From Gammaproteobacteria bacterium (lineage in GTDB: Bacteria > Pseudomonadota > Gammaproteobacteria > JAABTG01), in contig JAXHLS010000002.1 of the NCBI GenBank assembly GCA_034522055.1, forward strand, positions 1,302,001 to 1,366,000: DNA of 64,000 nucleotides, written 5' to 3'. Both the position numbers and the translations under genes were made by a program. The notes under the pieces were generated by a model. That model searched no databases, was not told the origin of the DNA, and saw only the letters and a list, made by a program, of their open reading frames with translations. Positions 1 through 64,000 of the stretch are shown piece by piece. Each line of letters starts with the position of its first letter. Position 1 is the stretch's first letter.

Positions 1-1448
1 GGCGCCGCGGCTGGGGCCTCATCGCCCTCGCCTTTCTGATTTGCTGGCCCCTGGCCGCCCTCAGCAAGGAAAACGGCGTGCTGATGCCGGCCCTGGTATT
101 GGTGCTGGAGGTGTTCTTCCTGCGCTTCGCGGGTACCGGAAAGGCCCGCAGGCCCCTGCTCCTGCTTCTCGGCCTCGCCGCCGTGGCGCCTGCGGTGCTC
201 GCCCTCGGATACCTCGCCACCCACCCGGGCTGGCTGGAACAGGTGTATTCCCACCGTCCCTTCGGCCCCTGGGATCGGCTGCTGAGCCAGGCCTGGATTC
301 TCGTAGACTACCTGCTCAACCTGTTTTCCCTGCCCGGCGGCTCGGCCCTCGGCATCTACCACGACGACCAACCGGTGTTGGCCCGGGCCTTCGCGCCCCC
401 CTTTCCGGGGCTGCTGCTGCTGGGCTGGCTCGCCATACCACCCCTGGCCTGGTGGCTGCGCCGGCGAGCCGTCGGGCCTTTGCTGGGTGGCGTGGTGTTC
501 TTCATGACGGCCCATCTGTTGGAATCCACGGTGCTGCCCCTGGAACTCTATTTCGAGCACCGCAATTACCTGCCGGCCACGGGCCTGCTCATCGGTATTG
601 CCGCCACGGTACCCATGCTGCTCGCACGGCTGCACCGGCTACGGCCGGTCCTTCCCGTGATGCTGGTACTCATGTTGGCGTTCAATCTTGTGCTCACCGC
701 GGCGCGGGCAGACATATGGTCCAGCAAAGAGGCCCTGCTGGATTATCATCTGGAGGCCCATCCCGGGTCCCTGCGGGTCCATTCCTCCACCGCCAACCTG
801 TACCTGGCCGCTGGCCGCCACGAGCAGGCCCTCGTCCATATGGACGAGGCCGCGGACACCATCGCCGGCCGCCACCACGCCGCGGCAGTGGGCATTCAGC
901 GCCTCGCCGTGGCATGCCATGGCGGGCGTGTGATCCCTCCCGCCCAATGGCCGCAAGGGCCGTTGAAGGACACGCCCTACGCCATCAACACCGTCAACAT
1001 GCTGGTGACGGCCGTGGAACAGGGCGAGTGCCCCGGTTTTCCAGCCGCCGCAATGCTGGATTATCTGGGGCATAACGCCTATTTCCAGCGCCCCCGCCAC
1101 CGCTGGAACCTGGCCCTGCTCGAGGCCCGGCTGGCGGCCCGGGCCGGGCTTCCCGACGCCGCAGCGCAGCGGTTCCTGACGGCCTACACCCTGCGCCCCC
1201 GCCAGCCGGAGCCGGCATTGCGCGCGGCCCGGCTATGGCTGGAGGCGGGGAAATCAAGCCCGGCGCGGTCGGTACTGGACGACATCGCACCCACGGTGGA
1301 GTCCTGGCCCTCTGCATTGCGGCGTGAGTACCGCCGCCTGCGGGAACGAGTCGAGGGTCTGCCGGCGACAAATGCGGGCAGTCGGGCCTCGGGTCTTGAA
1401 CCACACGCGTATCCCGCGAACAGCCATAGCCGCGTATATTTTGATTAG
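1..1448 (+). CDS. Membrane TPR protein, 3' part (5' end outside window)
   Basis: The reading frame is open from the left edge (codons from base 3), so the gene begins outside the window; the first internal Met at 78 is not taken as the start. The visible part has several hydrophobic segments in its first two thirds, including the motif ALSKENGVLMP, which is typical of polytopic inner-membrane proteins of the GT-C/PMT-like, TPR-containing class (often annotated as O-GlcNAc-transferase-like TPR proteins). The C-terminal third (about the last 150 residues) is soluble and helical with TPR-like pairs such as LTAYTLRPRQPEPALRAARL. A role in surface glycan or glycoprotein assembly is inferred from the family only. 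It is the last gene before a spacer leading to trpC. Confidence 0.75.
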   Translation, partial: RRGWGLIALAFLICWPLAALSKENGVLMPALVLVLEVFFLRFAGTGKARRPLLLLLGLAAVAPAVLALGYLATHPGWLEQVYSHRPFGPWDRLLSQAWILVDYLLNLFSLPGGSALGIYHDDQPVLARAFAPPFPGLLLLGWLAIPPLAWWLRRRAVGPLLGGVVFFMTAHLLESTVLPLELYFEHRNYLPATGLLIGIAATVPMLLARLHRLRPVLPVMLVLMLAFNLVLTAARADIWSSKEALLDYHLEAHPGSLRVHSSTANLYLAAGRHEQALVHMDEAADTIAGRHHAAAVGIQRLAVACHGGRVIPPAQWPQGPLKDTPYAINTVNMLVTAVEQGECPGFPAAAMLDYLGHNAYFQRPRHRWNLALLEARLAARAGLPDAAAQRFLTAYTLRPRQPEPALRAARLWLEAGKSSPARSVLDDIAPTVESWPSALRREYRRLRERVEGLPATNAGSRASGLEPHAYPANSHSRVYFD

Positions 1449-1639
1449 TAAAATGCCTCATGGTCGACGGGCCGGCACCATCCTGCAGGGACTCTTCTGC
1501 GCAGCGCCCTCCCGGGGCCCCGGCGATGCGCGCGAATTGCAATGGCTTGAGGGCCCTGGCCGACGGCTGAAGGGACCGTAAGGGTCCGGCTCGGGTTAGA
1601 ATGGACCGCATCGACCGGCCATTACCAGGGAACGCCGAC

Positions 1640-2443
1640 ATGACCGATACACCGGATATCCTGCAGAGGATCCTCGACCACAAGGCCATCGAGGTCATGG
1701 AGCAGGCAGAACGCCTGCCCCTGTCAGAACTCAAACACAGGCTGACCTTCGCCCCGCCGGTGCGGCCCTTCGAGGGTGCCATACGCGGGTGCCTGGCGAA
1801 GGACCAGGCAGCCGTCATCGCCGAGGTGAAAAAGGCCTCCCCGTCCCGGGGTCTGCTGCGGGCCGACTTCGACCCGGCGGCCATCGCCGCCAGCTACGAG
1901 CGCGGTGGCGCCACCTGCCTGTCGGTACTCACGGACCGCGAATTCTTCCAGGGCGGCGAGGAGTACCTGCGGGAGGCCCGGGAGGCCTGCACCCTGCCGG
2001 TACTACGCAAGGATTTCATGATCGTCCCCTACCAGGTCTACGAGGCACGGGCCATGGGCGCCGACTGCATCCTGCTCATCATCGCCGCCCTGGACGACGC
2101 CCGCCTGGCGGAACTGGCGACCCTGGCCACCGAACTCGGCATGGATGTCCTGGTGGAGATCCATGACGCCGGGGAGCTGGACCGCGCCCTGGCCCTGGAT
2201 ATTCCCCTGGTGGGCATCAACAACCGCGACCTGCGCACTTTCGATACCCGCCTGGAGACCACCCTCGACCTGCTGGAACAGATCCCCGCCGACCGCGTAG
2301 TGGTGACCGAGAGCGGTATTCACGAAGCGACAGACGTCGCGCGCATGCGGGCCGCCGGCGTACACACCTTTCTCGTAGGAGAGGCCTTCATGCGCGCCGA
2401 CGACCCCGGCACCAGGCTGGCGGAGTTGTTCAGCCAGGGGTGA
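1640..2443 (+). CDS. trpC: Indole-3-glycerol phosphate synthase
   Basis: Converts carboxyphenylamino-deoxyribulose phosphate to indole-3-glycerol phosphate in cytosolic tryptophan synthesis. The 267-residue product is a single (beta/alpha)8 barrel of normal length for a monofunctional TrpC, without a fused TrpF. Family signatures visible are [25 protein letters not shown] and VTESGI near the C-terminus. The frame is open upstream to 1601, but I chose ATG 1640 because the protein normally begins with a short DILQRIL-type helix and AGGGA lies about 10 bases before it. No trpG or trpD is adjacent on its 3' side, so any trp operon partners lie elsewhere. Confidence 0.95.
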
Positions 2444-2944
2444 GAAAAGACATTTGGAACCACGAAAGACTCGAAATAACACGAAATTTTGGTAAAGAAC
2501 ACACAAGGTTGAGGTGAACTCGTGAACCCCAATCCACAGGCTTGGCAGAGCCGCTCGGATAGGTAAGAAAAGCTTTTTGAACTACGAAAGGCGCGAAATG
2601 CGCGAAGGATTTAAAGATACGCCGGAAGAACCCTCAGCCCGCTCCCTTTTCGCGCCTTTCGCGTCTTTCGCGGTTGCATTTCTTTTTTTTGAACTACGAA
2701 AAACGCGAAATGCGCGAAGGATTTAAAGATACGCCGGAAGAACCCTCCGCCCGCTCCCGTTTCGCGCCTTTCGCGTCTTTCGCGGTTGCATTTTCTTTTT
2801 TCTTTAAACTACGAAAGGCGCGAAAGCTTTAACCAGGCAATCTCCAGCCCCCCAGTGATTTTATTTCGGGTCTTTCGCGTCTTTCGTGGTTGCAATTTTC
2901 CTTTTCTTTACAAACGACAAGAGACACGAAACGCGGGCATGCTA
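2444..2944. repeat. Repeat-filled spacer: ACTACGAAAGGCGCGAAA family, tandem copies
   Basis: This 500-bp spacer holds no convincing gene. It contains two tandem copies of a 112-bp unit (starting near 2579 and 2691), each opening with GAACTACGAAAGGCGCGAAA or a variant and closing with TTTCGCGTCTTTCGCGGTTG, so the ends are inverted relatives of one another. A shorter third copy covers about 2806-2900, and a degenerate copy (ACCACGAAAGACTCGAAATA) lies at about 2459. Related copies occur near 13060, 23860 and 49750. Short open frames here translate only the repeat. Confidence 0.85.
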
Positions 2945-3655
2945 TTAGCGTAGTGCAGGGAATGTGAACGATTCGTGGCGTCCGGCACGGACGCAGTTGC
3001 TCTCGGTCGCGCCGAGGTAGAGATACCACGTCTGTTGTGCCATCGGCGTTCTGACATTGAACGCCCCGGGCCCGAGTAGCGCCAGGTTGGCGCCTTGCTC
3101 CGGATCACGCACCGACTCGTAGCGAATGACATCAACACCACCCCGTCTGGCTTCCTCGGCGAGGGCCTGGGTCGCGCTGTAATCGTCGGGGTGGACCCAT
3201 AGGGTGCGGTCGGCATCGAGAGGGGGCCGGGTCAAATCGAGCCGCAACTGCGCCTGGTAGTCCACGGCGAAGACCGTCAGGGCCTCGTGGGTCCCGGGGA
3301 GGGGAGTTCCAGGCGAGGCCTCGATGAAATGCCGGCGCCAGTGGCTGAACTCGGCCAGGCCCGAACGGATCTCCTCGGAGCAATAGAACACGCCATGGCC
3401 GTCATGCGGCCGCCGGAACCGTGATCCGAAGGGAGAGGGGGGATAACGGAATGGGGTCTTGAGAAGGTAGTGGAGGTCCGCCGCCTCGGGCGGATACGCG
3501 GGTTTTGTCTCCTCCAGGATATCTTCCAGCAGGGACTGCTCATCCAGAGTGTCCACCACCTTTCGGGTGGACACCGTGTACTGGTGTTCCACCACCCGCC
3601 ACGCCTCAGCGGCCGCAGGCCCGGCCTCAGATGCGAGCGCGGTGTGCGTCCACAT
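2945..3655 (-). CDS. RES-domain toxin
   Basis: Toxin of a type II RES-Xre toxin-antitoxin pair; characterised RES proteins deplete NAD+. The 236-residue protein shows the RES pattern: FRYPPSP with SRF at about residues 70-80, FYCSEE at about 90, and the alternating strand/helix layout ending in a short QTWYLY strand. The ATG at 3655 lies inside the upstream antitoxin gene (29-bp overlap, same strand), which points to translational coupling. Length is normal for the family. Function is assigned from family and from the neighbouring Xre antitoxin; activity is inferred. Confidence 0.85.
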   Translation of the reverse strand: MWTHTALASEAGPAAAEAWRVVEHQYTVSTRKVVDTLDEQSLLEDILEETKPAYPPEAADLHYLLKTPFRYPPSPFGSRFRRPHDGHGVFYCSEEIRSGLAEFSHWRRHFIEASPGTPLPGTHEALTVFAVDYQAQLRLDLTRPPLDADRTLWVHPDDYSATQALAEEARRGGVDVIRYESVRDPEQGANLALLGPGAFNVRTPMAQQTWYLYLGATESNCVRAGRHESFTFPALR

Positions 3656-3998
3656 AGGAGACCACGTTGACCAAGCCCGCCACGTTGCCGATGAGTCTTA
3701 CCGGGACATCGTGCAGTTCTGTATTGGCGTTGTGCATCCAGGCCTGCAGAGACCGCTCGTCGCCTGCCATGATGGCATCGAGACCACGGTAGAGCCGCAC
3801 CAGCAGCGCTGCCAACTCCCAGTTTTTGCTCTTTTCGTCCAGGACGTACCGGCCGGCATACATCCGGCTGAGGGTAGCCGGGCTCAGACCAATGGCCCTC
3901 GCCAGTTCCGGCCGTTTCAGGCCCAGAAATTCGGATGCTCCGATGACGGCCTTGGTCAGCACTGCAGCGCGCTCGGTGGCTTTTCCAGTGACTTCCAT
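3627..3998 (-). CDS. Xre/MbcA/ParS-type antitoxin
   Basis: Antitoxin partner of the RES toxin just downstream. The 123-residue protein has an N-terminal helix-turn-helix (RPELARAIGLSPATLSRMYA, about residues 33-52) and the C-terminal toxin-binding domain with the family pattern W..N.N..L..VP..LIGNVAGLVNVVSYVDAHRARI. A strong ribosome site, AGGAGGAG, sits 5 bases before the ATG at 3998. A perfect palindrome upstream (4027-4040) is a likely autoregulatory operator. The gene pair is transcribed toward the trpC spacer. Confidence 0.88.
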   Translation of the reverse strand: MEVTGKATERAAVLTKAVIGASEFLGLKRPELARAIGLSPATLSRMYAGRYVLDEKSKNWELAALLVRLYRGLDAIMAGDERSLQAWMHNANTELHDVPVRLIGNVAGLVNVVSYVDAHRARI

Positions 3999-3999
3999 G

Positions 4000-4305
4000 G
4001 GATCTCCTCCTGAACCTATGGGGATAGTTTCTATAGAAACGATAGCTCCAATATTTTTCTAAAGCAAGATCCGGCGATTCCACCTGTCGCGGGATCCACG
4101 GATGTCTCAGGGACCTCGGGCGCAGGACTCGCCTCCGTCATGGCTCGTACCACTGCGGCGGTCCCGGGATTGAAGGCGAGACACTTCACCGGCTCACTGA
4201 CCGTCCCCGTTCAGACTCATATCTGGATTGGAAAGGACTCTCCATAGTCTGTTCGGGAAGATGCCTTCCACTCCATTCATGCGGGCACCCCTGCCGGACG
4301 TTTCA
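4000..4305. other. Spacer between RES-Xre promoter and lptG 3' end
   Basis: About 300 bp without a convincing gene. It holds the AT-rich promoter region and palindrome of the RES-Xre pair at its left end. The remainder, up to the lptG stop, is GC-rich sequence in which I see no clear terminator or RNA. Confidence 0.5.
4027..4040. promoter_or_regulatory. Palindromic operator candidate for the RES-Xre operon
   Basis: GTTTCTATAGAAAC is a perfect 14-bp palindrome 29 bp upstream of the antitoxin start, and its centre contains a TATAG element suited to a -10 box on the minus strand. Xre-type antitoxins usually repress their own promoter at such sites. The surrounding bases are much more AT-rich than the genes on either side. 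Confidence 0.5.
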
Positions 4306-5370
4306 TCAACGCACACGGCGCAGCAGCCCCAGGCCCAGCAGCAAGAGCAGCAGGGGTGGCAGCACGGCCACGGACAGCGGCGGCCAGGCCAGCACGAGGC
4401 TGGCCTGGGCCAACATGCCGGTGAGGAGTTGGTAACCGAGGCCCAGGGCCATGGCGGCGGCCACCCGCAGGCTGGCGGCGCGGTTACGCAACGAAACCAC
4501 CGCGGCGACCATCGCCACCAGGGCCATGCCGGCACACGCCAGGGGCAGCACCAGGCGCTGGGCCAGCACCAGCACGAACTCGTCCGTATCCTGGCGGCGG
4601 GCACGCAGCGTCCCCACGTATTTCCACAGGTCCGTCAGGGGCAGACTGCCGGGCGGGTGCAGCAGCAATTCGAGTTCCGTCGCCGACAGGAAGGACGCCC
4701 AGGTGTACGTCGGATAGGTGAGCACGCGGGGCCCGTTCGCCATGCCGAACTCGCGTACCACCGCCTCTTCGAGGCGCCAGCCTCCCGGGGCGTCGGGCCG
4801 CGCCCGAGCGGCGCTGATGTGTCGTTGCAGGTGTCCCGTGTCATCGTACTCGTAGACGCTGACGTTCGTGGGGATACGGCCGAGTTCCAGGCTGGAGACA
4901 TTCAAGAAAGTCTGGTCCTGGCGCAGCCAGATGCCATGGGAGGGATGCCACAACCCCTCCTGCCCGAGGTCGGGTCCGGTGATCGTCGTCGGGCCCTGGT
5001 AGAAGAGGGGGGTACCCCACTGCAGCAGCGCCAGGGCCAGCAGCGCCACGGCCACCGCCGGCATGAGCACCATTGCGGTGATACGCCCCAGGGATATGCC
5101 GGCTGCCCGCATGGCGGTGATCTCCTGGTCACGGTTGAGACCGCCCATCACCGCGGCCGTCGCCAGCACCACCACCACCGGCAGCAGGTCCATCAGGGCC
5201 TCCGGCAACACCCGTGCAGCCTGCCAGGCCAATGGGAGCACCATGCCGGTGCCGGCATCCTCCATTTGCTGCAGCAACTCCAGCAGCCACAACAGCGCGG
5301 CCAGCGACAGGCCCACCATGGCATAACCGTGCATCAACCTCGCCATCAGGTAGGCACGGATCAGCCTCAC
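4306..5370 (-). CDS. lptG: LPS export permease LptG
   Basis: Inner-membrane permease of the Lpt machine, which with LptF and LptB extracts lipopolysaccharide from the inner membrane. The 354-residue protein has the YjgP/YjgQ layout: two to three N-terminal membrane helices, a periplasmic beta-jellyroll (about residues 125-255) and three C-terminal helices ending in a Leu-rich segment. The motif GLNRDQEITAMRAAG is the coupling-helix region. The frame is open well upstream, but the start is placed at GTG 5370 because it overlaps the lptF stop as GTGA and matches usual LptG length (about 360). Confidence 0.9.
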   Translation of the reverse strand: MRLIRAYLMARLMHGYAMVGLSLAALLWLLELLQQMEDAGTGMVLPLAWQAARVLPEALMDLLPVVVVLATAAVMGGLNRDQEITAMRAAGISLGRITAMVLMPAVAVALLALALLQWGTPLFYQGPTTITGPDLGQEGLWHPSHGIWLRQDQTFLNVSSLELGRIPTNVSVYEYDDTGHLQRHISAARARPDAPGGWRLEEAVVREFGMANGPRVLTYPTYTWASFLSATELELLLHPPGSLPLTDLWKYVGTLRARRQDTDEFVLVLAQRLVLPLACAGMALVAMVAAVVSLRNRAASLRVAAAMALGLGYQLLTGMLAQASLVLAWPPLSVAVLPPLLLLLLGLGLLRRVR

Positions 5371-6437
5371 AAGGGTACCCCCGGGCCACGATGAGCGACC
5401 CAGTAGCGCGACAGCAGCAGGCCAATGGCCGCCAGGGGCAGCCAGAACAGCCCCGGCCACGGGGCCAACTGGCCCCTTTCCAGTCCCTCCATCAACACCC
5501 CGAGCACGCTGAAATACAGCACCACCACCAGGGTGGCGCCGAGCACCCGGGTGGACTGCCCGCGCCGCGTATCGATGCGGCCCAATGCCAATCCCGCCAG
5601 CGCCAGCAGCGGCACACTCAGGGGACCAAGCAAGCGCCTCTGCAGTTCCGCGAGGTAGACGGGGTCGCCCCCCTGCCGGAGTTCGCCGAAGGGCAAGGCG
5701 CGGCGCAGCCGTTCCCGCACCGGCGGCGGCGGTGGCGTGAACACCACTTCCAGCCGTTGGAACCGACCCACCACATCGGGGCTGCCGCCGGTGCCGGGCT
5801 GAAACATCTCCACCCCCCCCGTGAATACCAGGCGTTGCCGGCCCGCCCGGACGCCCTCCTGATGGACCCGGCCGGCCCGCAATACGCCGCCACCGCCATC
5901 GTCCCCCCGCCGGTGCACCAATACCCGTTCGAGGTTGTCGCCGTCCCGTCCTTCGGCGAACAGCAGCCAGGCGCGGCCCAGGGGCGTGAAGCGTCCCGGC
6001 TCCACCTGGGACAGGTCCAGACGTGCGGCGACTTCCGCCTCGATGCCATAGAGGGTGGCGAAGGCCCATGGCCGGTACAGCAGCGACACCCCAGCCACCA
6101 GCAACGCGAGGCCGAGCACCGGCAAGGCCAGGGCCGACAGGATGCGATACCGTCCGGCCCCCAGGGCCGCCAGGGCGGTGAGTTCATGGCCGGTCTGCAG
6201 ACGCCCGAGGCCGATCACCACCCCCAGGACCAGCGCGGCCGGCACCAGCACGTCCATGAATATGCCGAGCCTGAGCAATGCCAGTTGGGTGACCGCGACG
6301 ATGGAGAAGCCCTCGGCGACCGCCTGGGCCAGTATGCGGCTGGCATAGAACACCAGCACGACCACCACCAGCCCGATCAGCGTCCCGCCGGCCGGCCGCA
6401 TGACCTCCGCCGCCAGGTAGCGCTCAATCCGGCGCAT
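5367..6437 (-). CDS. lptF: LPS export permease LptF
   Basis: Partner of LptG in the LPS-extracting ABC transporter. The 356-residue protein begins MRRIERYLAAEV, a typical LptF opening, followed by membrane helices (LIGLVVVVLVFYAS), the coupling motif ELTALAALGAGRYRI, a periplasmic jellyroll and three C-terminal helices with ALGRIDTRRGQS between. An upstream in-frame Met (6455) would add only six residues and is disfavoured because homologues begin at MRRIERY. It overlaps lptG by 4 bp, a coupled two-gene operon. The partner ATPase candidate lies about 2.1 kb away on the other strand. Confidence 0.92.
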   Translation of the reverse strand: MRRIERYLAAEVMRPAGGTLIGLVVVVLVFYASRILAQAVAEGFSIVAVTQLALLRLGIFMDVLVPAALVLGVVIGLGRLQTGHELTALAALGAGRYRILSALALPVLGLALLVAGVSLLYRPWAFATLYGIEAEVAARLDLSQVEPGRFTPLGRAWLLFAEGRDGDNLERVLVHRRGDDGGGGVLRAGRVHQEGVRAGRQRLVFTGGVEMFQPGTGGSPDVVGRFQRLEVVFTPPPPPVRERLRRALPFGELRQGGDPVYLAELQRRLLGPLSVPLLALAGLALGRIDTRRGQSTRVLGATLVVVLYFSVLGVLMEGLERGQLAPWPGLFWLPLAAIGLLLSRYWVAHRGPGVPL

Positions 6438-6817
6438 GGAGGCGCCGGGCGGCAACCACCAGCCGCCCCGCCATTGCCGGGACCGCCGTCACCGGCCGGA
6501 AGCCGGCCCGCGGGATGGGCTGTGAATGGGTCATGGGGAGACATCGGCCGGTGGCGGAGTGGGTTAGTATAAGATTTTTGTCTTGGCGGGGACGACCACC
6601 ACCGCCCGTGGAGCGCGCGCCCACACCCTGCAAGGACCCCCACAGGATCGGAACCGCGATGCCTGGCACCGACGGATCGGTCACGTACCGCAGGAGCCAT
6701 TGCTGGTGAACGACTGGATACATAAAAAGCCGAATCTGGCGCAATGGGGCCTCAGAGAGACCACGGACCGGGCGTGGTGCCTGGTGCGTGATTTCAGCCC
6801 CCGGGAGGCCGCATCCC
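6438..6817. other. Divergent promoter region between lptF and acyltransferase
   Basis: A 380-bp spacer that must carry promoters for both directions. On the minus strand TTATACTAA (about 6565-6575) is a good extended -10 candidate for lptF. An 81-codon plus-strand frame ends at 6828, but it has no recognisable protein and overlaps the chosen acyltransferase start, so it is not called. Confidence 0.4.
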
Positions 6818-7750
6818 ATGGCGCCTAGGTGGCTGCGGCGGGGCCGGCGGCGCCTCGCTTTCGAACTGCTGCGCGTGGTCGCCAGATTGAGCCAGCGGCT
6901 GGGCGGCATGGCGCTGGTACGGCGCAGCGGCGAACACCTGGGCAACTTGCACTACCGGCTGTCCTGGCTTCAGCGTCCCGACCTGCAGCGCCAGCTCGAC
7001 AGGCTGCTACCGCGGACGCCGGCCCCGTCCCCGGCGAAGGCGAAGGCGGAACCAACCCTGCGCCAAGCCTACCGGAACAACGACCGCGCCATCCTCGAGA
7101 TCATCGGCATGGGTTGCAACCGCCTGCCCGATGACGTGATCCGCACCCACTGCGAGATCAGCGGCATGGCCCGGCTGCGCGATGCCCTGTCGGCGGGCCG
7201 CGGCGTGATCCTGCTGGGCATGCACATGGGCAACGGGATCCTGATGGCCACCCGGCTGGCGGTGGATGGCCTGCCGGTCAGCGTGGTGGCCCGGGAATCG
7301 CGCAAGACCGCCAGGGGCTTCCTCTACGACTGCCTGGCCGGCCACGGCATGGAGGTCATCACAGGTGAATCGCGCATCCGGGCCTACAAGGACATGCGGC
7401 GGGCCCTGCGCGCCGGCCGGGTGCTCTACGTGCTCATGGACCAGGCCACCAAACATGGCGGCATCCCCGTGGAGTTCCTGGGCAAACGCATCGAGCTGCC
7501 CGCCGGCCCGCCGCGGCTGGCCCTCGGCAGCCAGGCGCCGGTGCTGCTGGCCCTGCCCCTGGCTGCGGAGCCGGTATGGCGTTTCACCATCGACGGGCCC
7601 TTGGATATGGGGCCCGGCGACGTCGAGGAGGCGGCGGCGGTCATGGCCCGCGCCATGGAGTCCCATATCCTGGCCTACCCGCAACTGTGGACATGGCACC
7701 ATCGACGCTGGCGCAAATACCCCTTCGTGAGTGCCCTAGCAGCAGACTGA
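6818..7750 (+). CDS. LpxL/HtrB-like lysophospholipid acyltransferase family protein
   Basis: Member of the LpxL/LpxM acyltransferase family that adds secondary acyl chains to lipid A or related lipids at the inner membrane. The 310-residue product shows the family core: MHMGNGILMA, SVVARESRKTARGFLYD, RALRAGRVLYVLMDQATKHGG and a C-terminal TWHHRRWRKYP. ATG 6818 is preferred over GTG 6788 because GGGAGG lies 9 bases before it. Odd: the HxxxxD/E catalytic motif reads HMGNGI here, so the usual acidic residue is replaced by Ile, leaving activity uncertain. It is followed after 1 bp by the DUF3108 gene, suggesting an operon. Confidence 0.8.
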   Translation: MAPRWLRRGRRRLAFELLRVVARLSQRLGGMALVRRSGEHLGNLHYRLSWLQRPDLQRQLDRLLPRTPAPSPAKAKAEPTLRQAYRNNDRAILEIIGMGCNRLPDDVIRTHCEISGMARLRDALSAGRGVILLGMHMGNGILMATRLAVDGLPVSVVARESRKTARGFLYDCLAGHGMEVITGESRIRAYKDMRRALRAGRVLYVLMDQATKHGGIPVEFLGKRIELPAGPPRLALGSQAPVLLALPLAAEPVWRFTIDGPLDMGPGDVEEAAAVMARAMESHILAYPQLWTWHHRRWRKYPFVSALAAD

Positions 7751-7751
7751 T

Positions 7752-8555
7752 ATGCCCGGGAAACATCGCCAATCCACCATGCACCGGCCCCGCAGCCGGC
7801 TCGCCGCCGCGCTGCTCGCCCTGGGGCTGAGCGGGCCGGCGGCCACCGCAGACACGCCACAGGCCGCCACGGCGCTGCCACTGCCCGAGCACACGGCTCG
7901 CTACGCGGTGTTCAGGAAGGGCTCGGAGGTGGGCCACCTGGATATCGAACTCGCCCGCCACGAAGGCGGCAGTTACCACTACGCCGCGGACACCACCGCC
8001 ACCGCCCTGCTGTTGCGCGTCCTGGGGCTGGCCCTCGGGGAGCAGGGCCGATTCCGCTGGGCGGCGGGCATGATCCGGCCCGGCAGTTACGAGCAGGTGG
8101 TGCGGCGCCCCGGCCGCAACAAGCACTGGGAGGCCCGCTTCGACTGGGAGGCCCTGCGCGCCCGCGGCGACAGCCACCGCGGCCCCATCGACGTGGCACT
8201 GCCCGCCGGCGCGCTCGACCCCCTGACGGTGCGGCTGCAACTGGCGGTACGCCTGGCGGCGGATGGCGACCCGGCACCGGAGTACCGTTTCCATGTGTTC
8301 GAGCGCGACGCGGTGGAGACCCAGGCCTTCGTGCTGAGTGGTCGCGATGCCGTACCCTACGGCGACGGCTGCCTGCCCGCGGCAAGGCTGGAGCGCTTGC
8401 GGAACGGCGAAGCTCGCGGCGACTTCTCCTGGCACGCCGAGGCCTTTCACTGGATGCCCGTGCGTATCCTTCAGGTGCGCGATGGCGAGGAAAAAATGGA
8501 CCTGCGGCTGCGCCGCACCTCGTTGCCCGTTCATCCCGCCCCCTGCCCGCCTTGA
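7752..8555 (+). CDS. DUF3108-domain exported protein
   Basis: The 267-residue protein has a basic N-terminus and a hydrophobic stretch (RLAAALLALGLSGPAATA) that looks like a Sec signal peptide, then a beta-rich domain of the DUF3108 type (ARYAVFRKGSEVGHLDIEL near the start; WHAEAFHWMPVRILQV near the end). Function is unknown for the family; it is often found near cell-envelope genes. Placement between an LpxL-like acyltransferase and an LptB-like ATPase, with 1-bp spacing before it and a TTGA overlap after it, suggests a lipid or LPS-related periplasmic role. That role is inferred from context only. Confidence 0.7.
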   Translation: MPGKHRQSTMHRPRSRLAAALLALGLSGPAATADTPQAATALPLPEHTARYAVFRKGSEVGHLDIELARHEGGSYHYAADTTATALLLRVLGLALGEQGRFRWAAGMIRPGSYEQVVRRPGRNKHWEARFDWEALRARGDSHRGPIDVALPAGALDPLTVRLQLAVRLAADGDPAPEYRFHVFERDAVETQAFVLSGRDAVPYGDGCLPAARLERLRNGEARGDFSWHAEAFHWMPVRILQVRDGEEKMDLRLRRTSLPVHPAPCPP

Positions 8556-9322
8556 CCCGGCAGAGCAGCGCCGCACCCGCGGGGACAACGACTCCCGTCA
8601 CCCTCACGGCCCACAGCCTGCGCAAGGCCTATCACGGGCGTACCGTGGTGACGGACGTGAGCCTGGATGTGCGCCAGGGCGAGGTGGTGGGCCTGCTCGG
8701 GCCCAACGGCGCGGGCAAGAGCACCTGTTTCCACATGCTGGCGGGTCTCGTCCCCGCCGACGGCGGGGGCATCACCCTGGGCGATGACGACATCACCGGC
8801 GCCGACATGCACCGGCGCGCGCGGCTCGGCCTCGGCTACCTGCCCCAGGAGACGTCGGTATTCCGCCGCATGACCGTGCGCGACAACCTGCTGTGCGTGC
8901 TGGAGCTGCGGCGCGAGCTGGATGACGAGGCCCGCCGCACCCTGCTGGAGGAACTGCTGGCGGAGTTCCGCCTCGGACACCTGGCCGATCGCTACGGCCT
9001 GTCCCTGTCGGGAGGCGAGCGGCGGCGGGTGGAGATCGCCCGGGCCCGGGCCACCGTACCCCGCTTCATGCTGCTGGACGAGCCCTTCGCCGGCATCGAT
9101 CCCGTCTCCATCAGCGAGCTCCAGGCCATGGTGCGGCGCTTGAGCGCACACCGCATCGGCGTGCTCATCACCGACCACAACGTGCGCGAAACCCTGGGGA
9201 TCTGCCATCGCGCCTACATCATCGGCGACGGCCGCGTACTGTGCGCGGGCACCCCGGACGAGGTGCAGGCGGATCCCCGCGTGAGGGATGCCTACCTGGG
9301 GCGGGATTTCCGCCTCGATTGA
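8552..9322 (+). CDS. lptB: LptB-like ABC transporter ATPase
   Basis: Cytoplasmic ATPase that energises the LptFG permease. The 256-residue product has Walker A GPNGAGKST (about residue 50), Q-loop LPQETSVFRRMTVRDN, signature LSGGERRRVEIARA, Walker B FMLLDEPFAGIDP and the switch ITDHNVRET, all characteristic of LptB. The start is TTG 8552, overlapping the DUF3108 stop as TTGA; the next in-frame Met lies too far inside the domain. Unusual: LptB normally sits beside lptA/lptC and rpoN, none of which is seen here. It may be the only LptB or a second copy, which this window cannot settle. Confidence 0.85.
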   Translation: MTRQSSAAPAGTTTPVTLTAHSLRKAYHGRTVVTDVSLDVRQGEVVGLLGPNGAGKSTCFHMLAGLVPADGGGITLGDDDITGADMHRRARLGLGYLPQETSVFRRMTVRDNLLCVLELRRELDDEARRTLLEELLAEFRLGHLADRYGLSLSGGERRRVEIARARATVPRFMLLDEPFAGIDPVSISELQAMVRRLSAHRIGVLITDHNVRETLGICHRAYIIGDGRVLCAGTPDEVQADPRVRDAYLGRDFRLD

Positions 9323-9407
9323 GGCCCGCGCCGGGCCCCGGCCCCCCCCGCTTGACCGAACTTTTGCCATGGGTCACGCTCGGCCTTTGTCACCATAGGA
9401 GCGCGAC

Positions 9408-10448
9408 GTGGAACATCGACAACTCGGCCGATCGGGCCTCAAGGTACCCGTGTTGAGCCTGGGCACGGGCACCTTCGGCGGCAAGGGCGAACTCTTCAAG
9501 GCGTGGGGCGACACCGACGTGGCGGCGGCCACCCGGCTGGTGGATATCTGCCTGGAGGCGGGGCTCACCCTGTTCGACAGCGCCGACATCTACTCCGACG
9601 GCGCCGCCGAGGAGATCCTGGGCCAGGCCATCAAGGGCCGGCGCGACCGGGTGCTCATCTCCACCAAGGGCACCTTTCCCATGGGGGACGGGCCCAACGA
9701 CATGGGCTCCTCCCGCCATCACCTGACGCGGGCCGTGGAGGGCAGCCTGCGGCGCCTGGGCACGGACGTCATCGACATCTACCAGCTCCACGGCTTCGAC
9801 GCCGTCACCCCGGTGGAAGAGGTACTGAATACCCTGGACGACCTGGTGCGGGCGGGCAAGATTCGCTACGTGGGGGTCTCCAACTTCTCGGGCTGGCACC
9901 TGATGAAATCCTTAGGGCTAGCCGAGCGCTACAACCTGCCCCGCTACGTCTGCCACCAGGCCTATTATTCCCTGGTGGGGCGGGACTACGAGTGGGAGTT
10001 GATGCCCCTGGCCCTGGACCAGGGGGTGAGCGCCATCGTGTGGAGCCCCCTGGGCTGGGGCCGCCTCACGGGCAAAATCCGCCGCGGCCAGCCCCTGCCC
10101 GAGGGCTCGCGTCTGCACAACAAGCTGGTGGTGGACGTGGGCCCCCAGGTCCCCGAGGAGTACCTCTACACCGTGGTGGACGCCCTCGACGCGGTGGCCG
10201 GGGAGACCGGCAAATCGGTGCCCCAGGTCGCCCTCAACTGGCTGCTCCAGCGACCCTCCGTGGCCAACGTCATCATCGGCGCCCGCAACGAGGAGCAGCT
10301 GCGCCAGAACCTCGGCGCCGTGGGCTGGAACCTGACGCCCGATCAGGTGGCCCGCCTCGACGCCGCCAGCGCCGTCCCCGCGCCCTACCCCTACTGGCAC
10401 CAGCGCGGCTTCGCCGAGCGCAACCCCTTCCCGGTGGACCTGGGCTGA
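9408..10448 (+). CDS. Aldo/keto reductase
   Basis: NAD(P)H-dependent oxidoreductase with a TIM barrel. The 346-residue product keeps the catalytic tetrad in context: Asp and Tyr in DSADIYSDG, Lys in ISTKGTF, His in YQLHGFD. The nucleotide-binding C-terminal region is seen at VANVIIGARNEEQL. The start is GTG 9408 with TAGGAG 6 bases upstream. It resembles the YghZ/YajO-like general reductase subgroup, and the substrate cannot be read from sequence. Adjacent genes give no pathway context. Confidence 0.9.
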   Translation: MEHRQLGRSGLKVPVLSLGTGTFGGKGELFKAWGDTDVAAATRLVDICLEAGLTLFDSADIYSDGAAEEILGQAIKGRRDRVLISTKGTFPMGDGPNDMGSSRHHLTRAVEGSLRRLGTDVIDIYQLHGFDAVTPVEEVLNTLDDLVRAGKIRYVGVSNFSGWHLMKSLGLAERYNLPRYVCHQAYYSLVGRDYEWELMPLALDQGVSAIVWSPLGWGRLTGKIRRGQPLPEGSRLHNKLVVDVGPQVPEEYLYTVVDALDAVAGETGKSVPQVALNWLLQRPSVANVIIGARNEEQLRQNLGAVGWNLTPDQVARLDAASAVPAPYPYWHQRGFAERNPFPVDLG

Positions 10449-10517
10449 TGGTGCCGCCCGGCCCGCGGCAGCTACGCAGGGTCAAATGTTAATGCGGCCC
10501 TCGCCCCCCGCCGCAAC

Positions 10518-10572
10518 AATCCCTCTCCCAGAGGGAGAGGGGGAGTTCGGGCTTCGCGACTTTCATGTTAAG
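10518..10572 (+). repeat. Dispersed hairpin repeat (CCCTCTCCCAGAGGGAGAGG type)
   Basis: Contains the inverted repeat CCCTCTCCCAGAGGGAGAGG followed by a tail reading GCTTCGCGACTTTCATGTTA. A near-identical copy lies on the minus strand at about 61860-61914, and a truncated copy with only the tail lies at about 44416-44444. It sits in the 180-bp spacer before the DUF4396 gene. Confidence 0.75.
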
Positions 10573-10629
10573 GAACGCGCCGGATCATTGGCGCTTTCCG
10601 CCGTGCGCCGATATCAAGCGGAGGTGTAG

Positions 10630-11310
10630 ATGTCCGAAGAGGCTTTGCGGGGCTTCCTGTCCCGGGGCGATCTGCTGGCGGCCTGGCTGGTGCTGGCCGC
10701 CATCTCCTGCGCCGTGCTGGTGGCCGACCTGCGGCGCAACAACGCCCATATCGCGCCCCTCATGAAGGTGGTGTGGTTCCTGACGGTGCTCTACTCCGGG
10801 CCCCTCGGCCTGCTCATCTACCGCTACTCGGGGCGCAAGGAGATCCCCAACGACTCCATCTGGCGCAAGGGCTTCCGCTCGGTGGCCCATTGCTACTCGG
10901 GCTGCGGTGCCGGCGAGGTGACGGGGATGATGGTCGCCGTGGGCCTGCTAGCCCTCGGCAGCTGGGGCGCGGCCCTCACCACCCTGGGCTTCGCCTACGT
11001 CTTCGGCTATGCCATGACCTTCGGGCCCCTGGTCCAGGCGGGCACGCCGGTGAGGCGGGCCCTCATCGACACCTTCTACGCCGACACCGCCACCATCGCC
11101 GTCATGGAGGTAACGGCCATCGGCGTGGATCTGTGGCTCGCGGCCGCGGCCACCATGGGCGACATCCTGTTCTGGACCTCCCTCATCGTATCCCTGACCA
11201 TCGGGCTGGTGGCGGCCTATCCCGTCAACCTCCTGCTCATCGCCCTCGGCGTGAAGGGCGGCATGGGGGACCCCCGGGATACCGAAGGCGGGCACGCCCA
11301 CGCCGACTGA
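10630..11310 (+). CDS. DUF4396-domain membrane protein
   Basis: The 226-residue polytopic inner-membrane protein has about five or six hydrophobic helices (AWLVLAAISCAVLVADL, VVWFLTVLYSGPLGLLIY, VTGMMVAVGLLALGSW and others) and a His-rich C-terminal tail (GGHAHAD). The motif RSVAHCYSGCGAGEVTG is characteristic of DUF4396, a family of unknown function sometimes linked with copper or redox genes. GGAGG lies 6 bases before the ATG. Its function is not known. Confidence 0.7.
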   Translation: MSEEALRGFLSRGDLLAAWLVLAAISCAVLVADLRRNNAHIAPLMKVVWFLTVLYSGPLGLLIYRYSGRKEIPNDSIWRKGFRSVAHCYSGCGAGEVTGMMVAVGLLALGSWGAALTTLGFAYVFGYAMTFGPLVQAGTPVRRALIDTFYADTATIAVMEVTAIGVDLWLAAAATMGDILFWTSLIVSLTIGLVAAYPVNLLLIALGVKGGMGDPRDTEGGHAHAD

Positions 11311-11397
11311 AATCCGGCCTCGCCATGGCCATGCCGGGTCCCGCCCTCGGCGGAGGGAGACGCGGAAGATACCCGAGCGCAACGACAGGAAGCTTCA

Positions 11398-13023
11398 ATG
11401 GTCCGTTACTGGTTTTTCGCCATTTCCGTCATCATCCTTTCCCTGGTGGCTATGACGAGTCTACTCTGGCCCGCCATCGCCTGGTCCCTGGTGGTGCTGC
11501 TGCCCCTGTTCCTGCTCGGCCTGCGGGATTCCTTCCAGCGCAGCCATACCGTACTGCGCAACTTCCCAGTTATCGGCCATGGCCGCTATTTCATGGAAAT
11601 GGTGCGCCCGGAGATCCAGCAGTACTTCATTGAGAACAACATCGACGCCTATCCCATCGAGCGTGAGTTCCGCAGCATCGTCTATCAGCGTGCCAAAGGG
11701 GAATTGGAGACCAGGCCCTTCGGCACCCAGCGCGACGTCTATCGGGTGGGCTATGAATGGGCTGCCCATTCCATGGCCGCCCACGGACCGCCGCCGGATG
11801 AGCCGCGGGTGACCATCGGCGGGCCCGACTGCCGGCGACCCTACGAGGCCGCCGTGCTCAACATATCCGCCATGAGCTACGGCGCGTTGTCCAAAAACGC
11901 GGTGCTGGCCCTCAACCGGGGAGCGGGGAAAGGCAACTTCGCCCACAACACGGGAGAGGGTGGGATCTCGCCCTATCACCTCGAGGGTGGCGGCGACCTC
12001 ATCTGGCAGATCGGCACCGGCTATTTCGGCTGCCGCACCCTCGACGGGCGCTTCGACGAGGACCGCTTCGCGGAACAGGCCACCGGCGATACGGTGCGCA
12101 TGATCGAAGTGAAACTCTCCCAGGGCGCCAAGCCCGGCCACGGCGGCGTCCTGCCAGGCATCAAGGTGGATGCCGAGATCGCGCGCATCCGGGGCGTTCC
12201 GGTGGGCGAGACGGTGGTGTCTCCCCCTGGCCATACCGCCTTTTCCAATCCCATCGAGCTGCTGCAGTTCCTGGCCCGTCTGCGGGCCTTGAGCGCAGGC
12301 AAGCCGGTGGGCTTCAAGCTGTGCGTGGGGCACCGCAGCGATGTCTTCGCCCTGTGCAAGGCCATGCTGGAGACCGGCATCACCCCCGACTTCATCACCG
12401 TGGACGGCGGCGAGGGCGGGACGGGGGCGGCGCCTCTGGAGTTCTCCAATTCCCTCGGCATGCCGGCCCGGGACGCGTGGATATTCGTCCACGGCGCCCT
12501 GCGTGGGGTGGGCCTGCGGGATCGCGTGCGCCTCATCGCCAGCGGCAAGATCCTCACCGGCTTTCATATCATTCGCGCCCTCGCGGTGGGGGCCGACCTG
12601 TGCGCCTCGGCCCGGGGCATGATGCTGGCGCTGGGTTGTATCCAATCCCTGCGCTGCAACACCAACCACTGTCCCACCGGCGTCACCACCCAAAAGCCAT
12701 CCCTGGTCTACGGCCTCGATGTGAGGGACAAGACAGAGCGGGTCTATCGCTTCCAGCGCGAGACCGTGCGGGGCGCCCTGGAACTTCTCGGCGCCATGGG
12801 CCTTGAACGGCTGGATGACCTCCGGCCCGAACACATCTTCCGGCGCATCGATGATCTGCGCATCAGGAATTTCGGCGAGATCTACGACTTCCTGGAGCCC
12901 GGCCAACTGCTGGACGGCCATGACGTACCCGAGGGCATGCGCCGGGAATGGGCCATGAGCCGGCCGGATCGATGGACCGTGGCGCCCGAGGTGGGCCAGT
13001 ACGGCGGCGAGTCCCTGCGCTGA
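11398..13023 (+). CDS. FMN-binding glutamate-synthase-like protein
   Basis: The 541-residue product has two N-terminal membrane helices (about residues 4-40) followed by a complete FMN-binding TIM barrel related to the GltB synthase domain: LNISAMSYGALSKNA, GEGGISPYH, QGAKPGHGGVLPG, VDGGEGGTGAAP and a C-terminal Cys motif, CNTNHCPTGVTTQ, matching the iron-sulfur loop of glutamate synthase. It lacks the amidotransferase and central domains, so it is not a full GltB. Such stand-alone proteins are common in proteobacteria and their substrate is unclear. Start ATG 11398 agrees with the membrane anchor. Confidence 0.85.
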   Translation: MVRYWFFAISVIILSLVAMTSLLWPAIAWSLVVLLPLFLLGLRDSFQRSHTVLRNFPVIGHGRYFMEMVRPEIQQYFIENNIDAYPIEREFRSIVYQRAKGELETRPFGTQRDVYRVGYEWAAHSMAAHGPPPDEPRVTIGGPDCRRPYEAAVLNISAMSYGALSKNAVLALNRGAGKGNFAHNTGEGGISPYHLEGGGDLIWQIGTGYFGCRTLDGRFDEDRFAEQATGDTVRMIEVKLSQGAKPGHGGVLPGIKVDAEIARIRGVPVGETVVSPPGHTAFSNPIELLQFLARLRALSAGKPVGFKLCVGHRSDVFALCKAMLETGITPDFITVDGGEGGTGAAPLEFSNSLGMPARDAWIFVHGALRGVGLRDRVRLIASGKILTGFHIIRALAVGADLCASARGMMLALGCIQSLRCNTNHCPTGVTTQKPSLVYGLDVRDKTERVYRFQRETVRGALELLGAMGLERLDDLRPEHIFRRIDDLRIRNFGEIYDFLEPGQLLDGHDVPEGMRREWAMSRPDRWTVAPEVGQYGGESLR

Positions 13024-13055
13024 AGCGGCCCCAGTGTTCCAGGCGCGGGAAAGCA

Positions 13056-13190
13056 TTTTAAACTACGACAGACGTGAAACACGCGAAAAGGCGGAAGGGT
13101 GAGGAGGCAGGGCTAGCGACCTCGGCAGGAGAGACAAAGGTGCCTCCGCTCTCCTTTCGCTCTTTTCGTGTATTTCCTGGTTCCGGTCTT
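13056..13190. repeat. Dispersed ACTACGAAAGGCGCGAAA-family repeat, diverged copy
   Basis: Begins AAACTACGACAGACGTGAAA and ends with TCGCTCTTTTCGTGTATTTC, the same inverted-end design as the copies at 2.6 kb, 23.9 kb and 49.8 kb, with an unrelated middle. It fills the spacer between the convergent glutamate-synthase-like and hypothetical genes. Confidence 0.65.
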
Positions 13191-13257
13191 CTCGAAGCAG
13201 TGCCCGCCCGCCCCCATGGCGAGCCACCTCGATGACCCCCTGCCGCTACCGTTGCCG

Positions 13258-13536
13258 CTAATCCAGCCACTGGATCAGATAATAGACCTTCAGGCCCTCG
13301 GAGGAACGGGAGGGGCCGTAGACGCGGGCGGGATGGCGGTTGCGGGCGGCGTCGGCCGCGGCCAGGGCGGCCTGTGCCGAATCGTGGATCTCCACGCAGT
13401 TCTCGGGGAAGCGTTTGCGATTGCGCCGCGGGGTCATGATGACGGCCCAGGCCTCGACCACTACGTCGCTCTCGGGATCCATGGGGACACCGCCGCGCAT
13501 CAATACCACGCCGCCAGGCGGGAAACCCGGCGCCAT
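13258..13536 (-). CDS. Small conserved-type hypothetical protein
   Basis: A 92-residue soluble protein that I do not recognise. The core reads like a small alpha/beta fold: VVEAWAVIMTPRRNRKRFP, then HDSAQAALAAADAARNRHPA, then YGPSRSSEGLKVYYLIQWL at the C-terminus. There is no signal peptide or membrane helix. The start is uncertain because several in-frame Met residues occur in the first 20 residues. It is transcribed in the same direction as the downstream-numbered hydrolase gene, about 80 bp after that gene's stop. Confidence 0.55.
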   Translation of the reverse strand: MAPGFPPGGVVLMRGGVPMDPESDVVVEAWAVIMTPRRNRKRFPENCVEIHDSAQAALAAADAARNRHPARVYGPSRSSEGLKVYYLIQWLD

Positions 13537-13619
13537 ACCGGGAGGGCTGGTACCGGCACCTTCGAAGATAAGCCATTGACAGCGATGTACGGGATAGCCA
13601 TCACGGAATCCTGATGCCT

Positions 13620-14495
13620 TCAGGGGCTCGCGTCCAGGGCGGCGTCCAGGGCTGCCATGATGTCGTCGGTGTAGGCCACCGGTACGGAAAAATGGCCTTC
13701 ATCCACCAGCAGGTGGGTGCTGACGTCGGGCAGATCCGCCGCCAGGCGGCGGGCATGCTGCACGGGTACCACGTGATCGGCGGTGCCGTGCCACAGCAGC
13801 ACCGGTTGGCCCACGGCGGCCAGGTCAAAACCCCAGGGGCGGGCATAGCGGGCCAGTTCCGCGGCGGCCGCACCGCCGCCACTCCCGAGCGCATCCGCCA
13901 CCCCGGCCAGCAATGCCCGCTGGACGTCGTCGCGGGCCAGGACCCGGCGGTCCGCCGCCGGGCCCCAGGCGCCCAGCCCCAGCCGCAACAGCCCCGGCCA
14001 GCGTGCCAACAGGCGGCCGGCCACGGTGAATATGCCGCCCAGCAGCGCGGGTGCCGCCGCCGCCAGCCAGAAGCCGAGACGGGCCAGGGGCGTCATGGCG
14101 CGGCGCAGGGGCACCTCGCCCACCGGGCCGAGTGCTCCCACCAACACCACCGCGGCCACGCGTTCCGGCAGCCGGGCGGCGCAGGCAAGGGCATAGGGCC
14201 CACCCCCCGATACGCCGATGACCACCACCCGGGGCCAGTTCAGCTCATCCAGCAGGGCCCCCGCGTCGTCCACCCAGTCGGCCACGCCCTCCATGGTCCG
14301 GGGGCTGGAACCGCCGTAGCCCGGCCGATCGGGAGCGGCCACCCGAAAACCGTGGCGGCGGGCCGCCCCGTCGATCAGGCGGGCCTCGTGGTGGCTGGTA
14401 GGAAAACCGTGGCAGTAGAGGGCGTGACGGCCGGCCGCATCGCCGTAGCTCTCGAAGGCCAGCCGGCGGCCATCGGGCAGCGCCATGTCGGGCAT
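13620..14495 (-). CDS. Alpha/beta-fold hydrolase
   Basis: A 291-residue hydrolase with the nucleophile elbow GVSGGGPYA (Ser near residue 95), an oxyanion strand YCHGFPTSHHE, an acid-bearing LLWHGTADHVVP near residue 235 and catalytic-His context VDEGHFS near 265, so the triad looks intact. The family covers esterases, haloperoxidase-like and other hydrolases, and the substrate is unknown. The ATG overlaps the stop of the upstream nuclease-fold gene (ATGA), which suggests co-translation. Confidence 0.85.
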   Translation of the reverse strand: MPDMALPDGRRLAFESYGDAAGRHALYCHGFPTSHHEARLIDGAARRHGFRVAAPDRPGYGGSSPRTMEGVADWVDDAGALLDELNWPRVVVIGVSGGGPYALACAARLPERVAAVVLVGALGPVGEVPLRRAMTPLARLGFWLAAAAPALLGGIFTVAGRLLARWPGLLRLGLGAWGPAADRRVLARDDVQRALLAGVADALGSGGGAAAAELARYARPWGFDLAAVGQPVLLWHGTADHVVPVQHARRLAADLPDVSTHLLVDEGHFSVPVAYTDDIMAALDAALDASP

Positions 14496-14962
14496 CAGCG
14501 TGCCCCGGCGCGGGGCGACAGGCCGCTGCCCCAGATCCCCCGCCCCTGGCGTCGCGCCGCGTTCTCGATGACCAGAAAGGCGTTTGGCGCCGCGGCGTCG
14601 GCCAGCAGCAATCCCCGTTCCACCATCAGCGCCGCCACGTCCACGCCGTCCACCATCACCCGGGCCCGCAGGACCCCGGCGTCCGCCCCCAGGGGGTTCA
14701 CCACCACCCGGCGGTCGAACACCAACTCTCCGAGGGCGCGGCGCGCGCGCGCCCAGAAGAAGTGCTCACGGGCCGGCGCCCGCACGTGAGCGAGCCCCAC
14801 CACCACGGTTCCGGCGCCGCTATCCACGCTCAGGCGATCACCGGCAGCCACGTGCACCACCCGCCCGCTCCAGCCGCCGGCGCAGACGTCGGCGCAGATG
14901 AGCAGCGCCAGGATGAGGGATACCACCAGCAGGCGGCCGGCGCCGCAGAAGGCTCTCATCAT
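14495..14962 (-). CDS. SNase-fold exported protein, probably non-catalytic
   Basis: The 155-residue product starts with a signal peptide (LLVVSLILALLICADVCAGG) and then follows the thermonuclease fold: RVVHVAAGDRLSV, AHVRAPARE, ALGELVFDRRVVV, VDGVDVAALMVERGLLLAD and a C-terminal GRGIWG. Compared with staphylococcal nuclease, the first Asp (GDR) remains, but the positions of Arg35, Asp40, Glu43 and Arg87 appear as Val, Arg, Ala and Val. It is therefore likely a binding or structural derivative. The frame is open further upstream, but ATG 14962 directly precedes the signal peptide. Confidence 0.65.
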   Translation of the reverse strand: MMRAFCGAGRLLVVSLILALLICADVCAGGWSGRVVHVAAGDRLSVDSGAGTVVVGLAHVRAPAREHFFWARARRALGELVFDRRVVVNPLGADAGVLRARVMVDGVDVAALMVERGLLLADAAAPNAFLVIENAARRQGRGIWGSGLSPRAGAR

Positions 14963-15026
14963 TCCCTCACGGCAGACGCGGACCACTAATGGGACCCGAC
15001 GGCGGGGACGGACTGCATGCCGGTCA

Positions 15027-17129
15027 TCAGGCCTTGAGACCGCCGTTGCCCAGCAGCAGGTGGACGTCGGGGTGGGAGATGGGCTTGGAGAACCAGTACC
15101 CCTGGGCCTCCGGGCATTGGAGGTCCCGGAGTTGGCGCAGTTGCTCCGAGGTCTCCACGCCTTCGGCGATGACATTCATGTTGAGCATGCGCCCCAGGGC
15201 GATGAGGGTCTTGACGATGGCCGCAGCCTCACCGGGCAAGTGCATGCCCTGGACGAAGGAACGGTCGATCTTGAGGGTGTCGTAAGAGAAACGCTGCAGG
15301 TAGGACAGGGAGGAATAGCCGGTGCCGAAATCGTCGATGTGCAGCTCCACGCCGGCATCCCGCAGCCTGGCGAGCTCGTCCACGGCGGCGTCGAGGTGCT
15401 CGAAGATCGCGGTCTCGGTGATCTCCAGGCGCAGGGTGGACGGGTCCAGTTGGCAACGCTCCAGGAGCACGAACAGCTGTCTGGCCATGTTGGGCTTGAG
15501 GAACACCTTGCCGGAGAGGTTGACGCTGATCCCCAGCGGTGGGTCGACGGGGAACATGCGCTGCCAGTCCGCCGCCTGCCGGCAGGCCTCTTCCAGCACC
15601 CACCAGCCGATGGGCACGATAAGCCCCATCTCCTCCGCGGCACTGATGAAGTGCTCGGGGTAGATGAGGCCGAGATCGGGATGCTGCCAGCGCAGCAGGG
15701 CCTCGAAGGAGAGGATGCGACCGTCGGTGACCGAGACGATGGGCTGGTAATGGAGCACGAATTCGTCACGGTCACAGGCCCGGCGCAGGTCGGTCTCCAG
15801 CTTGAGCTGGGCCAGGGCGCTCTCGTGCATGTCGCTGTCGAACACCTCGAAGCCGCCCTTGCCCTCGTGCTTGGCCTTGTACATGGCCAGATCCGCGTCC
15901 CTCAGCACCTCCTCGGCTTGCTGGTACTTGGGGGAGGCCATGGCCACGCCGATGCTGGCGGACGTGAAGACTTCGTGGCCGTCGATGTGAAACTCCCGCG
16001 CCAGCAGTTCGTGGACCCGCTCCGAGATATGAGTGACGCTGCCGAGGCCCTCCACATCGTTCAGCAGGATGGCGAACTCGTCGCCCCCCAGGCGCCCCAG
16101 GGTATCCCCCGGCCGCAGGAACTTCTCCAACCGCCGCGCCACCGCCACCAGGAGGGCATCACCCACCGAATGGCCGAGGCTGTCGTTGATGTACTTGAAG
16201 CGGTTGAGGTCGAAATACAGCACCGCGAACCGGTGCTCCTCGTCGCGCCGGTACTGGCGCAGCGCGATGTCGAGCCGGTCCAGACACAGGCCGCGGTTGG
16301 GCAGGCCGGTGAGGGCGTCGTGCATGGCGTCATGGAGCAACTGGGATTCTGCCTGCTTGCGCTGGGTGATATCCGTCATGGAACCGGCGAAGCGGCAGGC
16401 GGCACCATCGCTGCCCCGCACCACCAGGCCGCGGGTCAGCACCCACAGGAAATCGCCCCGCGCCGTGTACAGCCGGTGCTCGTACTGGAAGTGGTCGCTG
16501 TCGCCGCGGATGTGCTGCGCCAGGGCCTCCCGCAGGCCGTCCAGGTCGTCCCGATGGACGCGCCCGAACCATTCGTCGATGGTGTCCCCCACCGGGCCGT
16601 CGCCCAGCTCCAACATGGCCCGCCAGCGGGGGGAAAAGTAGGCGCTCCGGGCCTTGAGGTTCCAGTCCCAGATGGCGTCGTTGGCCCCCTCCACCGCCAG
16701 GGCGTAGCGCTCCTCGCTCTCCCGCAGGGCATCTTCCGTACGCTTGCGCTCGATGCTGTAACGGATGGCATGGCGCAACAGCTTGGCATCCACCTCGCGC
16801 TTCATGAGGTAGTCCTGGGCGCCTTTTCGCACCGCCCGTCGGGCCAGCTCCTGGTCGGCCACATTGGAGAAGATGATTACAGGCACCTGGGGAGCGGCCT
16901 CGCTGACCTCGGCGTAGCCCGCAAGCCCGGAGCTATCGGGCAGGTTGAGGTCCAGCAACACCACGTCAAAGGCCGCCTCCGCCAAGCGGCCCAGTCCCGC
17001 GGTGAGCCGCTGTACATGATGGATGTCGAACAAGACATCTGCCGGTGACTCCGACAACAGCGCCGCCACCAGATCCGCCTCGGCTTGGCTGTCCTCGATG
17101 AGCAATACTCTGATGGAGCTATCGGTCAA
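15027..17129 (-). CDS. Response regulator REC-PAS-GGDEF-EAL protein
   Basis: A cyclic-di-GMP enzyme controlled by phosphorylation. Of its 700 residues, about 5-125 form a receiver (phospho-acceptor Asp in VLLDLNLPD, Lys in YLMKRE), 140-260 a PAS domain with PAC tail, 270-440 a GGDEF domain with an intact RLGGDEF site, and 445-700 an EAL domain with FEALLRW, LEITET, IDDFGTGYSS and IDRSFV, so both catalytic domains look active. The start is placed at TTG 17129, immediately before SSIRVLLIED; an earlier Met would overlap the upstream kinase gene. It lies 41 bp after that histidine kinase, its presumed partner. Confidence 0.88.
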   Translation of the reverse strand: MTDSSIRVLLIEDSQAEADLVAALLSESPADVLFDIHHVQRLTAGLGRLAEAAFDVVLLDLNLPDSSGLAGYAEVSEAAPQVPVIIFSNVADQELARRAVRKGAQDYLMKREVDAKLLRHAIRYSIERKRTEDALRESEERYALAVEGANDAIWDWNLKARSAYFSPRWRAMLELGDGPVGDTIDEWFGRVHRDDLDGLREALAQHIRGDSDHFQYEHRLYTARGDFLWVLTRGLVVRGSDGAACRFAGSMTDITQRKQAESQLLHDAMHDALTGLPNRGLCLDRLDIALRQYRRDEEHRFAVLYFDLNRFKYINDSLGHSVGDALLVAVARRLEKFLRPGDTLGRLGGDEFAILLNDVEGLGSVTHISERVHELLAREFHIDGHEVFTSASIGVAMASPKYQQAEEVLRDADLAMYKAKHEGKGGFEVFDSDMHESALAQLKLETDLRRACDRDEFVLHYQPIVSVTDGRILSFEALLRWQHPDLGLIYPEHFISAAEEMGLIVPIGWWVLEEACRQAADWQRMFPVDPPLGISVNLSGKVFLKPNMARQLFVLLERCQLDPSTLRLEITETAIFEHLDAAVDELARLRDAGVELHIDDFGTGYSSLSYLQRFSYDTLKIDRSFVQGMHLPGEAAAIVKTLIALGRMLNMNVIAEGVETSEQLRQLRDLQCPEAQGYWFSKPISHPDVHLLLGNGGLKA

Positions 17130-17169
17130 AGTAACCGCCCCCGTCGTCGCCGGCCGACGATTCGTTATG

Positions 17170-18582
17170 CTATTTCGGCAGGGTGAAAAAGAATGCGGCC
17201 CCCTCACCCTCGCGGGCCTCCGCCCACATGCGCCCACCATACTGCTCGATGATCTTCCTGCTCACCGCGAGGCCGATACCCGTACCGGGATACTCCTCGC
17301 TGGTATGCAGCCGCTGGAACATCCTGAAGATGCGTTCCTGGAATCGTCCGTCGAAGCCGATACCGTTGTCCCTCACCATGAACTCCCATTCGTCACCCTT
17401 GTCCTCGGCGCGCACGGTGATGGTGAGAGGCGCTTCGCCCCTGAACTTTAACGCGTTTCCAATGACATTTGTAAGGAGTTGCTGGATCTGGAAGCGATCC
17501 ACCCGCACCACCGGCAGAGGGTGGCGATCCAGGGTCGCACCGCTGGCGGCCACCTGGGGCTTCAGGTTCTCCAGCACCTGATCCAGGATATCGTCCACCG
17601 AGATGGGCTGGAGGTTGCGCTGGCCGGTGCGCAGGCGCGAGTAGGCGAGGACCCCGTCGATCATGGACTGCATGCGTTCCGTGCTCTCCACCACGTGGCC
17701 GAGGAACTTGTCGCCGCCGTCCCGCAATTGTTCATGATAGCGATCGGACAGCAGGCGCGCGTTGCGCAGGATGAGCTGCAGGGGCTCCTGGAGGTCATGG
17801 GATACCGCGTAGGCGAGCTGTTCCAGCTCGGCGTTCGCCTCCGCGAGGTTGCTGTCCGTCGCCGCGCCAGCCGCCGAAAGGGGCTCCACCATGCCATCGT
17901 ATCCACCACCGGACCGACGACTCAGGCGTAGCAGGTACGGTTGTTCATGATCACCCGACGGTGTCATGGCACCCTCGAAACGGACGAGTTCGCCCCCTCG
18001 CAGCCGCCGCCATTCGTCGTCCCCGGCGAGGTCATGGAACAAGGCAGTCAGGGGCACGCCCGGCCGGGCATCGCCCAGACGGCCGAGCACTTCCCGCGCC
18101 CGCGCGTTCAGCCCCTCGATGACGCCTTGCGCCGATAGCTCGAACAGCCCCACCGGCAGATCGTCCAGGTTCGTCCAGGCGCGGGACGGCTGCTCTTCGA
18201 GCGGCCCCTGCCCCAGGCTGCGGCAGACGGCATGGGCCATGTCCAGAATGCCCCCACTGGTCTTGCTAACGCACGCGGACAGCCGCAATTCCACCGCGCT
18301 GTCGGCCACCCCCGGCGGCAACCCGGCGGCCAGCAGGAACAGGGGCAGGTCGGGGAAACGCCGTCGCAATTGGCGCAGCACCGCCATACCCTCGCCCCAG
18401 TCGAGCTGGTGCTCGCACACCACCGCCTCGAAGTCGGCCGCCGCCAGATGCTCCGCGTACTCCAGGGCACCCGACACATGCACCACCTCGAGCCGCGCGC
18501 AGCGATCCCGCAGGGCCAGAGCGGCGATGACGCCGTCGGCCTCGCAGCTGTCGATGAGGAGTACTCGGGAGGCGGTGGTCAT
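17170..18582 (-). CDS. Cytosolic sensor histidine kinase with receiver-like N-terminus
   Basis: The 470-residue protein has no membrane helix. Residues 1-120 resemble a receiver domain (VLLIDSCEAD start, Lys in ACVSKTSGG), but the usual phospho-acceptor strand reads VVCEHQL, with Glu where Asp is expected. A PAS-like segment follows (about 140-230), then a phytochrome-type HisKA box AVSHDLQEPL, N-box NVIGNALKF and G-boxes DNGIGF and GTGIGLAVSRK. It probably phosphorylates the REC-GGDEF-EAL protein encoded 41 bp downstream. Start ATG 18582 was chosen over 18654 because it directly precedes the receiver-like fold. Confidence 0.85.
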   Translation of the reverse strand: MTTASRVLLIDSCEADGVIAALALRDRCARLEVVHVSGALEYAEHLAAADFEAVVCEHQLDWGEGMAVLRQLRRRFPDLPLFLLAAGLPPGVADSAVELRLSACVSKTSGGILDMAHAVCRSLGQGPLEEQPSRAWTNLDDLPVGLFELSAQGVIEGLNARAREVLGRLGDARPGVPLTALFHDLAGDDEWRRLRGGELVRFEGAMTPSGDHEQPYLLRLSRRSGGGYDGMVEPLSAAGAATDSNLAEANAELEQLAYAVSHDLQEPLQLILRNARLLSDRYHEQLRDGGDKFLGHVVESTERMQSMIDGVLAYSRLRTGQRNLQPISVDDILDQVLENLKPQVAASGATLDRHPLPVVRVDRFQIQQLLTNVIGNALKFRGEAPLTITVRAEDKGDEWEFMVRDNGIGFDGRFQERIFRMFQRLHTSEEYPGTGIGLAVSRKIIEQYGGRMWAEAREGEGAAFFFTLPK

Positions 18583-19146
18583 GGATTGTCGGGAACCGCT
18601 CGCAATGGCTTGGTCCTGGTTTCGTTCACTGTCGCGGGTGCGCCGCCGTCGCACTCGCTGAAGAGGGCGGCATCGTCGCTCCGGCTTACCGCCGGGCCCT
18701 GGAAGCCGGACGTCCGCCTAAGTTACGAGTGTCCTTGGTTACCCCGGAAGGCCCGCAGGATCTATAAACATGCAATGTTCAAGCCATTCCTGACTCGGGC
18801 GCTTTGTCCTTTTATGACAATCAGTTATATTCGCTTGCCTCGAATGAATCGCCGCCCATGTAAACTGAACCGACGAGGGGCCCGGTTCCAACCCGCGGCC
18901 GGCGCGATGCCCCCCCCCAATGCCGCGTCATGGATCACAGTTATCGCCTCCACGGCCACCCGCAGGAAGCGGTTTCCCTCAGAAGGTGGCCGCGACAGGT
19001 TCAAAGTGTAAAGTATTCCGACATTTTCGGCGCCTTCGGATCGCCCATGGCGGAACCGCACCCACATTGGATACCATCTCTGGCTTTGGGCAGCGGCGGC
19101 ACGCACCATCCATCAGGCCCATCCCTTTCATGAACCCATCACGCCC
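18583..19146. other. Long divergent spacer with promoter candidate
   Basis: About 560 bp between the divergent kinase operon and the small membrane protein, without a credible gene. The segment 18730-18880 is AT-rich relative to the flanks. TTGTCC (18804) and TATATT (18826) are separated by 16 bp and form the best sigma-70-like promoter on the plus strand, about 315 bp before the next start. A 94-codon minus-strand frame (18825-19109) lacks any family resemblance and is not called. Confidence 0.4.
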
Positions 19147-19506
19147 ATGCTACTGAAACTGTTCTATACCGTCCTCATCATCGGCGGCATCCTGCTGGTG
19201 GTGCGCAGCCGCATGGCGCTGCGCGGCGCCCCGCGGCAGTCCCGGGATGAGGCGCCCCGGGGGGTCAATCCCCGCTGGGTCGCCTACGGTATCACCGCGG
19301 TTATCGTCATCACCTCGGTGGGGATCACGGCCCACCAGTGGCTGTCCAACGAGGACATGGTGGCGGTGCGAGTGGTGAACGCCAATACGGGGCAGACGAC
19401 GGTCTACACCGCCTACGCCCATGAAGTGGAGGAACGTTCCTTCCGCACCGCCGACGGCACCCTGGTGAGACTGGCCGACATGGAACGCATGGAGGTACTG
19501 GACTGA
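19147..19506 (+). CDS. Small membrane protein of unknown function
   Basis: A 119-residue protein with two hydrophobic helices, LFYTVLIIGGILLVV at the N-terminus and GITAVIVITSVGITAH at about residues 50-66, followed by a soluble C-terminal domain with AVRVVNANTGQTTVYTAYAHEVEERSF-type strands. This layout matches small gammaproteobacterial membrane proteins of unknown role. It stands alone, convergent with the next gene (32 bp between stops). Confidence 0.65.
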   Translation: MLLKLFYTVLIIGGILLVVRSRMALRGAPRQSRDEAPRGVNPRWVAYGITAVIVITSVGITAHQWLSNEDMVAVRVVNANTGQTTVYTAYAHEVEERSFRTADGTLVRLADMERMEVLD

Positions 19507-19537
19507 GCCGCCTCAAGGTCCGCGCTGTCCCGCTCCC

Positions 19538-20230
19538 TCAAGAGGACGGCGCGGCCGGCCGCCTGAATACCAGTTCCGTGCGCAGGCGGCCTTCGAACCA
19601 GGTGTCATAGGCCACGCCGCATTCCTGCATCTCCAGCCTGAAACCGGGCTGGCCCTCGGGCGACGACGCCACGAGTTCCAGCATTCCGCAGGGGTAGGTC
19701 ACCTTCATCTCCACCCGCATGGGGTAATAGCCGTCGAGAAAACGCCGCATGTAGGGCCCGTTGCGCAATACGTAGACCCCATCACCGTTGCCGTGCAGGG
19801 CCTGGCTCCTGGCCGACAGGCACAGCCGCGCGTGGCGGCCCACATCGGTGAGCTGGATACTGGGGCCATCGATATAGGCACTGCCCACGTTGTGAGTGCT
19901 CACTATTTTCAGGTCCTCGGTGCCGCCAGCCCGAAACATCACTTGCAGTCGCGGGACCGCATCCAGGTTGGCGTGGCATTGATGGAGGTCCACCCAGCCG
20001 TGCTCGAGGCTCGAGGCGTCGATGGCCACATGGTTTTCGTGATGGTGTACCTTCTTCGCGGGCGGCGCCCCGAGGAAATGCAGTTCGCCCTCGTTGACCT
20101 CCTCGATGCGCGCCTCGAAGTCATCGAAGAACCAGTCATCCTCCGACGCCCCGGAGGCGCCGATGTAAACTGCCGGCGCCAGGGCCACTAGCACCGCCGC
20201 TACGCGCAAGCTTCCAGACCTGTCAACCAT
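19538..20230 (-). CDS. Exported hypothetical protein
   Basis: A 230-residue protein with a signal-peptide-like N-terminus (SLRVAAVLVALAPAVYIGAS) and a beta-rich mature region that includes a His cluster (VHHHENH, about residues 62-68) and Cys residues at LHQCHA, LCLSA, TYPCGM and QECGVA. The His/Cys pattern could bind metal or form disulfides. I do not recognise the family. The start lies only 26 bp from the divergent yrfG-like gene, so either the promoters overlap or the true start is slightly internal. Confidence 0.6.
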   Translation of the reverse strand: MVDRSGSLRVAAVLVALAPAVYIGASGASEDDWFFDDFEARIEEVNEGELHFLGAPPAKKVHHHENHVAIDASSLEHGWVDLHQCHANLDAVPRLQVMFRAGGTEDLKIVSTHNVGSAYIDGPSIQLTDVGRHARLCLSARSQALHGNGDGVYVLRNGPYMRRFLDGYYPMRVEMKVTYPCGMLELVASSPEGQPGFRLEMQECGVAYDTWFEGRLRTELVFRRPAAPSS

Positions 20231-20256
20231 GGAAAACCCTACGTCTGCCGAAAGCC

Positions 20257-20934
20257 ATGAATGATGCCCCCGAAAAAGTCCGCTGGCAGGATGTGGAGAC
20301 CGTCCTGCTGGATATGGACGGAACCCTTTTGGACCTGCATTTCGACAACCAGTTCTGGCTCCACCATATGCCCAGGCGCTATGCCGAGATCAAGGGCATT
20401 CCCTTCGACGAGGCCAAGGCATACCTGTACCGGCGCTACAAGGCCGTGGAGGGCACCATCGACTGGTACTGCCTGGATTACTGGACCCGTGAACTCTACA
20501 TGGACGTGGCGCTGCTCAAGGAAGAGGTGGAACATCTCATCGCGGTGCACCCCCACGTGGTGGAATTTCTCGACGCCCTGCGGGCCTCGGGCCGGCGGAC
20601 CGTGCTGGTGACCAACGCCCACGGCAAGAGCCTGCGCCTCAAGATGGACAAGACCCGTCTCGAGGGACGGCTGGACCGCGTCATCTGCTCCCACGATCTG
20701 GGCTTGCCCAAGGAGGACCGGGGCTTCTGGGGCCGCCTCGCGGAGCTGGAACCCTTCGCGCCGGACACCAGCCTGCTGGTGGACGACAGCCTGACCGTGT
20801 TGCGCTCCGCCGCCGCCTACGGCATCCATCAGCTCCTGGCCGTCTACCGCCCCGACAGCCAGGCCCCGGCGCGCGAGATCGAGGAATTTCCCGCCATCCA
20901 CACCTTCCGCGAGATCATGCCCCCCAGCGCTTGA
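20257..20934 (+). CDS. yrfG: HAD-family GMP/IMP nucleotidase (YrfG-like)
   Basis: Cytosolic 5'-nucleotidase of the HAD superfamily; the E. coli homologue dephosphorylates GMP and IMP. The 225-residue product carries HAD motif I LLDMDGTLLD (about residue 17), motif II VLVTNAHGKS, motif III Lys in GLPKEDRGFW and motif IV LLVDDSLTVLRSA. The cap segment LHFDNQFWLHHMPRRYAE is characteristic of YrfG. It overlaps the convergent YkgJ gene by 20 bp at its 3' end. Confidence 0.88.
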   Translation: MNDAPEKVRWQDVETVLLDMDGTLLDLHFDNQFWLHHMPRRYAEIKGIPFDEAKAYLYRRYKAVEGTIDWYCLDYWTRELYMDVALLKEEVEHLIAVHPHVVEFLDALRASGRRTVLVTNAHGKSLRLKMDKTRLEGRLDRVICSHDLGLPKEDRGFWGRLAELEPFAPDTSLLVDDSLTVLRSAAAYGIHQLLAVYRPDSQAPAREIEEFPAIHTFREIMPPSA

Positions 20935-21316
20935 AGCGCTTCCTGCAATAGGCCAGCAGGGTGGCATGGTCGTTGAAGTAGAGTTCGAAGCCGTCCTCGG
21001 CGGGCGCGTCGAACTCGCAGAAGTCGTTGCTGTACTCGCGGCATACCTGGGGCCGCTGGTCGTAGATGCCGCAGCCGCCGTCCGGCTGGAGATGGGTACA
21101 GCGGGTCTCCACGAGCAGGTACCACCCGGCCTTTTCCTTGTAGACCTGCACCCCGGAGTGAGATACCTGCCACAACAGGTGGTCGAAATCCGACTTGGCG
21201 CGCGGCGTGTCGATGGCCTGGGTGATGTAAGTACAGCACTTGGAATTGGTGCAACGCTGGCACTTGGAACCGGTGTAGTCCTCGCCCGGCTCAACCCTGA
21301 TGCCCTCGAAGGTCAT
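20915..21316 (-). CDS. YkgJ-type cysteine-cluster protein
   Basis: A 133-residue protein with the YkgJ/UPF0153 Cys pattern: KCQRCTNSKCCTY near residue 18, TRCTHLQPDGGCGIYDQRP near 72 and VCREYSNDFCEF near 90, expected to bind a zinc or iron-sulfur centre. The molecular role is not established. The start overlaps the trmB stop as ATGA, so it is co-translated with trmB. The 3' end overlaps the convergent nucleotidase gene by 20 bp. Confidence 0.85.
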   Translation of the reverse strand: MTFEGIRVEPGEDYTGSKCQRCTNSKCCTYITQAIDTPRAKSDFDHLLWQVSHSGVQVYKEKAGWYLLVETRCTHLQPDGGCGIYDQRPQVCREYSNDFCEFDAPAEDGFELYFNDHATLLAYCRKRFKRWGA

Positions 21317-22053
21317 GGCGTTTCTCCCGGTTCGCCGTCCCCCGCCTCTGGCAGCCGGCGTTCCAGCAACAGGTCCCAGACACCATGGCCCAGGGCCTCC
21401 CCGCGACGCTGGAAGCGGGTCACGGGACGCTCCGTGGGCCGGTGGTAGAAGGCCCCTTTCTCATCGAGGTTCGCGAGGCCCGGCACGGCCGAAACCACCC
21501 GCAACATGTGCTCGGCGTACTCCTGCCAGTCGGTGGCGAGGTGGAGGATACCCCCGGGCGCCAGTCTACGGGCCATGAGGGCCATCGTCGCGGGTTGCAC
21601 GAGACGCCGCTTGTGGTGGCGCTTCTTGGGCCAGGGATCCGGAAACCAGACATTGATGCCGGCCAGGGAGCCATCCGCCACCGCCTGTTCGAGCACCTCG
21701 AGGGCGTCGCCCCGGATCACCCTTATGTTGTCGATGCCCGCCGCCGCCACACCGGCCAACAGCCGCCCTATGCCCGGCGGATGCACCTCCACCCCCACAT
21801 AGTTGCGGCTGGGATGGGCCGCCGCCAGCTCAAGCAAGGCCTCGCCGTTGCCGAAACCTATCTCAAGATACAGAGGCCCCGGGCGCCCGAAGTGACGGTG
21901 GGGATCAATCACTTCGTCCGGCTCGAGGCCGAAGCGGGCCCACAGGACGTCGATGGCCCGGCGCTGGGCGCGGGTGGTGCGTCCCCCGCGGACCACGAAG
22001 CTCCTGACGGAACGTGGCACATCGGTGGCCATCGAGGAAATGGAATTTGGCAT
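21313..22053 (-). CDS. trmB: tRNA (guanine-N7)-methyltransferase
   Basis: Methylates G46 in the variable loop of tRNAs using S-adenosylmethionine. The 246-residue protein shows the TrmB signatures: SAM-binding YLEIGFGNGEALLELA (about residue 65), NYVGVEVH, and the catalytic FPDPWPKKRHHKRRL (about 140). The start could be ATG 2053-proximal or the Met eight codons in; both leave the domain intact. It heads a coupled pair with the YkgJ-type gene. Confidence 0.95.
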   Translation of the reverse strand: MPNSISSMATDVPRSVRSFVVRGGRTTRAQRRAIDVLWARFGLEPDEVIDPHRHFGRPGPLYLEIGFGNGEALLELAAAHPSRNYVGVEVHPPGIGRLLAGVAAAGIDNIRVIRGDALEVLEQAVADGSLAGINVWFPDPWPKKRHHKRRLVQPATMALMARRLAPGGILHLATDWQEYAEHMLRVVSAVPGLANLDEKGAFYHRPTERPVTRFQRRGEALGHGVWDLLLERRLPEAGDGEPGETP

Positions 22054-22203
22054 ATCGGCTGGGAAACCCGGGTCTAATCAGCTATAAAGCATCTAAGATA
22101 ATAACTGAAAGCCACTGAATATACTGACAAAGCTTTACTTTACATGCGGAATAGCTTAACTAATGGCAATCTTGGCGGACTACCCGACGTTATACTTCAA
22201 CAA

Positions 22204-22608
22204 ATGTCGAAAGTGATTCCAACCGTGGTCGTTGTGGATGACAGTCCCACCGCCGCCTCGTTCTATCAGATCAGCGCCGCCGATCTCGCGGTGGAGCTGC
22301 GCGCCTTCCATGGCGCCGCTGAGGCCACCGCCCACTTGGAAAACAACCAGCCCGATCTGTTGTTCCTGGATATCGTCATGCCCGACAAGGATGGCATGAC
22401 CCTGCTCAAGGAGCTACGTGCGCTGCCCATTCATAGTGACACACCCGTCATCATGGTGACTTCCAAGGACTACGACCAGGATCGGGCCGTGGCCCGAGAA
22501 CTCGGCGTACTGGAGTTTCTGCTCAAGCCCCTGCGACCCCGCGAGATCCGCGACCTGATCCAGAAATACACCGGGGCCGAAGAACGATCCGACTCCAACG
22601 TCGTCTAG
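22204..22608 (+). CDS. Single-domain CheY-like response regulator
   Basis: A 134-residue receiver domain with the acidic pocket VVVDDSPT, phospho-acceptor Asp in LLFLDIVMPDKDG, Thr/Ser in IMVTSKDY and Lys in LEFLLKPLRP. No output domain follows, so it acts through protein contacts. ATG 22204 is chosen over the open upstream frame (22144) because it precedes the receiver directly. No chemotaxis or kinase gene is adjacent; its partner is unknown. Confidence 0.85.
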   Translation: MSKVIPTVVVVDDSPTAASFYQISAADLAVELRAFHGAAEATAHLENNQPDLLFLDIVMPDKDGMTLLKELRALPIHSDTPVIMVTSKDYDQDRAVARELGVLEFLLKPLRPREIRDLIQKYTGAEERSDSNVV

Positions 22609-22751
22609 TGTCCTGCCCCGCCATCATCCACCGCCTGCTACCCGTTGCCGGGGCGCGTCGTCGCCCAGGTGCTGCGGCGACGCCCATTCTCGCATTGGCG
22701 GACAGATGTCCGGTGCAGAACTTCGACCATTGCCACGGGACACCTTCCTAG

Positions 22752-23675
22752 ATGGCAGAAAACTATGTCCGTTTCTGGGGCGTGCGGGGGTCCTATCCCA
22801 CCCCCTTCCCCAGCCACCTGCAATACGGCGGCAACACCACCTGCCTGGAGATCCGGGCGGGCAACCACCTGGCCATCATCGACGGCGGCAGCGGCATCAT
22901 CCCTCTCGGGGATCTGCTGATGCGCCAGCAGGATATCACCGAGTTTCTGCTGCTGTTCACCCACTACCATTGGGACCACATCTCAGGCATGCCGTTTTTC
23001 GTGCCCGCCTTCGTACCCAGATTCTCGATCCGCATCACCGGGCCCGGCAACAGCCCCGAAGAGGTGAAACATATCCTCGGGCAGCAGATGAAGGCCCCCT
23101 ATTTTCCGGTGGAGACCGAGACCTGGCTGGCGGACGTGCAGTACCTGGACACGCGCATCGACCACCTGGAGCACGGTCCTATCAAGCTGCAACGCTTCGT
23201 CGTCCATCATCCGGGCACCACCTACGGTTACCGCATCACGGTCAACGACCGGCATGTGGTGTTCGTGCCGGACCAGGAACTGCTGTTCATCGACCAGCCC
23301 ATCAACCTGCGACTGGTGGACGCCGAACTCGGCGCGGACGAGAAGCGCCTGCTGGAGCAGATGAAGGAAGAGGAAAAATGGAGCCTGCTCAAGCCCATGA
23401 TGAATGCCCACGCCTTGATCCACGATGCCCAGTACACGCCCGAGGACTACGCCAGCAAGCGCGGCTGGGGCCATTCCTGCTACGTGGACACGGTGAACTG
23501 CGCCATCGACGCCGGTGCCCGCTCCCTCTACCTGTTCCACCATGACCCGGGTTACCCCGACCACAAGCTGGATACCCTGCACCACCACGCCCGGGAACTC
23601 ATCCGCGACCGGGGCGCCGACGTGGCCTGTCATCTGGCCCAGGAGGGTCTGATCATCGATTTCGACGCCCTCTGA
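22752..23675 (+). CDS. Metallo-beta-lactamase-fold hydrolase
   Basis: A 307-residue binuclear metal hydrolase with the metal-binding THYHWDH motif (about residues 76-82), an upstream FWGVRGSYPTPFP opening typical of the subgroup, IIDGGSG, and a late YLFHHDPGYPD supplying further ligands. The subgroup includes phosphodiesterase-like enzymes, sometimes next to receiver proteins, as here (144 bp after a CheY-like gene). The substrate is unknown. Confidence 0.85.
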   Translation: MAENYVRFWGVRGSYPTPFPSHLQYGGNTTCLEIRAGNHLAIIDGGSGIIPLGDLLMRQQDITEFLLLFTHYHWDHISGMPFFVPAFVPRFSIRITGPGNSPEEVKHILGQQMKAPYFPVETETWLADVQYLDTRIDHLEHGPIKLQRFVVHHPGTTYGYRITVNDRHVVFVPDQELLFIDQPINLRLVDAELGADEKRLLEQMKEEEKWSLLKPMMNAHALIHDAQYTPEDYASKRGWGHSCYVDTVNCAIDAGARSLYLFHHDPGYPDHKLDTLHHHARELIRDRGADVACHLAQEGLIIDFDAL

Positions 23676-23697
23676 GTAACCCTTGGAAATCGCTAGC

Positions 23698-23942
23698 GTA
23701 GAGAGAAGCATTTCTTCTCGCCAAGAGCGCCAAGAAGAACAAATATTCCTCTCACAAAGGCACAGAGGCACGGAGAAAGGAAGACAGCTGGCCAGGCCTG
23801 AACTGCGCCACGCCGCCGCCATGTGTCGATTACTTGACGCTCACTGAGGACGAGCCATCATGAAAGGCGCGGAACGCGTGGCCCCAGAATCAATCTTTCC
23901 GCTGTTTTCGCGTCTTTCGCGCCTTTCGTAGTTTTTCTGCTC
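23698..23942. repeat. Three short dispersed repeat types in the thiG spacer
   Basis: This spacer holds a CTCGCCAAGAGCGCCAAGAA-type piece (about 23719), a CACAAAGGCACAGAGGCACG piece (about 23754) and, at 23860-23942, a minus-strand copy of the ACTACGAAAGGCGCGAAA family (plus strand CTTTCGCGCCTTTCGTAGTT). No coding potential is evident. Confidence 0.7.
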
Positions 23943-23969
23943 TACTGACCAGGCCAGGCCGGGCTGCCC

Positions 23970-24770
23970 TCAGAAGAACGTCCCGTCCACCGGGGACGAG
24001 GCGCTGGCATAGCGCTTGCGCGGCATGCGCCCGGCCCGGAAGGCCTCGCGGCCCGCCTCGATGGCCTTGGCCATGGCCGAGGCCATGAGCACCGGGTCAC
24101 GCGCCGCCGCGATGGCCGTATTCATCAACACGCCGTCGCAGCCCAGCTCCATGGCCACCGCCGCGTCCGATGCCGTGCCCACGCCGGCATCCACGAGGAT
24201 GGGCACTGTGGCATTCTCCACGATTTCCAGGATGTTGTAGGGATTGCGCACGCCCAGCCCCGAGCCGATGGGCGCCGCCAGGGGCATCACCGCCACACAG
24301 CCCAGCTCCTCGAAACGCTTGGCGATGATGGGGTCGTCGTTGGTATAGACCATGACCTTGAAGCCGTCCGCCACCAGGGTCTCGGCCGCCTCCAGGGTAG
24401 CGACGATGTCCGGGAACAGGGTCTTCTCGTCCCCCAGCACCTCAAGTTTCACCAAGTCGTGACCGTCCAGCAACTCGCGGGCCAGGCGGCAGGTGCGCAC
24501 GGCGGTGACGGCGTCGTAACACCCCGCGGTATTGGGCAACAGGGTATAGCGATGGAGCGGCAGGGCATCCAGCAGATTGGGCTCGTCGGGATTCTGGCCG
24601 ATGTTGGTGCGGCGGATGGCCACGGTGACGATCTCGGCGCCGGACGCCTCCACGGCACGCCGGGTCTCGTCGAGGTCCTTGTATTTGCCGGTGCCCACGA
24701 GGAGGCGGGAACCGTAGGACACGCCGTCGATGATGAGGGGGTCCTTGATGGCTGGGGGATTGGTTGTCAT
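23970..24770 (-). CDS. thiG: Thiazole synthase ThiG
   Basis: Forms the thiazole phosphate moiety of thiamine from deoxyxylulose phosphate, dehydroglycine and ThiS thiocarboxylate. The 266-residue TIM barrel shows [56 protein letters not shown] and [28 protein letters not shown], and has normal family length. It lies 70 bp after thiS on the same strand, the usual sulfur-carrier/synthase pairing. Confidence 0.97.
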
Positions 24771-24840
24771 GGCGGAAACGTCCAGATGGTTCGGTAAAGA
24801 GGGGATGGGCGGGCTTCACCGCCCGCGGAGGGCCGGTGGA

Positions 24841-25041
24841 TCAGCCGCCACCGATGGCGTGGACGATCTCCACCCGGTCACCGTCCTCGAGGGTGTAGAG
24901 CCCATGCTCGGCGCGCGGCACCAGGGCCTCGTTCACCTCCACGGCGATGCGCCGGTCGGCCAGTTCCAGGGCCTCCACCAAATCGGCCAGAGTGGTAATG
25001 CCCTCGAAGGGCCGCTGCTCTCCATTGATGCTGATGTTCAT
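24841..25041 (-). CDS. thiS: Thiamine sulfur-carrier protein ThiS
   Basis: A 66-residue ubiquitin-like sulfur carrier whose C-terminal glycine becomes a thiocarboxylate. The fold is recognisable by MNISINGEQ, TLADLVEAL, VAVEVNEALVPR-like strands and the required di-glycine end (IGGG). It is transcribed just before thiG. Its promoter region is shared with the oppositely oriented tRNA-Gly gene about 100 bp away. Confidence 0.95.
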   Translation of the reverse strand: MNISINGEQRPFEGITTLADLVEALELADRRIAVEVNEALVPRAEHGLYTLEDGDRVEIVHAIGGG

Positions 25042-25138
25042 ACGCCTAGGCTATGGCCAGCCGCCTTTCTCCGCAAGGGCTACCGAATGAGTGTGCCGCT
25101 CTTGCCCTCCTCCGCCAAAGGGATAGAATTGGGGTTTC

Positions 25139-25212
25139 GCGGGTGTAGCTCAATGGCAGAGCAGAAGCTTCCCAAGCTTACGACGAGGGTTCGATTCCCT
25201 TCACCCGCTCCA
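25139..25212 (+). tRNA. tRNA-Gly (CCC)
   Basis: The 74-nt cloverleaf has acceptor stem GCGGGTG/CACCCGC, D-stem GCTC/GAGC, anticodon loop TTCCCAA with anticodon CCC, T-arm GAGGG-TTCGATT-CCCTT and an encoded CCA end. The anticodon stem has one terminal G-A mismatch (27-43). CCC reads only GGG glycine codons. Confidence 0.96.
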
Positions 25213-25817
25213 ACTCCCTGACTTCCCACACCGCCCCCAGCCCCGACCAAGGGCGCTGCGCGCCCTATACGACGAGGGTTGTCCCGGACCGTCCATGGTC
25301 CGGGCCCTGCGGGCGCACTCCGTGCGACCAAATCTGTTTCGGATGGTTCCATCGACGGCGATGTCGGTTGCCGGGAGGGACCGACCTTCGTGCCGGAGGA
25401 ACGGGTGGTGAACGACATTTGCAGGTCGGCCTGTAGGTCGGGCTTCAGCCCGACACCCAACGCTGGCGGGTGGTGCCGGCCCGGCCTGTGGTAGGCGCGG
25501 TGGGGTTTAATGTCGGGATGAATCCCGACCTACAGCCGTGCCACAGGAACAGGCGGTGGCTGATCCTTGTAGGTCGGGTTTCAGCCCGACACCCAACGGC
25601 GGGGGTGCCGCCCCGGCCTGTAGCGGCCAGGCAACCGATGCCAAAGATGTCGCGCGGGGGTCATTCACGTTACTGATTCCAAGTATCGTGAAATCTATAT
25701 GCCATACAGCGCGTTATGCCATACAATTCCCACCTGAACCGCAAAGCTCAGCCGGTTAATCCATTGAGCCCGCTGAGGTCTGTACATCTCAAGTAACAAC
25801 CTGACCATAGGTGACTT
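25213..25817. repeat. Spacer with GTAGGTCGGG...CCCGAC palindromic repeats
   Basis: A 600-bp spacer after tRNA-Gly. It has three short palindromes: GGTCGGGCTTCAGCCCGAC at about 25436, GTCGGGATGAATCCCGACC at about 25512 and GGTCGGGTTTCAGCCCGAC at about 25572, separated by related GC-rich linkers. The same family forms the tandem array at 50.1-50.5 kb. I see no gene until the small frame at 25818. Confidence 0.75.
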
Positions 25818-25979
25818 ATGAGTGAGCAAGCCAAGACCCGGCCGAAAGTTCCGGAAGGCCAGACCCGATATTTGAAGACCCGCCAGATGGAGCCAAACGA
25901 AAAGGGTTTCGTTGGCTATGACACCATCTGGGAGTCATTTCAGAAAGAAGTGAAGTATGAGACGCCGAAACGGCCCTGA
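25818..25979 (+). CDS. Small hypothetical protein (53 aa)
   Basis: A 53-residue frame, MSEQAKTRPKVPEGQTRYLK onward, ending in YETPKRP. It is hydrophilic and basic with no signal peptide. AGGTGA lies 4 bases upstream of the ATG. Amino-acid composition looks protein-like rather than repeat-derived, and it starts right after the palindromic repeats. I do not recognise it. It could be a small regulatory protein or a chance frame. Confidence 0.4.
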   Translation: MSEQAKTRPKVPEGQTRYLKTRQMEPNEKGFVGYDTIWESFQKEVKYETPKRP

Positions 25980-26217
25980 GTAAACGCTGACTATTGGGCT
26001 AATTATGGGCCATAGTTATTGGCCAGGGATGGCCAAAATCAGCGCGGAATTACCCAACGTTTCCCGAAGTAAATACCCCTGAGCAATAAGGATGGGCAAT
26101 CAGGAAGTACTGATTCAATCCATCCTGGATTAAATCAGGAACGCCCAGGCCGGTATATATTCGTCTCGATCCCACGTCGTGCAATCCCTTGCGCGACTGT
26201 GCAGTGGTTGGCAGCGG

Positions 26218-26739
26218 TCAGATCGGCACCGCGTTGCCGGTGTCGATGTCCGGGCCTTTTTCCACCTTGCCGCCATGCTCCATCTCTTCCTCGGTGGCAT
26301 CGCGCACCATCAGTATCTGCAGCTTGAACACGACCTCGCGACCACACAGCGGATTGTTGCCATCGATGGTGATGGTCTTATCATCCATGCGGGTGACCAG
26401 GAAGCTCTTGGTCTGGCCCTTGTCGTTCTCCATCAGAATCGCGGTCCCGACCTCCTGGTATTCCTCGGGCACGTCTTCCAGACGTTCCGTGATGACGAGG
26501 GATTCGTCCCGTGGACCGTAAAGCTGGTTACAGTCGATGGGCACTTCGAGGGTGTCACCCGCGGCCTTGCCTTCCAGTTCCCGGGTGACCATTGGCGCCA
26601 GCACCTCGTTGACGCCATGCACATAGCCGAGGGGATATTCGACCTCGGTCAAGACGCTGTCGGTCTTCACGTCGATGACCTGGTACTTCAGTTCGACGTA
26701 CTTACCGTCGGTTACGATGTCTTTGATGATTTCACTCAT
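26218..26739 (-). CDS. SlyD-like FKBP-type peptidyl-prolyl isomerase
   Basis: The 173-residue protein is a cytosolic proline isomerase or chaperone of the SlyD class. It shows VELKYQVIDVKTDSVL at the N-terminus, the FKBP core LGYVHGVNEVLAPMVTRELEG, QLYGPRDESLV and an insert-in-flap followed by TITIDGNNPLCGREVVFKL. The usual His-rich SlyD tail is reduced. It is the last gene of the run that begins with aprM, though a terminator after aprA separates them, so it may assist folding or cofactor loading of sulfur-oxidation proteins. That role is inferred. Confidence 0.82.
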   Translation of the reverse strand: MSEIIKDIVTDGKYVELKYQVIDVKTDSVLTEVEYPLGYVHGVNEVLAPMVTRELEGKAAGDTLEVPIDCNQLYGPRDESLVITERLEDVPEEYQEVGTAILMENDKGQTKSFLVTRMDDKTITIDGNNPLCGREVVFKLQILMVRDATEEEMEHGGKVEKGPDIDTGNAVPI

Positions 26740-26798
26740 GATATCTCAACTTGATGCGGATCGGGTACGGATGGCAGCTTTGATCACCGCCGCGTCGA

Positions 26799-27206
26799 TC
26801 AAAAAATCGAGGCGGCAAATATCCGGACCTCACCCTTCTCGTAACCCAGCACCAGGCGGCCCAGCCATTCGCCCTCCTTCTTGGTGCTCCGCACCCGGTA
26901 AAGGACGGTCACATGCTGACCGCGGCGGATCAGGCCCAGATAGTCATAGTCCGAGGAGAGGTTGCGGGTAAGTTCGCTCTTTACGAACTGCTTGCCCAGC
27001 TCCACCTCGTTGAGCCCGAACAGCAGCCCATAGGAGAACTTGCGGATGAACTTGCCGTACTGCCCCTTGTTGGAGTACTTGATCAGGTCGTCCCACATGG
27101 GGTGGGCCACCTCCAATATCTCCTCATCGGTGTGATCGATTATGTTCTTGAACGATTCGGCAGGCTTCGCTTCCGGGGCTTGGGTTGAATTCATGATCTC
27201 ATTCAT
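26799..27206 (-). CDS. Hypothetical protein downstream of aprA
   Basis: A 135-residue soluble protein that I do not recognise. The N-terminal half is helical (HTDEEILEVAHPMWDDLIKY, FIRKFSYGLLFGLNEVELGK), the C-terminal half strand-rich (HVTVLYRVRSTKKEGEWLG, VLGYEKGEVRIFAASIF). It has no signal peptide, membrane helix or Cys cluster. It lies between aprA and the SlyD-like gene on the same strand, 133 bp beyond aprA and after a terminator, with 59 bp to the isomerase gene, so it probably pairs with the isomerase. Confidence 0.7.
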   Translation of the reverse strand: MNEIMNSTQAPEAKPAESFKNIIDHTDEEILEVAHPMWDDLIKYSNKGQYGKFIRKFSYGLLFGLNEVELGKQFVKSELTRNLSSDYDYLGLIRRGQHVTVLYRVRSTKKEGEWLGRLVLGYEKGEVRIFAASIF

Positions 27207-27244
27207 ATCTTTACCACATCCATAATGTAGTCGATTTAGAAACG

Positions 27245-27270
27245 AAAAAAGACCAACGAGCGTTGATCTT
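27245..27270 (-). terminator. Rho-independent terminator of aprMBA
   Basis: Read on the minus strand, AGATCAACGCTCGTTGGTCT forms a hairpin (about eight pairs with one G-U, loop GCTC) followed by TTTTTT. It is 69 bp past the aprA stop. A second GC-only hairpin, GGCCGCC with GGCGGCC at 27300-27319, precedes it. This separates apr transcription from the downstream hypothetical gene. Confidence 0.75.
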
Positions 27271-27338
27271 TATCGTCCCACTCCGAAACGGGCCGGAAAG
27301 GCCGCCGCCGGGGGCGGCCTCTCCGTTGTACCGCCCAC

Positions 27339-29228
27339 TTAAGCTTCGGCGGCTTCGGCCTGTTCGTTTTCCTCCACGATGTGGTAGCACGGCGCCTTTT
27401 CCATGGTGTACTCGCCGGTCTTCGGATCACGGCGGGATACGGTCAGGACATGCCAGTTCTCGTCATCCAGCTTGAGGGCATCACCACGATAATAATAGCC
27501 GGGCCACCGGGTTTCCTTACGGAACAAGGTGTGTTGCACGACGGCCTCGGAGGTGAGGTGGCGATGCTTCAGCTCCCATGCGCGCATCAGCTCGTGGATG
27601 TCCTCGGCACCGAGCTTCTCCAGGTCTTCTTCGAGGAGCTTCAGCTTCTTGAGCCCGATGTGGAGCAGCTTGTCGTTGGTCATGTAGCTGACCCCGGCAC
27701 CCCCGGCATACTCATCCATGAGCTTCTGCAGACGATCCAGCCCCTGGCGCGGGTTGATGTAGTTGGGATTGACCGAGCCGGCGGTGATCTCGTTGCGATA
27801 GACCTTGTAGTGGTCCAGAGGCTTGTAGATCTCCTTCTTGCGATCGTCGAGCTGCTGCTGGGAGACGCGGATACCCTCGGCCTTGCCGTCATCGATGTAC
27901 TGGCATGCGGCCTTGGCGGCCAGACGGCCCTCGGTGAAGGAGCCCGAGGAGAAGGCGTGGGGGGTGCCGCCGACGGCATCGCCGGCGCCGAACAGGCCTT
28001 CGACCGTGGTCATACGGTTGTAGCCCCAGAAGTACTCCGGCGGAGAGATGTCCTCGGGCCCCGAACACCAGGCACCGCAACCCGTGGCATGAGAGCCCAT
28101 GACGTAAGGCTCGGAGGTCGTGAGTTCCGGGTTCTCATTTTTCGGGTCGACGTCGGTCGCCGCCCACAGTACGGCCTGACCAACGGTCATGCCCAGGAAG
28201 TTGTGCCAGCCGATCTCCTCGAGATGAGGGTCCTGGAAGGCCTCCATGGTCACCATGTGAATCGGGCCACGGCCGGCGTTGACCTCGGACATGAGCGCAT
28301 GGTTGCGCAGGCAGGTGGGAATGGGCCGATGGGTGGCGTGGGAAACCTCCGGATCCAGGTATTCCTTGCCCACGATTTCCTGCAGTCCCGGCCACCACTT
28401 GGACTCGTACTCTTCGCCCAGGCAATTCTGGGTGTAGGTCTTGAGGTGCAGGAAGTAGGCACCCACCGGACCGTAGCCGTCCTTGAAGCGGGCCAGCACG
28501 ATGCGGTTTTCCATCTGCGTCATCTTGGCGCCGGCGCCGATCAACAGGCCATAGGCCGAGCCCGATGACCACGGCGCATACCACACACGACCCGCACCCT
28601 CACCGACGGAACGCGGCTTGTAGATGTTGGAGGCGCCACCGGCGGCGACGACCACGGACTTGGACTTGAAGACATGGTAGTCGCCGGTACGCACGTTGAA
28701 GCCCACGGCGCCGGCGACACGATTCGGCTTGGCCTCGTCCATCAGCAGATGGGTGACACAGACCCGGTTGAAGACCTTGTCGGCCGACTTCTTTGCGGCC
28801 TCGGCGACGATGGGCTTGTAGGACTCGCCGTGGATCATGATCTGCCAGCGGCCTTCACGCTGGTAGGCGCCGGTCTTGGGGTTGCGCATCAACGGCAGGC
28901 CCCACTCCTCGAACTGGTGCACGGCCGAATCCACGTGGCGCGCCATGTCGAACAGCAGGTCCTCACGTACCATGCCCATGAGGTCGATACGCGCGTAACG
29001 GACGTGGTCTTCCGGGTTGTTCTCACCGAAGCGGGTGCCCATGTAGCAATTGATCGCGTACAGGCCCTGGGCGACGGCGCCGGAGCGATCGATGTTTGCC
29101 TTCTCGGCGATGACGATCTTCTTATCCTGCCCCCAGTACCGGGCCTCCCAGGCGGCTCCGGTGCCACCGAGGCCGGCACCACAGACCAGGATATCGATAT
29201 CGTCTTCTACGACTGTCTTGTAAGCCAT
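27339..29228 (-). CDS. aprA: Adenylylsulfate reductase alpha subunit
   Basis: The FAD-containing catalytic subunit of dissimilatory APS reductase. In sulfur oxidisers it works in reverse, joining sulfite and AMP to form APS in the cytosol. The 629-residue product has the flavin site DILVCGAGLGGTGAAWEAR (about residue 12), RSGAVAQGLYAINCY, a PTCLRNHALMSEVNAGRGPI active-site region and the GAGDAVGGTPHAFSSGSF flavin motif. Length is normal. The ATG overlaps the aprB stop (ATGA). With aprM present, it fits the sulfur-oxidiser lineage that uses AprM rather than QmoABC; this is knowledge of the family, not computed here. Confidence 0.97.
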   Translation of the reverse strand: MAYKTVVEDDIDILVCGAGLGGTGAAWEARYWGQDKKIVIAEKANIDRSGAVAQGLYAINCYMGTRFGENNPEDHVRYARIDLMGMVREDLLFDMARHVDSAVHQFEEWGLPLMRNPKTGAYQREGRWQIMIHGESYKPIVAEAAKKSADKVFNRVCVTHLLMDEAKPNRVAGAVGFNVRTGDYHVFKSKSVVVAAGGASNIYKPRSVGEGAGRVWYAPWSSGSAYGLLIGAGAKMTQMENRIVLARFKDGYGPVGAYFLHLKTYTQNCLGEEYESKWWPGLQEIVGKEYLDPEVSHATHRPIPTCLRNHALMSEVNAGRGPIHMVTMEAFQDPHLEEIGWHNFLGMTVGQAVLWAATDVDPKNENPELTTSEPYVMGSHATGCGAWCSGPEDISPPEYFWGYNRMTTVEGLFGAGDAVGGTPHAFSSGSFTEGRLAAKAACQYIDDGKAEGIRVSQQQLDDRKKEIYKPLDHYKVYRNEITAGSVNPNYINPRQGLDRLQKLMDEYAGGAGVSYMTNDKLLHIGLKKLKLLEEDLEKLGAEDIHELMRAWELKHRHLTSEAVVQHTLFRKETRWPGYYYRGDALKLDDENWHVLTVSRRDPKTGEYTMEKAPCYHIVEENEQAEAAEA

Positions 29229-29710
29229 CAGTAATACACCCCTTCCTTCATCTTCAGACCGTTGGATTCGAGGGTGTGTATGCCACCATCGTCCAGACGA
29301 ATATATTTGGGCTCGTTGAAGAGCAGCTGGCTGTCACGCATCTCCTGGGTGGGCCCACTGACGTCTTTGAGCTGCGGGATGTGCTTCCCCCAGGGCTTGG
29401 TCGTGATGGGCGCCAGCAGGTCCATGTCCGTCTTGCCGTTGCGGAACTTGATACGCCAGGCAATGACGCCTTTTTCCTCGTCACGGCGGACCCGAACCGA
29501 GTGCCCCAGGGGCGCGAAGTCTGCGTAGCCGCGGACGTCGATGGCCTGATGCGGACAGGCCTTGACACAGGAGTAACACTCCCAGCACATGTTGGGTTCG
29601 ATGTTGTAGGCCCGGCGGGTGACCTTGTCGATATGCATGATGTCGGACGGGCAGATATCGACGCAATGACCGCAGCCGTCACATCGTGTCATGTATACAA
29701 AAGTTGGCAT
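29228..29710 (-). CDS. aprB: Adenylylsulfate reductase beta subunit
   Basis: The electron-transfer subunit of APS reductase. The 160-residue protein begins with two ferredoxin-type [4Fe-4S] motifs, CDGCGHCVDICP (Cys 10, 13, 16, 20) and CWECYSCVKACP (Cys 42, 45, 48, 52), then a beta-sheet region and a long C-terminal tail (PWGKHIPQLKDVSGPTQEM) that wraps AprA in known structures. It overlaps aprA by 1 base of the ATGA junction and follows aprM by 30 bp. Confidence 0.97.
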   Translation of the reverse strand: MPTFVYMTRCDGCGHCVDICPSDIMHIDKVTRRAYNIEPNMCWECYSCVKACPHQAIDVRGYADFAPLGHSVRVRRDEEKGVIAWRIKFRNGKTDMDLLAPITTKPWGKHIPQLKDVSGPTQEMRDSQLLFNEPKYIRLDDGGIHTLESNGLKMKEGVYY

Positions 29711-29740
29711 CTCGAATACTCCTTACTTTTGAGACGTTAA

Positions 29741-30583
29741 TCAGTAGTGACGGGGTAGCTCGCGGTTGATGCCGAGCCCCATATTGGGGGGGGTGGCGCC
29801 CATATACTCAGGGATGTCCGGAAACTTCGACTGTACGGCCGGGTCCGTCAGATCGTAGTCACCCGGCAGGTTCTCCATCGAGCCATCAGCCATGATGGTC
29901 TTCTTCTGGAAAGCCGCAGCGGGCTTGAAGAACATGTGCGCAAACTTGGACCAGTAGACGGTGCCGAAGAGGACGGTGGCGGAGGCGATGAACAGGACTA
30001 AGAACAGCATGTTTACCCAGCCAGCCCCCAGGGTGAAAGACCACAGCAGGGCGAATGTCGCGGTCGCGAGCAGGCCGAGGATGAAGATGTCGCCGCGCCC
30101 GTTGAGTTGGTACCACTTTACCCCTTCGGAGGCGACGTCGACGCGAATGTCGAACCAGAACCAGTAGCCGCCGACGGCCAGCGCGAGGGCGCCGAGATGC
30201 CACAGGGCAGGCCAGATGCCGGCGGCGGCCGCGGTCGCATAGCCGAAGATCAGGACCGCGGTGCTGACCACGAACACCACGAAGCCGTACATCGTCATCA
30301 GGTGGGAGATGCGGCGGCGGGTGCTTTTGAACTCCGAGGAGGTGAGCACCTCGCTGGCGAGGGTCTGCACCGCGAGAGACACCTTGTCGCCACCGCTCAG
30401 GGTGCTTTTGGCGTTCTTCTGTGCCTTCTTGGCGTTCTCGAAGAAGTACTCTGCACTGCGCTTGTGCAGCATGTCCAGGATGGTTCCACCGATGACCAGC
30501 AGTACCATCAATACGATATAACCCTGCATGACCTCAGGGGAAATAAACGCCGCTAATTCGGCGAAGGGATTGGTTGTGAGCAT
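29741..30583 (-). CDS. aprM: AprM membrane protein
   Basis: The putative membrane anchor and electron acceptor for AprBA. The 280-residue protein has five hydrophobic helices (YIVLMVLLVIGGTILDML, YGFVVFVVSTAVLIFGYA, LGALALAVGGYWFWF, FILGLLATATFALLW, LFLVLFIASATVLFG) with His residues next to several of them (SHLMTMYG, ALWHLGA, FAHMF). The C-terminal tail is soluble. A longer frame extends upstream, but ATG 30583 has AAGGAGA 9 bases before it and agrees with known AprM length. It is the first gene of aprMBA. Confidence 0.92.
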   Translation of the reverse strand: MLTTNPFAELAAFISPEVMQGYIVLMVLLVIGGTILDMLHKRSAEYFFENAKKAQKNAKSTLSGGDKVSLAVQTLASEVLTSSEFKSTRRRISHLMTMYGFVVFVVSTAVLIFGYATAAAAGIWPALWHLGALALAVGGYWFWFDIRVDVASEGVKWYQLNGRGDIFILGLLATATFALLWSFTLGAGWVNMLFLVLFIASATVLFGTVYWSKFAHMFFKPAAAFQKKTIMADGSMENLPGDYDLTDPAVQSKFPDIPEYMGATPPNMGLGINRELPRHY

Positions 30584-30858
30584 CTGGGGCTCTCCTTGGA
30601 GTGGCAAGTCGCAACGGTGGAGTAACTTAGGGCAAGTGAGCCTTAGCATGCAATTACATATTAATATGCCTGATATAAGCGAAATTAATCGTAAGCCTCT
30701 CACGCGGCCCTGGTTGAGGCCCGGCGTCCCGGGGCCGATGTGCGGCATCCGGGGGTGGAGGCTCGAAACCCCAGCCGACACGGGTTGCCAATCCCCCGGC
30801 GAAACCCTCACAATTACACTTATTCTTGATAACTTTACTAAAGTATAGGAGCGTGACA
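30584..30858. promoter_or_regulatory. Divergent promoter region of aprMBA and the tusE-like gene
   Basis: A 275-bp divergent spacer with two AT-rich patches at 30645-30695 (CATATTAATATG core) and 30805-30848 (TTGATAACTTTACTAAAGTA), the likely promoters for the minus and plus strands respectively. Exact -35/-10 pairs are ambiguous. Both downstream genes have strong ribosome sites. Confidence 0.5.
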
Positions 30859-31158
30859 ATGAGCCCTGAAATCCCTGAACGTGACGGCGACGGCTATCTG
30901 GTGGACATGAACGCCTGGACACCGGACATCGGCCGGGCCATGGCCGAGGCGGACGGCGTCGAGCTGGACGACGTCAAATGGAACCATATCGTCAAGGCGC
31001 GGGAGTACTACGACGACGAGGCGGTGGTGCCGCCCATCCGCAAGTTCGCCAAGTATGTGGGCGAGGACCAGAAGGAGATCTTTAAGCTCTGGAACACCGG
31101 CCCCATGAAGCCCATCACCAAGTATGGCGGCCTGCCGAAGCCGACGGGCTGTGTCTGA
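30859..31158 (+). CDS. TusE/DsrC-family sulfur-carrier protein lacking CysB
   Basis: A 99-residue member of the TusE/DsrC/DsvC family, which carries sulfur on a conserved C-terminal arm. It shows DGYLVDMNAWTPDIGRAMA at the N-terminus, VPPIRKFAKYVGEDQKEIFKL in the helical core and the arm GGLPKPTGCV. The penultimate Cys (CysA) is present, but the residue 11 positions earlier, CysB in true DsrC, is Thr. It therefore fits the TusE-like class that relays persulfide rather than the two-Cys DsrC substrate of sulfite reductase. ATG 30859 is preceded by AGGAG. It is divergent from aprMBA, suggesting a sulfur-oxidation role. Confidence 0.88.
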   Translation: MSPEIPERDGDGYLVDMNAWTPDIGRAMAEADGVELDDVKWNHIVKAREYYDDEAVVPPIRKFAKYVGEDQKEIFKLWNTGPMKPITKYGGLPKPTGCV

Positions 31159-31161
31159 GGC

Positions 31162-32097
31162 TCACCCCGTCCAGAAGGAAACGTCCTTTTCCAGGAACTC
31201 GTCGTAGCGCATGTAGTGGGAACCGTCGCAGGAGAAGGTGAGGCTCACCATGCCGTTGAAGATGTTGATGGAGGCCGAGCGCAGGTACATCATCTCGTCC
31301 GCCAGGCGCAATCCTTTCATGGCATCGAGTACCGGCCGCACGGCGGACTGGGGCATGACGGCGGTGGCGGGGTAGTTGCGGTGGGGGTAGGCGAGGCAGA
31401 TATCCGGATCGGCCAGCGCGTCCTTGTCCAGCAGGCGGTAACGGTAAGGGTCGTCCACCACCCACACGGTGGCCCGAGAGCTGGAAAAGTGGATCACCGC
31501 CTGGAACACCCCGCGGTCACTGAAGAGTTCCTCGAGGATGGACAGGGCCTGCTCCATGGCCCTGTCCATGGGGCTCTCCACCCGGCATTGCTGAAACACC
31601 ACGCTGCGGATGGAGGGGTCACCCTTGATCTGGCGCCACTCGCCGGTCTCCTCGTAGAGTTTCTGGGTCACGGGTAGATCCCGGAGGTCGAAATCGGCCC
31701 CTACATAGCCGAGGATGCGATCGGCGCCGCTGATCCGATGCAACGCCGTGATGGACGGGCGATGGGCGTACTCGCTGATATAGGCATCCGAAAGCAGGAA
31801 CCCCCACTCCGGCACCGGCTCCGTCATGTAGGGACGCCCAGAGCGATCACGCCCGTAGTGATCCGTCAGCCCCGCCTTACCCACCGTATCGCTCACCTGC
31901 ATGCACTGCGCGTTCACCACATACAGGTTGGTGCAGTGGGGGACCGCGGAGAAGCACTCGCGCAGCACGCGGTTGAGGCCCTCGCGGTCTTCCATGACCT
32001 CCGCGCAACGATGGGCCAGGTCGGCCAGGGGCCGGTGCAGGGTCCTGGCGAGTTCCTCCCGCTGCAGATAGATGGTCTCTTGCCATGTTGCACTCAT
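31162..32097 (-). CDS. PDC-sensor-like soluble protein
   Basis: A 311-residue protein with no membrane helix or signal peptide. The middle region (PYMTEPVPEWGFLLSDAYIS, LHRISGADRILGYVGADFDL) has the look of a PDC/Cache-type ligand-binding sensor, and the C-terminal half adds IHFSSSRATVWVVDDPYRYR and SINIFNGMVSLTFSC. I see no kinase, GGDEF or methyl-accepting output domain, so signals would pass through a partner. It is convergent with the tusE-like gene, with only 3 bp between stops. Confidence 0.65.
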   Translation of the reverse strand: MSATWQETIYLQREELARTLHRPLADLAHRCAEVMEDREGLNRVLRECFSAVPHCTNLYVVNAQCMQVSDTVGKAGLTDHYGRDRSGRPYMTEPVPEWGFLLSDAYISEYAHRPSITALHRISGADRILGYVGADFDLRDLPVTQKLYEETGEWRQIKGDPSIRSVVFQQCRVESPMDRAMEQALSILEELFSDRGVFQAVIHFSSSRATVWVVDDPYRYRLLDKDALADPDICLAYPHRNYPATAVMPQSAVRPVLDAMKGLRLADEMMYLRSASINIFNGMVSLTFSCDGSHYMRYDEFLEKDVSFWTG

Positions 32098-32286
32098 GCT
32101 GACAACCCTTGGGGAAAATTCGATCCACTATTATAAGGGACAGATGCCCCGAAAACCGGTGGAGAATACGCAGGCTATCGCACGAGCACGGCTTCGTTCC
32201 GCGTTCGAGCCCTGACAATATGGGCTGAGGCCAACGGCACCTCTCCAGTCCACCGGGCCCCATCGCCGCGGCTCGGAGCGCCCCCA

Positions 32287-34620
32287 TCAGTCCTGGTTTG
32301 CCGGGGCCACGCCCCGGGCCTCCCGGTGTTCCTCGCACAGACGGATGATCTCCTCGAAGCGGAAGTCGTCCACGAGAACGCGCAGCCCCTCCGCCACCGG
32401 GGAGTCCTCCACTTCCGCCAAGAGATCGCGGACGGCACGGGCATCGAGGGCGAGAGCCGCCCGGCGCAGGGCGTCCACCCTCCCGGCATCCCATCCCCTC
32501 AGTTCCGGCAACGGGGGTGCCGCCGGGCCATCCGCGGCGACCGGCTCCGGCCCGTAATCGTACTCGATGCCGAGGTACCGTCCCATGACCTCGAAGACCT
32601 CATCCGCATCCAGGGGCTTCACCAGCACCTCCTGGCAGCCCGCCCGCAGGATCTTGCGGCGGTCTTCCGAGAAGGCGGCGGCGGTCTGGGCCGCGATGAC
32701 CACATCCATGCCCCCCGGCAGGACCCGGATGCGGCGGGTGGCCTCGTAACCGTCCACATCCGGCAGCCCCATGTCCATCCAGATGAAATGGGGGCGGATG
32801 CGCTGGAAGGCCCGCACCGCCGCCGTCCCATCCCCGGCGCTCGACACCTCGAAACCGCCCCTCTCCAGCAGGGCCACGAGCATACGGCGGTTCTCGGGTT
32901 CATCCTCCACCACCAGCACCCGGGGGACGCCCTGCCCCGGCGCGAGAGCGACGACCCGCCCGCGGGAGTGCCCCGGTACCGAGACCTCCGGGGCATCGGG
33001 CAGCTGGATGGTGAACTCGAAGGTGGTGCCGATGCCGGGCTCGCTGTGCACCGTGATGTCACCCCCCATCAATCTCACGAACTCCCGGCTGATGGCGAGG
33101 CCGAGCCCCGTACCCTCGCCCATGGCGGCGGATGCCGGCGACTGGTAGAAGGCCTCGAAAATGTGATCCCGATCCTCGGCCCCCAGGCCGGGCCCGGTAT
33201 CGCTGACGGCAAAGTGAATGCCCCGTTCCACCGCCTCCACCCGCAGTTCCACGCTGCCCCGTTCCGTGAACTTGACGGCGTTGCCGAGGAGGTTCACCAA
33301 CACCTGACGCAGGCGGCTGCCGTCGCCCCTGACATAACGCGGCAGGGGCCCCTCGCGCGCCACGCGCAATTGGAGACCCTTGTGGCGCGCACGCTCACGC
33401 ATCATCTCCTCCATGGTGCGCAGGGTGTCCGCCAGGTCGAAGGGATCTTCCTCCAGAAACACCCGACCGGCCTCGATACGCGATATCTCCAGCACCTCGT
33501 TGATGAGCGCCAGGAGATGGTGGCCACTGCGGTCGATGGTGACGAGGTTCTGCCGGTGCTCACGGCTCAGGCCTTCCTCGCCCGCCAGCAGACGGGCGAA
33601 GCCGATGATGGCGTTGAGGGGCGTACGCAATTCATGGCTCATGGTGGACAGGAAGGCATTCTTGGCGCGGTTCGCCGCCTCGGCCTCGTCACGCGCCTGC
33701 TCCAGGGCGAGTTCAAAGGTCTTGCGCTCCGTGATGTTCTCCGACAGACCGGCGATGCGGGACACCTCGCGGGCCTCGTCGAGGATCAGAAAGCCCCGAT
33801 CATGGATCCAGCGGATGGAACCGTCGGGCCGGACGATACGGTATTCCGCCTCGTAGCCACTGTGGGTTGCGATGGCCTGCTGGAAGGCCTGCGCCGCCTT
33901 GGGGGCATCCTGCGGATGGATGCTTCGAGCACCCACGTGCCAATCCTCGTAGAAGAGGGCCGGGTCCTGCTGCCACAGGGTCTCGAAGGCAGGACTGATG
34001 TAGATACCGCGATCCCGCCGCCAGTCCACCAGCCAGAACACCTCGTCGATGGTCTCGGCGATCTGGCGAAAGCGCGCCTCGCTCTCCCGCAGGGCCTCCA
34101 GGACCGCGCGCTGGCGGGTGATATCGTTGACGAAGGCCACCAGGCGTTCCTCGCCCTCGAACTCGGTGCGGCACACCGTAATGTCCACCGGCAGCAAGTG
34201 GCCCTCCTGGTGGCTGAGCCGGGCCTCGAACCGCATCACGCCGCGCCGCCGCATGATGCGCCGAAATGCCGGCCAGCGCCGCTCGGAGAAGTCGGGCCCC
34301 AGGTCCCAGACCCGGCGCCCCAGGATCTCCTCCCGCCCGCAGCGGAGGTCGTCCAGGGCCTGGCGGTTGGCGTAGATCACCCGCGCCGTCCGGATGTTCA
34401 ACCAGAATATGGCCGTCGCCGCATGGTCCACCGCATACTGGGTCTGGCGCAGCCGCACCTCCATCTGCCGGCGTTCCTCGACCTCGCGCCGCAGGCGCTC
34501 GTTTGCCTGTTCCAGGGCCCGGGTGCGTTCCGCCACCATCTCCTCGAGGCCCTCACGATAGCGGCTCAGCTCTTCCTCGATACGTTTGCGGTCGGTGACG
34601 TCCTCCACGGCAGGACTCAT
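32287..34620 (-). CDS. Hybrid sensor histidine kinase (PAS-PAS-HisKA-HATPase-REC)
   Basis: The 777-residue soluble kinase has an N-terminal coiled coil (about 1-60), two PAS/PAC domains (about 65-190 and 195-320), HisKA with FLSTMSHELRTPLNAIIGFA, HATPase with LLGNAVKF, DTGPGLG and GTGLGLAISRE, then a receiver (VLVVEDEPENRRM, Asp in WMDMGLPDVDG, Lys in VLVKPL). A C-terminal helical segment of about 75 residues resembles a degenerate Hpt domain without a clear phospho-His. ATG 34620 overlaps the stop of the upstream REC-GGDEF gene (ATGA); the longer frame is rejected on that basis. Confidence 0.88.
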   Translation of the reverse strand: MSPAVEDVTDRKRIEEELSRYREGLEEMVAERTRALEQANERLRREVEERRQMEVRLRQTQYAVDHAATAIFWLNIRTARVIYANRQALDDLRCGREEILGRRVWDLGPDFSERRWPAFRRIMRRRGVMRFEARLSHQEGHLLPVDITVCRTEFEGEERLVAFVNDITRQRAVLEALRESEARFRQIAETIDEVFWLVDWRRDRGIYISPAFETLWQQDPALFYEDWHVGARSIHPQDAPKAAQAFQQAIATHSGYEAEYRIVRPDGSIRWIHDRGFLILDEAREVSRIAGLSENITERKTFELALEQARDEAEAANRAKNAFLSTMSHELRTPLNAIIGFARLLAGEEGLSREHRQNLVTIDRSGHHLLALINEVLEISRIEAGRVFLEEDPFDLADTLRTMEEMMRERARHKGLQLRVAREGPLPRYVRGDGSRLRQVLVNLLGNAVKFTERGSVELRVEAVERGIHFAVSDTGPGLGAEDRDHIFEAFYQSPASAAMGEGTGLGLAISREFVRLMGGDITVHSEPGIGTTFEFTIQLPDAPEVSVPGHSRGRVVALAPGQGVPRVLVVEDEPENRRMLVALLERGGFEVSSAGDGTAAVRAFQRIRPHFIWMDMGLPDVDGYEATRRIRVLPGGMDVVIAAQTAAAFSEDRRKILRAGCQEVLVKPLDADEVFEVMGRYLGIEYDYGPEPVAADGPAAPPLPELRGWDAGRVDALRRAALALDARAVRDLLAEVEDSPVAEGLRVLVDDFRFEEIIRLCEEHREARGVAPANQD

Positions 34621-36458
34621 ACCCGACGCCCCTCCCCAGCCCCTTCCAGATACGCGCTCAACTCGTCGGCCGCCAGGGGCGGTCCCACCAGAGTCCCCTG
34701 GAAATACTCGCACCCTTGCGCCACGAGGAAGGCCCGTTCGGCCTCCGTCTCCACCGCTGTCGCCAGCACCCCCAGCCCCAGGGTACGGGCCATGGCGATG
34801 ATCGCCCGCGCCAGAGACCCATGGGCCGCGTCATCCGCTATGCCCCGCACTACCCCGGCGCTCATGGACAGGCCCTGGATGGGCAAACGGCCGAGGAGTT
34901 CCAGGGACGAGCAGCCACTGCCGAAGCCGGCCACCGTCAGGCTCACTCCGGCCTCGTACAGCCGCCCCATGACCGCGCCGACCAGAACCTCATCCAATGC
35001 CAGCACGTCCTGGGTGACCTGGATCTCCACCGCCTCCGGTGCCGCCTGCGCATCCTTCATGAGGCCGGCCAAGCGCTCCACGAAGTCGCCCTTGTCTACG
35101 GGGCCCGGCGGTATGGTGACGGCCAGGCGCGGCACCACCCCGCCGGGGATCTTAAAGGCCTGCCAGCGCACCGGCTGAGCCAAGGCCGCCTGTAACCACC
35201 ACTCCATCAGGGAATGCACGATCCCGGAATCCTCCGCCACAGGCATGAACTCCCCGGGCCCGAGCACCCCCCGCCGCGGATGTCGCCATTGCGCCACGGC
35301 CTCCATTCCCACCACACGCCCGCGGATATCCACGCGGGGCTCGTACACCAGGAACAACTCATCGCGCTCCAGGGCCCGGCACAGATCGTGCTCCAGGTCG
35401 TAGCGCGCCTCGGCGATGGCCTGAATGCGGGGCTCGAAAAACTGCACGGTGCCGCGCCCCGCCTGCTTGGCCGCGTACATGGCGGTGTCGGCACGGCCGA
35501 TGATGTCATCCACGGTCTGGCCATCCCCCGGGTACAGCACCACGCCGATGCTCGCCCCCGCCTGCACCTCGTTGCCCTCCACCGACACCGGCGTGGCGAT
35601 GACATTGGCCAGCTTGTTCGCCACCAGGCCCGCGCTCGCCGCCGCCTCGCCCGCGTCTCCACCCAGCGCGGGCAACAGCACCACGAACTCGTCCCCGCCC
35701 CAACGCGACAGGGTGTCCTCGTCCCGCAGGATGTCCTTCATGACATCGGCCAGTGCCTTGAGGTAGGCGTCACCCACGGCATGCCCGAGGGCATCGTTGA
35801 TGGCTTTGAAGTGATCGAGGTCGATGAACAGCACGCCGCCGCCGCCGCCGTGGCGGGATACCCGCCGCAGCTCGCGGGACAGGCGGTCCTCGAACAGCCG
35901 GCGGTTGGCCAGCCCCGTGAGGGCATCGTGATAGGCGAGGTGCTCGGCCCGGGCCTTGGCCGTTTCCAGTTCCCGGGGGCGCTCGGCCACCCGCTCTTCC
36001 AGGGCCCGGTTGGCCTCCTCCAAGGCGCGCCGTGCCCCGGCCAACTCCACATGGGCCTTGACCCGGGCGATGACCTCTCCCGCGTTGAAGGGTTTGGTGA
36101 TGTAATCCACCCCGCCCTCGTCGAAGGCCCGGAGCTTGTCCTCGGCGTCGTGGAGGGCGCTGATAAAAATGACGGGGATATGGCGGGCAGAGGGCCGGGA
36201 CTTGATGCGCCGGCAGGTCTCGTAGCCGTCCATGTCGGGCATGCGGACGTCGAGAAGGATGAGATCGGGGGTGTGGTCCGCCAGCCAGCGCAGGGCCGTC
36301 TCGCCGCTCAGGGTGGCCCGGGTGCCATAACCCGCCTGCTCGATGATGGCGCCGAGCACGCGCAGATTGCCGGGATTGTCATCGATGATGAGGATGGTCC
36401 CGGTATCCGGCAACGCCCCGCCTTCCCCGTTGCCTGTCGCCAGCGTATTGTCGCCCAT
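34617..36458 (-). CDS. REC-GGDEF protein with degenerate EAL domain
   Basis: The 613-residue protein has a receiver (Asp in LILLDVRMPDMDG, Lys in YITKPF; about residues 20-140), a short coiled coil, a GGDEF domain with an intact RWGGDEF site (about 175-335) and an EAL-like C-terminus. The EAL signature reads GMEAVAQW, and the other catalytic positions are gone: LAVTIPP for the Asn strand, IQVTQD for EITET, VAGFGSGCSS for IDDFGTGYSS and SMSAGVV for KIDRSFV. It is predicted to make c-di-GMP, with the EAL part acting only as a sensor or binding module. It is co-translated with the hybrid kinase downstream. Confidence 0.87.
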   Translation of the reverse strand: MGDNTLATGNGEGGALPDTGTILIIDDNPGNLRVLGAIIEQAGYGTRATLSGETALRWLADHTPDLILLDVRMPDMDGYETCRRIKSRPSARHIPVIFISALHDAEDKLRAFDEGGVDYITKPFNAGEVIARVKAHVELAGARRALEEANRALEERVAERPRELETAKARAEHLAYHDALTGLANRRLFEDRLSRELRRVSRHGGGGGVLFIDLDHFKAINDALGHAVGDAYLKALADVMKDILRDEDTLSRWGGDEFVVLLPALGGDAGEAAASAGLVANKLANVIATPVSVEGNEVQAGASIGVVLYPGDGQTVDDIIGRADTAMYAAKQAGRGTVQFFEPRIQAIAEARYDLEHDLCRALERDELFLVYEPRVDIRGRVVGMEAVAQWRHPRRGVLGPGEFMPVAEDSGIVHSLMEWWLQAALAQPVRWQAFKIPGGVVPRLAVTIPPGPVDKGDFVERLAGLMKDAQAAPEAVEIQVTQDVLALDEVLVGAVMGRLYEAGVSLTVAGFGSGCSSLELLGRLPIQGLSMSAGVVRGIADDAAHGSLARAIIAMARTLGLGVLATAVETEAERAFLVAQGCEYFQGTLVGPPLAADELSAYLEGAGEGRRV

Positions 36459-36655
36459 ACCGCTTTTATCTTATGGCCTCAGCTATGGTTATAGCATCCC
36501 GGCGAGACGGCCGGACTCGACACAGGTCGGGGGCGGCAAACCAGGGCGACCCGGACTCAGGCCGTCGCGGTACCCGACCGGCGCGCCGACTCTGCCGCCG
36601 GATCCAGGGGCCCGAGGGTCCTCCGATGGCTGTGTTCACCCCCCAATTATCAATG

Positions 36656-37372
36656 CTACATCCCCGGCCGCATGCGCGGCGTGATGACCCGCCGGATGGT
36701 CTGCATCGAACGGTTCAGACGATTGATGGAATCGAGTTGCATGCGTCGCGGTGGCGTCGGGGGACTGTACTCGTCCGGCACCTCGGTGCCCCAACCCGGC
36801 TTGTCCACCACCACACTGCCGAAGCTGTTGGATACCTCGATGGCGGTGTAGCGGGCGGGGTCGTCCTCCGGTTCCAGCAGCATCACCCTGGCCGAGGTGG
36901 CATCGGCCTCCCCGGCGACGCGGGTCCCGCGGATACCGATGGTGGCCACCGAGAGTTCCACCCGCATGCCTTCCCCCCGCAAGCGCGCGATGGCGCCGGA
37001 GACGAAACGAAAAGCCCCCCGGAAGATGCGCGTCACCAGCCGGCTCTCGGGGTCGCGGGGTTTGAATACATAGTGCCTGACCAGCATCGCCGCATCGGCC
37101 CCGAGTTCGAAGCGGCTGTCGTCATCGAAGGCGAGGACGACGCGGGATCCCGTGCCGGTATGTAAGGTCTCACTGGTGGCCACCTCAGTTCCCAAAACGA
37201 GCTGGCGTCGCACGCCTTCTGCGTCAACGGCCCAAACCTCGCCCACCAGTTCCTGGACCACGGCCTGGTTGCCAGCCAACGCCGTTGACGACAGCAGGAA
37301 TGCAGCGATCCCGAGGATCAATAAATGAAACAACCGGAACATGCGCATTCCCAAGAGCAGGGCCCTATTCAA
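36656..37372 (-). CDS. FecR-domain exported protein
   Basis: A 238-residue protein with an N-terminal signal sequence (LFHLLILGIAAFLLSSTALA) and a FecR-type beta domain: VVQELVGEVWAVDAEGVRRQ, ETLHTGTGSRVVLAFDDDSRFELG, FRGAFRFVSGAIAR and the marker VATIGIRGTRVAG. Unlike classic FecR it has no N-terminal cytosolic part or sigma partner, so it belongs to the periplasmic FecR-like group. The start may be the internal Met at 37342. It is divergent from an autotransporter-type barrel gene, suggesting a joint surface function. Confidence 0.75.
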   Translation of the reverse strand: MNRALLLGMRMFRLFHLLILGIAAFLLSSTALAGNQAVVQELVGEVWAVDAEGVRRQLVLGTEVATSETLHTGTGSRVVLAFDDDSRFELGADAAMLVRHYVFKPRDPESRLVTRIFRGAFRFVSGAIARLRGEGMRVELSVATIGIRGTRVAGEADATSARVMLLEPEDDPARYTAIEVSNSFGSVVVDKPGWGTEVPDEYSPPTPPRRMQLDSINRLNRSMQTIRRVITPRMRPGM

Positions 37373-37575
37373 GAGCGTAGTACATCACGTATGGCCACGG
37401 CATTAACGCCCCGGTCTTACCGCGCCGCCGCCCCCGCACATCAATGGCGAAGCAAAGGGAAACGAGACTATACCAGAGCACGCTGATAGGCTAACCTCAT
37501 GGCGATAAGCTCCTGATTAAGGCGATAAAATCCCGGCCGTTCGCGCTCAACCGAAATCACTCAAAGGAACACAAC

Positions 37576-38907
37576 ATGCGGACTCCTTTCACCATATTCA
37601 CGGCACTGTCCATGGTCAGCGTCGGCGCGACGGCGACGCCGCCGAATTTTTCTTCCGATCTGCAGGCGGTAGGTGCGAACGGCGTGCAGGATGCCATCGG
37701 ATTCCTGGTCGGGAGTGTGTGTCCGCGGGGAGTGCCGGGACTGGGTGGTGACCTCATCGGCGTGCAGGATCCCGACTTCCAGGACCGTTGCACGGATATC
37801 GTCGTCGCCGGCGTGCCGGCGGTGGCCGGCACGGACCCCGCCGCGGCCCGGGAAGGCCTGCAGAGCATGGCTTCCGAGGAGAACTCCGCGGTGGCCAGCA
37901 CCGAGGTGGACTTCTCCGGCGAGCATCAGGGCCGCATCGGCAAGCGCATGGCAAACCTGAGAGCCGGCATGCCATCCAACACCGTGGCCCTGGTGGGCAT
38001 CCCCCTCGCGGGCGGCAACGCGGGCGCCGGCATGGGCCGCTGGAGCGCCTTCGTGGATGGGACCTACGGCGACGGCGACAAGGACGGCACGAGCCTCGAG
38101 ACGGGCTTCGACCTGGACAGCCGCGGCGTCACGGTCGGCCTGGACTACCAATCGGACGCCAGGACCGTGATCGGCATCGCGGTGGGCTATACGGATCTGG
38201 AAGCGGATCTCAGCAACAACGCCGGTGAACTCGACACCGATTCCGTGGGCGTCTTCCTGTATGGCACCTACTTTGGCTCAGGGAACTGGTACCTGGATGG
38301 TGTCCTCGGCTACACCAGAAACGATCATGACCAGGAACGGCGCCTCGACTACACCATCGGCGCCACCCCCGTCGACCAGGTGGCCTCTTCCAGCAACGAC
38401 AGTGACGAACTCAGTGTCGGCCTCACGGCCGGCTACAACCTGTCCGGCGGTGCCTGGAACCTGAGTCCCTATGGCCGCATCGACTACGCCGACGTGGACA
38501 TCGACGGCTACCGGGAGCGCATGTCCAACCCGGGCGCGCCCGGCAATGGCCTGGCCGTCCAGATTGACGACCAGGATTATCAATCCCTTACCCTGGCCTT
38601 GGGCCTGAGCGCCTATACGGAATGGCAGGGAAACGGCATCCTCTGGGTCCCCCAGCTGACCGCGGAATATGTCCATGAGTTCGACAACGATAACGAGGAC
38701 ATCACGGGTTCCTTCGCCAGCGAAGTAACAGGCACCAAGTTTACCATCCCGACGGAAGAGCCCGACAGAAACTACTTCAATGTCGGTGTCGGGTTTACCG
38801 GCTTCGTCGGAGACGCCACCAGCGTCTATGTTCAGTATTCCTCCCAGCTGGGTTACCGAGACCAGGATCTGAATCAATATAAACTGGGGCTCAGGGTCGA
38901 TTTCTGA
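37576..38907 (+). CDS. Outer-membrane autotransporter-type beta-barrel protein
   Basis: A 443-residue secreted protein. Residues 1-21 look like a signal peptide ending ATATP, about 22-150 form a short passenger with two Cys (VCPRG, DRCTD), and the last 280 residues are an autotransporter-like barrel with alternating strands (RWSAFVDGTYGDGDKDGT, GYTRNDHDQERRLDY, LSPYGRIDYADVDIDGY) ending in LGLRVDF with a terminal Phe, the usual BAM signal. The passenger is too short for an adhesin of common size. It is divergent from the FecR-domain gene, and its 3' end overlaps the convergent lipoprotein hydrolase by 34 bp. Confidence 0.82.
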   Translation: MRTPFTIFTALSMVSVGATATPPNFSSDLQAVGANGVQDAIGFLVGSVCPRGVPGLGGDLIGVQDPDFQDRCTDIVVAGVPAVAGTDPAAAREGLQSMASEENSAVASTEVDFSGEHQGRIGKRMANLRAGMPSNTVALVGIPLAGGNAGAGMGRWSAFVDGTYGDGDKDGTSLETGFDLDSRGVTVGLDYQSDARTVIGIAVGYTDLEADLSNNAGELDTDSVGVFLYGTYFGSGNWYLDGVLGYTRNDHDQERRLDYTIGATPVDQVASSSNDSDELSVGLTAGYNLSGGAWNLSPYGRIDYADVDIDGYRERMSNPGAPGNGLAVQIDDQDYQSLTLALGLSAYTEWQGNGILWVPQLTAEYVHEFDNDNEDITGSFASEVTGTKFTIPTEEPDRNYFNVGVGFTGFVGDATSVYVQYSSQLGYRDQDLNQYKLGLRVDF

Positions 38908-39881
38908 TAGCCGCGGATGCCCTGACCACGGCTAGGTGAACTCACCTCCGGCTCCCCTTCCGGGCTATCCGTAATGCAGAGTTCCCGCGGGAGAACCGGC
39001 TCCCGCAAATGGTCGATGAGAAGCCTGGCAGCGCCTTCGCAAGCGGCGTCGTCGCCCAGCCAGCAGACAGGCAGGGGCCAGACATCCACCCAGCAGCACC
39101 GGTGATCGGTTCGAGACAGCATGCACATGCGGGCGCCGGATCGTGCCGCAACGAAACGCCTGGTCCATTCCGCCAGCACGTTTTCATCTTTCTCTCCCAC
39201 CAGGTGCAGCCTCGGCATCCCCGGCGGTAGCGGCGGGCGGCGGGCAGGGTCTAGTGAACCCTCCAGGGCGCTGTAGCCGTGGTGTCGGGTCCACGCCCCC
39301 AGGTCCAGGTTGCCGGCCAGGGTGATCACCCCCGCCACGCCGTCCAGCACTTCCGCCACCAGGACCGCCAGGGTGCCGCCGCCGCTGTGCCCCACCAGGA
39401 TCACCCGGGCCGGCACGCCCTCCGGCTCCCGGCGTTCGTCTTCGATCACGGCGGCCAGGCTGGCCACCACCTCCGGGCTATAGCGTCGCCCCGTCCAGTA
39501 GGCGGGCGCACAGCCTTCATCGCGGGCCAGGCCGTGGTAGCACGGCCGCCCCACCATCACCGCGGCCCCCGGATCCCTGGCCATCAGTTTCAGCACCAGG
39601 GACTCGTCCGGCGTGGGATCCAGGGCGATACGGCGTGGATTCACCCACGCCCGGCCATCCCCCCCAAGATAGACATGCAGTATCCCATCCGCCGCCAGGG
39701 GCCGCCCGCGGAACACCACGTGACGAAACCCCGTCCCCTGACGTACCGCGGCCTCGAAGCCCGCATCCCGGGCCTGCTCCTGGATGGCGCCAGAGGGTGC
39801 CGCGCACCCCCCGCCTACTACGAGGGCCCCGAGGATGACCAGGATGATAGCCGGCCTCCGCGACCACGGGGACGGGACCAC
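38874..39881 (-). CDS. Alpha/beta-hydrolase lipoprotein
   Basis: A 335-residue protein with a lipoprotein signal (IILVILGALVVGGGCAAPSG, lipobox Cys near residue 26) and an alpha/beta-hydrolase core: nucleophile elbow VGHSGGGTLA (about residue 165) and VITLAGNLDLGAWT. Cys pairs occur near YHGLARDEGCAPAYW and HRCCWVDVWPLPVCW. Substrate unknown; the periplasmic face is inferred from the lipobox. The N-terminus overlaps the 3' end of the upstream Gly/Tyr-rich gene by 64 bp, with no alternative start before the lipobox. It is tail-to-tail with the barrel gene. Confidence 0.75.
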   Translation of the reverse strand: MVPSPWSRRPAIILVILGALVVGGGCAAPSGAIQEQARDAGFEAAVRQGTGFRHVVFRGRPLAADGILHVYLGGDGRAWVNPRRIALDPTPDESLVLKLMARDPGAAVMVGRPCYHGLARDEGCAPAYWTGRRYSPEVVASLAAVIEDERREPEGVPARVILVGHSGGGTLAVLVAEVLDGVAGVITLAGNLDLGAWTRHHGYSALEGSLDPARRPPLPPGMPRLHLVGEKDENVLAEWTRRFVAARSGARMCMLSRTDHRCCWVDVWPLPVCWLGDDAACEGAARLLIDHLREPVLPRELCITDSPEGEPEVSSPSRGQGIRGYQKSTLSPSLY

Positions 39882-40858
39882 AGACCGGCGTCCCTAACGC
39901 GGCGCATCGCCCCCGGACGGCCAGCGCCCGCCATGGGGCAGGTCGCGCGGCGTCGGGGCCGTCCCTCGATCCCGCGGGGCGGTCCACCACGCCCGCCCTG
40001 GTCCGTTCGCCGGGAGCGGTCGGGCCAGTCGATGGCCGCCGGCGGCAGGTCCGCCCCCGGTGCCGACTCCGTGAAACCTTCCCGGCGCAGCGGGCGGTCA
40101 TACCCCGTGGGCGCCCCCCATCCCGAGACGTTGCCGGAACGGGTTCCCTGCCAGGTGCCGTCGCCACGGCCCCCCTCCCCCCAGCCTGATTCGGGAGACG
40201 GCGCCGCCGGCTCCGCCGGGGGCCACGCCGAACCCTCGTCACCATCCCAGGGGACGGAGCGGGATGACCCGGTGACGCCATCATCACGGGGCGCCGGGTC
40301 CAACCATGGGTCCCTCACCCCCGTACCCGGGACGGGTTCGACGGGTGAGCGGCGGGAACGGCCAGCATCATCGGCCCGGCGTTTACGATTGACGTCCCCG
40401 GGCCGTGGGGTCGGTTCCCAACCGTAACCCGGGGCGCCCTGCCCGTGGGACGGCAGGCCGGAGGCCGGTGCGTAGCCCGGGGGATAGGCCGATGAAGAAC
40501 CACCGCCGTAGGGGGCCCCGTGACCGTAGCCCGCCGGGGCGTGACCCTGCCCATAACCATACCCGGTGCCATAACCTGGGCCATAACCCGGGCCATAACC
40601 GGCGCCATAACCGGGGCCATAGCCAGTACCGGTGCCATAACCGGGTACATAGGCCTGGCCGTGACCCGGCACTCCGGAATGAAGACCGGGGGCACCATAA
40701 CCATAGCCTTCATCATATCCACGACGATCCATCCAGCGCGTCGGGTTCATCCAACTCATGGGATTAAAGCCCTGGGCCACGACCGCTGCCGGCATTACCC
40801 ATGAAGCAGTGACCACCACCATCGCCAACCTCAGCAGATTTCTGAAATTCAATGACAT
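39818..40858 (-). CDS. Secreted Gly/Tyr-rich repeat protein, sulfur-globule-protein-like
   Basis: The 346-residue protein has a clear signal peptide (LLRLAMVVVTASWVMPAAVVAQ), then GFNPMSWMNPTRWMDRRGYD, then a repeat block of about 60 residues built from PGYG/TGYG/AGYG units, and a disordered C-terminal half rich in Pro, Arg, Gly and Trp. Gly/Tyr repeats after a signal peptide are the hallmark of sulfur globule envelope proteins (SgpA/B/C of Allochromatium), which fits an aprMBA-bearing organism. The assignment is by composition only; other secreted GYG-repeat proteins exist. The long tail is unlike typical Sgp. ATG 40858 follows GAGGAG and starts the signal peptide, so the longer frame is rejected. 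Confidence 0.6.
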   Translation of the reverse strand: MSLNFRNLLRLAMVVVTASWVMPAAVVAQGFNPMSWMNPTRWMDRRGYDEGYGYGAPGLHSGVPGHGQAYVPGYGTGTGYGPGYGAGYGPGYGPGYGTGYGYGQGHAPAGYGHGAPYGGGSSSAYPPGYAPASGLPSHGQGAPGYGWEPTPRPGDVNRKRRADDAGRSRRSPVEPVPGTGVRDPWLDPAPRDDGVTGSSRSVPWDGDEGSAWPPAEPAAPSPESGWGEGGRGDGTWQGTRSGNVSGWGAPTGYDRPLRREGFTESAPGADLPPAAIDWPDRSRRTDQGGRGGPPRGIEGRPRRRATCPMAGAGRPGAMRRVRDAGLWSRPRGRGGRLSSWSSSGPS

Positions 40859-41156
40859 ACTCCTCTGGCGTGGAATACACCTCCTCGGTCGCCCGACCCG
40901 GAGGCCCCATGGAGCGGCGGCTTCGGGCGCCGCGGGAAACGCACCACCGTTCACCATGAAATCAAAGCCTAGGTGCCCCGGGTCGCCAGATCAATCGCCC
41001 CGTCTCCCTCGCGGAACGCTCACCCCGGGGAGTTCCCCGGATGAGGCAGATCAATAGAGTCGACGGTTTGCGGCGGCATGGGCACCTCGGGGCTTGTGCC
41101 GCGTGCGCCGTGGCGCCAGACTTGCAGGGGTTGAGTTCCAAGGGGCATCAATCGAG
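40859..41156. promoter_or_regulatory. Divergent promoter region upstream of the V/A-ATPase operon
   Basis: A spacer of about 300 bp between the Gly/Tyr-rich gene and the first ATPase gene. It must hold both promoters. I see no strong sigma-70 pair, and the sequence remains GC-rich. The upstream end of the ATPase G/H frame extends into it but without homology before ATG 41157. Confidence 0.35.
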
Positions 41157-41477
41157 ATGGACAACACCCTGCAGCGGCTGCTCGACGCAGAGTCTGCGGC
41201 AGAAAAACTGGTGGAGGACGCCAGGACCAGGCGCGCCGCCATCACCCGCCAGGCGGTTGAGGAATCCCGGCGTGCCGAGCGCCGCTTCACCGATCGCGCC
41301 GCCGAGATCGACGACTCCTTCCTCGGCAAGGCACGGGAACGCGCCGAACAGAGCATCGCCGAGCTGCAGCGCCGCTACGACGAACGCACCAACGAGCTCC
41401 GCAAGGCGGCCTCCGCCCGCGAAGAGAACGCCGTAGAGGCCCTGTTCGAGGCCCTGACGGATCCCGACAAGGTCTGA
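41157..41477 (+). CDS. V/A-type ATPase G/H-like stalk subunit
   Basis: A 106-residue, almost wholly helical and highly charged protein (QRLLDAESAAEKLVEDARTR, RRAERRFTDRAAEID, RERAEQSIAELQRRYDERTN), as expected of the G/H subunit that pairs with subunit E in the peripheral stalk. The start is ATG 41157, immediately before the helix. It is the first of nine tightly spaced genes and lies 8 bp before the subunit C gene. Confidence 0.78.
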   Translation: MDNTLQRLLDAESAAEKLVEDARTRRAAITRQAVEESRRAERRFTDRAAEIDDSFLGKARERAEQSIAELQRRYDERTNELRKAASAREENAVEALFEALTDPDKV

Positions 41478-41485
41478 ACCTGAAC

Positions 41486-42508
41486 GTGTCCAACCCGGAC
41501 TATCTCAACGCCCGTATCACCCTGTTCAGATCGCGGATGATGGGCCCGGAGACCATAGAGCGGCTGATCTCCGAACCCCAGCCCGAGTACGACCTCATCA
41601 CCCAAATCGAGGGCATCGACGAGTTCATGGCCAGTGCGGCGGCGAGTACCGCCGCATTGGAACAAGCCTTCACCTCCCAGCTCATGGGGGAGGCGCAGAT
41701 CCTCATGCGCCCCATGACCGGACCCAGGCGTCGCTTCATGCGCTCCGTCATGCACTGGTTCGAGCTGGCCAACCTCAAGGCCCTCATCCGCGGCAAGCTG
41801 TCCGGCATGTCCGATGCCGCCATCCGCGAGCACCTCGTGGACACGTCTCCCTTCAATACCCTGCCCATCGACGAGTTGTTACGCGCCGACGACCCGGCGG
41901 AGATGCTGCGCCTGTTGGAGGGCGGCCCCTACGGCGACATCGCCATTCAGGCCCGGCGCATCTACGAAGAGAAGCGCGATCCCTTCTCCCTCGAGGCCAC
42001 CATGGATCGGCGTTACTTCGTGGGGCTGCATCACCGCGCCGACGAAGTGGAGCGGGGGGAGCGGAACGCCCTGCTGCAACTCGTGAGTTGCCTCATCGAT
42101 CGCTTCAATCTGCTGTGGCTGTTGCGTTACCGCTTCGGCTACGGGATCTCGGCGGCGGAGACCTTCTATCTGCTCATTCCCCTGGGGCATTTACTCAACT
42201 CCGCCACCCTCGCGGAACTGGCGCGGCTGGGCTCCATGGCCGAGGTGTTGGAGGCCCTGCCGCCCGACCTGAAGCCCATGTTCGCCGGCGCCGACACCCT
42301 CACCGAGGTGGAGAACCGCATGGAGCAGCGCACCCGCGACACCATGAAGCGCGCTTTCGAACGCCATCGTTTCATCACGGCCCGGGTCTTCGCCTATGTG
42401 TTTCTTCGGGACATGGAACTGCGCCAGTTGCTGGCGGTCATCAAGGGCCGGCGTCTGGGCTTCGACCCCGAACTCATGGAGCTGGCGGTGAGTACGGGAC
42501 TGCACTAG
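41486..42508 (+). CDS. ntpC: V/A-type ATPase subunit C
   Basis: The 340-residue helical funnel-shaped subunit (subunit d/C) that couples the central stalk to the proteolipid ring. It shows PDYLNARITLFRSRMMGPE at the N-terminus, LANLKALIRGKLSG and the C-terminal LRDMELRQLLAVIKGRRLGF typical of this family. GTG start at 41486, 3 bp before the subunit I gene. The order C before I is not that of Enterococcus. Confidence 0.88.
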   Translation: MSNPDYLNARITLFRSRMMGPETIERLISEPQPEYDLITQIEGIDEFMASAAASTAALEQAFTSQLMGEAQILMRPMTGPRRRFMRSVMHWFELANLKALIRGKLSGMSDAAIREHLVDTSPFNTLPIDELLRADDPAEMLRLLEGGPYGDIAIQARRIYEEKRDPFSLEATMDRRYFVGLHHRADEVERGERNALLQLVSCLIDRFNLLWLLRYRFGYGISAAETFYLLIPLGHLLNSATLAELARLGSMAEVLEALPPDLKPMFAGADTLTEVENRMEQRTRDTMKRAFERHRFITARVFAYVFLRDMELRQLLAVIKGRRLGFDPELMELAVSTGLH

Positions 42509-42511
42509 GCC

Positions 42512-44398
42512 ATGTTCAGGCCCAAGACCATGTCCCGCATCAGCCTCCAGGTGCTCAACGAGGACGCCCCCAAGGTCACCCTGCTGCTGGCCCGGGCCGG
42601 GGTCTTCGATCCGGAACCCGTGGATGATCCCGAGGGCATGCTGCCGGAACAACCCGCCGAACGCTACCGCGCCGTGTATCAGTCGGCCCGGGCCCGCATG
42701 ACCAAACTGGAGGGCGCCCTCGGTTGCAGCGACGAGCCTGGCGATGACGAATTGCGGGTGGTGTCCCTGGAGGAGCTGAAGGCCCTGGACGCCCGCCTGC
42801 GCGCCCTCTGGCAGACCTTCTCGGGCCTCGATGAGCGGCGCCACCAGCTGGACGAGGAACGCACCACCCTGAAGCAGCTCGAACAGGGCCTCCAGATCTT
42901 TTCCGGATTGAGTGTTGACCTCGGCATGTTCCAGACCAGCGGCGGCTTTCTCACCCTGCGGGTGGGTACCGTGCCCACCATCAACCTCGACCGCCTGCAG
43001 GATGCCGCGACCCTGGCCGGGCACCTGGTGACCCCCTTCCACGAGGACAACCACCTGCACTACGTGGTGGTGGCCGGACCGGCCCAAGAGGCCCACGAGA
43101 TGGATACCCTGCTCCATACGGCATCCTTCCGCCCGGTAGCCATTCCCGCGGAGTTCAGGGACTTCCCCGAGAATATCCGCCAGGAGCTGGACCGCCGCCG
43201 CGACGAGATCGACTGGCGCGAAGGGGAATACGAGAGGGAACGGGACGGGCTCGCTGCGCAACACAAGGACGAAGTGATGGCCGCCTGCCGCACCCTGCAC
43301 ATGGCCCGGCCCTTCGCCGATCTCGCCCAGAAGCTGCGGGGCACGGGGGCCCTGGCGGTGGTGGAGGGCTGGATCCCCAGGGAACGGTTGGCGGAGCTGC
43401 AGCACACCTTCCACACCCTGCTGGATCGGCCCTTCGTTTTCGACGTCCGCGATCCGCGGCCCGACGAGCTTTCCAGGGTGCCCACCCTGGTCAGTTACTC
43501 CTGGCTCACCCGGCCTTTTGGCGCCCTGGTGAACAACTACGGTATTCCCCGCTACGGCGAACTCGATCCCACCCTGCTGTTCACGGCCAGCTTCATCGCC
43601 ATGTTCGGCATGATGTTCGGTGACATCGGCCACGGTGCCGTCATCGCCCTGGCCGGCATCGCAATGCGCCGCCGCTTCCCGCTGGTCACGCCCTTCATGT
43701 TGGCCACGGGGCTGTGTTCCGTGGGTTTCGGTTTCGTCTATGGCAGCATCTTCGGCTACGAGCACGTGATCCATCCCCTGTGGATATCACCCCTGTCCGA
43801 CCCCTTGCTGATGCTGGAGATAGCCCTCTACTGGGGAATCGGCTTCATCCTGGTGGCCAACGTCCTGACCATCATCAATAATCTGCTGTTCGGCGATGTG
43901 CCCGCGGCGTTGCTCGACACCAAGGGCGTGGCCGGCATCGCGCTCTATGTGGGGGGGATCCACGGCGCGCGCCAGTGGTTGGGCGGCGGACACCTGGGGT
44001 GGCTGGAGATGGCCTACGTGATCGTACCACTCGCCACAATCATGGGTTTCAAGTGGAGCCGCAACAGCGCCCCCGTGGGAGAACGCATGCTCATCGTCGC
44101 CATCGACGGCTTCGAGGCGGTGATGAATTACCTGGCCAACACCCTGTCGTTCCTGCGCGTCGCCGCCTTCAGCCTCAACCACGTGGCCCTGGCGGTGGCG
44201 GTGTTCACCCTGGCCGCCATGATGGATACCACGGGCCACTGGATAACCGTGGTCCTCGGCAATATCTTCATCATCGTATTGGAGGGGGCCATCGTCACCA
44301 TCCAGACCCTGCGTCTGGAGTACTACGAGGGTTTTTCGCGCTTTTTCCGGGGCGATGGCCGGGAGTTTCGCCCCCTGAGTTTCCATACCCGGGCCTAG
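42512..44398 (+). CDS. ntpI: V/A-type ATPase subunit I (a)
   Basis: The 628-residue stator subunit that forms the ion half-channels. The N-terminal half (about 1-320) is a soluble, coiled-coil-containing arm; the C-terminal half has seven to eight membrane helices starting at FIAMFGMMFGDIGHG. The essential Arg is visible in NTLSFLRVAAFSLNHVALAV (about residue 550). Length is within the family range (600-700). It follows subunit C by 3 bp, and a 53-bp gap with a partial dispersed repeat separates it from subunit K. Confidence 0.93.
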   Translation: MFRPKTMSRISLQVLNEDAPKVTLLLARAGVFDPEPVDDPEGMLPEQPAERYRAVYQSARARMTKLEGALGCSDEPGDDELRVVSLEELKALDARLRALWQTFSGLDERRHQLDEERTTLKQLEQGLQIFSGLSVDLGMFQTSGGFLTLRVGTVPTINLDRLQDAATLAGHLVTPFHEDNHLHYVVVAGPAQEAHEMDTLLHTASFRPVAIPAEFRDFPENIRQELDRRRDEIDWREGEYERERDGLAAQHKDEVMAACRTLHMARPFADLAQKLRGTGALAVVEGWIPRERLAELQHTFHTLLDRPFVFDVRDPRPDELSRVPTLVSYSWLTRPFGALVNNYGIPRYGELDPTLLFTASFIAMFGMMFGDIGHGAVIALAGIAMRRRFPLVTPFMLATGLCSVGFGFVYGSIFGYEHVIHPLWISPLSDPLLMLEIALYWGIGFILVANVLTIINNLLFGDVPAALLDTKGVAGIALYVGGIHGARQWLGGGHLGWLEMAYVIVPLATIMGFKWSRNSAPVGERMLIVAIDGFEAVMNYLANTLSFLRVAAFSLNHVALAVAVFTLAAMMDTTGHWITVVLGNIFIIVLEGAIVTIQTLRLEYYEGFSRFFRGDGREFRPLSFHTRA

Positions 44399-44415
44399 GG
44401 CCTGAATCGCGAGTT

Positions 44416-44444
44416 ATCGTGCTTCGCGACTTTTACGTTAAGGA
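44416..44444 (+). repeat. Truncated dispersed repeat carrying the subunit K ribosome site
   Basis: CGTGCTTCGCGACTTTTACG followed by TTAAGGAG matches the tail of the hairpin repeats at 10518-10572 and 61860-61914, but the CCCTCTCCC hairpin part is missing. The AAGGAG at the repeat end is the Shine-Dalgarno of the proteolipid gene starting at 44452. Confidence 0.65.
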
Positions 44445-44451
44445 GTAGACC

Positions 44452-44904
44452 ATGTACTGGCTAGTGGCACTGATGACGTTGACCACCGTGGGCATCATCG
44501 CCCTCGGTGTTTACTTCGAGTTGTATCCCCTCGGTTCGGAGCGGGCGAGCCCGCGCTGGTTGAAGGGCACCCTGGGCACCCAGCTCGTGGTCTTCGTGGC
44601 CGCCCAGGCCGGACTGCTGTTGCTCGGCGTGCAGGACGTCATGGCCCAGGCGCCCGTGGCCGAGGGCGCGGCCGCCGCTGAGATCACCGTTGGCATGGGG
44701 TTGGCCATCATCGGCGTCGGTATCCCCACCGCCGTGGCCACCATCGCGGCCGGTATCGCGGTGGGGCCGGTGGGTGCGGCCTCCCTCGCCGTCATCACCG
44801 AGAAACCCGAGCTGTTCGGCCGCACCCTCATCTACCTGGGGCTGGCGGAAGGCATCGCCATCTACGGCCTGGTGGTGACCATCCTGCTCCTCGGGCGCAT
44901 ATGA
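44452..44904 (+). CDS. ntpK: V/A-type ATPase proteolipid subunit K
   Basis: The 150-residue rotor-ring proteolipid. The C-terminal hairpin (about residues 75-150) is canonical, with a single ion-binding Glu in YLGLAEGIAIYGLVVTILLL. The N-terminal 65 residues add two more hydrophobic helices without an acidic residue, ending VMAQAP, which resembles a signal-peptide cleavage site. The Gln ligands that mark sodium-binding K subunits (PETQ-type motif) are absent, so proton coupling is more likely. Its start follows the repeat-derived AAGGAG. It overlaps the subunit F start as ATGA. Confidence 0.88.
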   Translation: MYWLVALMTLTTVGIIALGVYFELYPLGSERASPRWLKGTLGTQLVVFVAAQAGLLLLGVQDVMAQAPVAEGAAAAEITVGMGLAIIGVGIPTAVATIAAGIAVGPVGAASLAVITEKPELFGRTLIYLGLAEGIAIYGLVVTILLLGRI

Positions 44905-45227
44905 GCACACGCATCATCGCCATGGGCTCCGAGGCCCTGCTCGAGGGCTTCGCCCTGCTGGGGGTGGAGACCGTGGCCGATCCCTCGCCCCACGAGGTGG
45001 AGGAACTACTGCGCGGCCTCGCGGCCTCGGACGCCAGGGCCCTGGTGTTCCTCGAACACCAGGTGGCACGCGAGGCCGGCCAGGCCCTGGAAGACATCAG
45101 GAGGGAAGGAGGACGTATCGTGATCAGTGAGATCCCACCCCTCGAGGCGCCCGCCGATTACCGGCCGCCCGTGGAGGATCTGGTGATACGGGTGCTGGGT
45201 GCCTCAGCCCTGGAGAAACGCCCATGA
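44901..45227 (+). CDS. ntpG: V/A-type ATPase subunit F
   Basis: The 108-residue central-stalk subunit with a Rossmann-like fold: RIIAMGSEALLEGFALLGVE, ARALVFLEHQVA, GGRIVISEIPPLEAP. It regulates catalysis by contacting subunit D. It overlaps subunit K by 4 bp at its start and subunit E by 4 bp at its end. Confidence 0.85.
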   Translation: MSTRIIAMGSEALLEGFALLGVETVADPSPHEVEELLRGLAASDARALVFLEHQVAREAGQALEDIRREGGRIVISEIPPLEAPADYRPPVEDLVIRVLGASALEKRP

Positions 45228-45874
45228 AGGCCGAAGACCAGGTTGCCGCGCTGGAGCAGGCCATCCGGGAACGCGCCGAGGCCCTGGCCGCGGAACACCT
45301 CGAACAGGCCGAGCGTGCCAGGGAGCGTATCCGCAAGGAGACCAGCAACCGTATTCAGCTGCTGGAGGAGAAGGAAAACCTGTCGGCCCAGGCCCAAGGG
45401 GAGCGGGAATACCGGCGCCGCGTCCAGGCCAGCGAACTCCGCCTGCAGGCGGAACTGGACCGCCTGCGCTGGGGGCTGGTGGAACATGTCCTGTTCCGGG
45501 TCACCGAGCGTCTCCATGAACTGCGCGACGACGAAGAGAAGTATACGGCCCTGTTCAAGCAGCTGCTGGCCCAGGCGGCGGCCTGCTTCGAGCAAAACCA
45601 GCTCGAGGCCCTGGTGTCGGAGACCGACCACCGGCGCTTCGCCGGCGAGTGGGAGGCCCTGGTGGCGGACTGTGTGACGGACAAGGAAATCCATCTCGCC
45701 AACGAACACTGCCCCTGCAACGGCGGCGTGCTGGTGCGCACGGTGGATGGCCGCATCGGCGTCAACAACACCTTCGAAGGCCGCATGGAACGCATGAAAG
45801 AGGACCTCCAGCGCCTGGCGTTGGAGCGGCTGTTCTCCCACGCCACCAACTCCGGAGCCTTGCTCAATGGGTGA
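45224..45874 (+). CDS. ntpE: V/A-type ATPase subunit E
   Basis: The 216-residue peripheral-stalk subunit with a long N-terminal helix (LEQAIRERAEALAAEHLEQA onward, about residues 1-100) and a globular C-terminal domain ending in GGVLVRTVDGRIGVNNTFEG, the conserved E-subunit motif. It pairs with the G/H subunit. It is coupled to subunit F (ATGA) and overlaps the subunit A start by 8 bp. Confidence 0.88.
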   Translation: MKAEDQVAALEQAIRERAEALAAEHLEQAERARERIRKETSNRIQLLEEKENLSAQAQGEREYRRRVQASELRLQAELDRLRWGLVEHVLFRVTERLHELRDDEEKYTALFKQLLAQAAACFEQNQLEALVSETDHRRFAGEWEALVADCVTDKEIHLANEHCPCNGGVLVRTVDGRIGVNNTFEGRMERMKEDLQRLALERLFSHATNSGALLNG

Positions 45875-47648
45875 GATCATCGACGTCAACGGCCCCATCG
45901 TCACGGTGAGGCTGGACCGAGTGCGCAACGGCGACCAGGTGAAGATCGGCCGCATGGGCCTGGTGGGCGAGGTGATCGGGCTCGACGGCGACCGCGCCGT
46001 GGTACAGGTCTACGAGTCCACTGAAGGAGCGCGTCCCGGCGAAGACGCCGAAAGCCTGGGTCACCCCCTGTCGGTGGAGCTGGGTCCCGGCCTCATGGGT
46101 AACATCTTCGACGGCGTTCAACGGCCCCTGCCGGAGATCCTCAAGATCAGCGGCGACCACATCGGCCGGGGCATTCATGTGCCCTCCCTGAACCGCGAGA
46201 CCTCCTGGCGCTTCGAGGCCGACGGCTCCCTGTCCATGGGCGACCGCCTCGAAGGCGGCGCCGTCATCGGCACGGTGCAGGAGACCGAGACCATCAAGCA
46301 CCATATTCTCGTGCCGCCCGATATAAGCGGCGAGATCGTGGAGCACGGGGCCTCGGGCGACTACACCGTCGATGCCGTCATCGCCCGACTCAAGAGCGAC
46401 GACGGCCGCGTCCACGACCTCCGGCTCTTCCACCGTTGGCCGGTGCGCACACCCCGCCCCTACGGCGCGCGCAACCACGCCGCCGTGCCCCTGATCACCG
46501 GCCAGCGGGTGCTGGATACCTTCTTTCCCATCGTCAAGGGCGGCAAGGGCGCGGTGCCCGGCCCCTTCGGTGCCGGCAAGACCATGGTGCAGCAGCAGAT
46601 CGCCCGCTGGGCCAACGCCGACATCGTCATCTACGTGGGCTGCGGGGAGCGGGGCAACGAGCTGGTGGACATCCTGGAGACCTTCCCGGAACTCACGGAT
46701 CCCCACACCGGGCGCTCTCTCATGGAGCGCACCCTGCTGGTGGCCAATACCTCCAACATGCCGGTGGTGGCCCGCGAGGCCAGCATCTACGTCGGCGTGA
46801 CCATCGCCGAATACTACCGCGACCAGGGCTACGATGTGGTGATGGTGGCCGATTCCACCTCCCGCTGGGCCGAGGCCCTGCGGGAAGTGAGCGGCCGCCT
46901 CGGCCAGATGCCCGTGGAGGAGGGCTACCCCGCCTATCTGGCGTCGCGTCTGTCGGCCTTCTACGAGCGCGCCGGCCGCGTAGAGACCCTCACGGGGGGC
47001 CTCGGCTCCGTCACCCTCATCGGCGCGGTGTCGCCCCCGGGGGGCGATTTCTCCGAGCCGGTCACCAGCCACACCAAGGAGATCGTCCCCACCTTCTGGG
47101 CCCTGTCCAAGGAGCTGGCCGACGCCCGCCACTACCCGGCAGTGGACTGGCTGGACTCCTTCTCCGGCTATGTGGACACCGCCGCCCAGTGGTGGGCCCG
47201 CGAAGTGGACCCCGGCTGGGCCGCCCGGCGGGGCCAGGCCCTGGCGGTGCTCAGCCAGGCCGACGATCTGTCCCGCATCGTCAACCTGGTGGGCCCCGAG
47301 GCCCTCTCCCCCACCCAGCGCTGGGTGCTGGAGGGGGCCGCCCTCATCAAGGAGGGCGTGCTCCAGCAGAGCGCCATCGACGAGGTGGACAGCTATGCCA
47401 GTCCGCGCAAACAGTTCCAGCTTCTGGACATCGCCCTGTGCATCTATGACGAAGGACACAAGCTCATCGAGCTTGGGGTACCCGTGGAGCAGATCTCGCG
47501 CTTGCCCAGCATGGCCCGCTTCCGCCGCCTCAAGTCCATGTACACCAGCGAGCAGACCGATGACATCGAGGCCTTTAACAAACACGTGAAACAGGATATC
47601 GACGAATTGCGCGTCGAATACGGCGCGCCGCGGGAGGCCGAGGCATGA
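45867..47648 (+). CDS. ntpA: V/A-type ATPase catalytic subunit A
   Basis: The 593-residue nucleotide-hydrolysing subunit. It has the N-terminal barrel (IIDVNGPIVTVRL), the non-homologous bulge with VPPDISGEI, the P-loop GPFGAGKTMVQQ (about residues 232-243, Ala in place of the common Ser), the catalytic GCGERGNELVDIL and the Walker B MVADSTSRWAEALRE. Length is typical. It overlaps subunit E by 8 bp and B by 4 bp. Confidence 0.97.
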   Translation: MGEIIDVNGPIVTVRLDRVRNGDQVKIGRMGLVGEVIGLDGDRAVVQVYESTEGARPGEDAESLGHPLSVELGPGLMGNIFDGVQRPLPEILKISGDHIGRGIHVPSLNRETSWRFEADGSLSMGDRLEGGAVIGTVQETETIKHHILVPPDISGEIVEHGASGDYTVDAVIARLKSDDGRVHDLRLFHRWPVRTPRPYGARNHAAVPLITGQRVLDTFFPIVKGGKGAVPGPFGAGKTMVQQQIARWANADIVIYVGCGERGNELVDILETFPELTDPHTGRSLMERTLLVANTSNMPVVAREASIYVGVTIAEYYRDQGYDVVMVADSTSRWAEALREVSGRLGQMPVEEGYPAYLASRLSAFYERAGRVETLTGGLGSVTLIGAVSPPGGDFSEPVTSHTKEIVPTFWALSKELADARHYPAVDWLDSFSGYVDTAAQWWAREVDPGWAARRGQALAVLSQADDLSRIVNLVGPEALSPTQRWVLEGAALIKEGVLQQSAIDEVDSYASPRKQFQLLDIALCIYDEGHKLIELGVPVEQISRLPSMARFRRLKSMYTSEQTDDIEAFNKHVKQDIDELRVEYGAPREAEA

Positions 47649-49087
47649 GGGAGAAAGAATTCCGCATGGCATCCGCCGCGCGGGGTGCCCTGCTCTACAT
47701 GAAGGGTGTGCGCGGGGTGGCCCTGGGAGACCGGGTGGTGGTGCGCGACCAGGCCGGCCGGCGTCGCAGCGGCCAGGTGATCCGCACCTCCGACGAAGTG
47801 GTGCTGATCCAGGTGTTCGAAGGTACCGAGGGGCTCGACCTCGACCAGACCTGGGCCCGTTTCCTGGAGAAGCCCTTCGAGCTGTCCCTGTCCCCCGAGA
47901 TCCTGGGTCGCGTGTTCAGCGGCATCGGGGCCCCCCGGGACGACCGGCCCCCCATCATCTCCACCCTCAAGCGCAACGTCAACGGCGCCCCCGTCAATCC
48001 GGCGGCCCGCACCTATCCCAAGGAATTCATTCAGACCGGCATATCCACCATCGACGGCCTGAACTCCCTGGTGCGCGGCCAGAAGCTGCCCATCTTCTCG
48101 GGCTCGGGCCTGCCCCACAACCGGCTGGCCGCCCAGATCGTGCGCCAGGCCAAGCTGCTGTCCCAGGAGGCGGACTTCTCCGTGGTGTTCGCAGCCATGG
48201 GGGTCTCCTACAGCGACGCCCGCTTCTTCGAGGAAGAGTTCGAGTCCAGCGGCGTGCTGCGCAACGTCGTGATGTTCATCAACCTGGCGGACGACCCGCC
48301 CATGGAGCGCCTGCTGCTGCCGCGAGCGGCCCTGACTGCCGCCGAGTACCTCGCCTACGAACTCGACCAGCACGTGCTGGTGGTACTCACGGACATGACC
48401 AACTACGCCGAGGCCCTGCGGGAAGTGGCCACCGCCAAGGGCGACGTACCGGCCCGCAAGGGCTATCCGGGCTATCTCTACTCCGACCTGGCGGAACTCT
48501 ACGAGCGTGCGGGGCGCATCCACGAACGCCACGGCTCCATCACCATGATGCCCGTGCTATCCATGCCGTCGGACGACATCACCCATCCCATTCCCGACCT
48601 CACGGGCTATATCACCGAGGGCCAGATCGTGCTGTCCCGGGAACTCCAGAGCCAGGGGATCTATCCGCCGGTGAACGTGCCCCCGTCCCTGTCCCGGCTC
48701 ATGAAGGACGGCATCGGGGCCGACTTCACCCGCGAGGACCACCCGCGGGTGGCGGCCCAGCTCTACGCCGCCTATGCCCGCTCCCTGGAGGCCCGCAACC
48801 TGGCCTCCATCATCGGCGCCGAGGAACTTTCCGAACGCGACCGCCGCTACCTGGAATTCGCCAAGGGCTTCGAGGAGCGGTTCGTCGGCCAGGGCGAGGA
48901 CGAGGACCGCAGCATCATCGAGACCCTGGAGATCGCCTGGAGCCTGCTGTCCGGTCTGCCCCCGGAGGCCCTGAACCGCGTCTCCGAGGAGGACCTGCAG
49001 AAGTACCACCATTGGGGCCGCGCCCGCGACCCCGCCAAGGTCGCGGAAGTCCCGGAGGCCGACGAGGCCACCACGGACGGGGACTGA
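47645..49087 (+). CDS. ntpB: V/A-type ATPase regulatory subunit B
   Basis: The 480-residue non-catalytic partner of A. It has the B-type degenerate P-loop GSGLPHNRLAAQI (about residue 155), VFAAMGVSYSDARFFEEEF and LTDMTNYAEALREV. The start at 47645 (ATGA with subunit A) gives a few residues before the conserved RMASAARGALLYM; the Met at 47666 is an alternative. Length is normal. Confidence 0.97.
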   Translation: MREKEFRMASAARGALLYMKGVRGVALGDRVVVRDQAGRRRSGQVIRTSDEVVLIQVFEGTEGLDLDQTWARFLEKPFELSLSPEILGRVFSGIGAPRDDRPPIISTLKRNVNGAPVNPAARTYPKEFIQTGISTIDGLNSLVRGQKLPIFSGSGLPHNRLAAQIVRQAKLLSQEADFSVVFAAMGVSYSDARFFEEEFESSGVLRNVVMFINLADDPPMERLLLPRAALTAAEYLAYELDQHVLVVLTDMTNYAEALREVATAKGDVPARKGYPGYLYSDLAELYERAGRIHERHGSITMMPVLSMPSDDITHPIPDLTGYITEGQIVLSRELQSQGIYPPVNVPPSLSRLMKDGIGADFTREDHPRVAAQLYAAYARSLEARNLASIIGAEELSERDRRYLEFAKGFEERFVGQGEDEDRSIIETLEIAWSLLSGLPPEALNRVSEEDLQKYHHWGRARDPAKVAEVPEADEATTDGD

Positions 49088-49089
49088 GC

Positions 49090-49719
49090 ATGGCGGACCG
49101 CCTGAAGATACCGCCCACCAAGAGTGCCCTGCTGGGCCTCAAGCGCCAGGTGGATTTCCTGGAGGAGGGCCACGCCCTGCTGGAGCGCAAGAAGGAGCTG
49201 CTCACCCGTCTGGTCTACGAGCGCCTGGCCCAGTACCGGGAACTGCGGGGGGAGACTACCGAGGCGGTGAAACAGGCCTACCACTGGCTCAGCATCACCC
49301 ACATGCGCATGGGCAGCCACAAGCTGCGGCTGGCGGCCCTGGCCATTCCCCTGGGTCTCGAAGTGAACATCCTGCCGCGCTCCCATCTCGGCGTGGAGTA
49401 CCCGTCGGTGACGGCCAAGCCCCTGCCCCTCCAGCCCGTGGGCCTCATCGGCACCGACGCCAGCCTCGACGAGACCCGGGAGCGCCTCGCCCACATGGCC
49501 ACCCTGCTGGCCCGCCTGGGGGAATCGGAGATGGCCCTGTGGCGGCTCCTGGAGGAACAGCGCAAGACCCAGAAACGGGTGAACGCCCTCAAGTACAACG
49601 TCATCCCCCGCTACCGCAACACCATCCGTTATATCCAGGGCGCCCTGGAAGAAGAGGAGCGCAACACCCTGTTCCAGATCAAGATCCTACGCGAGCAGAG
49701 CGGCGACCAGTCCTTCTGA
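49090..49719 (+). CDS. ntpD: V/A-type ATPase subunit D
   Basis: The 209-residue rotor-shaft subunit, a long antiparallel coiled coil: PTKSALLGLKRQVDFLEEGH at the N-terminus and KTQKRVNALKYNVIPRYRNT at about residue 160, the D-subunit signature. ATG 49090 lies 2 bp after the subunit B stop; the longer upstream frame is rejected. It is the last gene of the operon, and no clear intrinsic terminator follows. Confidence 0.92.
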   Translation: MADRLKIPPTKSALLGLKRQVDFLEEGHALLERKKELLTRLVYERLAQYRELRGETTEAVKQAYHWLSITHMRMGSHKLRLAALAIPLGLEVNILPRSHLGVEYPSVTAKPLPLQPVGLIGTDASLDETRERLAHMATLLARLGESEMALWRLLEEQRKTQKRVNALKYNVIPRYRNTIRYIQGALEEEERNTLFQIKILREQSGDQSF

Positions 49720-49749
49720 CGGCCGACATCCGGGCGACAAAAGCAAAGA

Positions 49750-50069
49750 TTAACCACGAAATACACGAAAAAACGCGAAAAGATTCAGGGAGAATGAGAT
49801 CCTGGGAGTTGATGCCACGTGATCGTCCGGAGCACAAGACAACAAAAAACTGTTCAACTACGAAATACGCGAAAGGCGCGAAAGGATTCAGAGAGAATGA
49901 GGTCCCACGAGTTGATGCCACGTGATCGTCCGGGGCACCGGACAACAAAAAACTCTTCAACTACGAAATACGCGAAAGGCGCGAAAGGCGCGAAAGGATT
50001 CAGGGAGAATGACGTCTCGCGACTTGTTTCCACGTGATCGTCCGGAGCACCGGACAACAAAAGACTGTT
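49750..50069. repeat. Three tandem ACTACGAAA-family repeats (about 103-bp units)
   Basis: Units begin at about 49750, 49853 and 49956. Each carries AACTACGAAATACGCGAAAG or a variant, GATTCAGGGAGAATGA, a CCACGTGATCGTCCGG segment and a GACAACAAAAAAC end. The third unit is longer by a 9-bp GCGCGAAAG duplication. The opening motif matches the dispersed family at 2.6, 13.1 and 23.9 kb, but the body differs from those copies. Confidence 0.85.
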
Positions 50070-50116
50070 GGCGCCTCCGCAGAATCTGTGGGTGAATATT
50101 TCGCTCGCAGTGAGCG

Positions 50117-50530
50117 CGCTGTCGGGCTGAAGCCCGACCTACACAGCACCCCCCGCCCATTCCTCTGGCACGGATGTAGGTCGGGATTCATCCCGACATC
50201 CGGCCCGTAGATACGCCCACCGCCTGTTCCTTCGGCACGCATGTAGGTCGGGATTCATCCCGACATCCGGCCCGTAGATGCGCCCACCGCCTGTTCCTTC
50301 GGTACGCATGTAGGTCGGGATTCATCCCGACATCCCGGCCCGTAGATGCGCCCACCGCCTGTTCCTTCGGCACGCATGTAGGTCGGGATTCATCCCGACA
50401 TCCCGGCCCGTAGATGCGCCCACCGCCCATTCCTTGGGCACGGACGTAGGTCGGTTGCTCCTGGCAACCGACATCCCGCCCGCCACCCGCCGGGATCCCG
50501 TCGGCTGCGCCAGGAGTAGCCGACCTACAA
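50117..50530. repeat. Tandem array of GTAGGTCGGG palindromes (67-68 bp period)
   Basis: The core GTAGGTCGGGATTCATCCCG recurs at 50176, 50243, 50310 and 50377, with a variant (GTAGGTCGGTTGCTCCTGGC) at 50446. The linkers are also conserved (CCCGTAGATGCGCCCACCGC then CTGTTCCTTCGG), so this is not CRISPR. An inverted relative (TCGGGCTGAAGCCCGA) opens the block at about 50129, and single copies occur at 25.4-25.6 kb. Confidence 0.85.
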
Positions 50531-50609
50531 TCTGGTTGAAAACGAGGTCCTTATCGAGGCCCACAAACGCCAAGGGCGCCTCGCGGGCGCCCTTGGCTTG
50601 TTCAGGGAA

Positions 50610-50686
50610 TGGTGGCGATGGAGAGACTTGAACTCTCGACCTCGAGATTATGAGTCCCGCGCTCTAACCAGCTGAGCTACATCGCC
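50610..50686 (-). tRNA. tRNA with CAU anticodon (Met, or possibly Ile2)
   Basis: The 77-nt cloverleaf has acceptor stem GGCGATG/CATCGCC, D-arm GCTC-AGCTGGTTA-GAGC, anticodon stem CGGGA/TCTCG with loop CTCATAA (anticodon CAT), T-loop TTCAAGT and encoded CCA. By anticodon it is elongator tRNA-Met, and the acceptor is fully paired, so it is not the initiator. The GACTCATAATC context and TTCAAGTC T-loop also occur in E. coli Ile2 tRNA (lysidine-modified), so identity is ambiguous. Confidence 0.93.
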
Positions 50687-50834
50687 GAAAAAGGGGACGA
50701 AATATAGCGAAACCGCCGGTCCCTGGCAACCGACGATCGCCATTGCCGGGGCGCAGGCGGCGGTCAGTTTACCCACCTTGGCCGTAGGTCGGTTGCTCCC
50801 GGCAACCGACATCCCGAGGCCAGGCCCGATATCT

Positions 50835-52166
50835 TCATGATAACCTCCATAGCCAGTTTTCGTTGCGCCGCATCGTCCTCATGAGCAAGCCCGGCCGCCA
50901 TAGCACCAGTATCCAGCTGGCGATGATCACGAGGGTCAGGGCAATCCAGCCGATGATGACGGCTTTCACGCCCGGCGCCAGGGTCGGCAGCTGCTTGACG
51001 CCATTGACCGTGGGCCCGTAGTACTCCCGCGCTTCCTGGAAGCCGAAGGGCACCGAGGCGGCCAACACCAGCAGCGACACGGCAATCGCCGCACCGGTAC
51101 CCGGCCAGCGGTGGCGGGCGCGGCCACCGGCCTCGCGGGCCAGGCGTTGGGCGTGCAACCAGGTGCCGGTGAGGATGAGCCCCGAGAGCAACAGACCGAA
51201 GACGAACCAGATAGCCTTGCTCCAGAGCCCCGCGAAGTTGCCGAAGTGCAAGGGGTCGGCCATGTTCGACCAGACCCAGTAGGGCGACAGGTCACCGCTG
51301 CCGTTCTGCCACAGCACCTCGCCGCTGCGTGGGTCCAGGTGCATCTGGTTGGCGCGACCACGCAGGAGCGAGAAACCACCGGTGTGGCCTTGCAGGTAAA
51401 CCGCGTCCTCGCCGCCAGAGTACCAGCCGTAGGCCGCGGTCGTGATCTCGAACTCCGGCCAGGCGCGCTCTGCCCTGGCGATCACCTCGTCCAGGGGCAG
51501 CGCCGGCAGCGCCGGAGCGGTGGCCGGCGCCGGCACCGAAACCACGCCGATGGGCGCATTGTCCACATAGTTCAATGGACCTTCGAAGAGATCATGCTGG
51601 GCCCCTTCGTAGAGATACCACCCGCCCGTCAGCCCGATGACGAGCAGGAACCAGATCGACCACAGCCCGACAGCCTTGTGCAACTCGCTCCAGAACGCCC
51701 GCCCGCGGCCGCGCGGCCCCTTGAGGAAACGCCGCCACCAGCGCTTGTAAAACACCAGCGCAGCGACCATCGAGGCCAGCATGGTGAGGGCAAATACCGA
51801 CACCAGATACAGACCGACGGGGATGCCGGCGAGATTCGGCAGGAACAGGCGATAGTGAAAGCCGCGAAAAAACTCTGCCAAGCCGAAGCCGTGCGAGGAT
51901 CCGGTGACCTCGGCCGTGTAGGGATCGACCCAGACAACCGCCAGGACGCCGTCGGGGTGGGAAAGCCAGACCTCTGCCACGGCATGCCGGTTCAGGGGCG
52001 CGGACATATAGTCGATATCCGACCCCGGAACCGCCCGCCGGGCGGCCTGCTCGATGTTTCCCCAGCTTACCTGTTCGGCCTGCGCCTGGACCCGTCGCTC
52101 CGGCGTGACCAGCCAGTCGAGGTCGTGGGAAATCACCGCGAAGGTCCCGCTCCAGCAGATCACGAA
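50835..52166 (-). pseudogene. PepSY-domain membrane protein, 3' fragment interrupted by IS21-family element
   Basis: This is the major part (about 443 codons) of a PepSY-associated-TM protein of the siderophore-reductase type, inner-membrane proteins that help release iron after TonB-dependent uptake. Visible are PepSY-like regions (VWVDPYTAEVTGSS, MHLDPRSGEVLWQNGSG), paired membrane helices (FALTMLASMVAALVFYKRWW, LWSIWFLLVIGLTGGWYLY, AIWFVFGLLLSGLILTG) and His motifs (SELHKAVGLW, ADPLHFGNFAG). The frame runs into the element's left end and stays open to 52259, so a 474-residue chimera could be read. Its first helix is cut. The missing 5' part is at 55530-55603. Confidence 0.9.
52159..52166. 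repeat. Left 8-bp target-site duplication
   Basis: ATCACGAA directly abuts the left terminal inverted repeat of the IS21-family element and is repeated exactly at 55530-55537. Confidence 0.93.
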
Positions 52167-52310
52167 TGTAGCTGGCTGTAAAAACCCGCGCATATCTGGC
52201 GAAGGATTGATTGGTAGGCCAATCAGTCGCTGAGCCGGCAGGCGGGCGGCCGCGAGCAACCGGTGACAAGAGTGCCGGAATCGGGTAGATGAAGAGGGGC
52301 CGTTGAGACA

Positions 52311-52360
52311 GGTGCGATACCGGGTCTAATTGACTTGGCCGTCGATCCCGGTATCGCACC
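52311..52360. promoter_or_regulatory. Long hairpin in the IS left leader
   Basis: GGTGCGATACCGGG (52311-52324) and CCCGGTATCGCACC (52347-52360) form a perfect 14-bp stem with a 22-nt loop, 80 bp before the first IS gene. No U-tract follows, so it is not a standard terminator. It may insulate transposase genes from outside transcription or be a protein-binding site. Confidence 0.55.
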
Positions 52361-52440
52361 CCGGGCCGTGCAGAGCACGAGCCCGCACACTATTTCTCGT
52401 TTTCCCCTGACAATCAAGTCCTCATCGGCCTGGATCGCCG

Positions 52441-52902
52441 ATGGAGAACTCTGCACGCCTGTACAACTGCGCCCGTTGTCACCGTCAAGTGATGATCTGC
52501 AGCGGCTGTGACCGCGGCAACATCTATTGCCCTGAAGGGTGTGCGCAGGTGGCACGAAGCGCGTCTCTGCGGGCTGCCGGCTGGCGCTACCAGCAGAGCC
52601 GCAATGGCCGGCACAAGCATGCCGAGCGGCAACGCCGCTACCGGGCGAGAAGGCAGAAAGTGACGCATCAGGGTTCCCCGGCCCCGTCCCCTCATGATCC
52701 ACTATCCCCCGTTCCGGCGAGGCCGGCTGGCCGCCGCGGTGCGGATGGCGCGCCGATGAGGGCGCCCATTCGCTGCCACTTCTGCGGCCGTGAGTGCGGA
52801 CCTTTCCTGCGTACCGGCCCGCTTCATCGCGCCACCGCCGCCGCGGCGCTTGGAACAGTCACCCGACAGGGGCCACCAGGCGCCCGGGCTCAGCCCCCTT
52901 GA
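52441..52902 (+). CDS. Cys-rich zinc-finger-like IS passenger protein
   Basis: A 153-residue protein beginning [20 protein letters not shown], with Cys spacing CxxC...CxxC...C...C in the first 36 residues (CARC, CSGC, YCPEGC) suggesting a zinc-binding fold. A strongly basic Arg-rich stretch ([18 protein letters not shown]) follows, and a second Cys/His group appears near CHFCGREC. It could bind nucleic acid. It ends 16 bp before istA, so it is likely cotranscribed. I know similar short proteins next to IS21-type transposases but not their function; it is not required by classic IS21. Confidence 0.65.
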
Positions 52903-52918
52903 GCCGGCCGGCCACGAG

Positions 52919-54448
52919 ATGAGGAGAAACGCATTGGCCATCAGCAAAGAACAAGAGGCGCAGATCCTGCGCTATCACTACGTCGAGAAGTGGCGGGTGG
53001 GCACCATTGCCAGCCAGTTGGGCGTACACCACAACGTCGTCAATCGGGTGCTCTCCCAGGCCGGCATGCCGAAGGTCGAGCGGGCTGCGCAGCCGTCGAT
53101 GATCGATCCTTATCTGCCGTTCATCACCGACACCCTGGCCCAGTTCCCCACGCTCACCGCCAGCCGCCTCTACGGCATGGTGCGTGAACGGGGCTACCCC
53201 GGCGGCCCCGACCACTTCCGCCATCAGCTCGCCTGTTACCGGCCACGCCCCCGGCCCGAGGCCTTTCTGCGCCTGAAGACCCTGCCCGGCGACCAGGGAC
53301 AGATCGACTGGGGCCATTTCGGCAAGCTCACCATCGGCCGCGCAACCCATGCCCTGATGGCCTTTGTCATGGTGCTCAGCTACTCCCGGCGCATTTTTTT
53401 GCGCTTCTTCCTCGATGCCAAGATGGCCAACTTCCTGCGGGGCCACGAGGCGGCCTTCACTGCCTCGAACGGCCTGCCCAAGGTCCTGCTCTACGACAAC
53501 CTGAAAAGCGCCGTGCTGGAGCGCCAGGGTGAGGCCATCCGCTTCCATCCCACCTTGCTCGAGTTCGCCGCCCACTACCGCTTTGAGCCCCGTCCGGTGG
53601 CGGTGGCCCGGGGCAACGAGAAGGGGCGGGTGGAGCGCGCCATCCGCACGATACGCGATAATTTCTGGCCGGCCCGCCAATGGACCGACATCGATGATCT
53701 CAACGCCCAGGCCGAGGCCTGGTGCAACGGCTGGGCCATGGACCGGCCCTGCCCGGAGGACCGTGCCCTCTCGGTGCGCCAGGCCTTCGAGCAGGAGCCC
53801 CTGCTGGCGCTGCCCGATAACCCCTATCCCACCGACGAGCGGGTCGAGGTCCACATCGGCAAGACCCCTTACGCGCGCTTCGAGGGCAACGACTACAGCG
53901 TGCCCCACACCCATGTGCGCCGCACCCTCACCGTCTCGGCCTCACCCACCGAGGTGCGGATCCTCGACGGCGGAGACGTCATCGCCCGCCACCCGCGCAG
54001 CTACGACAAGGGCCGGCAGATCGAACAGCCGGAACACATCGAGGCACTGGTCCAGATCAAACGCCAGGCCCGGCATCATCGCGGCCAGGACCACCTGGCC
54101 CAGGCCGCACCGGCCAGCCGGCAATTGGCTGTCCAGGCCGCCGAGCGCGGCGACAACCTCGGCGCCATCACCGCAGCCCTGCTGCGCCTCCTCGATGCCT
54201 ACGGCGCCCCCGAGCTGGAGGCGGCCATCCAGGAGAGCCTGGCCCACGGGGTGGCTCACCCCAATGGCGTGCGCATCGCCCTGCAGCGTAGGCGCGAGGC
54301 GAGAAACCAGCCGCCCCGGGTGGGGGTGCGCATCGACCACGCGCGCGCCAGGGGGCTGGTGGTACGCACCCATGATCTGGGCGGCTACGACGCCTTGCAG
54401 TCCACCCCGCCCGAAACCGAAGACGACGCCCAGGAGGAGCCCCAATGA
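52919..54448 (+). CDS. istA: IS21-family transposase IstA
   Basis: A 509-residue DDE transposase. It has an N-terminal helix-turn-helix ([20 protein letters not shown], about residues 24-43), the rve-type catalytic core with Asp in [12 protein letters not shown], Asp in [10 protein letters not shown] and Glu in [18 protein letters not shown], and a C-terminal beta domain typical of IstA ([20 protein letters not shown]). ATG 52919 is taken because residues upstream are unrelated to the family and overlap the passenger gene. The stop overlaps istB as ATGA. Confidence 0.95.
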
Positions 54449-55212
54449 TCCCTAACGCATCCCTGAAAGAACGGGCCACGGCCCTCAAGCTCCATGGCCT
54501 GCTGAGCCATTGGGAGGAGAGCGCCGACGCTGGCTGGGTCGAGTCCCTGATCCAGTGGGAAGAGGAGGAACGCGCCCACCGCAGCCTCGAGCGGCGCATG
54601 AAAGGGGCGCGGCTGGGCCGCTTCAAACCCCTGGCCGACTTCGACTGGGGCTGGCCCAGCCGCTGCGACCGGGAACTGGTCAGTGAGCTGATGCGCCTCG
54701 ACTTCCTCACCGAGGCGGTCAATATCATCCTGGTGGGACCCAACGGGGTCGGCAAATCCACCCTGGCCCGCAACATCGCCCATCAAGCGGTGCTGGCCGG
54801 CCACAGCGTCCTCTTTACCAGCGCCGGCCAGATGCTCAATGACTTGGCCGCCCAGGATGGCGACAGCGCCCTCAAGCGGCGCCTCGCCCGCTACGCCCGC
54901 CCTCAACTGCTAGCGGTCGACGAGGTGGGGTATCTCGCCTACTCCAATCGCCATGCCGATCTGCTGTTCGAGATCGTCTCCCGCCGCTACGAGGAGAAAT
55001 CCACCCTGGTCACCACCAATCGGCCCTTCGCCGAATGGGGTGAAGTCTTTCCCAACGCCTCCTGCGTGGTCTCCCTCGTGGACCGGCTGGTACACCGCTC
55101 AGAGATCCTCACCATCGAAGGCGAATCCTACCGGCTCAAGGAGGCCAAGGAGCGACAGCAGCAACAGGCACAGCGGCGCCGAGCCGCCGCCAAATCCAAC
55201 AAAGGAGCCTAA
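54445..55212 (+). CDS. istB: IS21-family ATPase helper IstB
   Basis: A 255-residue AAA+ protein (DnaC/IstB type) that directs IstA to target DNA. It has Walker [12 protein letters not shown] (about residue 99), Walker [13 protein letters not shown], sensor [17 protein letters not shown] and the C-terminal basic [19 protein letters not shown]. It overlaps istA by 4 bp and appears intact. Confidence 0.96.
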
Positions 55213-55214
55213 CC

Positions 55215-55391
55215 ATGACCCATCCCCCGATACCGGACGACTGGACACCAGAGCAGGCATTGGCAGTCTATGACTTTATCGACGAACTTCGCGATGCCAT
55301 CTGGAGCCGATACGATCGGCAGCTGGTCGAACTCATGCAACAAGACCGCATAACGACCTTTGAAGTCGACGACGATGACTTGATCTTCTGA
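55215..55391 (+). CDS. Small acidic IS passenger protein (58 aa)
   Basis: A 58-residue protein, MTHPPIPDDWTPEQALAVYD, then a helix with DELRDAIWSRYDRQLVELMQ and a strongly acidic end (EVDDDDLIF). It starts 2 bp after the istB stop with AAAGGAGCC as ribosome site, so it is part of the element's operon. Short WTPEQALAVYD-type frames are often found after transposase genes; the function is unknown. Confidence 0.7.
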   Translation: MTHPPIPDDWTPEQALAVYDFIDELRDAIWSRYDRQLVELMQQDRITTFEVDDDDLIF

Positions 55392-55529
55392 GCCGACCCT
55401 TAAACCCAAATCGGCGGCGTGACCTGGCTTGAGTCGAGGCGACCTATCCGCGCTGAGGCCGAGTCACGCCGCCTGAACCTGCGACTGCGACCTTCGCCAT
55501 TTATGCGCGGATTTACTCAGCCGCTAACA

Positions 55530-55537
55530 ATCACGAA
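55530..55537. repeat. Right 8-bp target-site duplication
   Basis: ATCACGAA follows the right inverted repeat of the element and is identical to 52159-52166. Confidence 0.93.
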
Positions 55538-55603
55538 CAGCATCAGGCCCGTGATCACACCGGTGAAGCTATGGATGCGGAACCAGGTGCGCGATCTCGG
55601 CAT
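55530..55603 (-). pseudogene. PepSY-domain membrane protein, 5' fragment
   Basis: Starts at ATG 55603, 12 bp after the TonB-receptor stop, and encodes MPRSRTWFRIHSFTGVITGL and then MLFVI, the standard opening (R..HxWxG-like first helix) of PepSY-TM proteins. It then enters the IS and stops. Joining it through one ATCACGAA copy to position 52158 gives a continuous 466-codon frame (465 residues), proving it is the missing start of the 50835-52166 fragment. The insertion is therefore frame-neutral once removed and probably recent. Confidence 0.92.
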
Positions 55604-55615
55604 GGGCCGGGCCGA

Positions 55616-58021
55616 TCAGAACTCCGCCTTCAGCGAGAACAGCGCACTCAAAGGCGCCCCCGGGTGATTGCCGGCGATCCGGCTGTTGCCGGTGCTCTCG
55701 ATGTAGTCGATGTCGAAGAGGTTTTCGATGTTGAGCTGTGCCGTGACGCGGGTGCTGCCGAGTATGAACGGATAGCGCGCCATGGCATCGACACGGGCGT
55801 AACCGTCGGCCTCGAAGCTGTTGGCGTTGTCGCCCTCGCGCTCGCTGACACCGAAGATACCGGCACCCAAGGTAAGCCCCCTGAGTTCACCGCCCTGCAG
55901 CGTATAGGTGCTCCAGAGACTGCCCGCGTGCCGTGGCGCGTTGAACAGGCGGTTGCCTTCCTGACCCAGATTGCTGTCTTCGGTGATCTCCACCGTCGGC
56001 AGCCAGCCGTAGGAGGCGATGAGCTTCCAGCCGGGCGCGATCTCGCCGGCAACGTCCAGCTCCAGACCGCGGCTCTCGGCCTCGCCGATCGCCACCGAGA
56101 AATCTCCACCATCCGGATCCGGCGCCGCGATGTTTTCCTTGGTCAGATCGAACCAGGTCAGCGTCGCCGACAGGCGCTCGTCGAAGAACAGGGCTTTCGC
56201 GCCCACCTCCCATTGCTCGCCTTCCTCGGGGTCGAGGGGTTCACCCGAGCGGGTGCGGGCAAAGATGACATTGCCGGACAGCGATTGGGCATAGCTGCCG
56301 TACAGGCTCAGCCACCGTTTCGGTTTGAACAGGACTCCATACCGCTGGCTGTATTCCTCATTCTCGTTTTTCGTGCCGAACGACCGGGCCTCGGTGTCGT
56401 CGTAGCGGCCTCCCACCAGAAGGTGCAGCCGGTCGTCGAAAAACGAGATCTGATCCTGCCAGAAAACCCCCAGACGCTTGTCGAAATCGTCCGAGGAACC
56501 GAAATCCACCGTCGTATTTGATGGCGTGACCGTCGGATTGGGATTCGGGTTGAACAGATTGTTGCCGGGACCGGGGCTGAACGCATTGTCGGGGAAGGTC
56601 CAGGGCAGGTCCGAGCGGGTGAAATCGACACCCAGCAGCAGCGTGTGCCTCAAGGCCCCCGTGTCGAAATGGCCCTCGAGTGAATTAGTGGTGAACCAGG
56701 TCTCCGGGAAGGCGTTGTTGGCGGAAAACCTTCGATCGAAGTCACCCGTCGTTGGATCGATTGAACTCCCGAAAGCCCCGTCGAGTCGCGCATCGCGGCG
56801 CTCGAAATCCTCGTATACGAACTTGGTACGGAACAGCCAGCTGTCGTTGAATGCGTGCGATCCGTCCAGGGCGACCCGCAACATTTCCGTCTTTAAAAAG
56901 TCATCTCGACTGCCGAGGAACGTATCCTCCGGGACATCGGCCACTTCATCGCCGAGGGCGGGCAGGCCGGAATCGTTGGTGCGGTCATCGTCCCGGTATT
57001 CGAAGGAGAAATTAACCCGGGTCCGATCGGTGATGTCCCAGGCGAGCTGGGGATTGATGAAGACGGTTTCATTCTCGACGACATCCCGGAACGAATCGGC
57101 GTCCACATACGAGGCGATGAGCCGATACTGGACCGATTCCAGACCGGGAATCGGGCCGGTCGTATCCACCGTCGTGCGATAGAAGTCGTAGGACCCGACC
57201 TGCTGCTCGATGCTATGTTGATACTCGCGGAGCGGCTTTTTGGTGACGAGGTTGACCACACCGCCGGGCTCGATACGCCCGAACAGGACGCTCGCCGGCC
57301 CTTTGAGCACCTCGACCCGGTCAACATTGCTCAGCTCGAAGAAGCGGGCACCGAACGTATTGGGCGTGCGAAATCCGTCCCTGAAGATGAACCCGCCCTG
57401 ATCGAACCCACGGATAGTCAGTTGCTCACTGCTGACACCGGACGCACCGCGCGGCTGCACGCCGCTGACGTTCTTGATGGCATCCTTGAGCCGCAGCACC
57501 TGCTGGTCTTCCAGCACGTCATTCGGAACGACCTGGACGGAAGCCGGCGTATCGATGATGGGCGTGTCGGTCCGGGTGGCGGTATACGAATGAGTGGCCT
57601 GATAACCTTCCACAGGCGCAAATGCCGAGCCGCCCGTTCCCGTGACCTGGATCGGCGCGAGCTGCACCGGTCCGTCTCCGCCCTGTGCCGACGCCTGCAT
57701 CAGCGTGACAGTGCTGTCACCGGCAAAGCGCGCGGCCACGCCGGAGCCCGTAAGCAGGATGCGCAATGCCTCGTGCGGGGTGTATCGGCCCTGCAGGGCC
57801 GGGGCCTGGCGGCTGCGCAGCAGGGCGGCGTCGCCGCCGATCGTCAGCCCGGCCTGGCGGGCCAGCTCGGTGACGGCTTGGTCCAGCGGCTGGGCGCGGA
57901 GGTTGAAGGTCATGGGCTCGGCGGTGGCGCTCTGGGCGGCGGCCGGCGTCACCAGCAACGGCGTAACGCCCGGCAGCAGCGCGAGGCACAGGGCCCCGGC
58001 ACGGAGGGACAGAGTTCGCAT
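55616..58021 (-). CDS. TonB-dependent siderophore receptor with signalling domain
   Basis: The 801-residue outer-membrane receptor for a ferric siderophore has a signal peptide (LCLALLPGVTPLLVTPAAAQ), an N-terminal STN signalling domain (about 35-105: FNLRAQPLDQAVTELARQAG, GRYTPHEALRILLTGSG), a plug (about 130-280: ASVQVVPNDVLEDQQVLRLK, VLFGRIEPGGVVNLVTKKPL) and a 22-strand barrel ending in SLKAEF with terminal Phe. The STN domain places it in the FecA/FpvA signalling class that activates FecR/FecI upstream. Start ATG 58021 follows a GCAGGAGA site and precedes the signal peptide; the longer frame is rejected. The siderophore is not predictable. Confidence 0.95.
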   Translation of the reverse strand: MRTLSLRAGALCLALLPGVTPLLVTPAAAQSATAEPMTFNLRAQPLDQAVTELARQAGLTIGGDAALLRSRQAPALQGRYTPHEALRILLTGSGVAARFAGDSTVTLMQASAQGGDGPVQLAPIQVTGTGGSAFAPVEGYQATHSYTATRTDTPIIDTPASVQVVPNDVLEDQQVLRLKDAIKNVSGVQPRGASGVSSEQLTIRGFDQGGFIFRDGFRTPNTFGARFFELSNVDRVEVLKGPASVLFGRIEPGGVVNLVTKKPLREYQHSIEQQVGSYDFYRTTVDTTGPIPGLESVQYRLIASYVDADSFRDVVENETVFINPQLAWDITDRTRVNFSFEYRDDDRTNDSGLPALGDEVADVPEDTFLGSRDDFLKTEMLRVALDGSHAFNDSWLFRTKFVYEDFERRDARLDGAFGSSIDPTTGDFDRRFSANNAFPETWFTTNSLEGHFDTGALRHTLLLGVDFTRSDLPWTFPDNAFSPGPGNNLFNPNPNPTVTPSNTTVDFGSSDDFDKRLGVFWQDQISFFDDRLHLLVGGRYDDTEARSFGTKNENEEYSQRYGVLFKPKRWLSLYGSYAQSLSGNVIFARTRSGEPLDPEEGEQWEVGAKALFFDERLSATLTWFDLTKENIAAPDPDGGDFSVAIGEAESRGLELDVAGEIAPGWKLIASYGWLPTVEITEDSNLGQEGNRLFNAPRHAGSLWSTYTLQGGELRGLTLGAGIFGVSEREGDNANSFEADGYARVDAMARYPFILGSTRVTAQLNIENLFDIDYIESTGNSRIAGNHPGAPLSALFSLKAEF

Positions 58022-58109
58022 TGGGTATCTCCTGCTTGAGTCGATTTGGGGTTTCCTACCCCTGATGACAAAGCAGGAGGACAATCGGGCAGTCCGGCCG
58101 GGATATTTT

Positions 58110-59054
58110 TTATTCTGAAGGGTGCAGCCAGACCAGGTAGGGGGTGACCGAGCGGAGTTCCAGTGACAAGGCGTCGGCGAGCACGCTCAGGGCGGCATCG
58201 CTGTCCTCGGCCGGCACCACGCCGGTGAAGCGCAGATGGCGATGGGTCAAATCCGCGTCCAGCAGCAGCCAGCCCTGGCGATACTGCCCCAGGCGCTCGA
58301 CCACCTCGGCCAACGGGGCGTCGTTGAACACCAGGCGCCGGTCCGCCCAGTCCGGCGGCTGAAGCCGGGCGGAGACCACCCGGATCACGGCCCCGGGTGT
58401 CAGCCGGGCGCGCTGACCGCCGGCAAGGATCTCGCCGGGCGCGGCGGCGTCGCGCGGGAGCAGGCGCACGCGGGATTCGTGGACCGTGATGTCAGTATAG
58501 GCCTGATCCAGGCGCACACCGTAGCGGGTACCCAGGGCAACGGCGGCCCCGTGCGCCGTGGTCACTTCGAACGCCCGGCGGGCGGGGTCCTCATCCACCC
58601 TCACCAACAGCTCGCCGCGCTCCAGGCGAATGCGGCGGCGGTCGTCGCCGTAGTCGATATCGATGGCGCTGTCGCTGTTCAGCACCAGCGTGCTGCCGTC
58701 CGGCAGGGTGATATCGCGGATCTCGCCCGCCGCCGTGCGGTAATCGGCGGTCCACAGATTCCAGGGCAGCTGTGTCCCCGTCACCCCTGCCAGCAGCATG
58801 AGCAACCCCAGGCCGGCCGCACGGCGGCGGCGGCGGGCGGGTGCCGGCGTCACCGCCGACCACATCCGCTGCATCTGCTCTAGCACCTGCCGCCGTAGGG
58901 GATCGGTCGCCTGCCAGGCCTCACACTCGGCCACAAGGCGCTCGCGCGTCTCCGGCCCGGCCTCCTCCAGGCGCAACACCCAGTCAGCGGCTTGCTCGCG
59001 GAGCGTGGCGTGATCCTCGTGACTGCCCGTCTCGTTGGCTGCCTGCCACACCAT
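58110..59054 (-). CDS. fecR: FecR-family anti-sigma/signal transducer
   Basis: The 314-residue inner-membrane regulator has an N-terminal cytosolic domain of DUF4880 type (REQAADWVLRLEEAGPETRE, about 18-70), one membrane helix (AGLGLLMLLAGVTGTQLPW, about 83-102), a periplasmic FecR beta domain (ITLPDGSTLVLNSDSAIDID) and a C-terminal STN-like part (FNDAPLAEVVERLGQYRQG). It relays occupancy of the receptor to the sigma factor. Its start overlaps the sigma gene stop by 1 bp. Confidence 0.93.
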   Translation of the reverse strand: MVWQAANETGSHEDHATLREQAADWVLRLEEAGPETRERLVAECEAWQATDPLRRQVLEQMQRMWSAVTPAPARRRRRAAGLGLLMLLAGVTGTQLPWNLWTADYRTAAGEIRDITLPDGSTLVLNSDSAIDIDYGDDRRRIRLERGELLVRVDEDPARRAFEVTTAHGAAVALGTRYGVRLDQAYTDITVHESRVRLLPRDAAAPGEILAGGQRARLTPGAVIRVVSARLQPPDWADRRLVFNDAPLAEVVERLGQYRQGWLLLDADLTHRHLRFTGVVPAEDSDAALSVLADALSLELRSVTPYLVWLHPSE

Positions 59055-59584
59055 CAGGGCCCGCCCTCCCCGGACGAGCTGTCATAAAGGCGCGCATGGC
59101 AATGGGCCAGGACTTTGGCCAGATACTGTTTGACGCTGCTCTCGGAGACATCCAGACGGGCAGCAATCTCGCGGTAGCTCTTGCCGTCCACGCGCGCCAT
59201 GAGGAAGGCCCGGCGCGGCTTCTCCGGCAGCTCCTCGGTGAGCAGGAGCAACACCTGGGCCAGCAGGTCCTGCGCCACCACCGTCTCGGCCGGGCCGCGC
59301 CGCTCCTCGCGCTCCAGCAGCACGGCCACCTGGCGCAGCGCTTCCTCCTCCACCTTGCGGCGCCGGTGACGGTTGATCAGCAGCCGGTTGGCGATGACCA
59401 GCAGGTAGGCCCGCGGCTCGCGCAGGCCGGGCAGATCCCGGCCGCGCAGCAGGCGCAGGAAGGTATCGTGGCTCAGGTCCGCGGCATCATGAGGACAGCC
59501 GAGCTTGCGCCCCAGCCAGCCCAGCAGCCAGCCGTGGTGGTCGAGATAGAGGCGCTCGTATGGACAACCGGCATCCTGGGACAT
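59054..59584 (-). CDS. fecI: FecI-type ECF sigma factor
   Basis: A 176-residue extracytoplasmic-function sigma factor with region 2 (ADLSHDTFLRLLRGRD, AYLLVIANRLLINRHRRR) and region 4 (LPEKPRRAFLMARVDGKSYR then IAARLDVSESSVKQYLAKVL). It would direct transcription of the receptor gene downstream. ATG 59584 is preferred over 59599 because MSQDAGCPYERLYLDHH matches family N-termini. A Fur box lies 27 bp upstream, so iron-replete cells should silence the operon. Confidence 0.93.
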   Translation of the reverse strand: MSQDAGCPYERLYLDHHGWLLGWLGRKLGCPHDAADLSHDTFLRLLRGRDLPGLREPRAYLLVIANRLLINRHRRRKVEEEALRQVAVLLEREERRGPAETVVAQDLLAQVLLLLTEELPEKPRRAFLMARVDGKSYREIAARLDVSESSVKQYLAKVLAHCHARLYDSSSGEGGP

Positions 59585-59610
59585 GGCGGGAGCAGGCACC
59601 GAATATTAGT

Positions 59611-59629
59611 GATAATCGTTATCATTATG
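59611..59629. promoter_or_regulatory. Fur box upstream of fecI
   Basis: GATAATCGTTATCATTATG, read on the minus strand as CATAATGATAACGATTATC, matches 16 of 19 positions of the Fur consensus (GATAATGATAATCATTATC). It lies 27 bp upstream of the fecI start, overlapping the expected promoter. Confidence 0.85.
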
Positions 59630-59745
59630 AGAATCCCGCTTCCCGAGTGCAAGTCCCTGCCCCGTGCCTTCTGGCACCCGTGGGGCTTTCCCCGCCTGCA
59701 GGCTGAGTTGAGCGAGGCGGAACCCGGCATGGCACGGATCCGCCG

Positions 59746-59845
59746 CCTGACGTGGGCCGTGCCGGGATTGCGTTTCGCTCCTGCGCAGCCAAGGGAAATC
59801 GATGATCCAGGTGCCAGGGATGCTGCAGTGGGAGACCAGACCCCG
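59746..59845. repeat. 100-bp direct repeat, copy A
   Basis: Starts CCTGACGTGGGCCGTGCCGG and ends GAGACCAGACCCCG. A second copy with about 88 percent identity and one indel lies at 61146-61246 in the same orientation. The VapBC-type pair lies between them. I see no gene in the 59630-59904 spacer that contains it. Confidence 0.85.
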
Positions 59846-59904
59846 CTCTAGACCCCGCCGGCTCGCCGAACAGCGATACCTTGAGGTGCTCGATGGCGCC
59901 TGCT

Positions 59905-60315
59905 TCAGCTCAGCACTCTGACATTCAGGCCCTGGACGCGCTGGAACGCAGGATCCCCCGTCAGCAGCACATGGTCTGGCCCCAGTTGCAGGCAGCATGC
60001 CCCCTGCAAGGCGTCCGGGGTGCGCAGGCCGTGCCGCACGCGGAGCAGAGTCGCCAGTTCCACCACATCCCGTGACAGTTCCACCCACACCAGATCCGGC
60101 CGGGCGAAGAACGCATCGTATAACGCCAATGTGGCGGCATCGCCGGTCTTCATCGGGCCGGCGCGGCACTCCAACCAGGACAGGCGACTCAGCACCGAGT
60201 TCATGTCGGGGTATTCATCAATCAGCGCCGCCAGTGCGGCACGCACACGCTCAACGAAAGGCGCCTTGCCTTCCAACAGGTAGATCAATGCGCTGGCGTC
60301 GAAAAAGGCCATCAC
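59905..60315 (-). CDS. PIN-domain toxin (VapC-type)
   Basis: A 136-residue PIN-domain ribonuclease, the toxin of a type II pair. Acidic residues of the active site are visible in FFDASALIYLLEG (Asp 6 region), LSWLECRAGP (Glu), RTPDALQGA (Asp) and LLTGDPAF (Asp). Family members cut tRNA or rRNA; the target here is unknown. It overlaps the antitoxin stop by 4 bp. Confidence 0.9.
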   Translation of the reverse strand: MMAFFDASALIYLLEGKAPFVERVRAALAALIDEYPDMNSVLSRLSWLECRAGPMKTGDAATLALYDAFFARPDLVWVELSRDVVELATLLRVRHGLRTPDALQGACCLQLGPDHVLLTGDPAFQRVQGLNVRVLS

Positions 60316-60581
60316 CAGGCGCGTTCTTCGGCCAGGGCGGCGTCAATGTCCGCCTTGTCGCGGGTGCCGGTGGCGGGCTGCGCCAGCAGCCACTGCACGG
60401 CCGTCATTCCGGGTTGGTCCGGCGGCTGGTTTCCGACAAGGCGCTGGTAATCCTCCTCCGACAGCACCACCGCAGTGGCCTTGTTGCGCTTGAGAATATG
60501 TACCGGGCCACGCCGCAGGCTTTCCTCAATGGCGGCCATGCCGCGACGCTTGATCTCGGCGGCAGGCAGGATATTATCCAT
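60312..60581 (-). CDS. Phd/YefM-type antitoxin
   Basis: An 89-residue antitoxin with the Phd/YefM fold: ILPAAEIKRRGMAAIEESLR, then GPVHILKRNKATAVVLSEED at about residues 25-45 and an acidic toxin-binding tail (DKADIDAALAEERAW). It precedes and overlaps the PIN toxin gene by 4 bp. It probably represses its own promoter in the AT-rich stretch 60590-60640. Confidence 0.88.
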   Translation of the reverse strand: MDNILPAAEIKRRGMAAIEESLRRGPVHILKRNKATAVVLSEEDYQRLVGNQPPDQPGMTAVQWLLAQPATGTRDKADIDAALAEERAW

Positions 60582-60742
60582 AGCCGGACTCCATTACGTA
60601 CTAAAAATGGGCCTATAGTACCTGTTTTAGCACCTGAATCCAAACTTCACAGGACGAACCCCAGGGCAAGATCGTGCTACATTTCGTGTGGTTATTTGGT
60701 CCTCAAGCACGGTAATACGGCGTAATACGGTGACACGTAATA

Positions 60743-60783
60743 CGGTGACAGTTTACTCAACTACATTGAGTAAACTGTCACCG
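60743..60783. repeat. Perfect 18-bp inverted repeat
   Basis: CGGTGACAGTTTACTCAA and its exact reverse complement are separated by CTACA. No T-run follows either side, so it is not a classic terminator. It is preceded by direct repeats of CGTAATACGGTGACA that share the stem start. Confidence 0.9.
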
Positions 60784-61145
60784 CTTTGGCCCAACGAACA
60801 ACAGGCTCTCGCCAAGAACGCGAAGAACGCCAAGAAAGCTTCAGCTTATGTTTTTCGGTGATTCGCACCCTGTGCAATATCCCGTGGCCCCGGGGGCAAT
60901 GCGAGCGCCATCTATCGTGACCGAGGGGTACCAAGGATGATCCTGACTTGGCGCTCTTGGCGACTTGGCGAGAGGAAATTCTCGTCATCTACACCCACGA
61001 ATTCTGCTGACGAGCCCCGAAACTGAATCTGTCCATTCGGGACGTTACACCTACCTCCTGACATTGACCTTTGAACTTTGCCGCTTCAGCGGCTGCCGGC
61101 AAATGGCGGTCAGGGGTCGGAGCCTGGGAGGCCGGGTACTCAGTG

Positions 61146-61246
61146 CCTGACGCGGGCCGTGCCGAGATTGCGTTTCGCTCCCTCCCCAGCCAAGTGAAAT
61201 AGATGATCCTGGTGCCAGCGATGCTGCAATGTGAGACCTGACCCCG
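61146..61246. repeat. 100-bp direct repeat, copy B
   Basis: Partner of 59746-59845: starts CCTGACGCGGGCCGTGCCGA and ends GAGACCTGACCCCG, same orientation. The two copies enclose the VapBC-type genes and the hairpin-rich spacer. Confidence 0.85.
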
Positions 61247-61291
61247 TTCACTTTCACTTGGTCTCGGTGGGCTGACTCCGGCGCCGCGGTG

Positions 61292-61705
61292 TCATTTGAT
61301 GAACTCCCGTGTTCCGCGGGCGCTCACCGCGACGAGGCCGAGGCAATCCTCCCGCGGGCCCGTGGCATCGGCGCAGGCCAGGATGGCGTTGAGCAACACG
61401 CGACCCACCCGTTCGCAGGCGAGACCCTCCATGTCGAACACCTTGAGACGCGTCTTGCCCGGGGGCAGCGGCGCCGTCTCGACGGCGAGACGCTTCGCGA
61501 CCACGCCCTCACCGTCGAACATGACGAGATCGAGCTTGAGGCTCTCGAAAGCGCTCGCGGTCCCGTTCTCCAGCACCAGGTAGGCACGGCAGGCGTCGCC
61601 CTCCGGCTCCAGTTTGTTGAGCTCGACGTGGATCTGCTCCGTCCCCGCCATGGCGGAAGAGACGCAGAAAGACAGCATGGCCAGGGCCGGAAAAAACGAC
61701 CTCAT
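61292..61705 (-). CDS. Exported hypothetical protein
   Basis: A 137-residue protein with a signal peptide (RSFFPALAMLSFCVSSAMAG) and a mature beta-rich domain (IHVELNKLEPEGDACRAYLV, LDLVMFDGEGVVAKRLAVET, FDMEGLACERVGRVLLNAIL, ADATGPREDCLGLVAVSARG). Four Cys in the mature part could form two disulfides. I know similar exported proteins of unknown role in phototrophic and sulfur-oxidising proteobacteria. ATG 61705 directly precedes the signal peptide with AGAGGA upstream; the longer frame is rejected. Confidence 0.68.
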   Translation of the reverse strand: MRSFFPALAMLSFCVSSAMAGTEQIHVELNKLEPEGDACRAYLVLENGTASAFESLKLDLVMFDGEGVVAKRLAVETAPLPPGKTRLKVFDMEGLACERVGRVLLNAILACADATGPREDCLGLVAVSARGTREFIK

Positions 61706-62157
61706 TCCTCTATGCCTCCTTTGGTAGGGCGTGGCATCCGCTGAAGTTTCGCTCAAGAGGGAACGACGGCGGTAAATTCCTCGCCATGGACGATCGATAG
61801 ACAACAAAACACTGCGTCCAGGCCGCGCCGGGGCACGGGCCAAGTGTTGGCGGTGTCGTTAACGTGAAAGTCGCGAAGCACGAACTCCCCCTCTCCCTCT
61901 GGGAGAGGGATGGGGTGAGGGAACGAACATGGCGATACGCGCTCCTCTTTCATCATCTTGGGCGGCGCGTAGCGCCATAAGAGTTCATCCGGGGTTCCCC
62001 GATTCCTCTCACTGCGAATGATAACAGGACTTATTAAGTATTTGGGAATGAACGTGCTGCGTTGTCGAATCCGGACTGGCAACGGGCCGCCGGTTGCCGG
62101 AAGCAGCCGACCTACGCCTCTTCCACCAGCCCGTGTGCAGACCCTTCGCCCTGCCCC
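61706..62157. other. Spacer with hairpin repeat between hypothetical and ychF
   Basis: A 450-bp gap. It contains the minus-strand copy of the CCCTCTCCCAGAGGGAGAGG repeat (61860-61914) and otherwise no evident gene, RNA or terminator. TTGCCGGAAGCAGCCGACCT near 62095 resembles the end of the GTCGG palindromes. Confidence 0.55.
61860..61914 (-). repeat. Dispersed hairpin repeat, second copy
   Basis: On the minus strand it reads CCCTCTCCCAGAGGGAGAGG, then GGAGTTCGTGCTTCGCGACT and TTCACGTTAAC, differing from 10518-10572 at only a few positions. Confidence 0.8.
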
Positions 62158-63249
62158 TCAGACGTTGAAACGGAAGTGGATGATGTCGCCGTCCCGGACC
62201 ACGTAGTCCTTGCCTTCGAGGCGCCATTTACCGGCCTCCTTGGCACCCTGTTCGCCTTTGCAGGCGACGAAATCCTCGTAGCCCACCACCTCGGCGCGAA
62301 TGAAGCCGCGCTCGAAATCCGTGTGGATGACGGCGGCGGCCTGGGGGGCGGTGGCCCCCACCCGGACGGTCCAGGCCCGGGCCTCCTTCTCACCGGCGGT
62401 GAAATAGGTCTGCAGCCCCAGCAGGCGGTGACCGGCGCGGATCAGGCGATGGAGGCCGGGCTCGTCCAGTCCCATCTCCGCCAGAAACTCGGCGCGCTCC
62501 CCGGCCTCCAGGGTGGCCAGCTCGGCCTCCACCGCGGCGCTGATGGGCACCACCTCCGCCCCTTCGGCCGCAGCGATGGCCCGCACGGTATCCAGGTAAG
62601 GGTTGTCCGTGAAGCCGTCCTCGGCCACGTTGGCAATGTAAAGCGTGGGCTTCAGAGTCAGCAGGAACAGGGGGCGCAGGGCGGCACGCTCCTCCTCCGT
62701 CAGGTCGATGGCGCGGGCCGGCCTGCCGGTATCCATCTCCGCTTCCACCCGTTCCAACAGGCCGAATTGGGCGCGCGCCACCTTGTCGCCGCTCTTGGCC
62801 ACCTTTTCCACCCGCTGGCGGGCCTTCTGCACCGTTTCCAGATCCGCCAGGGCCAGTTCGGTGTTGATCACCTCGATATCCGCCGCCGGATCCACCCGCC
62901 CCTCCACGTGGATGACATCGGAATCCTCGAAGCAGCGCACCACATGACACACGGCCTGGGTCTCGCGGATGGTGGCCAGGAACTTGTTGCCGAGCCCCTC
63001 CCCCTGGGCCGCGCCCTTGACGAGGCCCGCGATGTCAACGAACTCCATGGTGCTGGTGATGACCTGCCGCGGCTTGACGATGGCCGCGATGGCGTCGAGG
63101 CGCGGATCGGGGATCGGCACCACACCGACGTTGGGATCGATGGTACAGAAGGGGTAATTCTCCGCCGCGATACCGTTGGCGGTGAGGGCATTGAACAGGG
63201 TCGACTTGCCCACATTGGGCAGGCCGACGATTCCGCATTTGAAACCCAT
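62158..63249 (-). CDS. ychF: Ribosome-associated GTPase/ATPase YchF
   Basis: A 363-residue OBG-family P-loop protein that binds ribosomes and prefers ATP. It has the G1 loop [14 protein letters not shown] (about residue 8), [10 protein letters not shown] switch, G3-like [17 protein letters not shown], and a C-terminal TGS domain ([20 protein letters not shown]) ending in [17 protein letters not shown]. Length and ends match YchF exactly. It follows pth on the same strand by 30 bp, the common gammaproteobacterial order. Confidence 0.97.
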
Positions 63250-63279
63250 GAATGGTCTTCCGGCTGGTACTGTGGCTGA

Positions 63280-63852
63280 CTAGGGGGCGCTGTGGAGGGC
63301 GTGCATGGCCTTCTCCCAGGCCCCCTCCTGCACCATGGGGAATACCTTGATGGCACGGTCGATGGCATCCTCCATGAGCCGGGCCTCCTCCCGGGTCGGG
63401 CGCTCGAGCACATGGCCCACCACCCGTTCCCGATCCCCCGGATGGCCGACGCCGACGCGCAGGCGGCGAAAATCCCGCTGGCCCAGGGCCGCCATGATGT
63501 CCCGCAACCCGTTATGGCCGCCATGGCCGCCGCCGTGCTTGAGGCGTACGGTACCGGCCGGCAGGTCCAGATCATCGTGGACCACCAGCAGTTCATCCGC
63601 CGGCAGGCGATAGTAGTTCATGAGGGCCGCCACCGATTGGCCGCTGCGGTTCATGAAGGTGGCGGGTTTGAGGAGCCGGCAGGGAGGTTGTCCCAGTTCC
63701 GCCACCTCGCCGTGAAACCGTCCCACGCTGCGAAACACGGCCCCGCCGGCGGCGAGACGGTCCACGAACCAGAAACCCGCGTTGTGGCGGGTGTCCGCAT
63801 AGGCGGACCCCGGGTTTCCGAGGCCCGCCACCACTGCGATGGGCGATGACAC
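63280..63852 (-). CDS. pth: Peptidyl-tRNA hydrolase
   Basis: Recycles peptidyl-tRNA released from ribosomes. The 190-residue product has GLGNPGSAYADTRHNAGFWF with the catalytic His (about residue 24), FMNRSGQSV, HDDLDLPAGTVRLKHGGGHG and GHNGLRDI, the Pth signatures. It sits between rplY and ychF, 15 bp after the rplY stop. Confidence 0.97.
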   Translation of the reverse strand: MSSPIAVVAGLGNPGSAYADTRHNAGFWFVDRLAAGGAVFRSVGRFHGEVAELGQPPCRLLKPATFMNRSGQSVAALMNYYRLPADELLVVHDDLDLPAGTVRLKHGGGHGGHNGLRDIMAALGQRDFRRLRVGVGHPGDRERVVGHVLERPTREEARLMEDAIDRAIKVFPMVQEGAWEKAMHALHSAP

Positions 63853-63867
63853 CTGGCCCGCCGGGCG

Positions 63868-64000
63868 CTACTCGTTGTCCGGCTCGGACTCGCCCTCGGC
63901 TTCGCCCCCGGCCTCGCCCCCTTCCTCGCCCTCTTCCTCGTCCACTTCCTCCGCCATGGCCTGGGTCACCGACACCACCGGCTGCTCGAGGACGGTGTTG
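63868..64000 (-). CDS. rplY: 50S ribosomal protein L25 (Ctc form), C-terminal end only
   Basis: The last 44 codons run off the right edge: NTVLEQPVVSVTQAMAEEVD followed by a Glu/Gly-rich acidic tail ending ESEPDNE. A V.EPVVSVT strand followed by an acidic tail, directly upstream of pth, is the usual position and end of the long, CTC-type L25. The rest of the gene is outside the window. Confidence 0.85.
   Translation of the reverse strand, partial: NTVLEQPVVSVTQAMAEEVDEEEGEEGGEAGGEAEGESEPDNE

Follow-up and report, generated by a model that had tools for sequence, protein, structure and literature searches.

A gene on the minus strand of the window (the whole stretch of 64,000 nucleotides that was analysed) encodes a protein under purifying selection, and this protein is read here, at a probability of about 0.45, as an accessory periplasmic coat protein that would work in the manner of the sulfur globule proteins (Sgp) without being one of them. 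It likely, although not certainly, belongs to an uncatalogued family in which a signal peptide is followed by the motif NMMNPSKW(F/M) and by GYG repeats, and every genome in which this family was retained also carries PF17228, the Pfam family of sulfur globule proteins (SGP).

To our knowledge, the wrapping and control of stored sulfur by bacteria is known mainly through SgpA-D of one purple bacterium and through one Beggiatoa protein. Were another exported family to track the globule proteins, its one short common motif would give concrete access to the question of how proteins hold on to a sulfur surface, an idea that is open to tagging in a cultured relative.

The features referred to below are the following, in which L006 is the locus of a same-genus relative.

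39818-40858, minus strand: candidate frame as first reported, 346 codons
39894..40858, minus strand: candidate gene in its best reading, with a frame change at 39991-39965 and a conserved stop at 39894-39896
40775..40858, minus strand: signal-peptide-like N-terminus (MSLNFRNLLRLAMVVVTASWVMPAAVVA), from the sequence and a model helix of pLDDT 75
40721..40768, minus strand: FNPMSWMNPTRWMDRR, the window version of the NMMNPSKW(F/M) family motif, from a profile excluding the candidate
40439..40720, minus strand: Gly/Tyr repeat block (PGYG/TGYG/AGYG) with 12 GYG; dN/dS 0.17 against L006
39989..40438, minus strand: Pro/Arg/Gly/Trp-rich C-terminal half, from the alignment with L006; dN/dS 0.49
39965..39991, minus strand: frame-shift interval relative to L006, from comparison with L006
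39894..39965, minus strand: conserved tail in the shifted frame (GTAPTPRDLPHGGRWPSGGDAPR, then stop), from the match to L006
38874..39881, minus strand: downstream gene for an alpha/beta-hydrolase-like lipoprotein, without overlap with the conserved candidate frame
41094..42508, plus strand: start of a divergent V-type ATPase operon, with genes for the G-like and AC39 subunits, from Pfam; conserved in L006
27339-29228: aprA, 1116.6 bits

A protein-coding gene with a shifted reading frame

Among 95 genomes, its own included, the candidate had one clear relative, which was found in the same genus with about 65-66% identity (L006). The dN/dS ratio between the two was 0.27 for the signal and motif, 0.17 for the repeats, and 0.49 for the C-terminal half, in which the conserved stretch GYDRPLRREGFTExAPGAxLPPAAIDWPDRS was recognised. 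Because these ratios were obtained against a 65%-identical relative, the frame codes for a protein and did not arise by chance. The alternative that GC-rich DNA was misread or is non-coding here, to which the long chance frames on the opposite strand and the break near the end of the reported frame might point, is hardly credible in view of dN/dS values that range over 0.17-0.49 for the three parts and fall to 0.15 for the tail, and of a GGAG-TTG start context common to L006; the selection test refutes it.

Past position 39991, L006 matched another frame of the window over 20 codons (85% identity, dN/dS 0.15), and this shifted-frame tail stops at 39894-39896, 12 nt ahead of the GTG of the lipoprotein gene (39881). 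The reading frame of the candidate thus shifts between 39991 and 39965, either by an assembly error or by a real mutation, and it is this shift that created the final ~55 residues of the frame as reported and made it overlap the lipoprotein gene. The original prediction had described a C-terminal half rich in Pro, Arg, Gly and Trp, a description that holds to about residue 290 and fails for those last residues. It had also taken the overlap with the lipoprotein hydrolase gene as a hint of coupled expression, and both claims fall with the frameshift, since the conserved stop lies short of the GTG and the lipoprotein gene is deleted in L006. In that comparison the matches jump from window position 39910 to 37127 (L006:4636-4638), and because the deletion removes the lipoprotein gene, coupling between the two genes is not conserved.

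The deletion, which ends beside the candidate stop, leaves L006 without the lipoprotein hydrolase, the autotransporter gene and a portion of the FecR gene. In the product of the autotransporter gene (37576-38907, plus strand), the beta-domain (PF03797, 202 bits) is accompanied by only a short N-terminal part; the gene is convergent with the lipoprotein hydrolase gene. Frameshifts were encountered at least twice within the motif family in the assemblies seen, that is, in the candidate and in the genome G266, in which GYG repeats lie out of frame with a doubled motif (L025/L048, G266:C138 about 10856-10981).

Translation of the candidate probably starts at the TTG at 40852 rather than at the ATG at 40858, because GGAG followed by a TTG at 7-8 nt is a context common to the candidate and to the L006 gene. 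A promoter scan for the candidate found none. About 291 residues precede the frame shift, with a mature part of 263, and their order is a signal-peptide-like stretch, QGFNPMSWMNPTRWMDRR, PGYG/TGYG/AGYG repeats and the Pro/Arg/Gly/Trp-rich half. The signal peptide, judged by eye and from the model helix, points to a predicted export design. The mature protein contains 12 GYG tripeptides, whereas 20000 shuffles gave 0.99 on average and never more than 8. A signal peptide followed by a PGYG/TGYG repeat block, as originally described, is thus borne out, and so is the short segment ahead of the repeats (FNPMSWMNPTRWM), which turned out to be the mark of the motif family. The repeat block comprises 36% G, 17% Y and 13% P, and the C-terminal half 13% R+K and 15% D+E. 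In an AlphaFold2 model built from only 2 sequences, the mean pLDDT was 42.1 and the signal helix alone was predicted to fold (pLDDT 75). Neither Pfam and NCBIfam scans, which assigned no family, nor a sequence search of the PDB gave a match for the candidate.

The NMMNPSKW(F/M)-GYG family

The plan of the family comprises a signal peptide, the motif (G)NMMNPSKW(F/M), a short charged or aromatic link, GYG repeats and a variable tail, the motif being mostly A-F-[DN]-[MF]-G-N-M-M-N-P-[SG]-[KRE]-W-[FM]. The set consists of 16 proteins from 13 genomes, including the candidate, which is longer than any of the other 15. In the family the 10-mer lies at about mature residue 6-8 and in the candidate at residue 7, followed in both cases by GYG repeats. 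The candidate differs in that its SWMNPTRWMD is without the GG and acidic stretch (DRRGYDE follows the motif) and in its long, Arg/Trp-rich tail, whereas the others end in a coil (several relatives, e.g. EIERLKQRIKKLEE) or in a short Pro-rich end. Since some other members likewise lack the GG link and the coil, these features were not taken as defining.

The candidate motif peptide alone matched a protein of G199 with an E-value of 0.0034 per genome over 369 genomes, which is not significant by itself; the N-terminus of the G199 protein, used as a query, matched G003, a genome of the window's own taxonomic family, at 8.9e-7 and the candidate at 0.001. A six-row profile that included the candidate reached 13 of the 369 genomes of the class at E <= 0.05. 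Eight of these were kept (G000, G001, G003, G066, G199, G266, G302 and G361). The matches in G202, G253, G296 and G363 (E 0.008-0.03) were dropped on inspection as lying in an unrelated enzyme frame or in frames of <=47 codons, and that in G057, in the same E range, was dropped as lying in a frame of 4185 codons. Within one order, a nine-row profile matched 9 of 23 genomes, 7 of them new.

Membership of the candidate was also assessed in a non-circular manner, with a profile built from 14 proteins that excluded the candidate and its ortholog. SWMNPTRWMD was the best of 1099 six-frame ORFs of the window, and its score was reached by 2 of 20000 shuffles of the candidate's own first 24 residues (12 of 20000 for the ortholog). 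The HMM version of the shuffle test gave 3 of 5000 for the candidate and 73 of 5000 for the ortholog; with an HMM that left both out, the candidate scored 16.5 bits against 14.7 for the best of 2000 shuffles, and the ortholog was not picked up at all. Because the match is weak, although above nearly all shuffles, and worse for the ortholog, membership is considered likely but not certain. For the motif relatives themselves, a Pfam scan of three found no convincing family, a plasmid search with one gave no match, and a literature search for the motif letters in one paper library gave none.

Relation to the sulfur globule proteins

That the organism is a sulfur oxidiser, as its apr genes had suggested, is supported by aprA in the window and by dsrA elsewhere in the genome. 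Four PF17228 matches were found in its own genome, all outside the candidate: C2:2515586 (L007, 59.3 bits), C6:638623 (44.1 bits), L011 (C2:1379972, 31.1 bits), which lies about 14 kb beyond the window, and L008 (22.3 bits, under the cut-off of 26.7 bits). Since the genome thus combines classical globule proteins with dsrA and aprA, the organism likely stores sulfur. A lake-sediment study names Gammaproteobacteria S21.Bin127, the genome to which L006 seems to belong, as one of those that metabolise elemental sulfur (PMC9426519).

The candidate itself was tried as a PF17228 member and rejected. Its own-genome paralogues L007, L011 and L008 match the profile, whereas the candidate gave no match at E <= 1 (family cut-off 26.7 bits), nor did three motif relatives. 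The assignment to a sulfur-globule type stood for the Gly/Tyr repeats and for a motif family seen together with PF17228, and not for membership, the comparison with the Sgp family having failed on this profile. Likenesses to PF17228 proteins are the signal peptide, the Gly/Tyr/Pro-rich repeats, the exported design, the occurrence in sulfur oxidisers and a repeat-block composition close to what the PF17228 proteins of this genome show (G 22-38, Y 13-16, P 12-13%). The differences are considerable. The N-terminal core of the genome's PF17228 members, WW.GPGYGGGPWSGWGDGFGDMFG, is not in the candidate, which has the Met/Trp motif, and the motif of its family is not in the four PF17228 paralogues; three of L007, L008, L009 and L011 have the core WWGGPGYGGGPWSGWGDGFGDMFG, and L009 only part of it. 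The mature candidate has 263 residues before the shift, compared with 85-110, and its C-terminal half is charged, whereas R+K and D+E amount to 1-5% each in the PF17228 paralogues of this genome. The GRAVY of the mature candidate (-1.03 versus -0.43 to -0.75) likewise indicates a more charged and less hydrophobic protein. The small size and few charged residues expected of an Sgp were not found in it. A true but highly diverged Sgp of the SgpA, B or C type, which the signal peptide, the GYG repeats and the four own-genome matches of similar repeat composition would suit, is accordingly improbable, given that no PF17228 match was obtained at E <= 1 for the candidate and none for the three relatives, that the core WWGGPGYGGGPWSGWGDGFGDMFG is lacking, and that the paralogues are without the motif.

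The Sgp proteins of A. vinosum are given as 11-13 kDa, and known Sgp proteins as a thin protein envelope on the globules (PMC10386293). SgpD of Allochromatium vinosum, as described there, shares with the candidate a signal peptide, repeats with spaced prolines and a place outside SgpA-C, and is associated with globules. By the same description SgpD is in part helical and occurs almost exclusively in Chromatiaceae, whereas the candidate is without a coil; several motif relatives, unlike the candidate, end in one. In Beggiatoa leptomitoformis, a transposon in one Sgp-type gene is reported to coincide with cells no longer storing sulfur or growing lithotrophically (PMC7356093).

Matches through GYG alone (L003-L005, in G013, G047 and G052, which carry PF17228) were rejected as relatives, being Gly/Tyr-rich exported proteins whose similarity is confined to the repeats. 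In one of them, in G052 (L003:1444-2151), a PF17228 part and a helical part form one protein, and one query matches both. At L007:724-1839 (G000:C2 about 2514866-2515879), a separate gene downstream of the PF17228 gene, in the same orientation, encodes an exported helical protein. This arrangement resembles a split or fusion, by which the helical protein would be linked to globules.

Among the 369 genomes of the class, PF17228 was found in 56 and dsrA (E <= 1e-60) in 117. All 8 genomes with the motif carry PF17228, at other loci in the rows listed, and no motif carrier without PF17228 was found, the five dropped matches aside; with these counted in, PF17228 is present in 8 of 13. The hypergeometric probability by genome was 1.8e-7 for PF17228 and 0.0017 for dsrA, on genomes that are related to one another; by family it was about 0.004 (motif families 3 of 3, against 27 PF17228-positive families), assuming 157-180 families in the sample. 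The further motif genomes from the order of G361 were PF17228-positive in 7 of 7 cases, and these add no contrast because all 20 genomes tested in that order carry PF17228. As for dsrA, it was present in 7 of the 8 motif genomes, with only a partial match under the cut-off in G266 and none in G003. The motif family occurs in only 8 of the 56 PF17228 genomes, and it is therefore not needed for globules. The co-occurrence of the motif family with PF17228 is an association and not a proof.

The same counts bear on another explanation, namely that the candidate is a general structural protein of the periplasm or cell surface of sulfur oxidisers (matrix, adhesive or outer-envelope filler), with Gly/Tyr repeats that self-associate away from sulfur and a co-occurrence with Sgp that reflects shared lineage and lifestyle. 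Its chance is appreciable, if short of even, with the motif family present in only three families of the sample, a charged and hydrophilic candidate tail, a gene that stands alone between the V-type ATPase operon and unrelated genes, and a motif carrier, G003, that has no dsrA. What speaks against it is PF17228 in 8/8 carriers compared with 56/369 genomes, no PF17228-free carrier having been found.

Proposed role and genomic surroundings

If the candidate is an accessory coat protein of the periplasm, it may represent a second kind of globule coat. The largely disordered, Gly/Tyr-rich protein would be exported by Sec to the periplasm, where the Met/Trp motif (NMMNPSKWF, in the candidate SWMNPTRWM), placed directly after signal cleavage, would anchor it to a hydrophobic surface, most likely that of a sulfur globule. 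The Gly/Tyr repeats may then adhere to each other and to Sgp proteins, giving a flexible coat, and the tail, which is charged and of Pro/Arg/Trp type in the candidate and a coil in several relatives, would face outward as a spacer or contact. Extended beyond this genome, the same view leads to a tentative suggestion: the globules of several gammaproteobacterial lineages may bear a second family of coat proteins, uncatalogued and without relation to SgpA-C, that docks on the sulfur surface through the Met/Trp motif (NMMNPSKWF) and has a lineage-specific tail.

When the gene neighbours of the motif-family genes were compared across families, none was conserved; within the genus, the conserved neighbour of the candidate gene in L006 is the divergent V-type ATPase operon. 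In G066 (L044), an operon of the PhsA/DmsA molybdopterin oxidoreductase group lies upstream of the motif gene in the same orientation; its oxidoreductase scores 457 bits against PhsA (cut-off 694), and the operon is taken as weak context only for the motif gene. The V-type ATPase operon of the window extends over 41094-45227 on the plus strand, in a sulfur oxidiser, and includes a large membrane subunit and a proteolipid recognised by eye.
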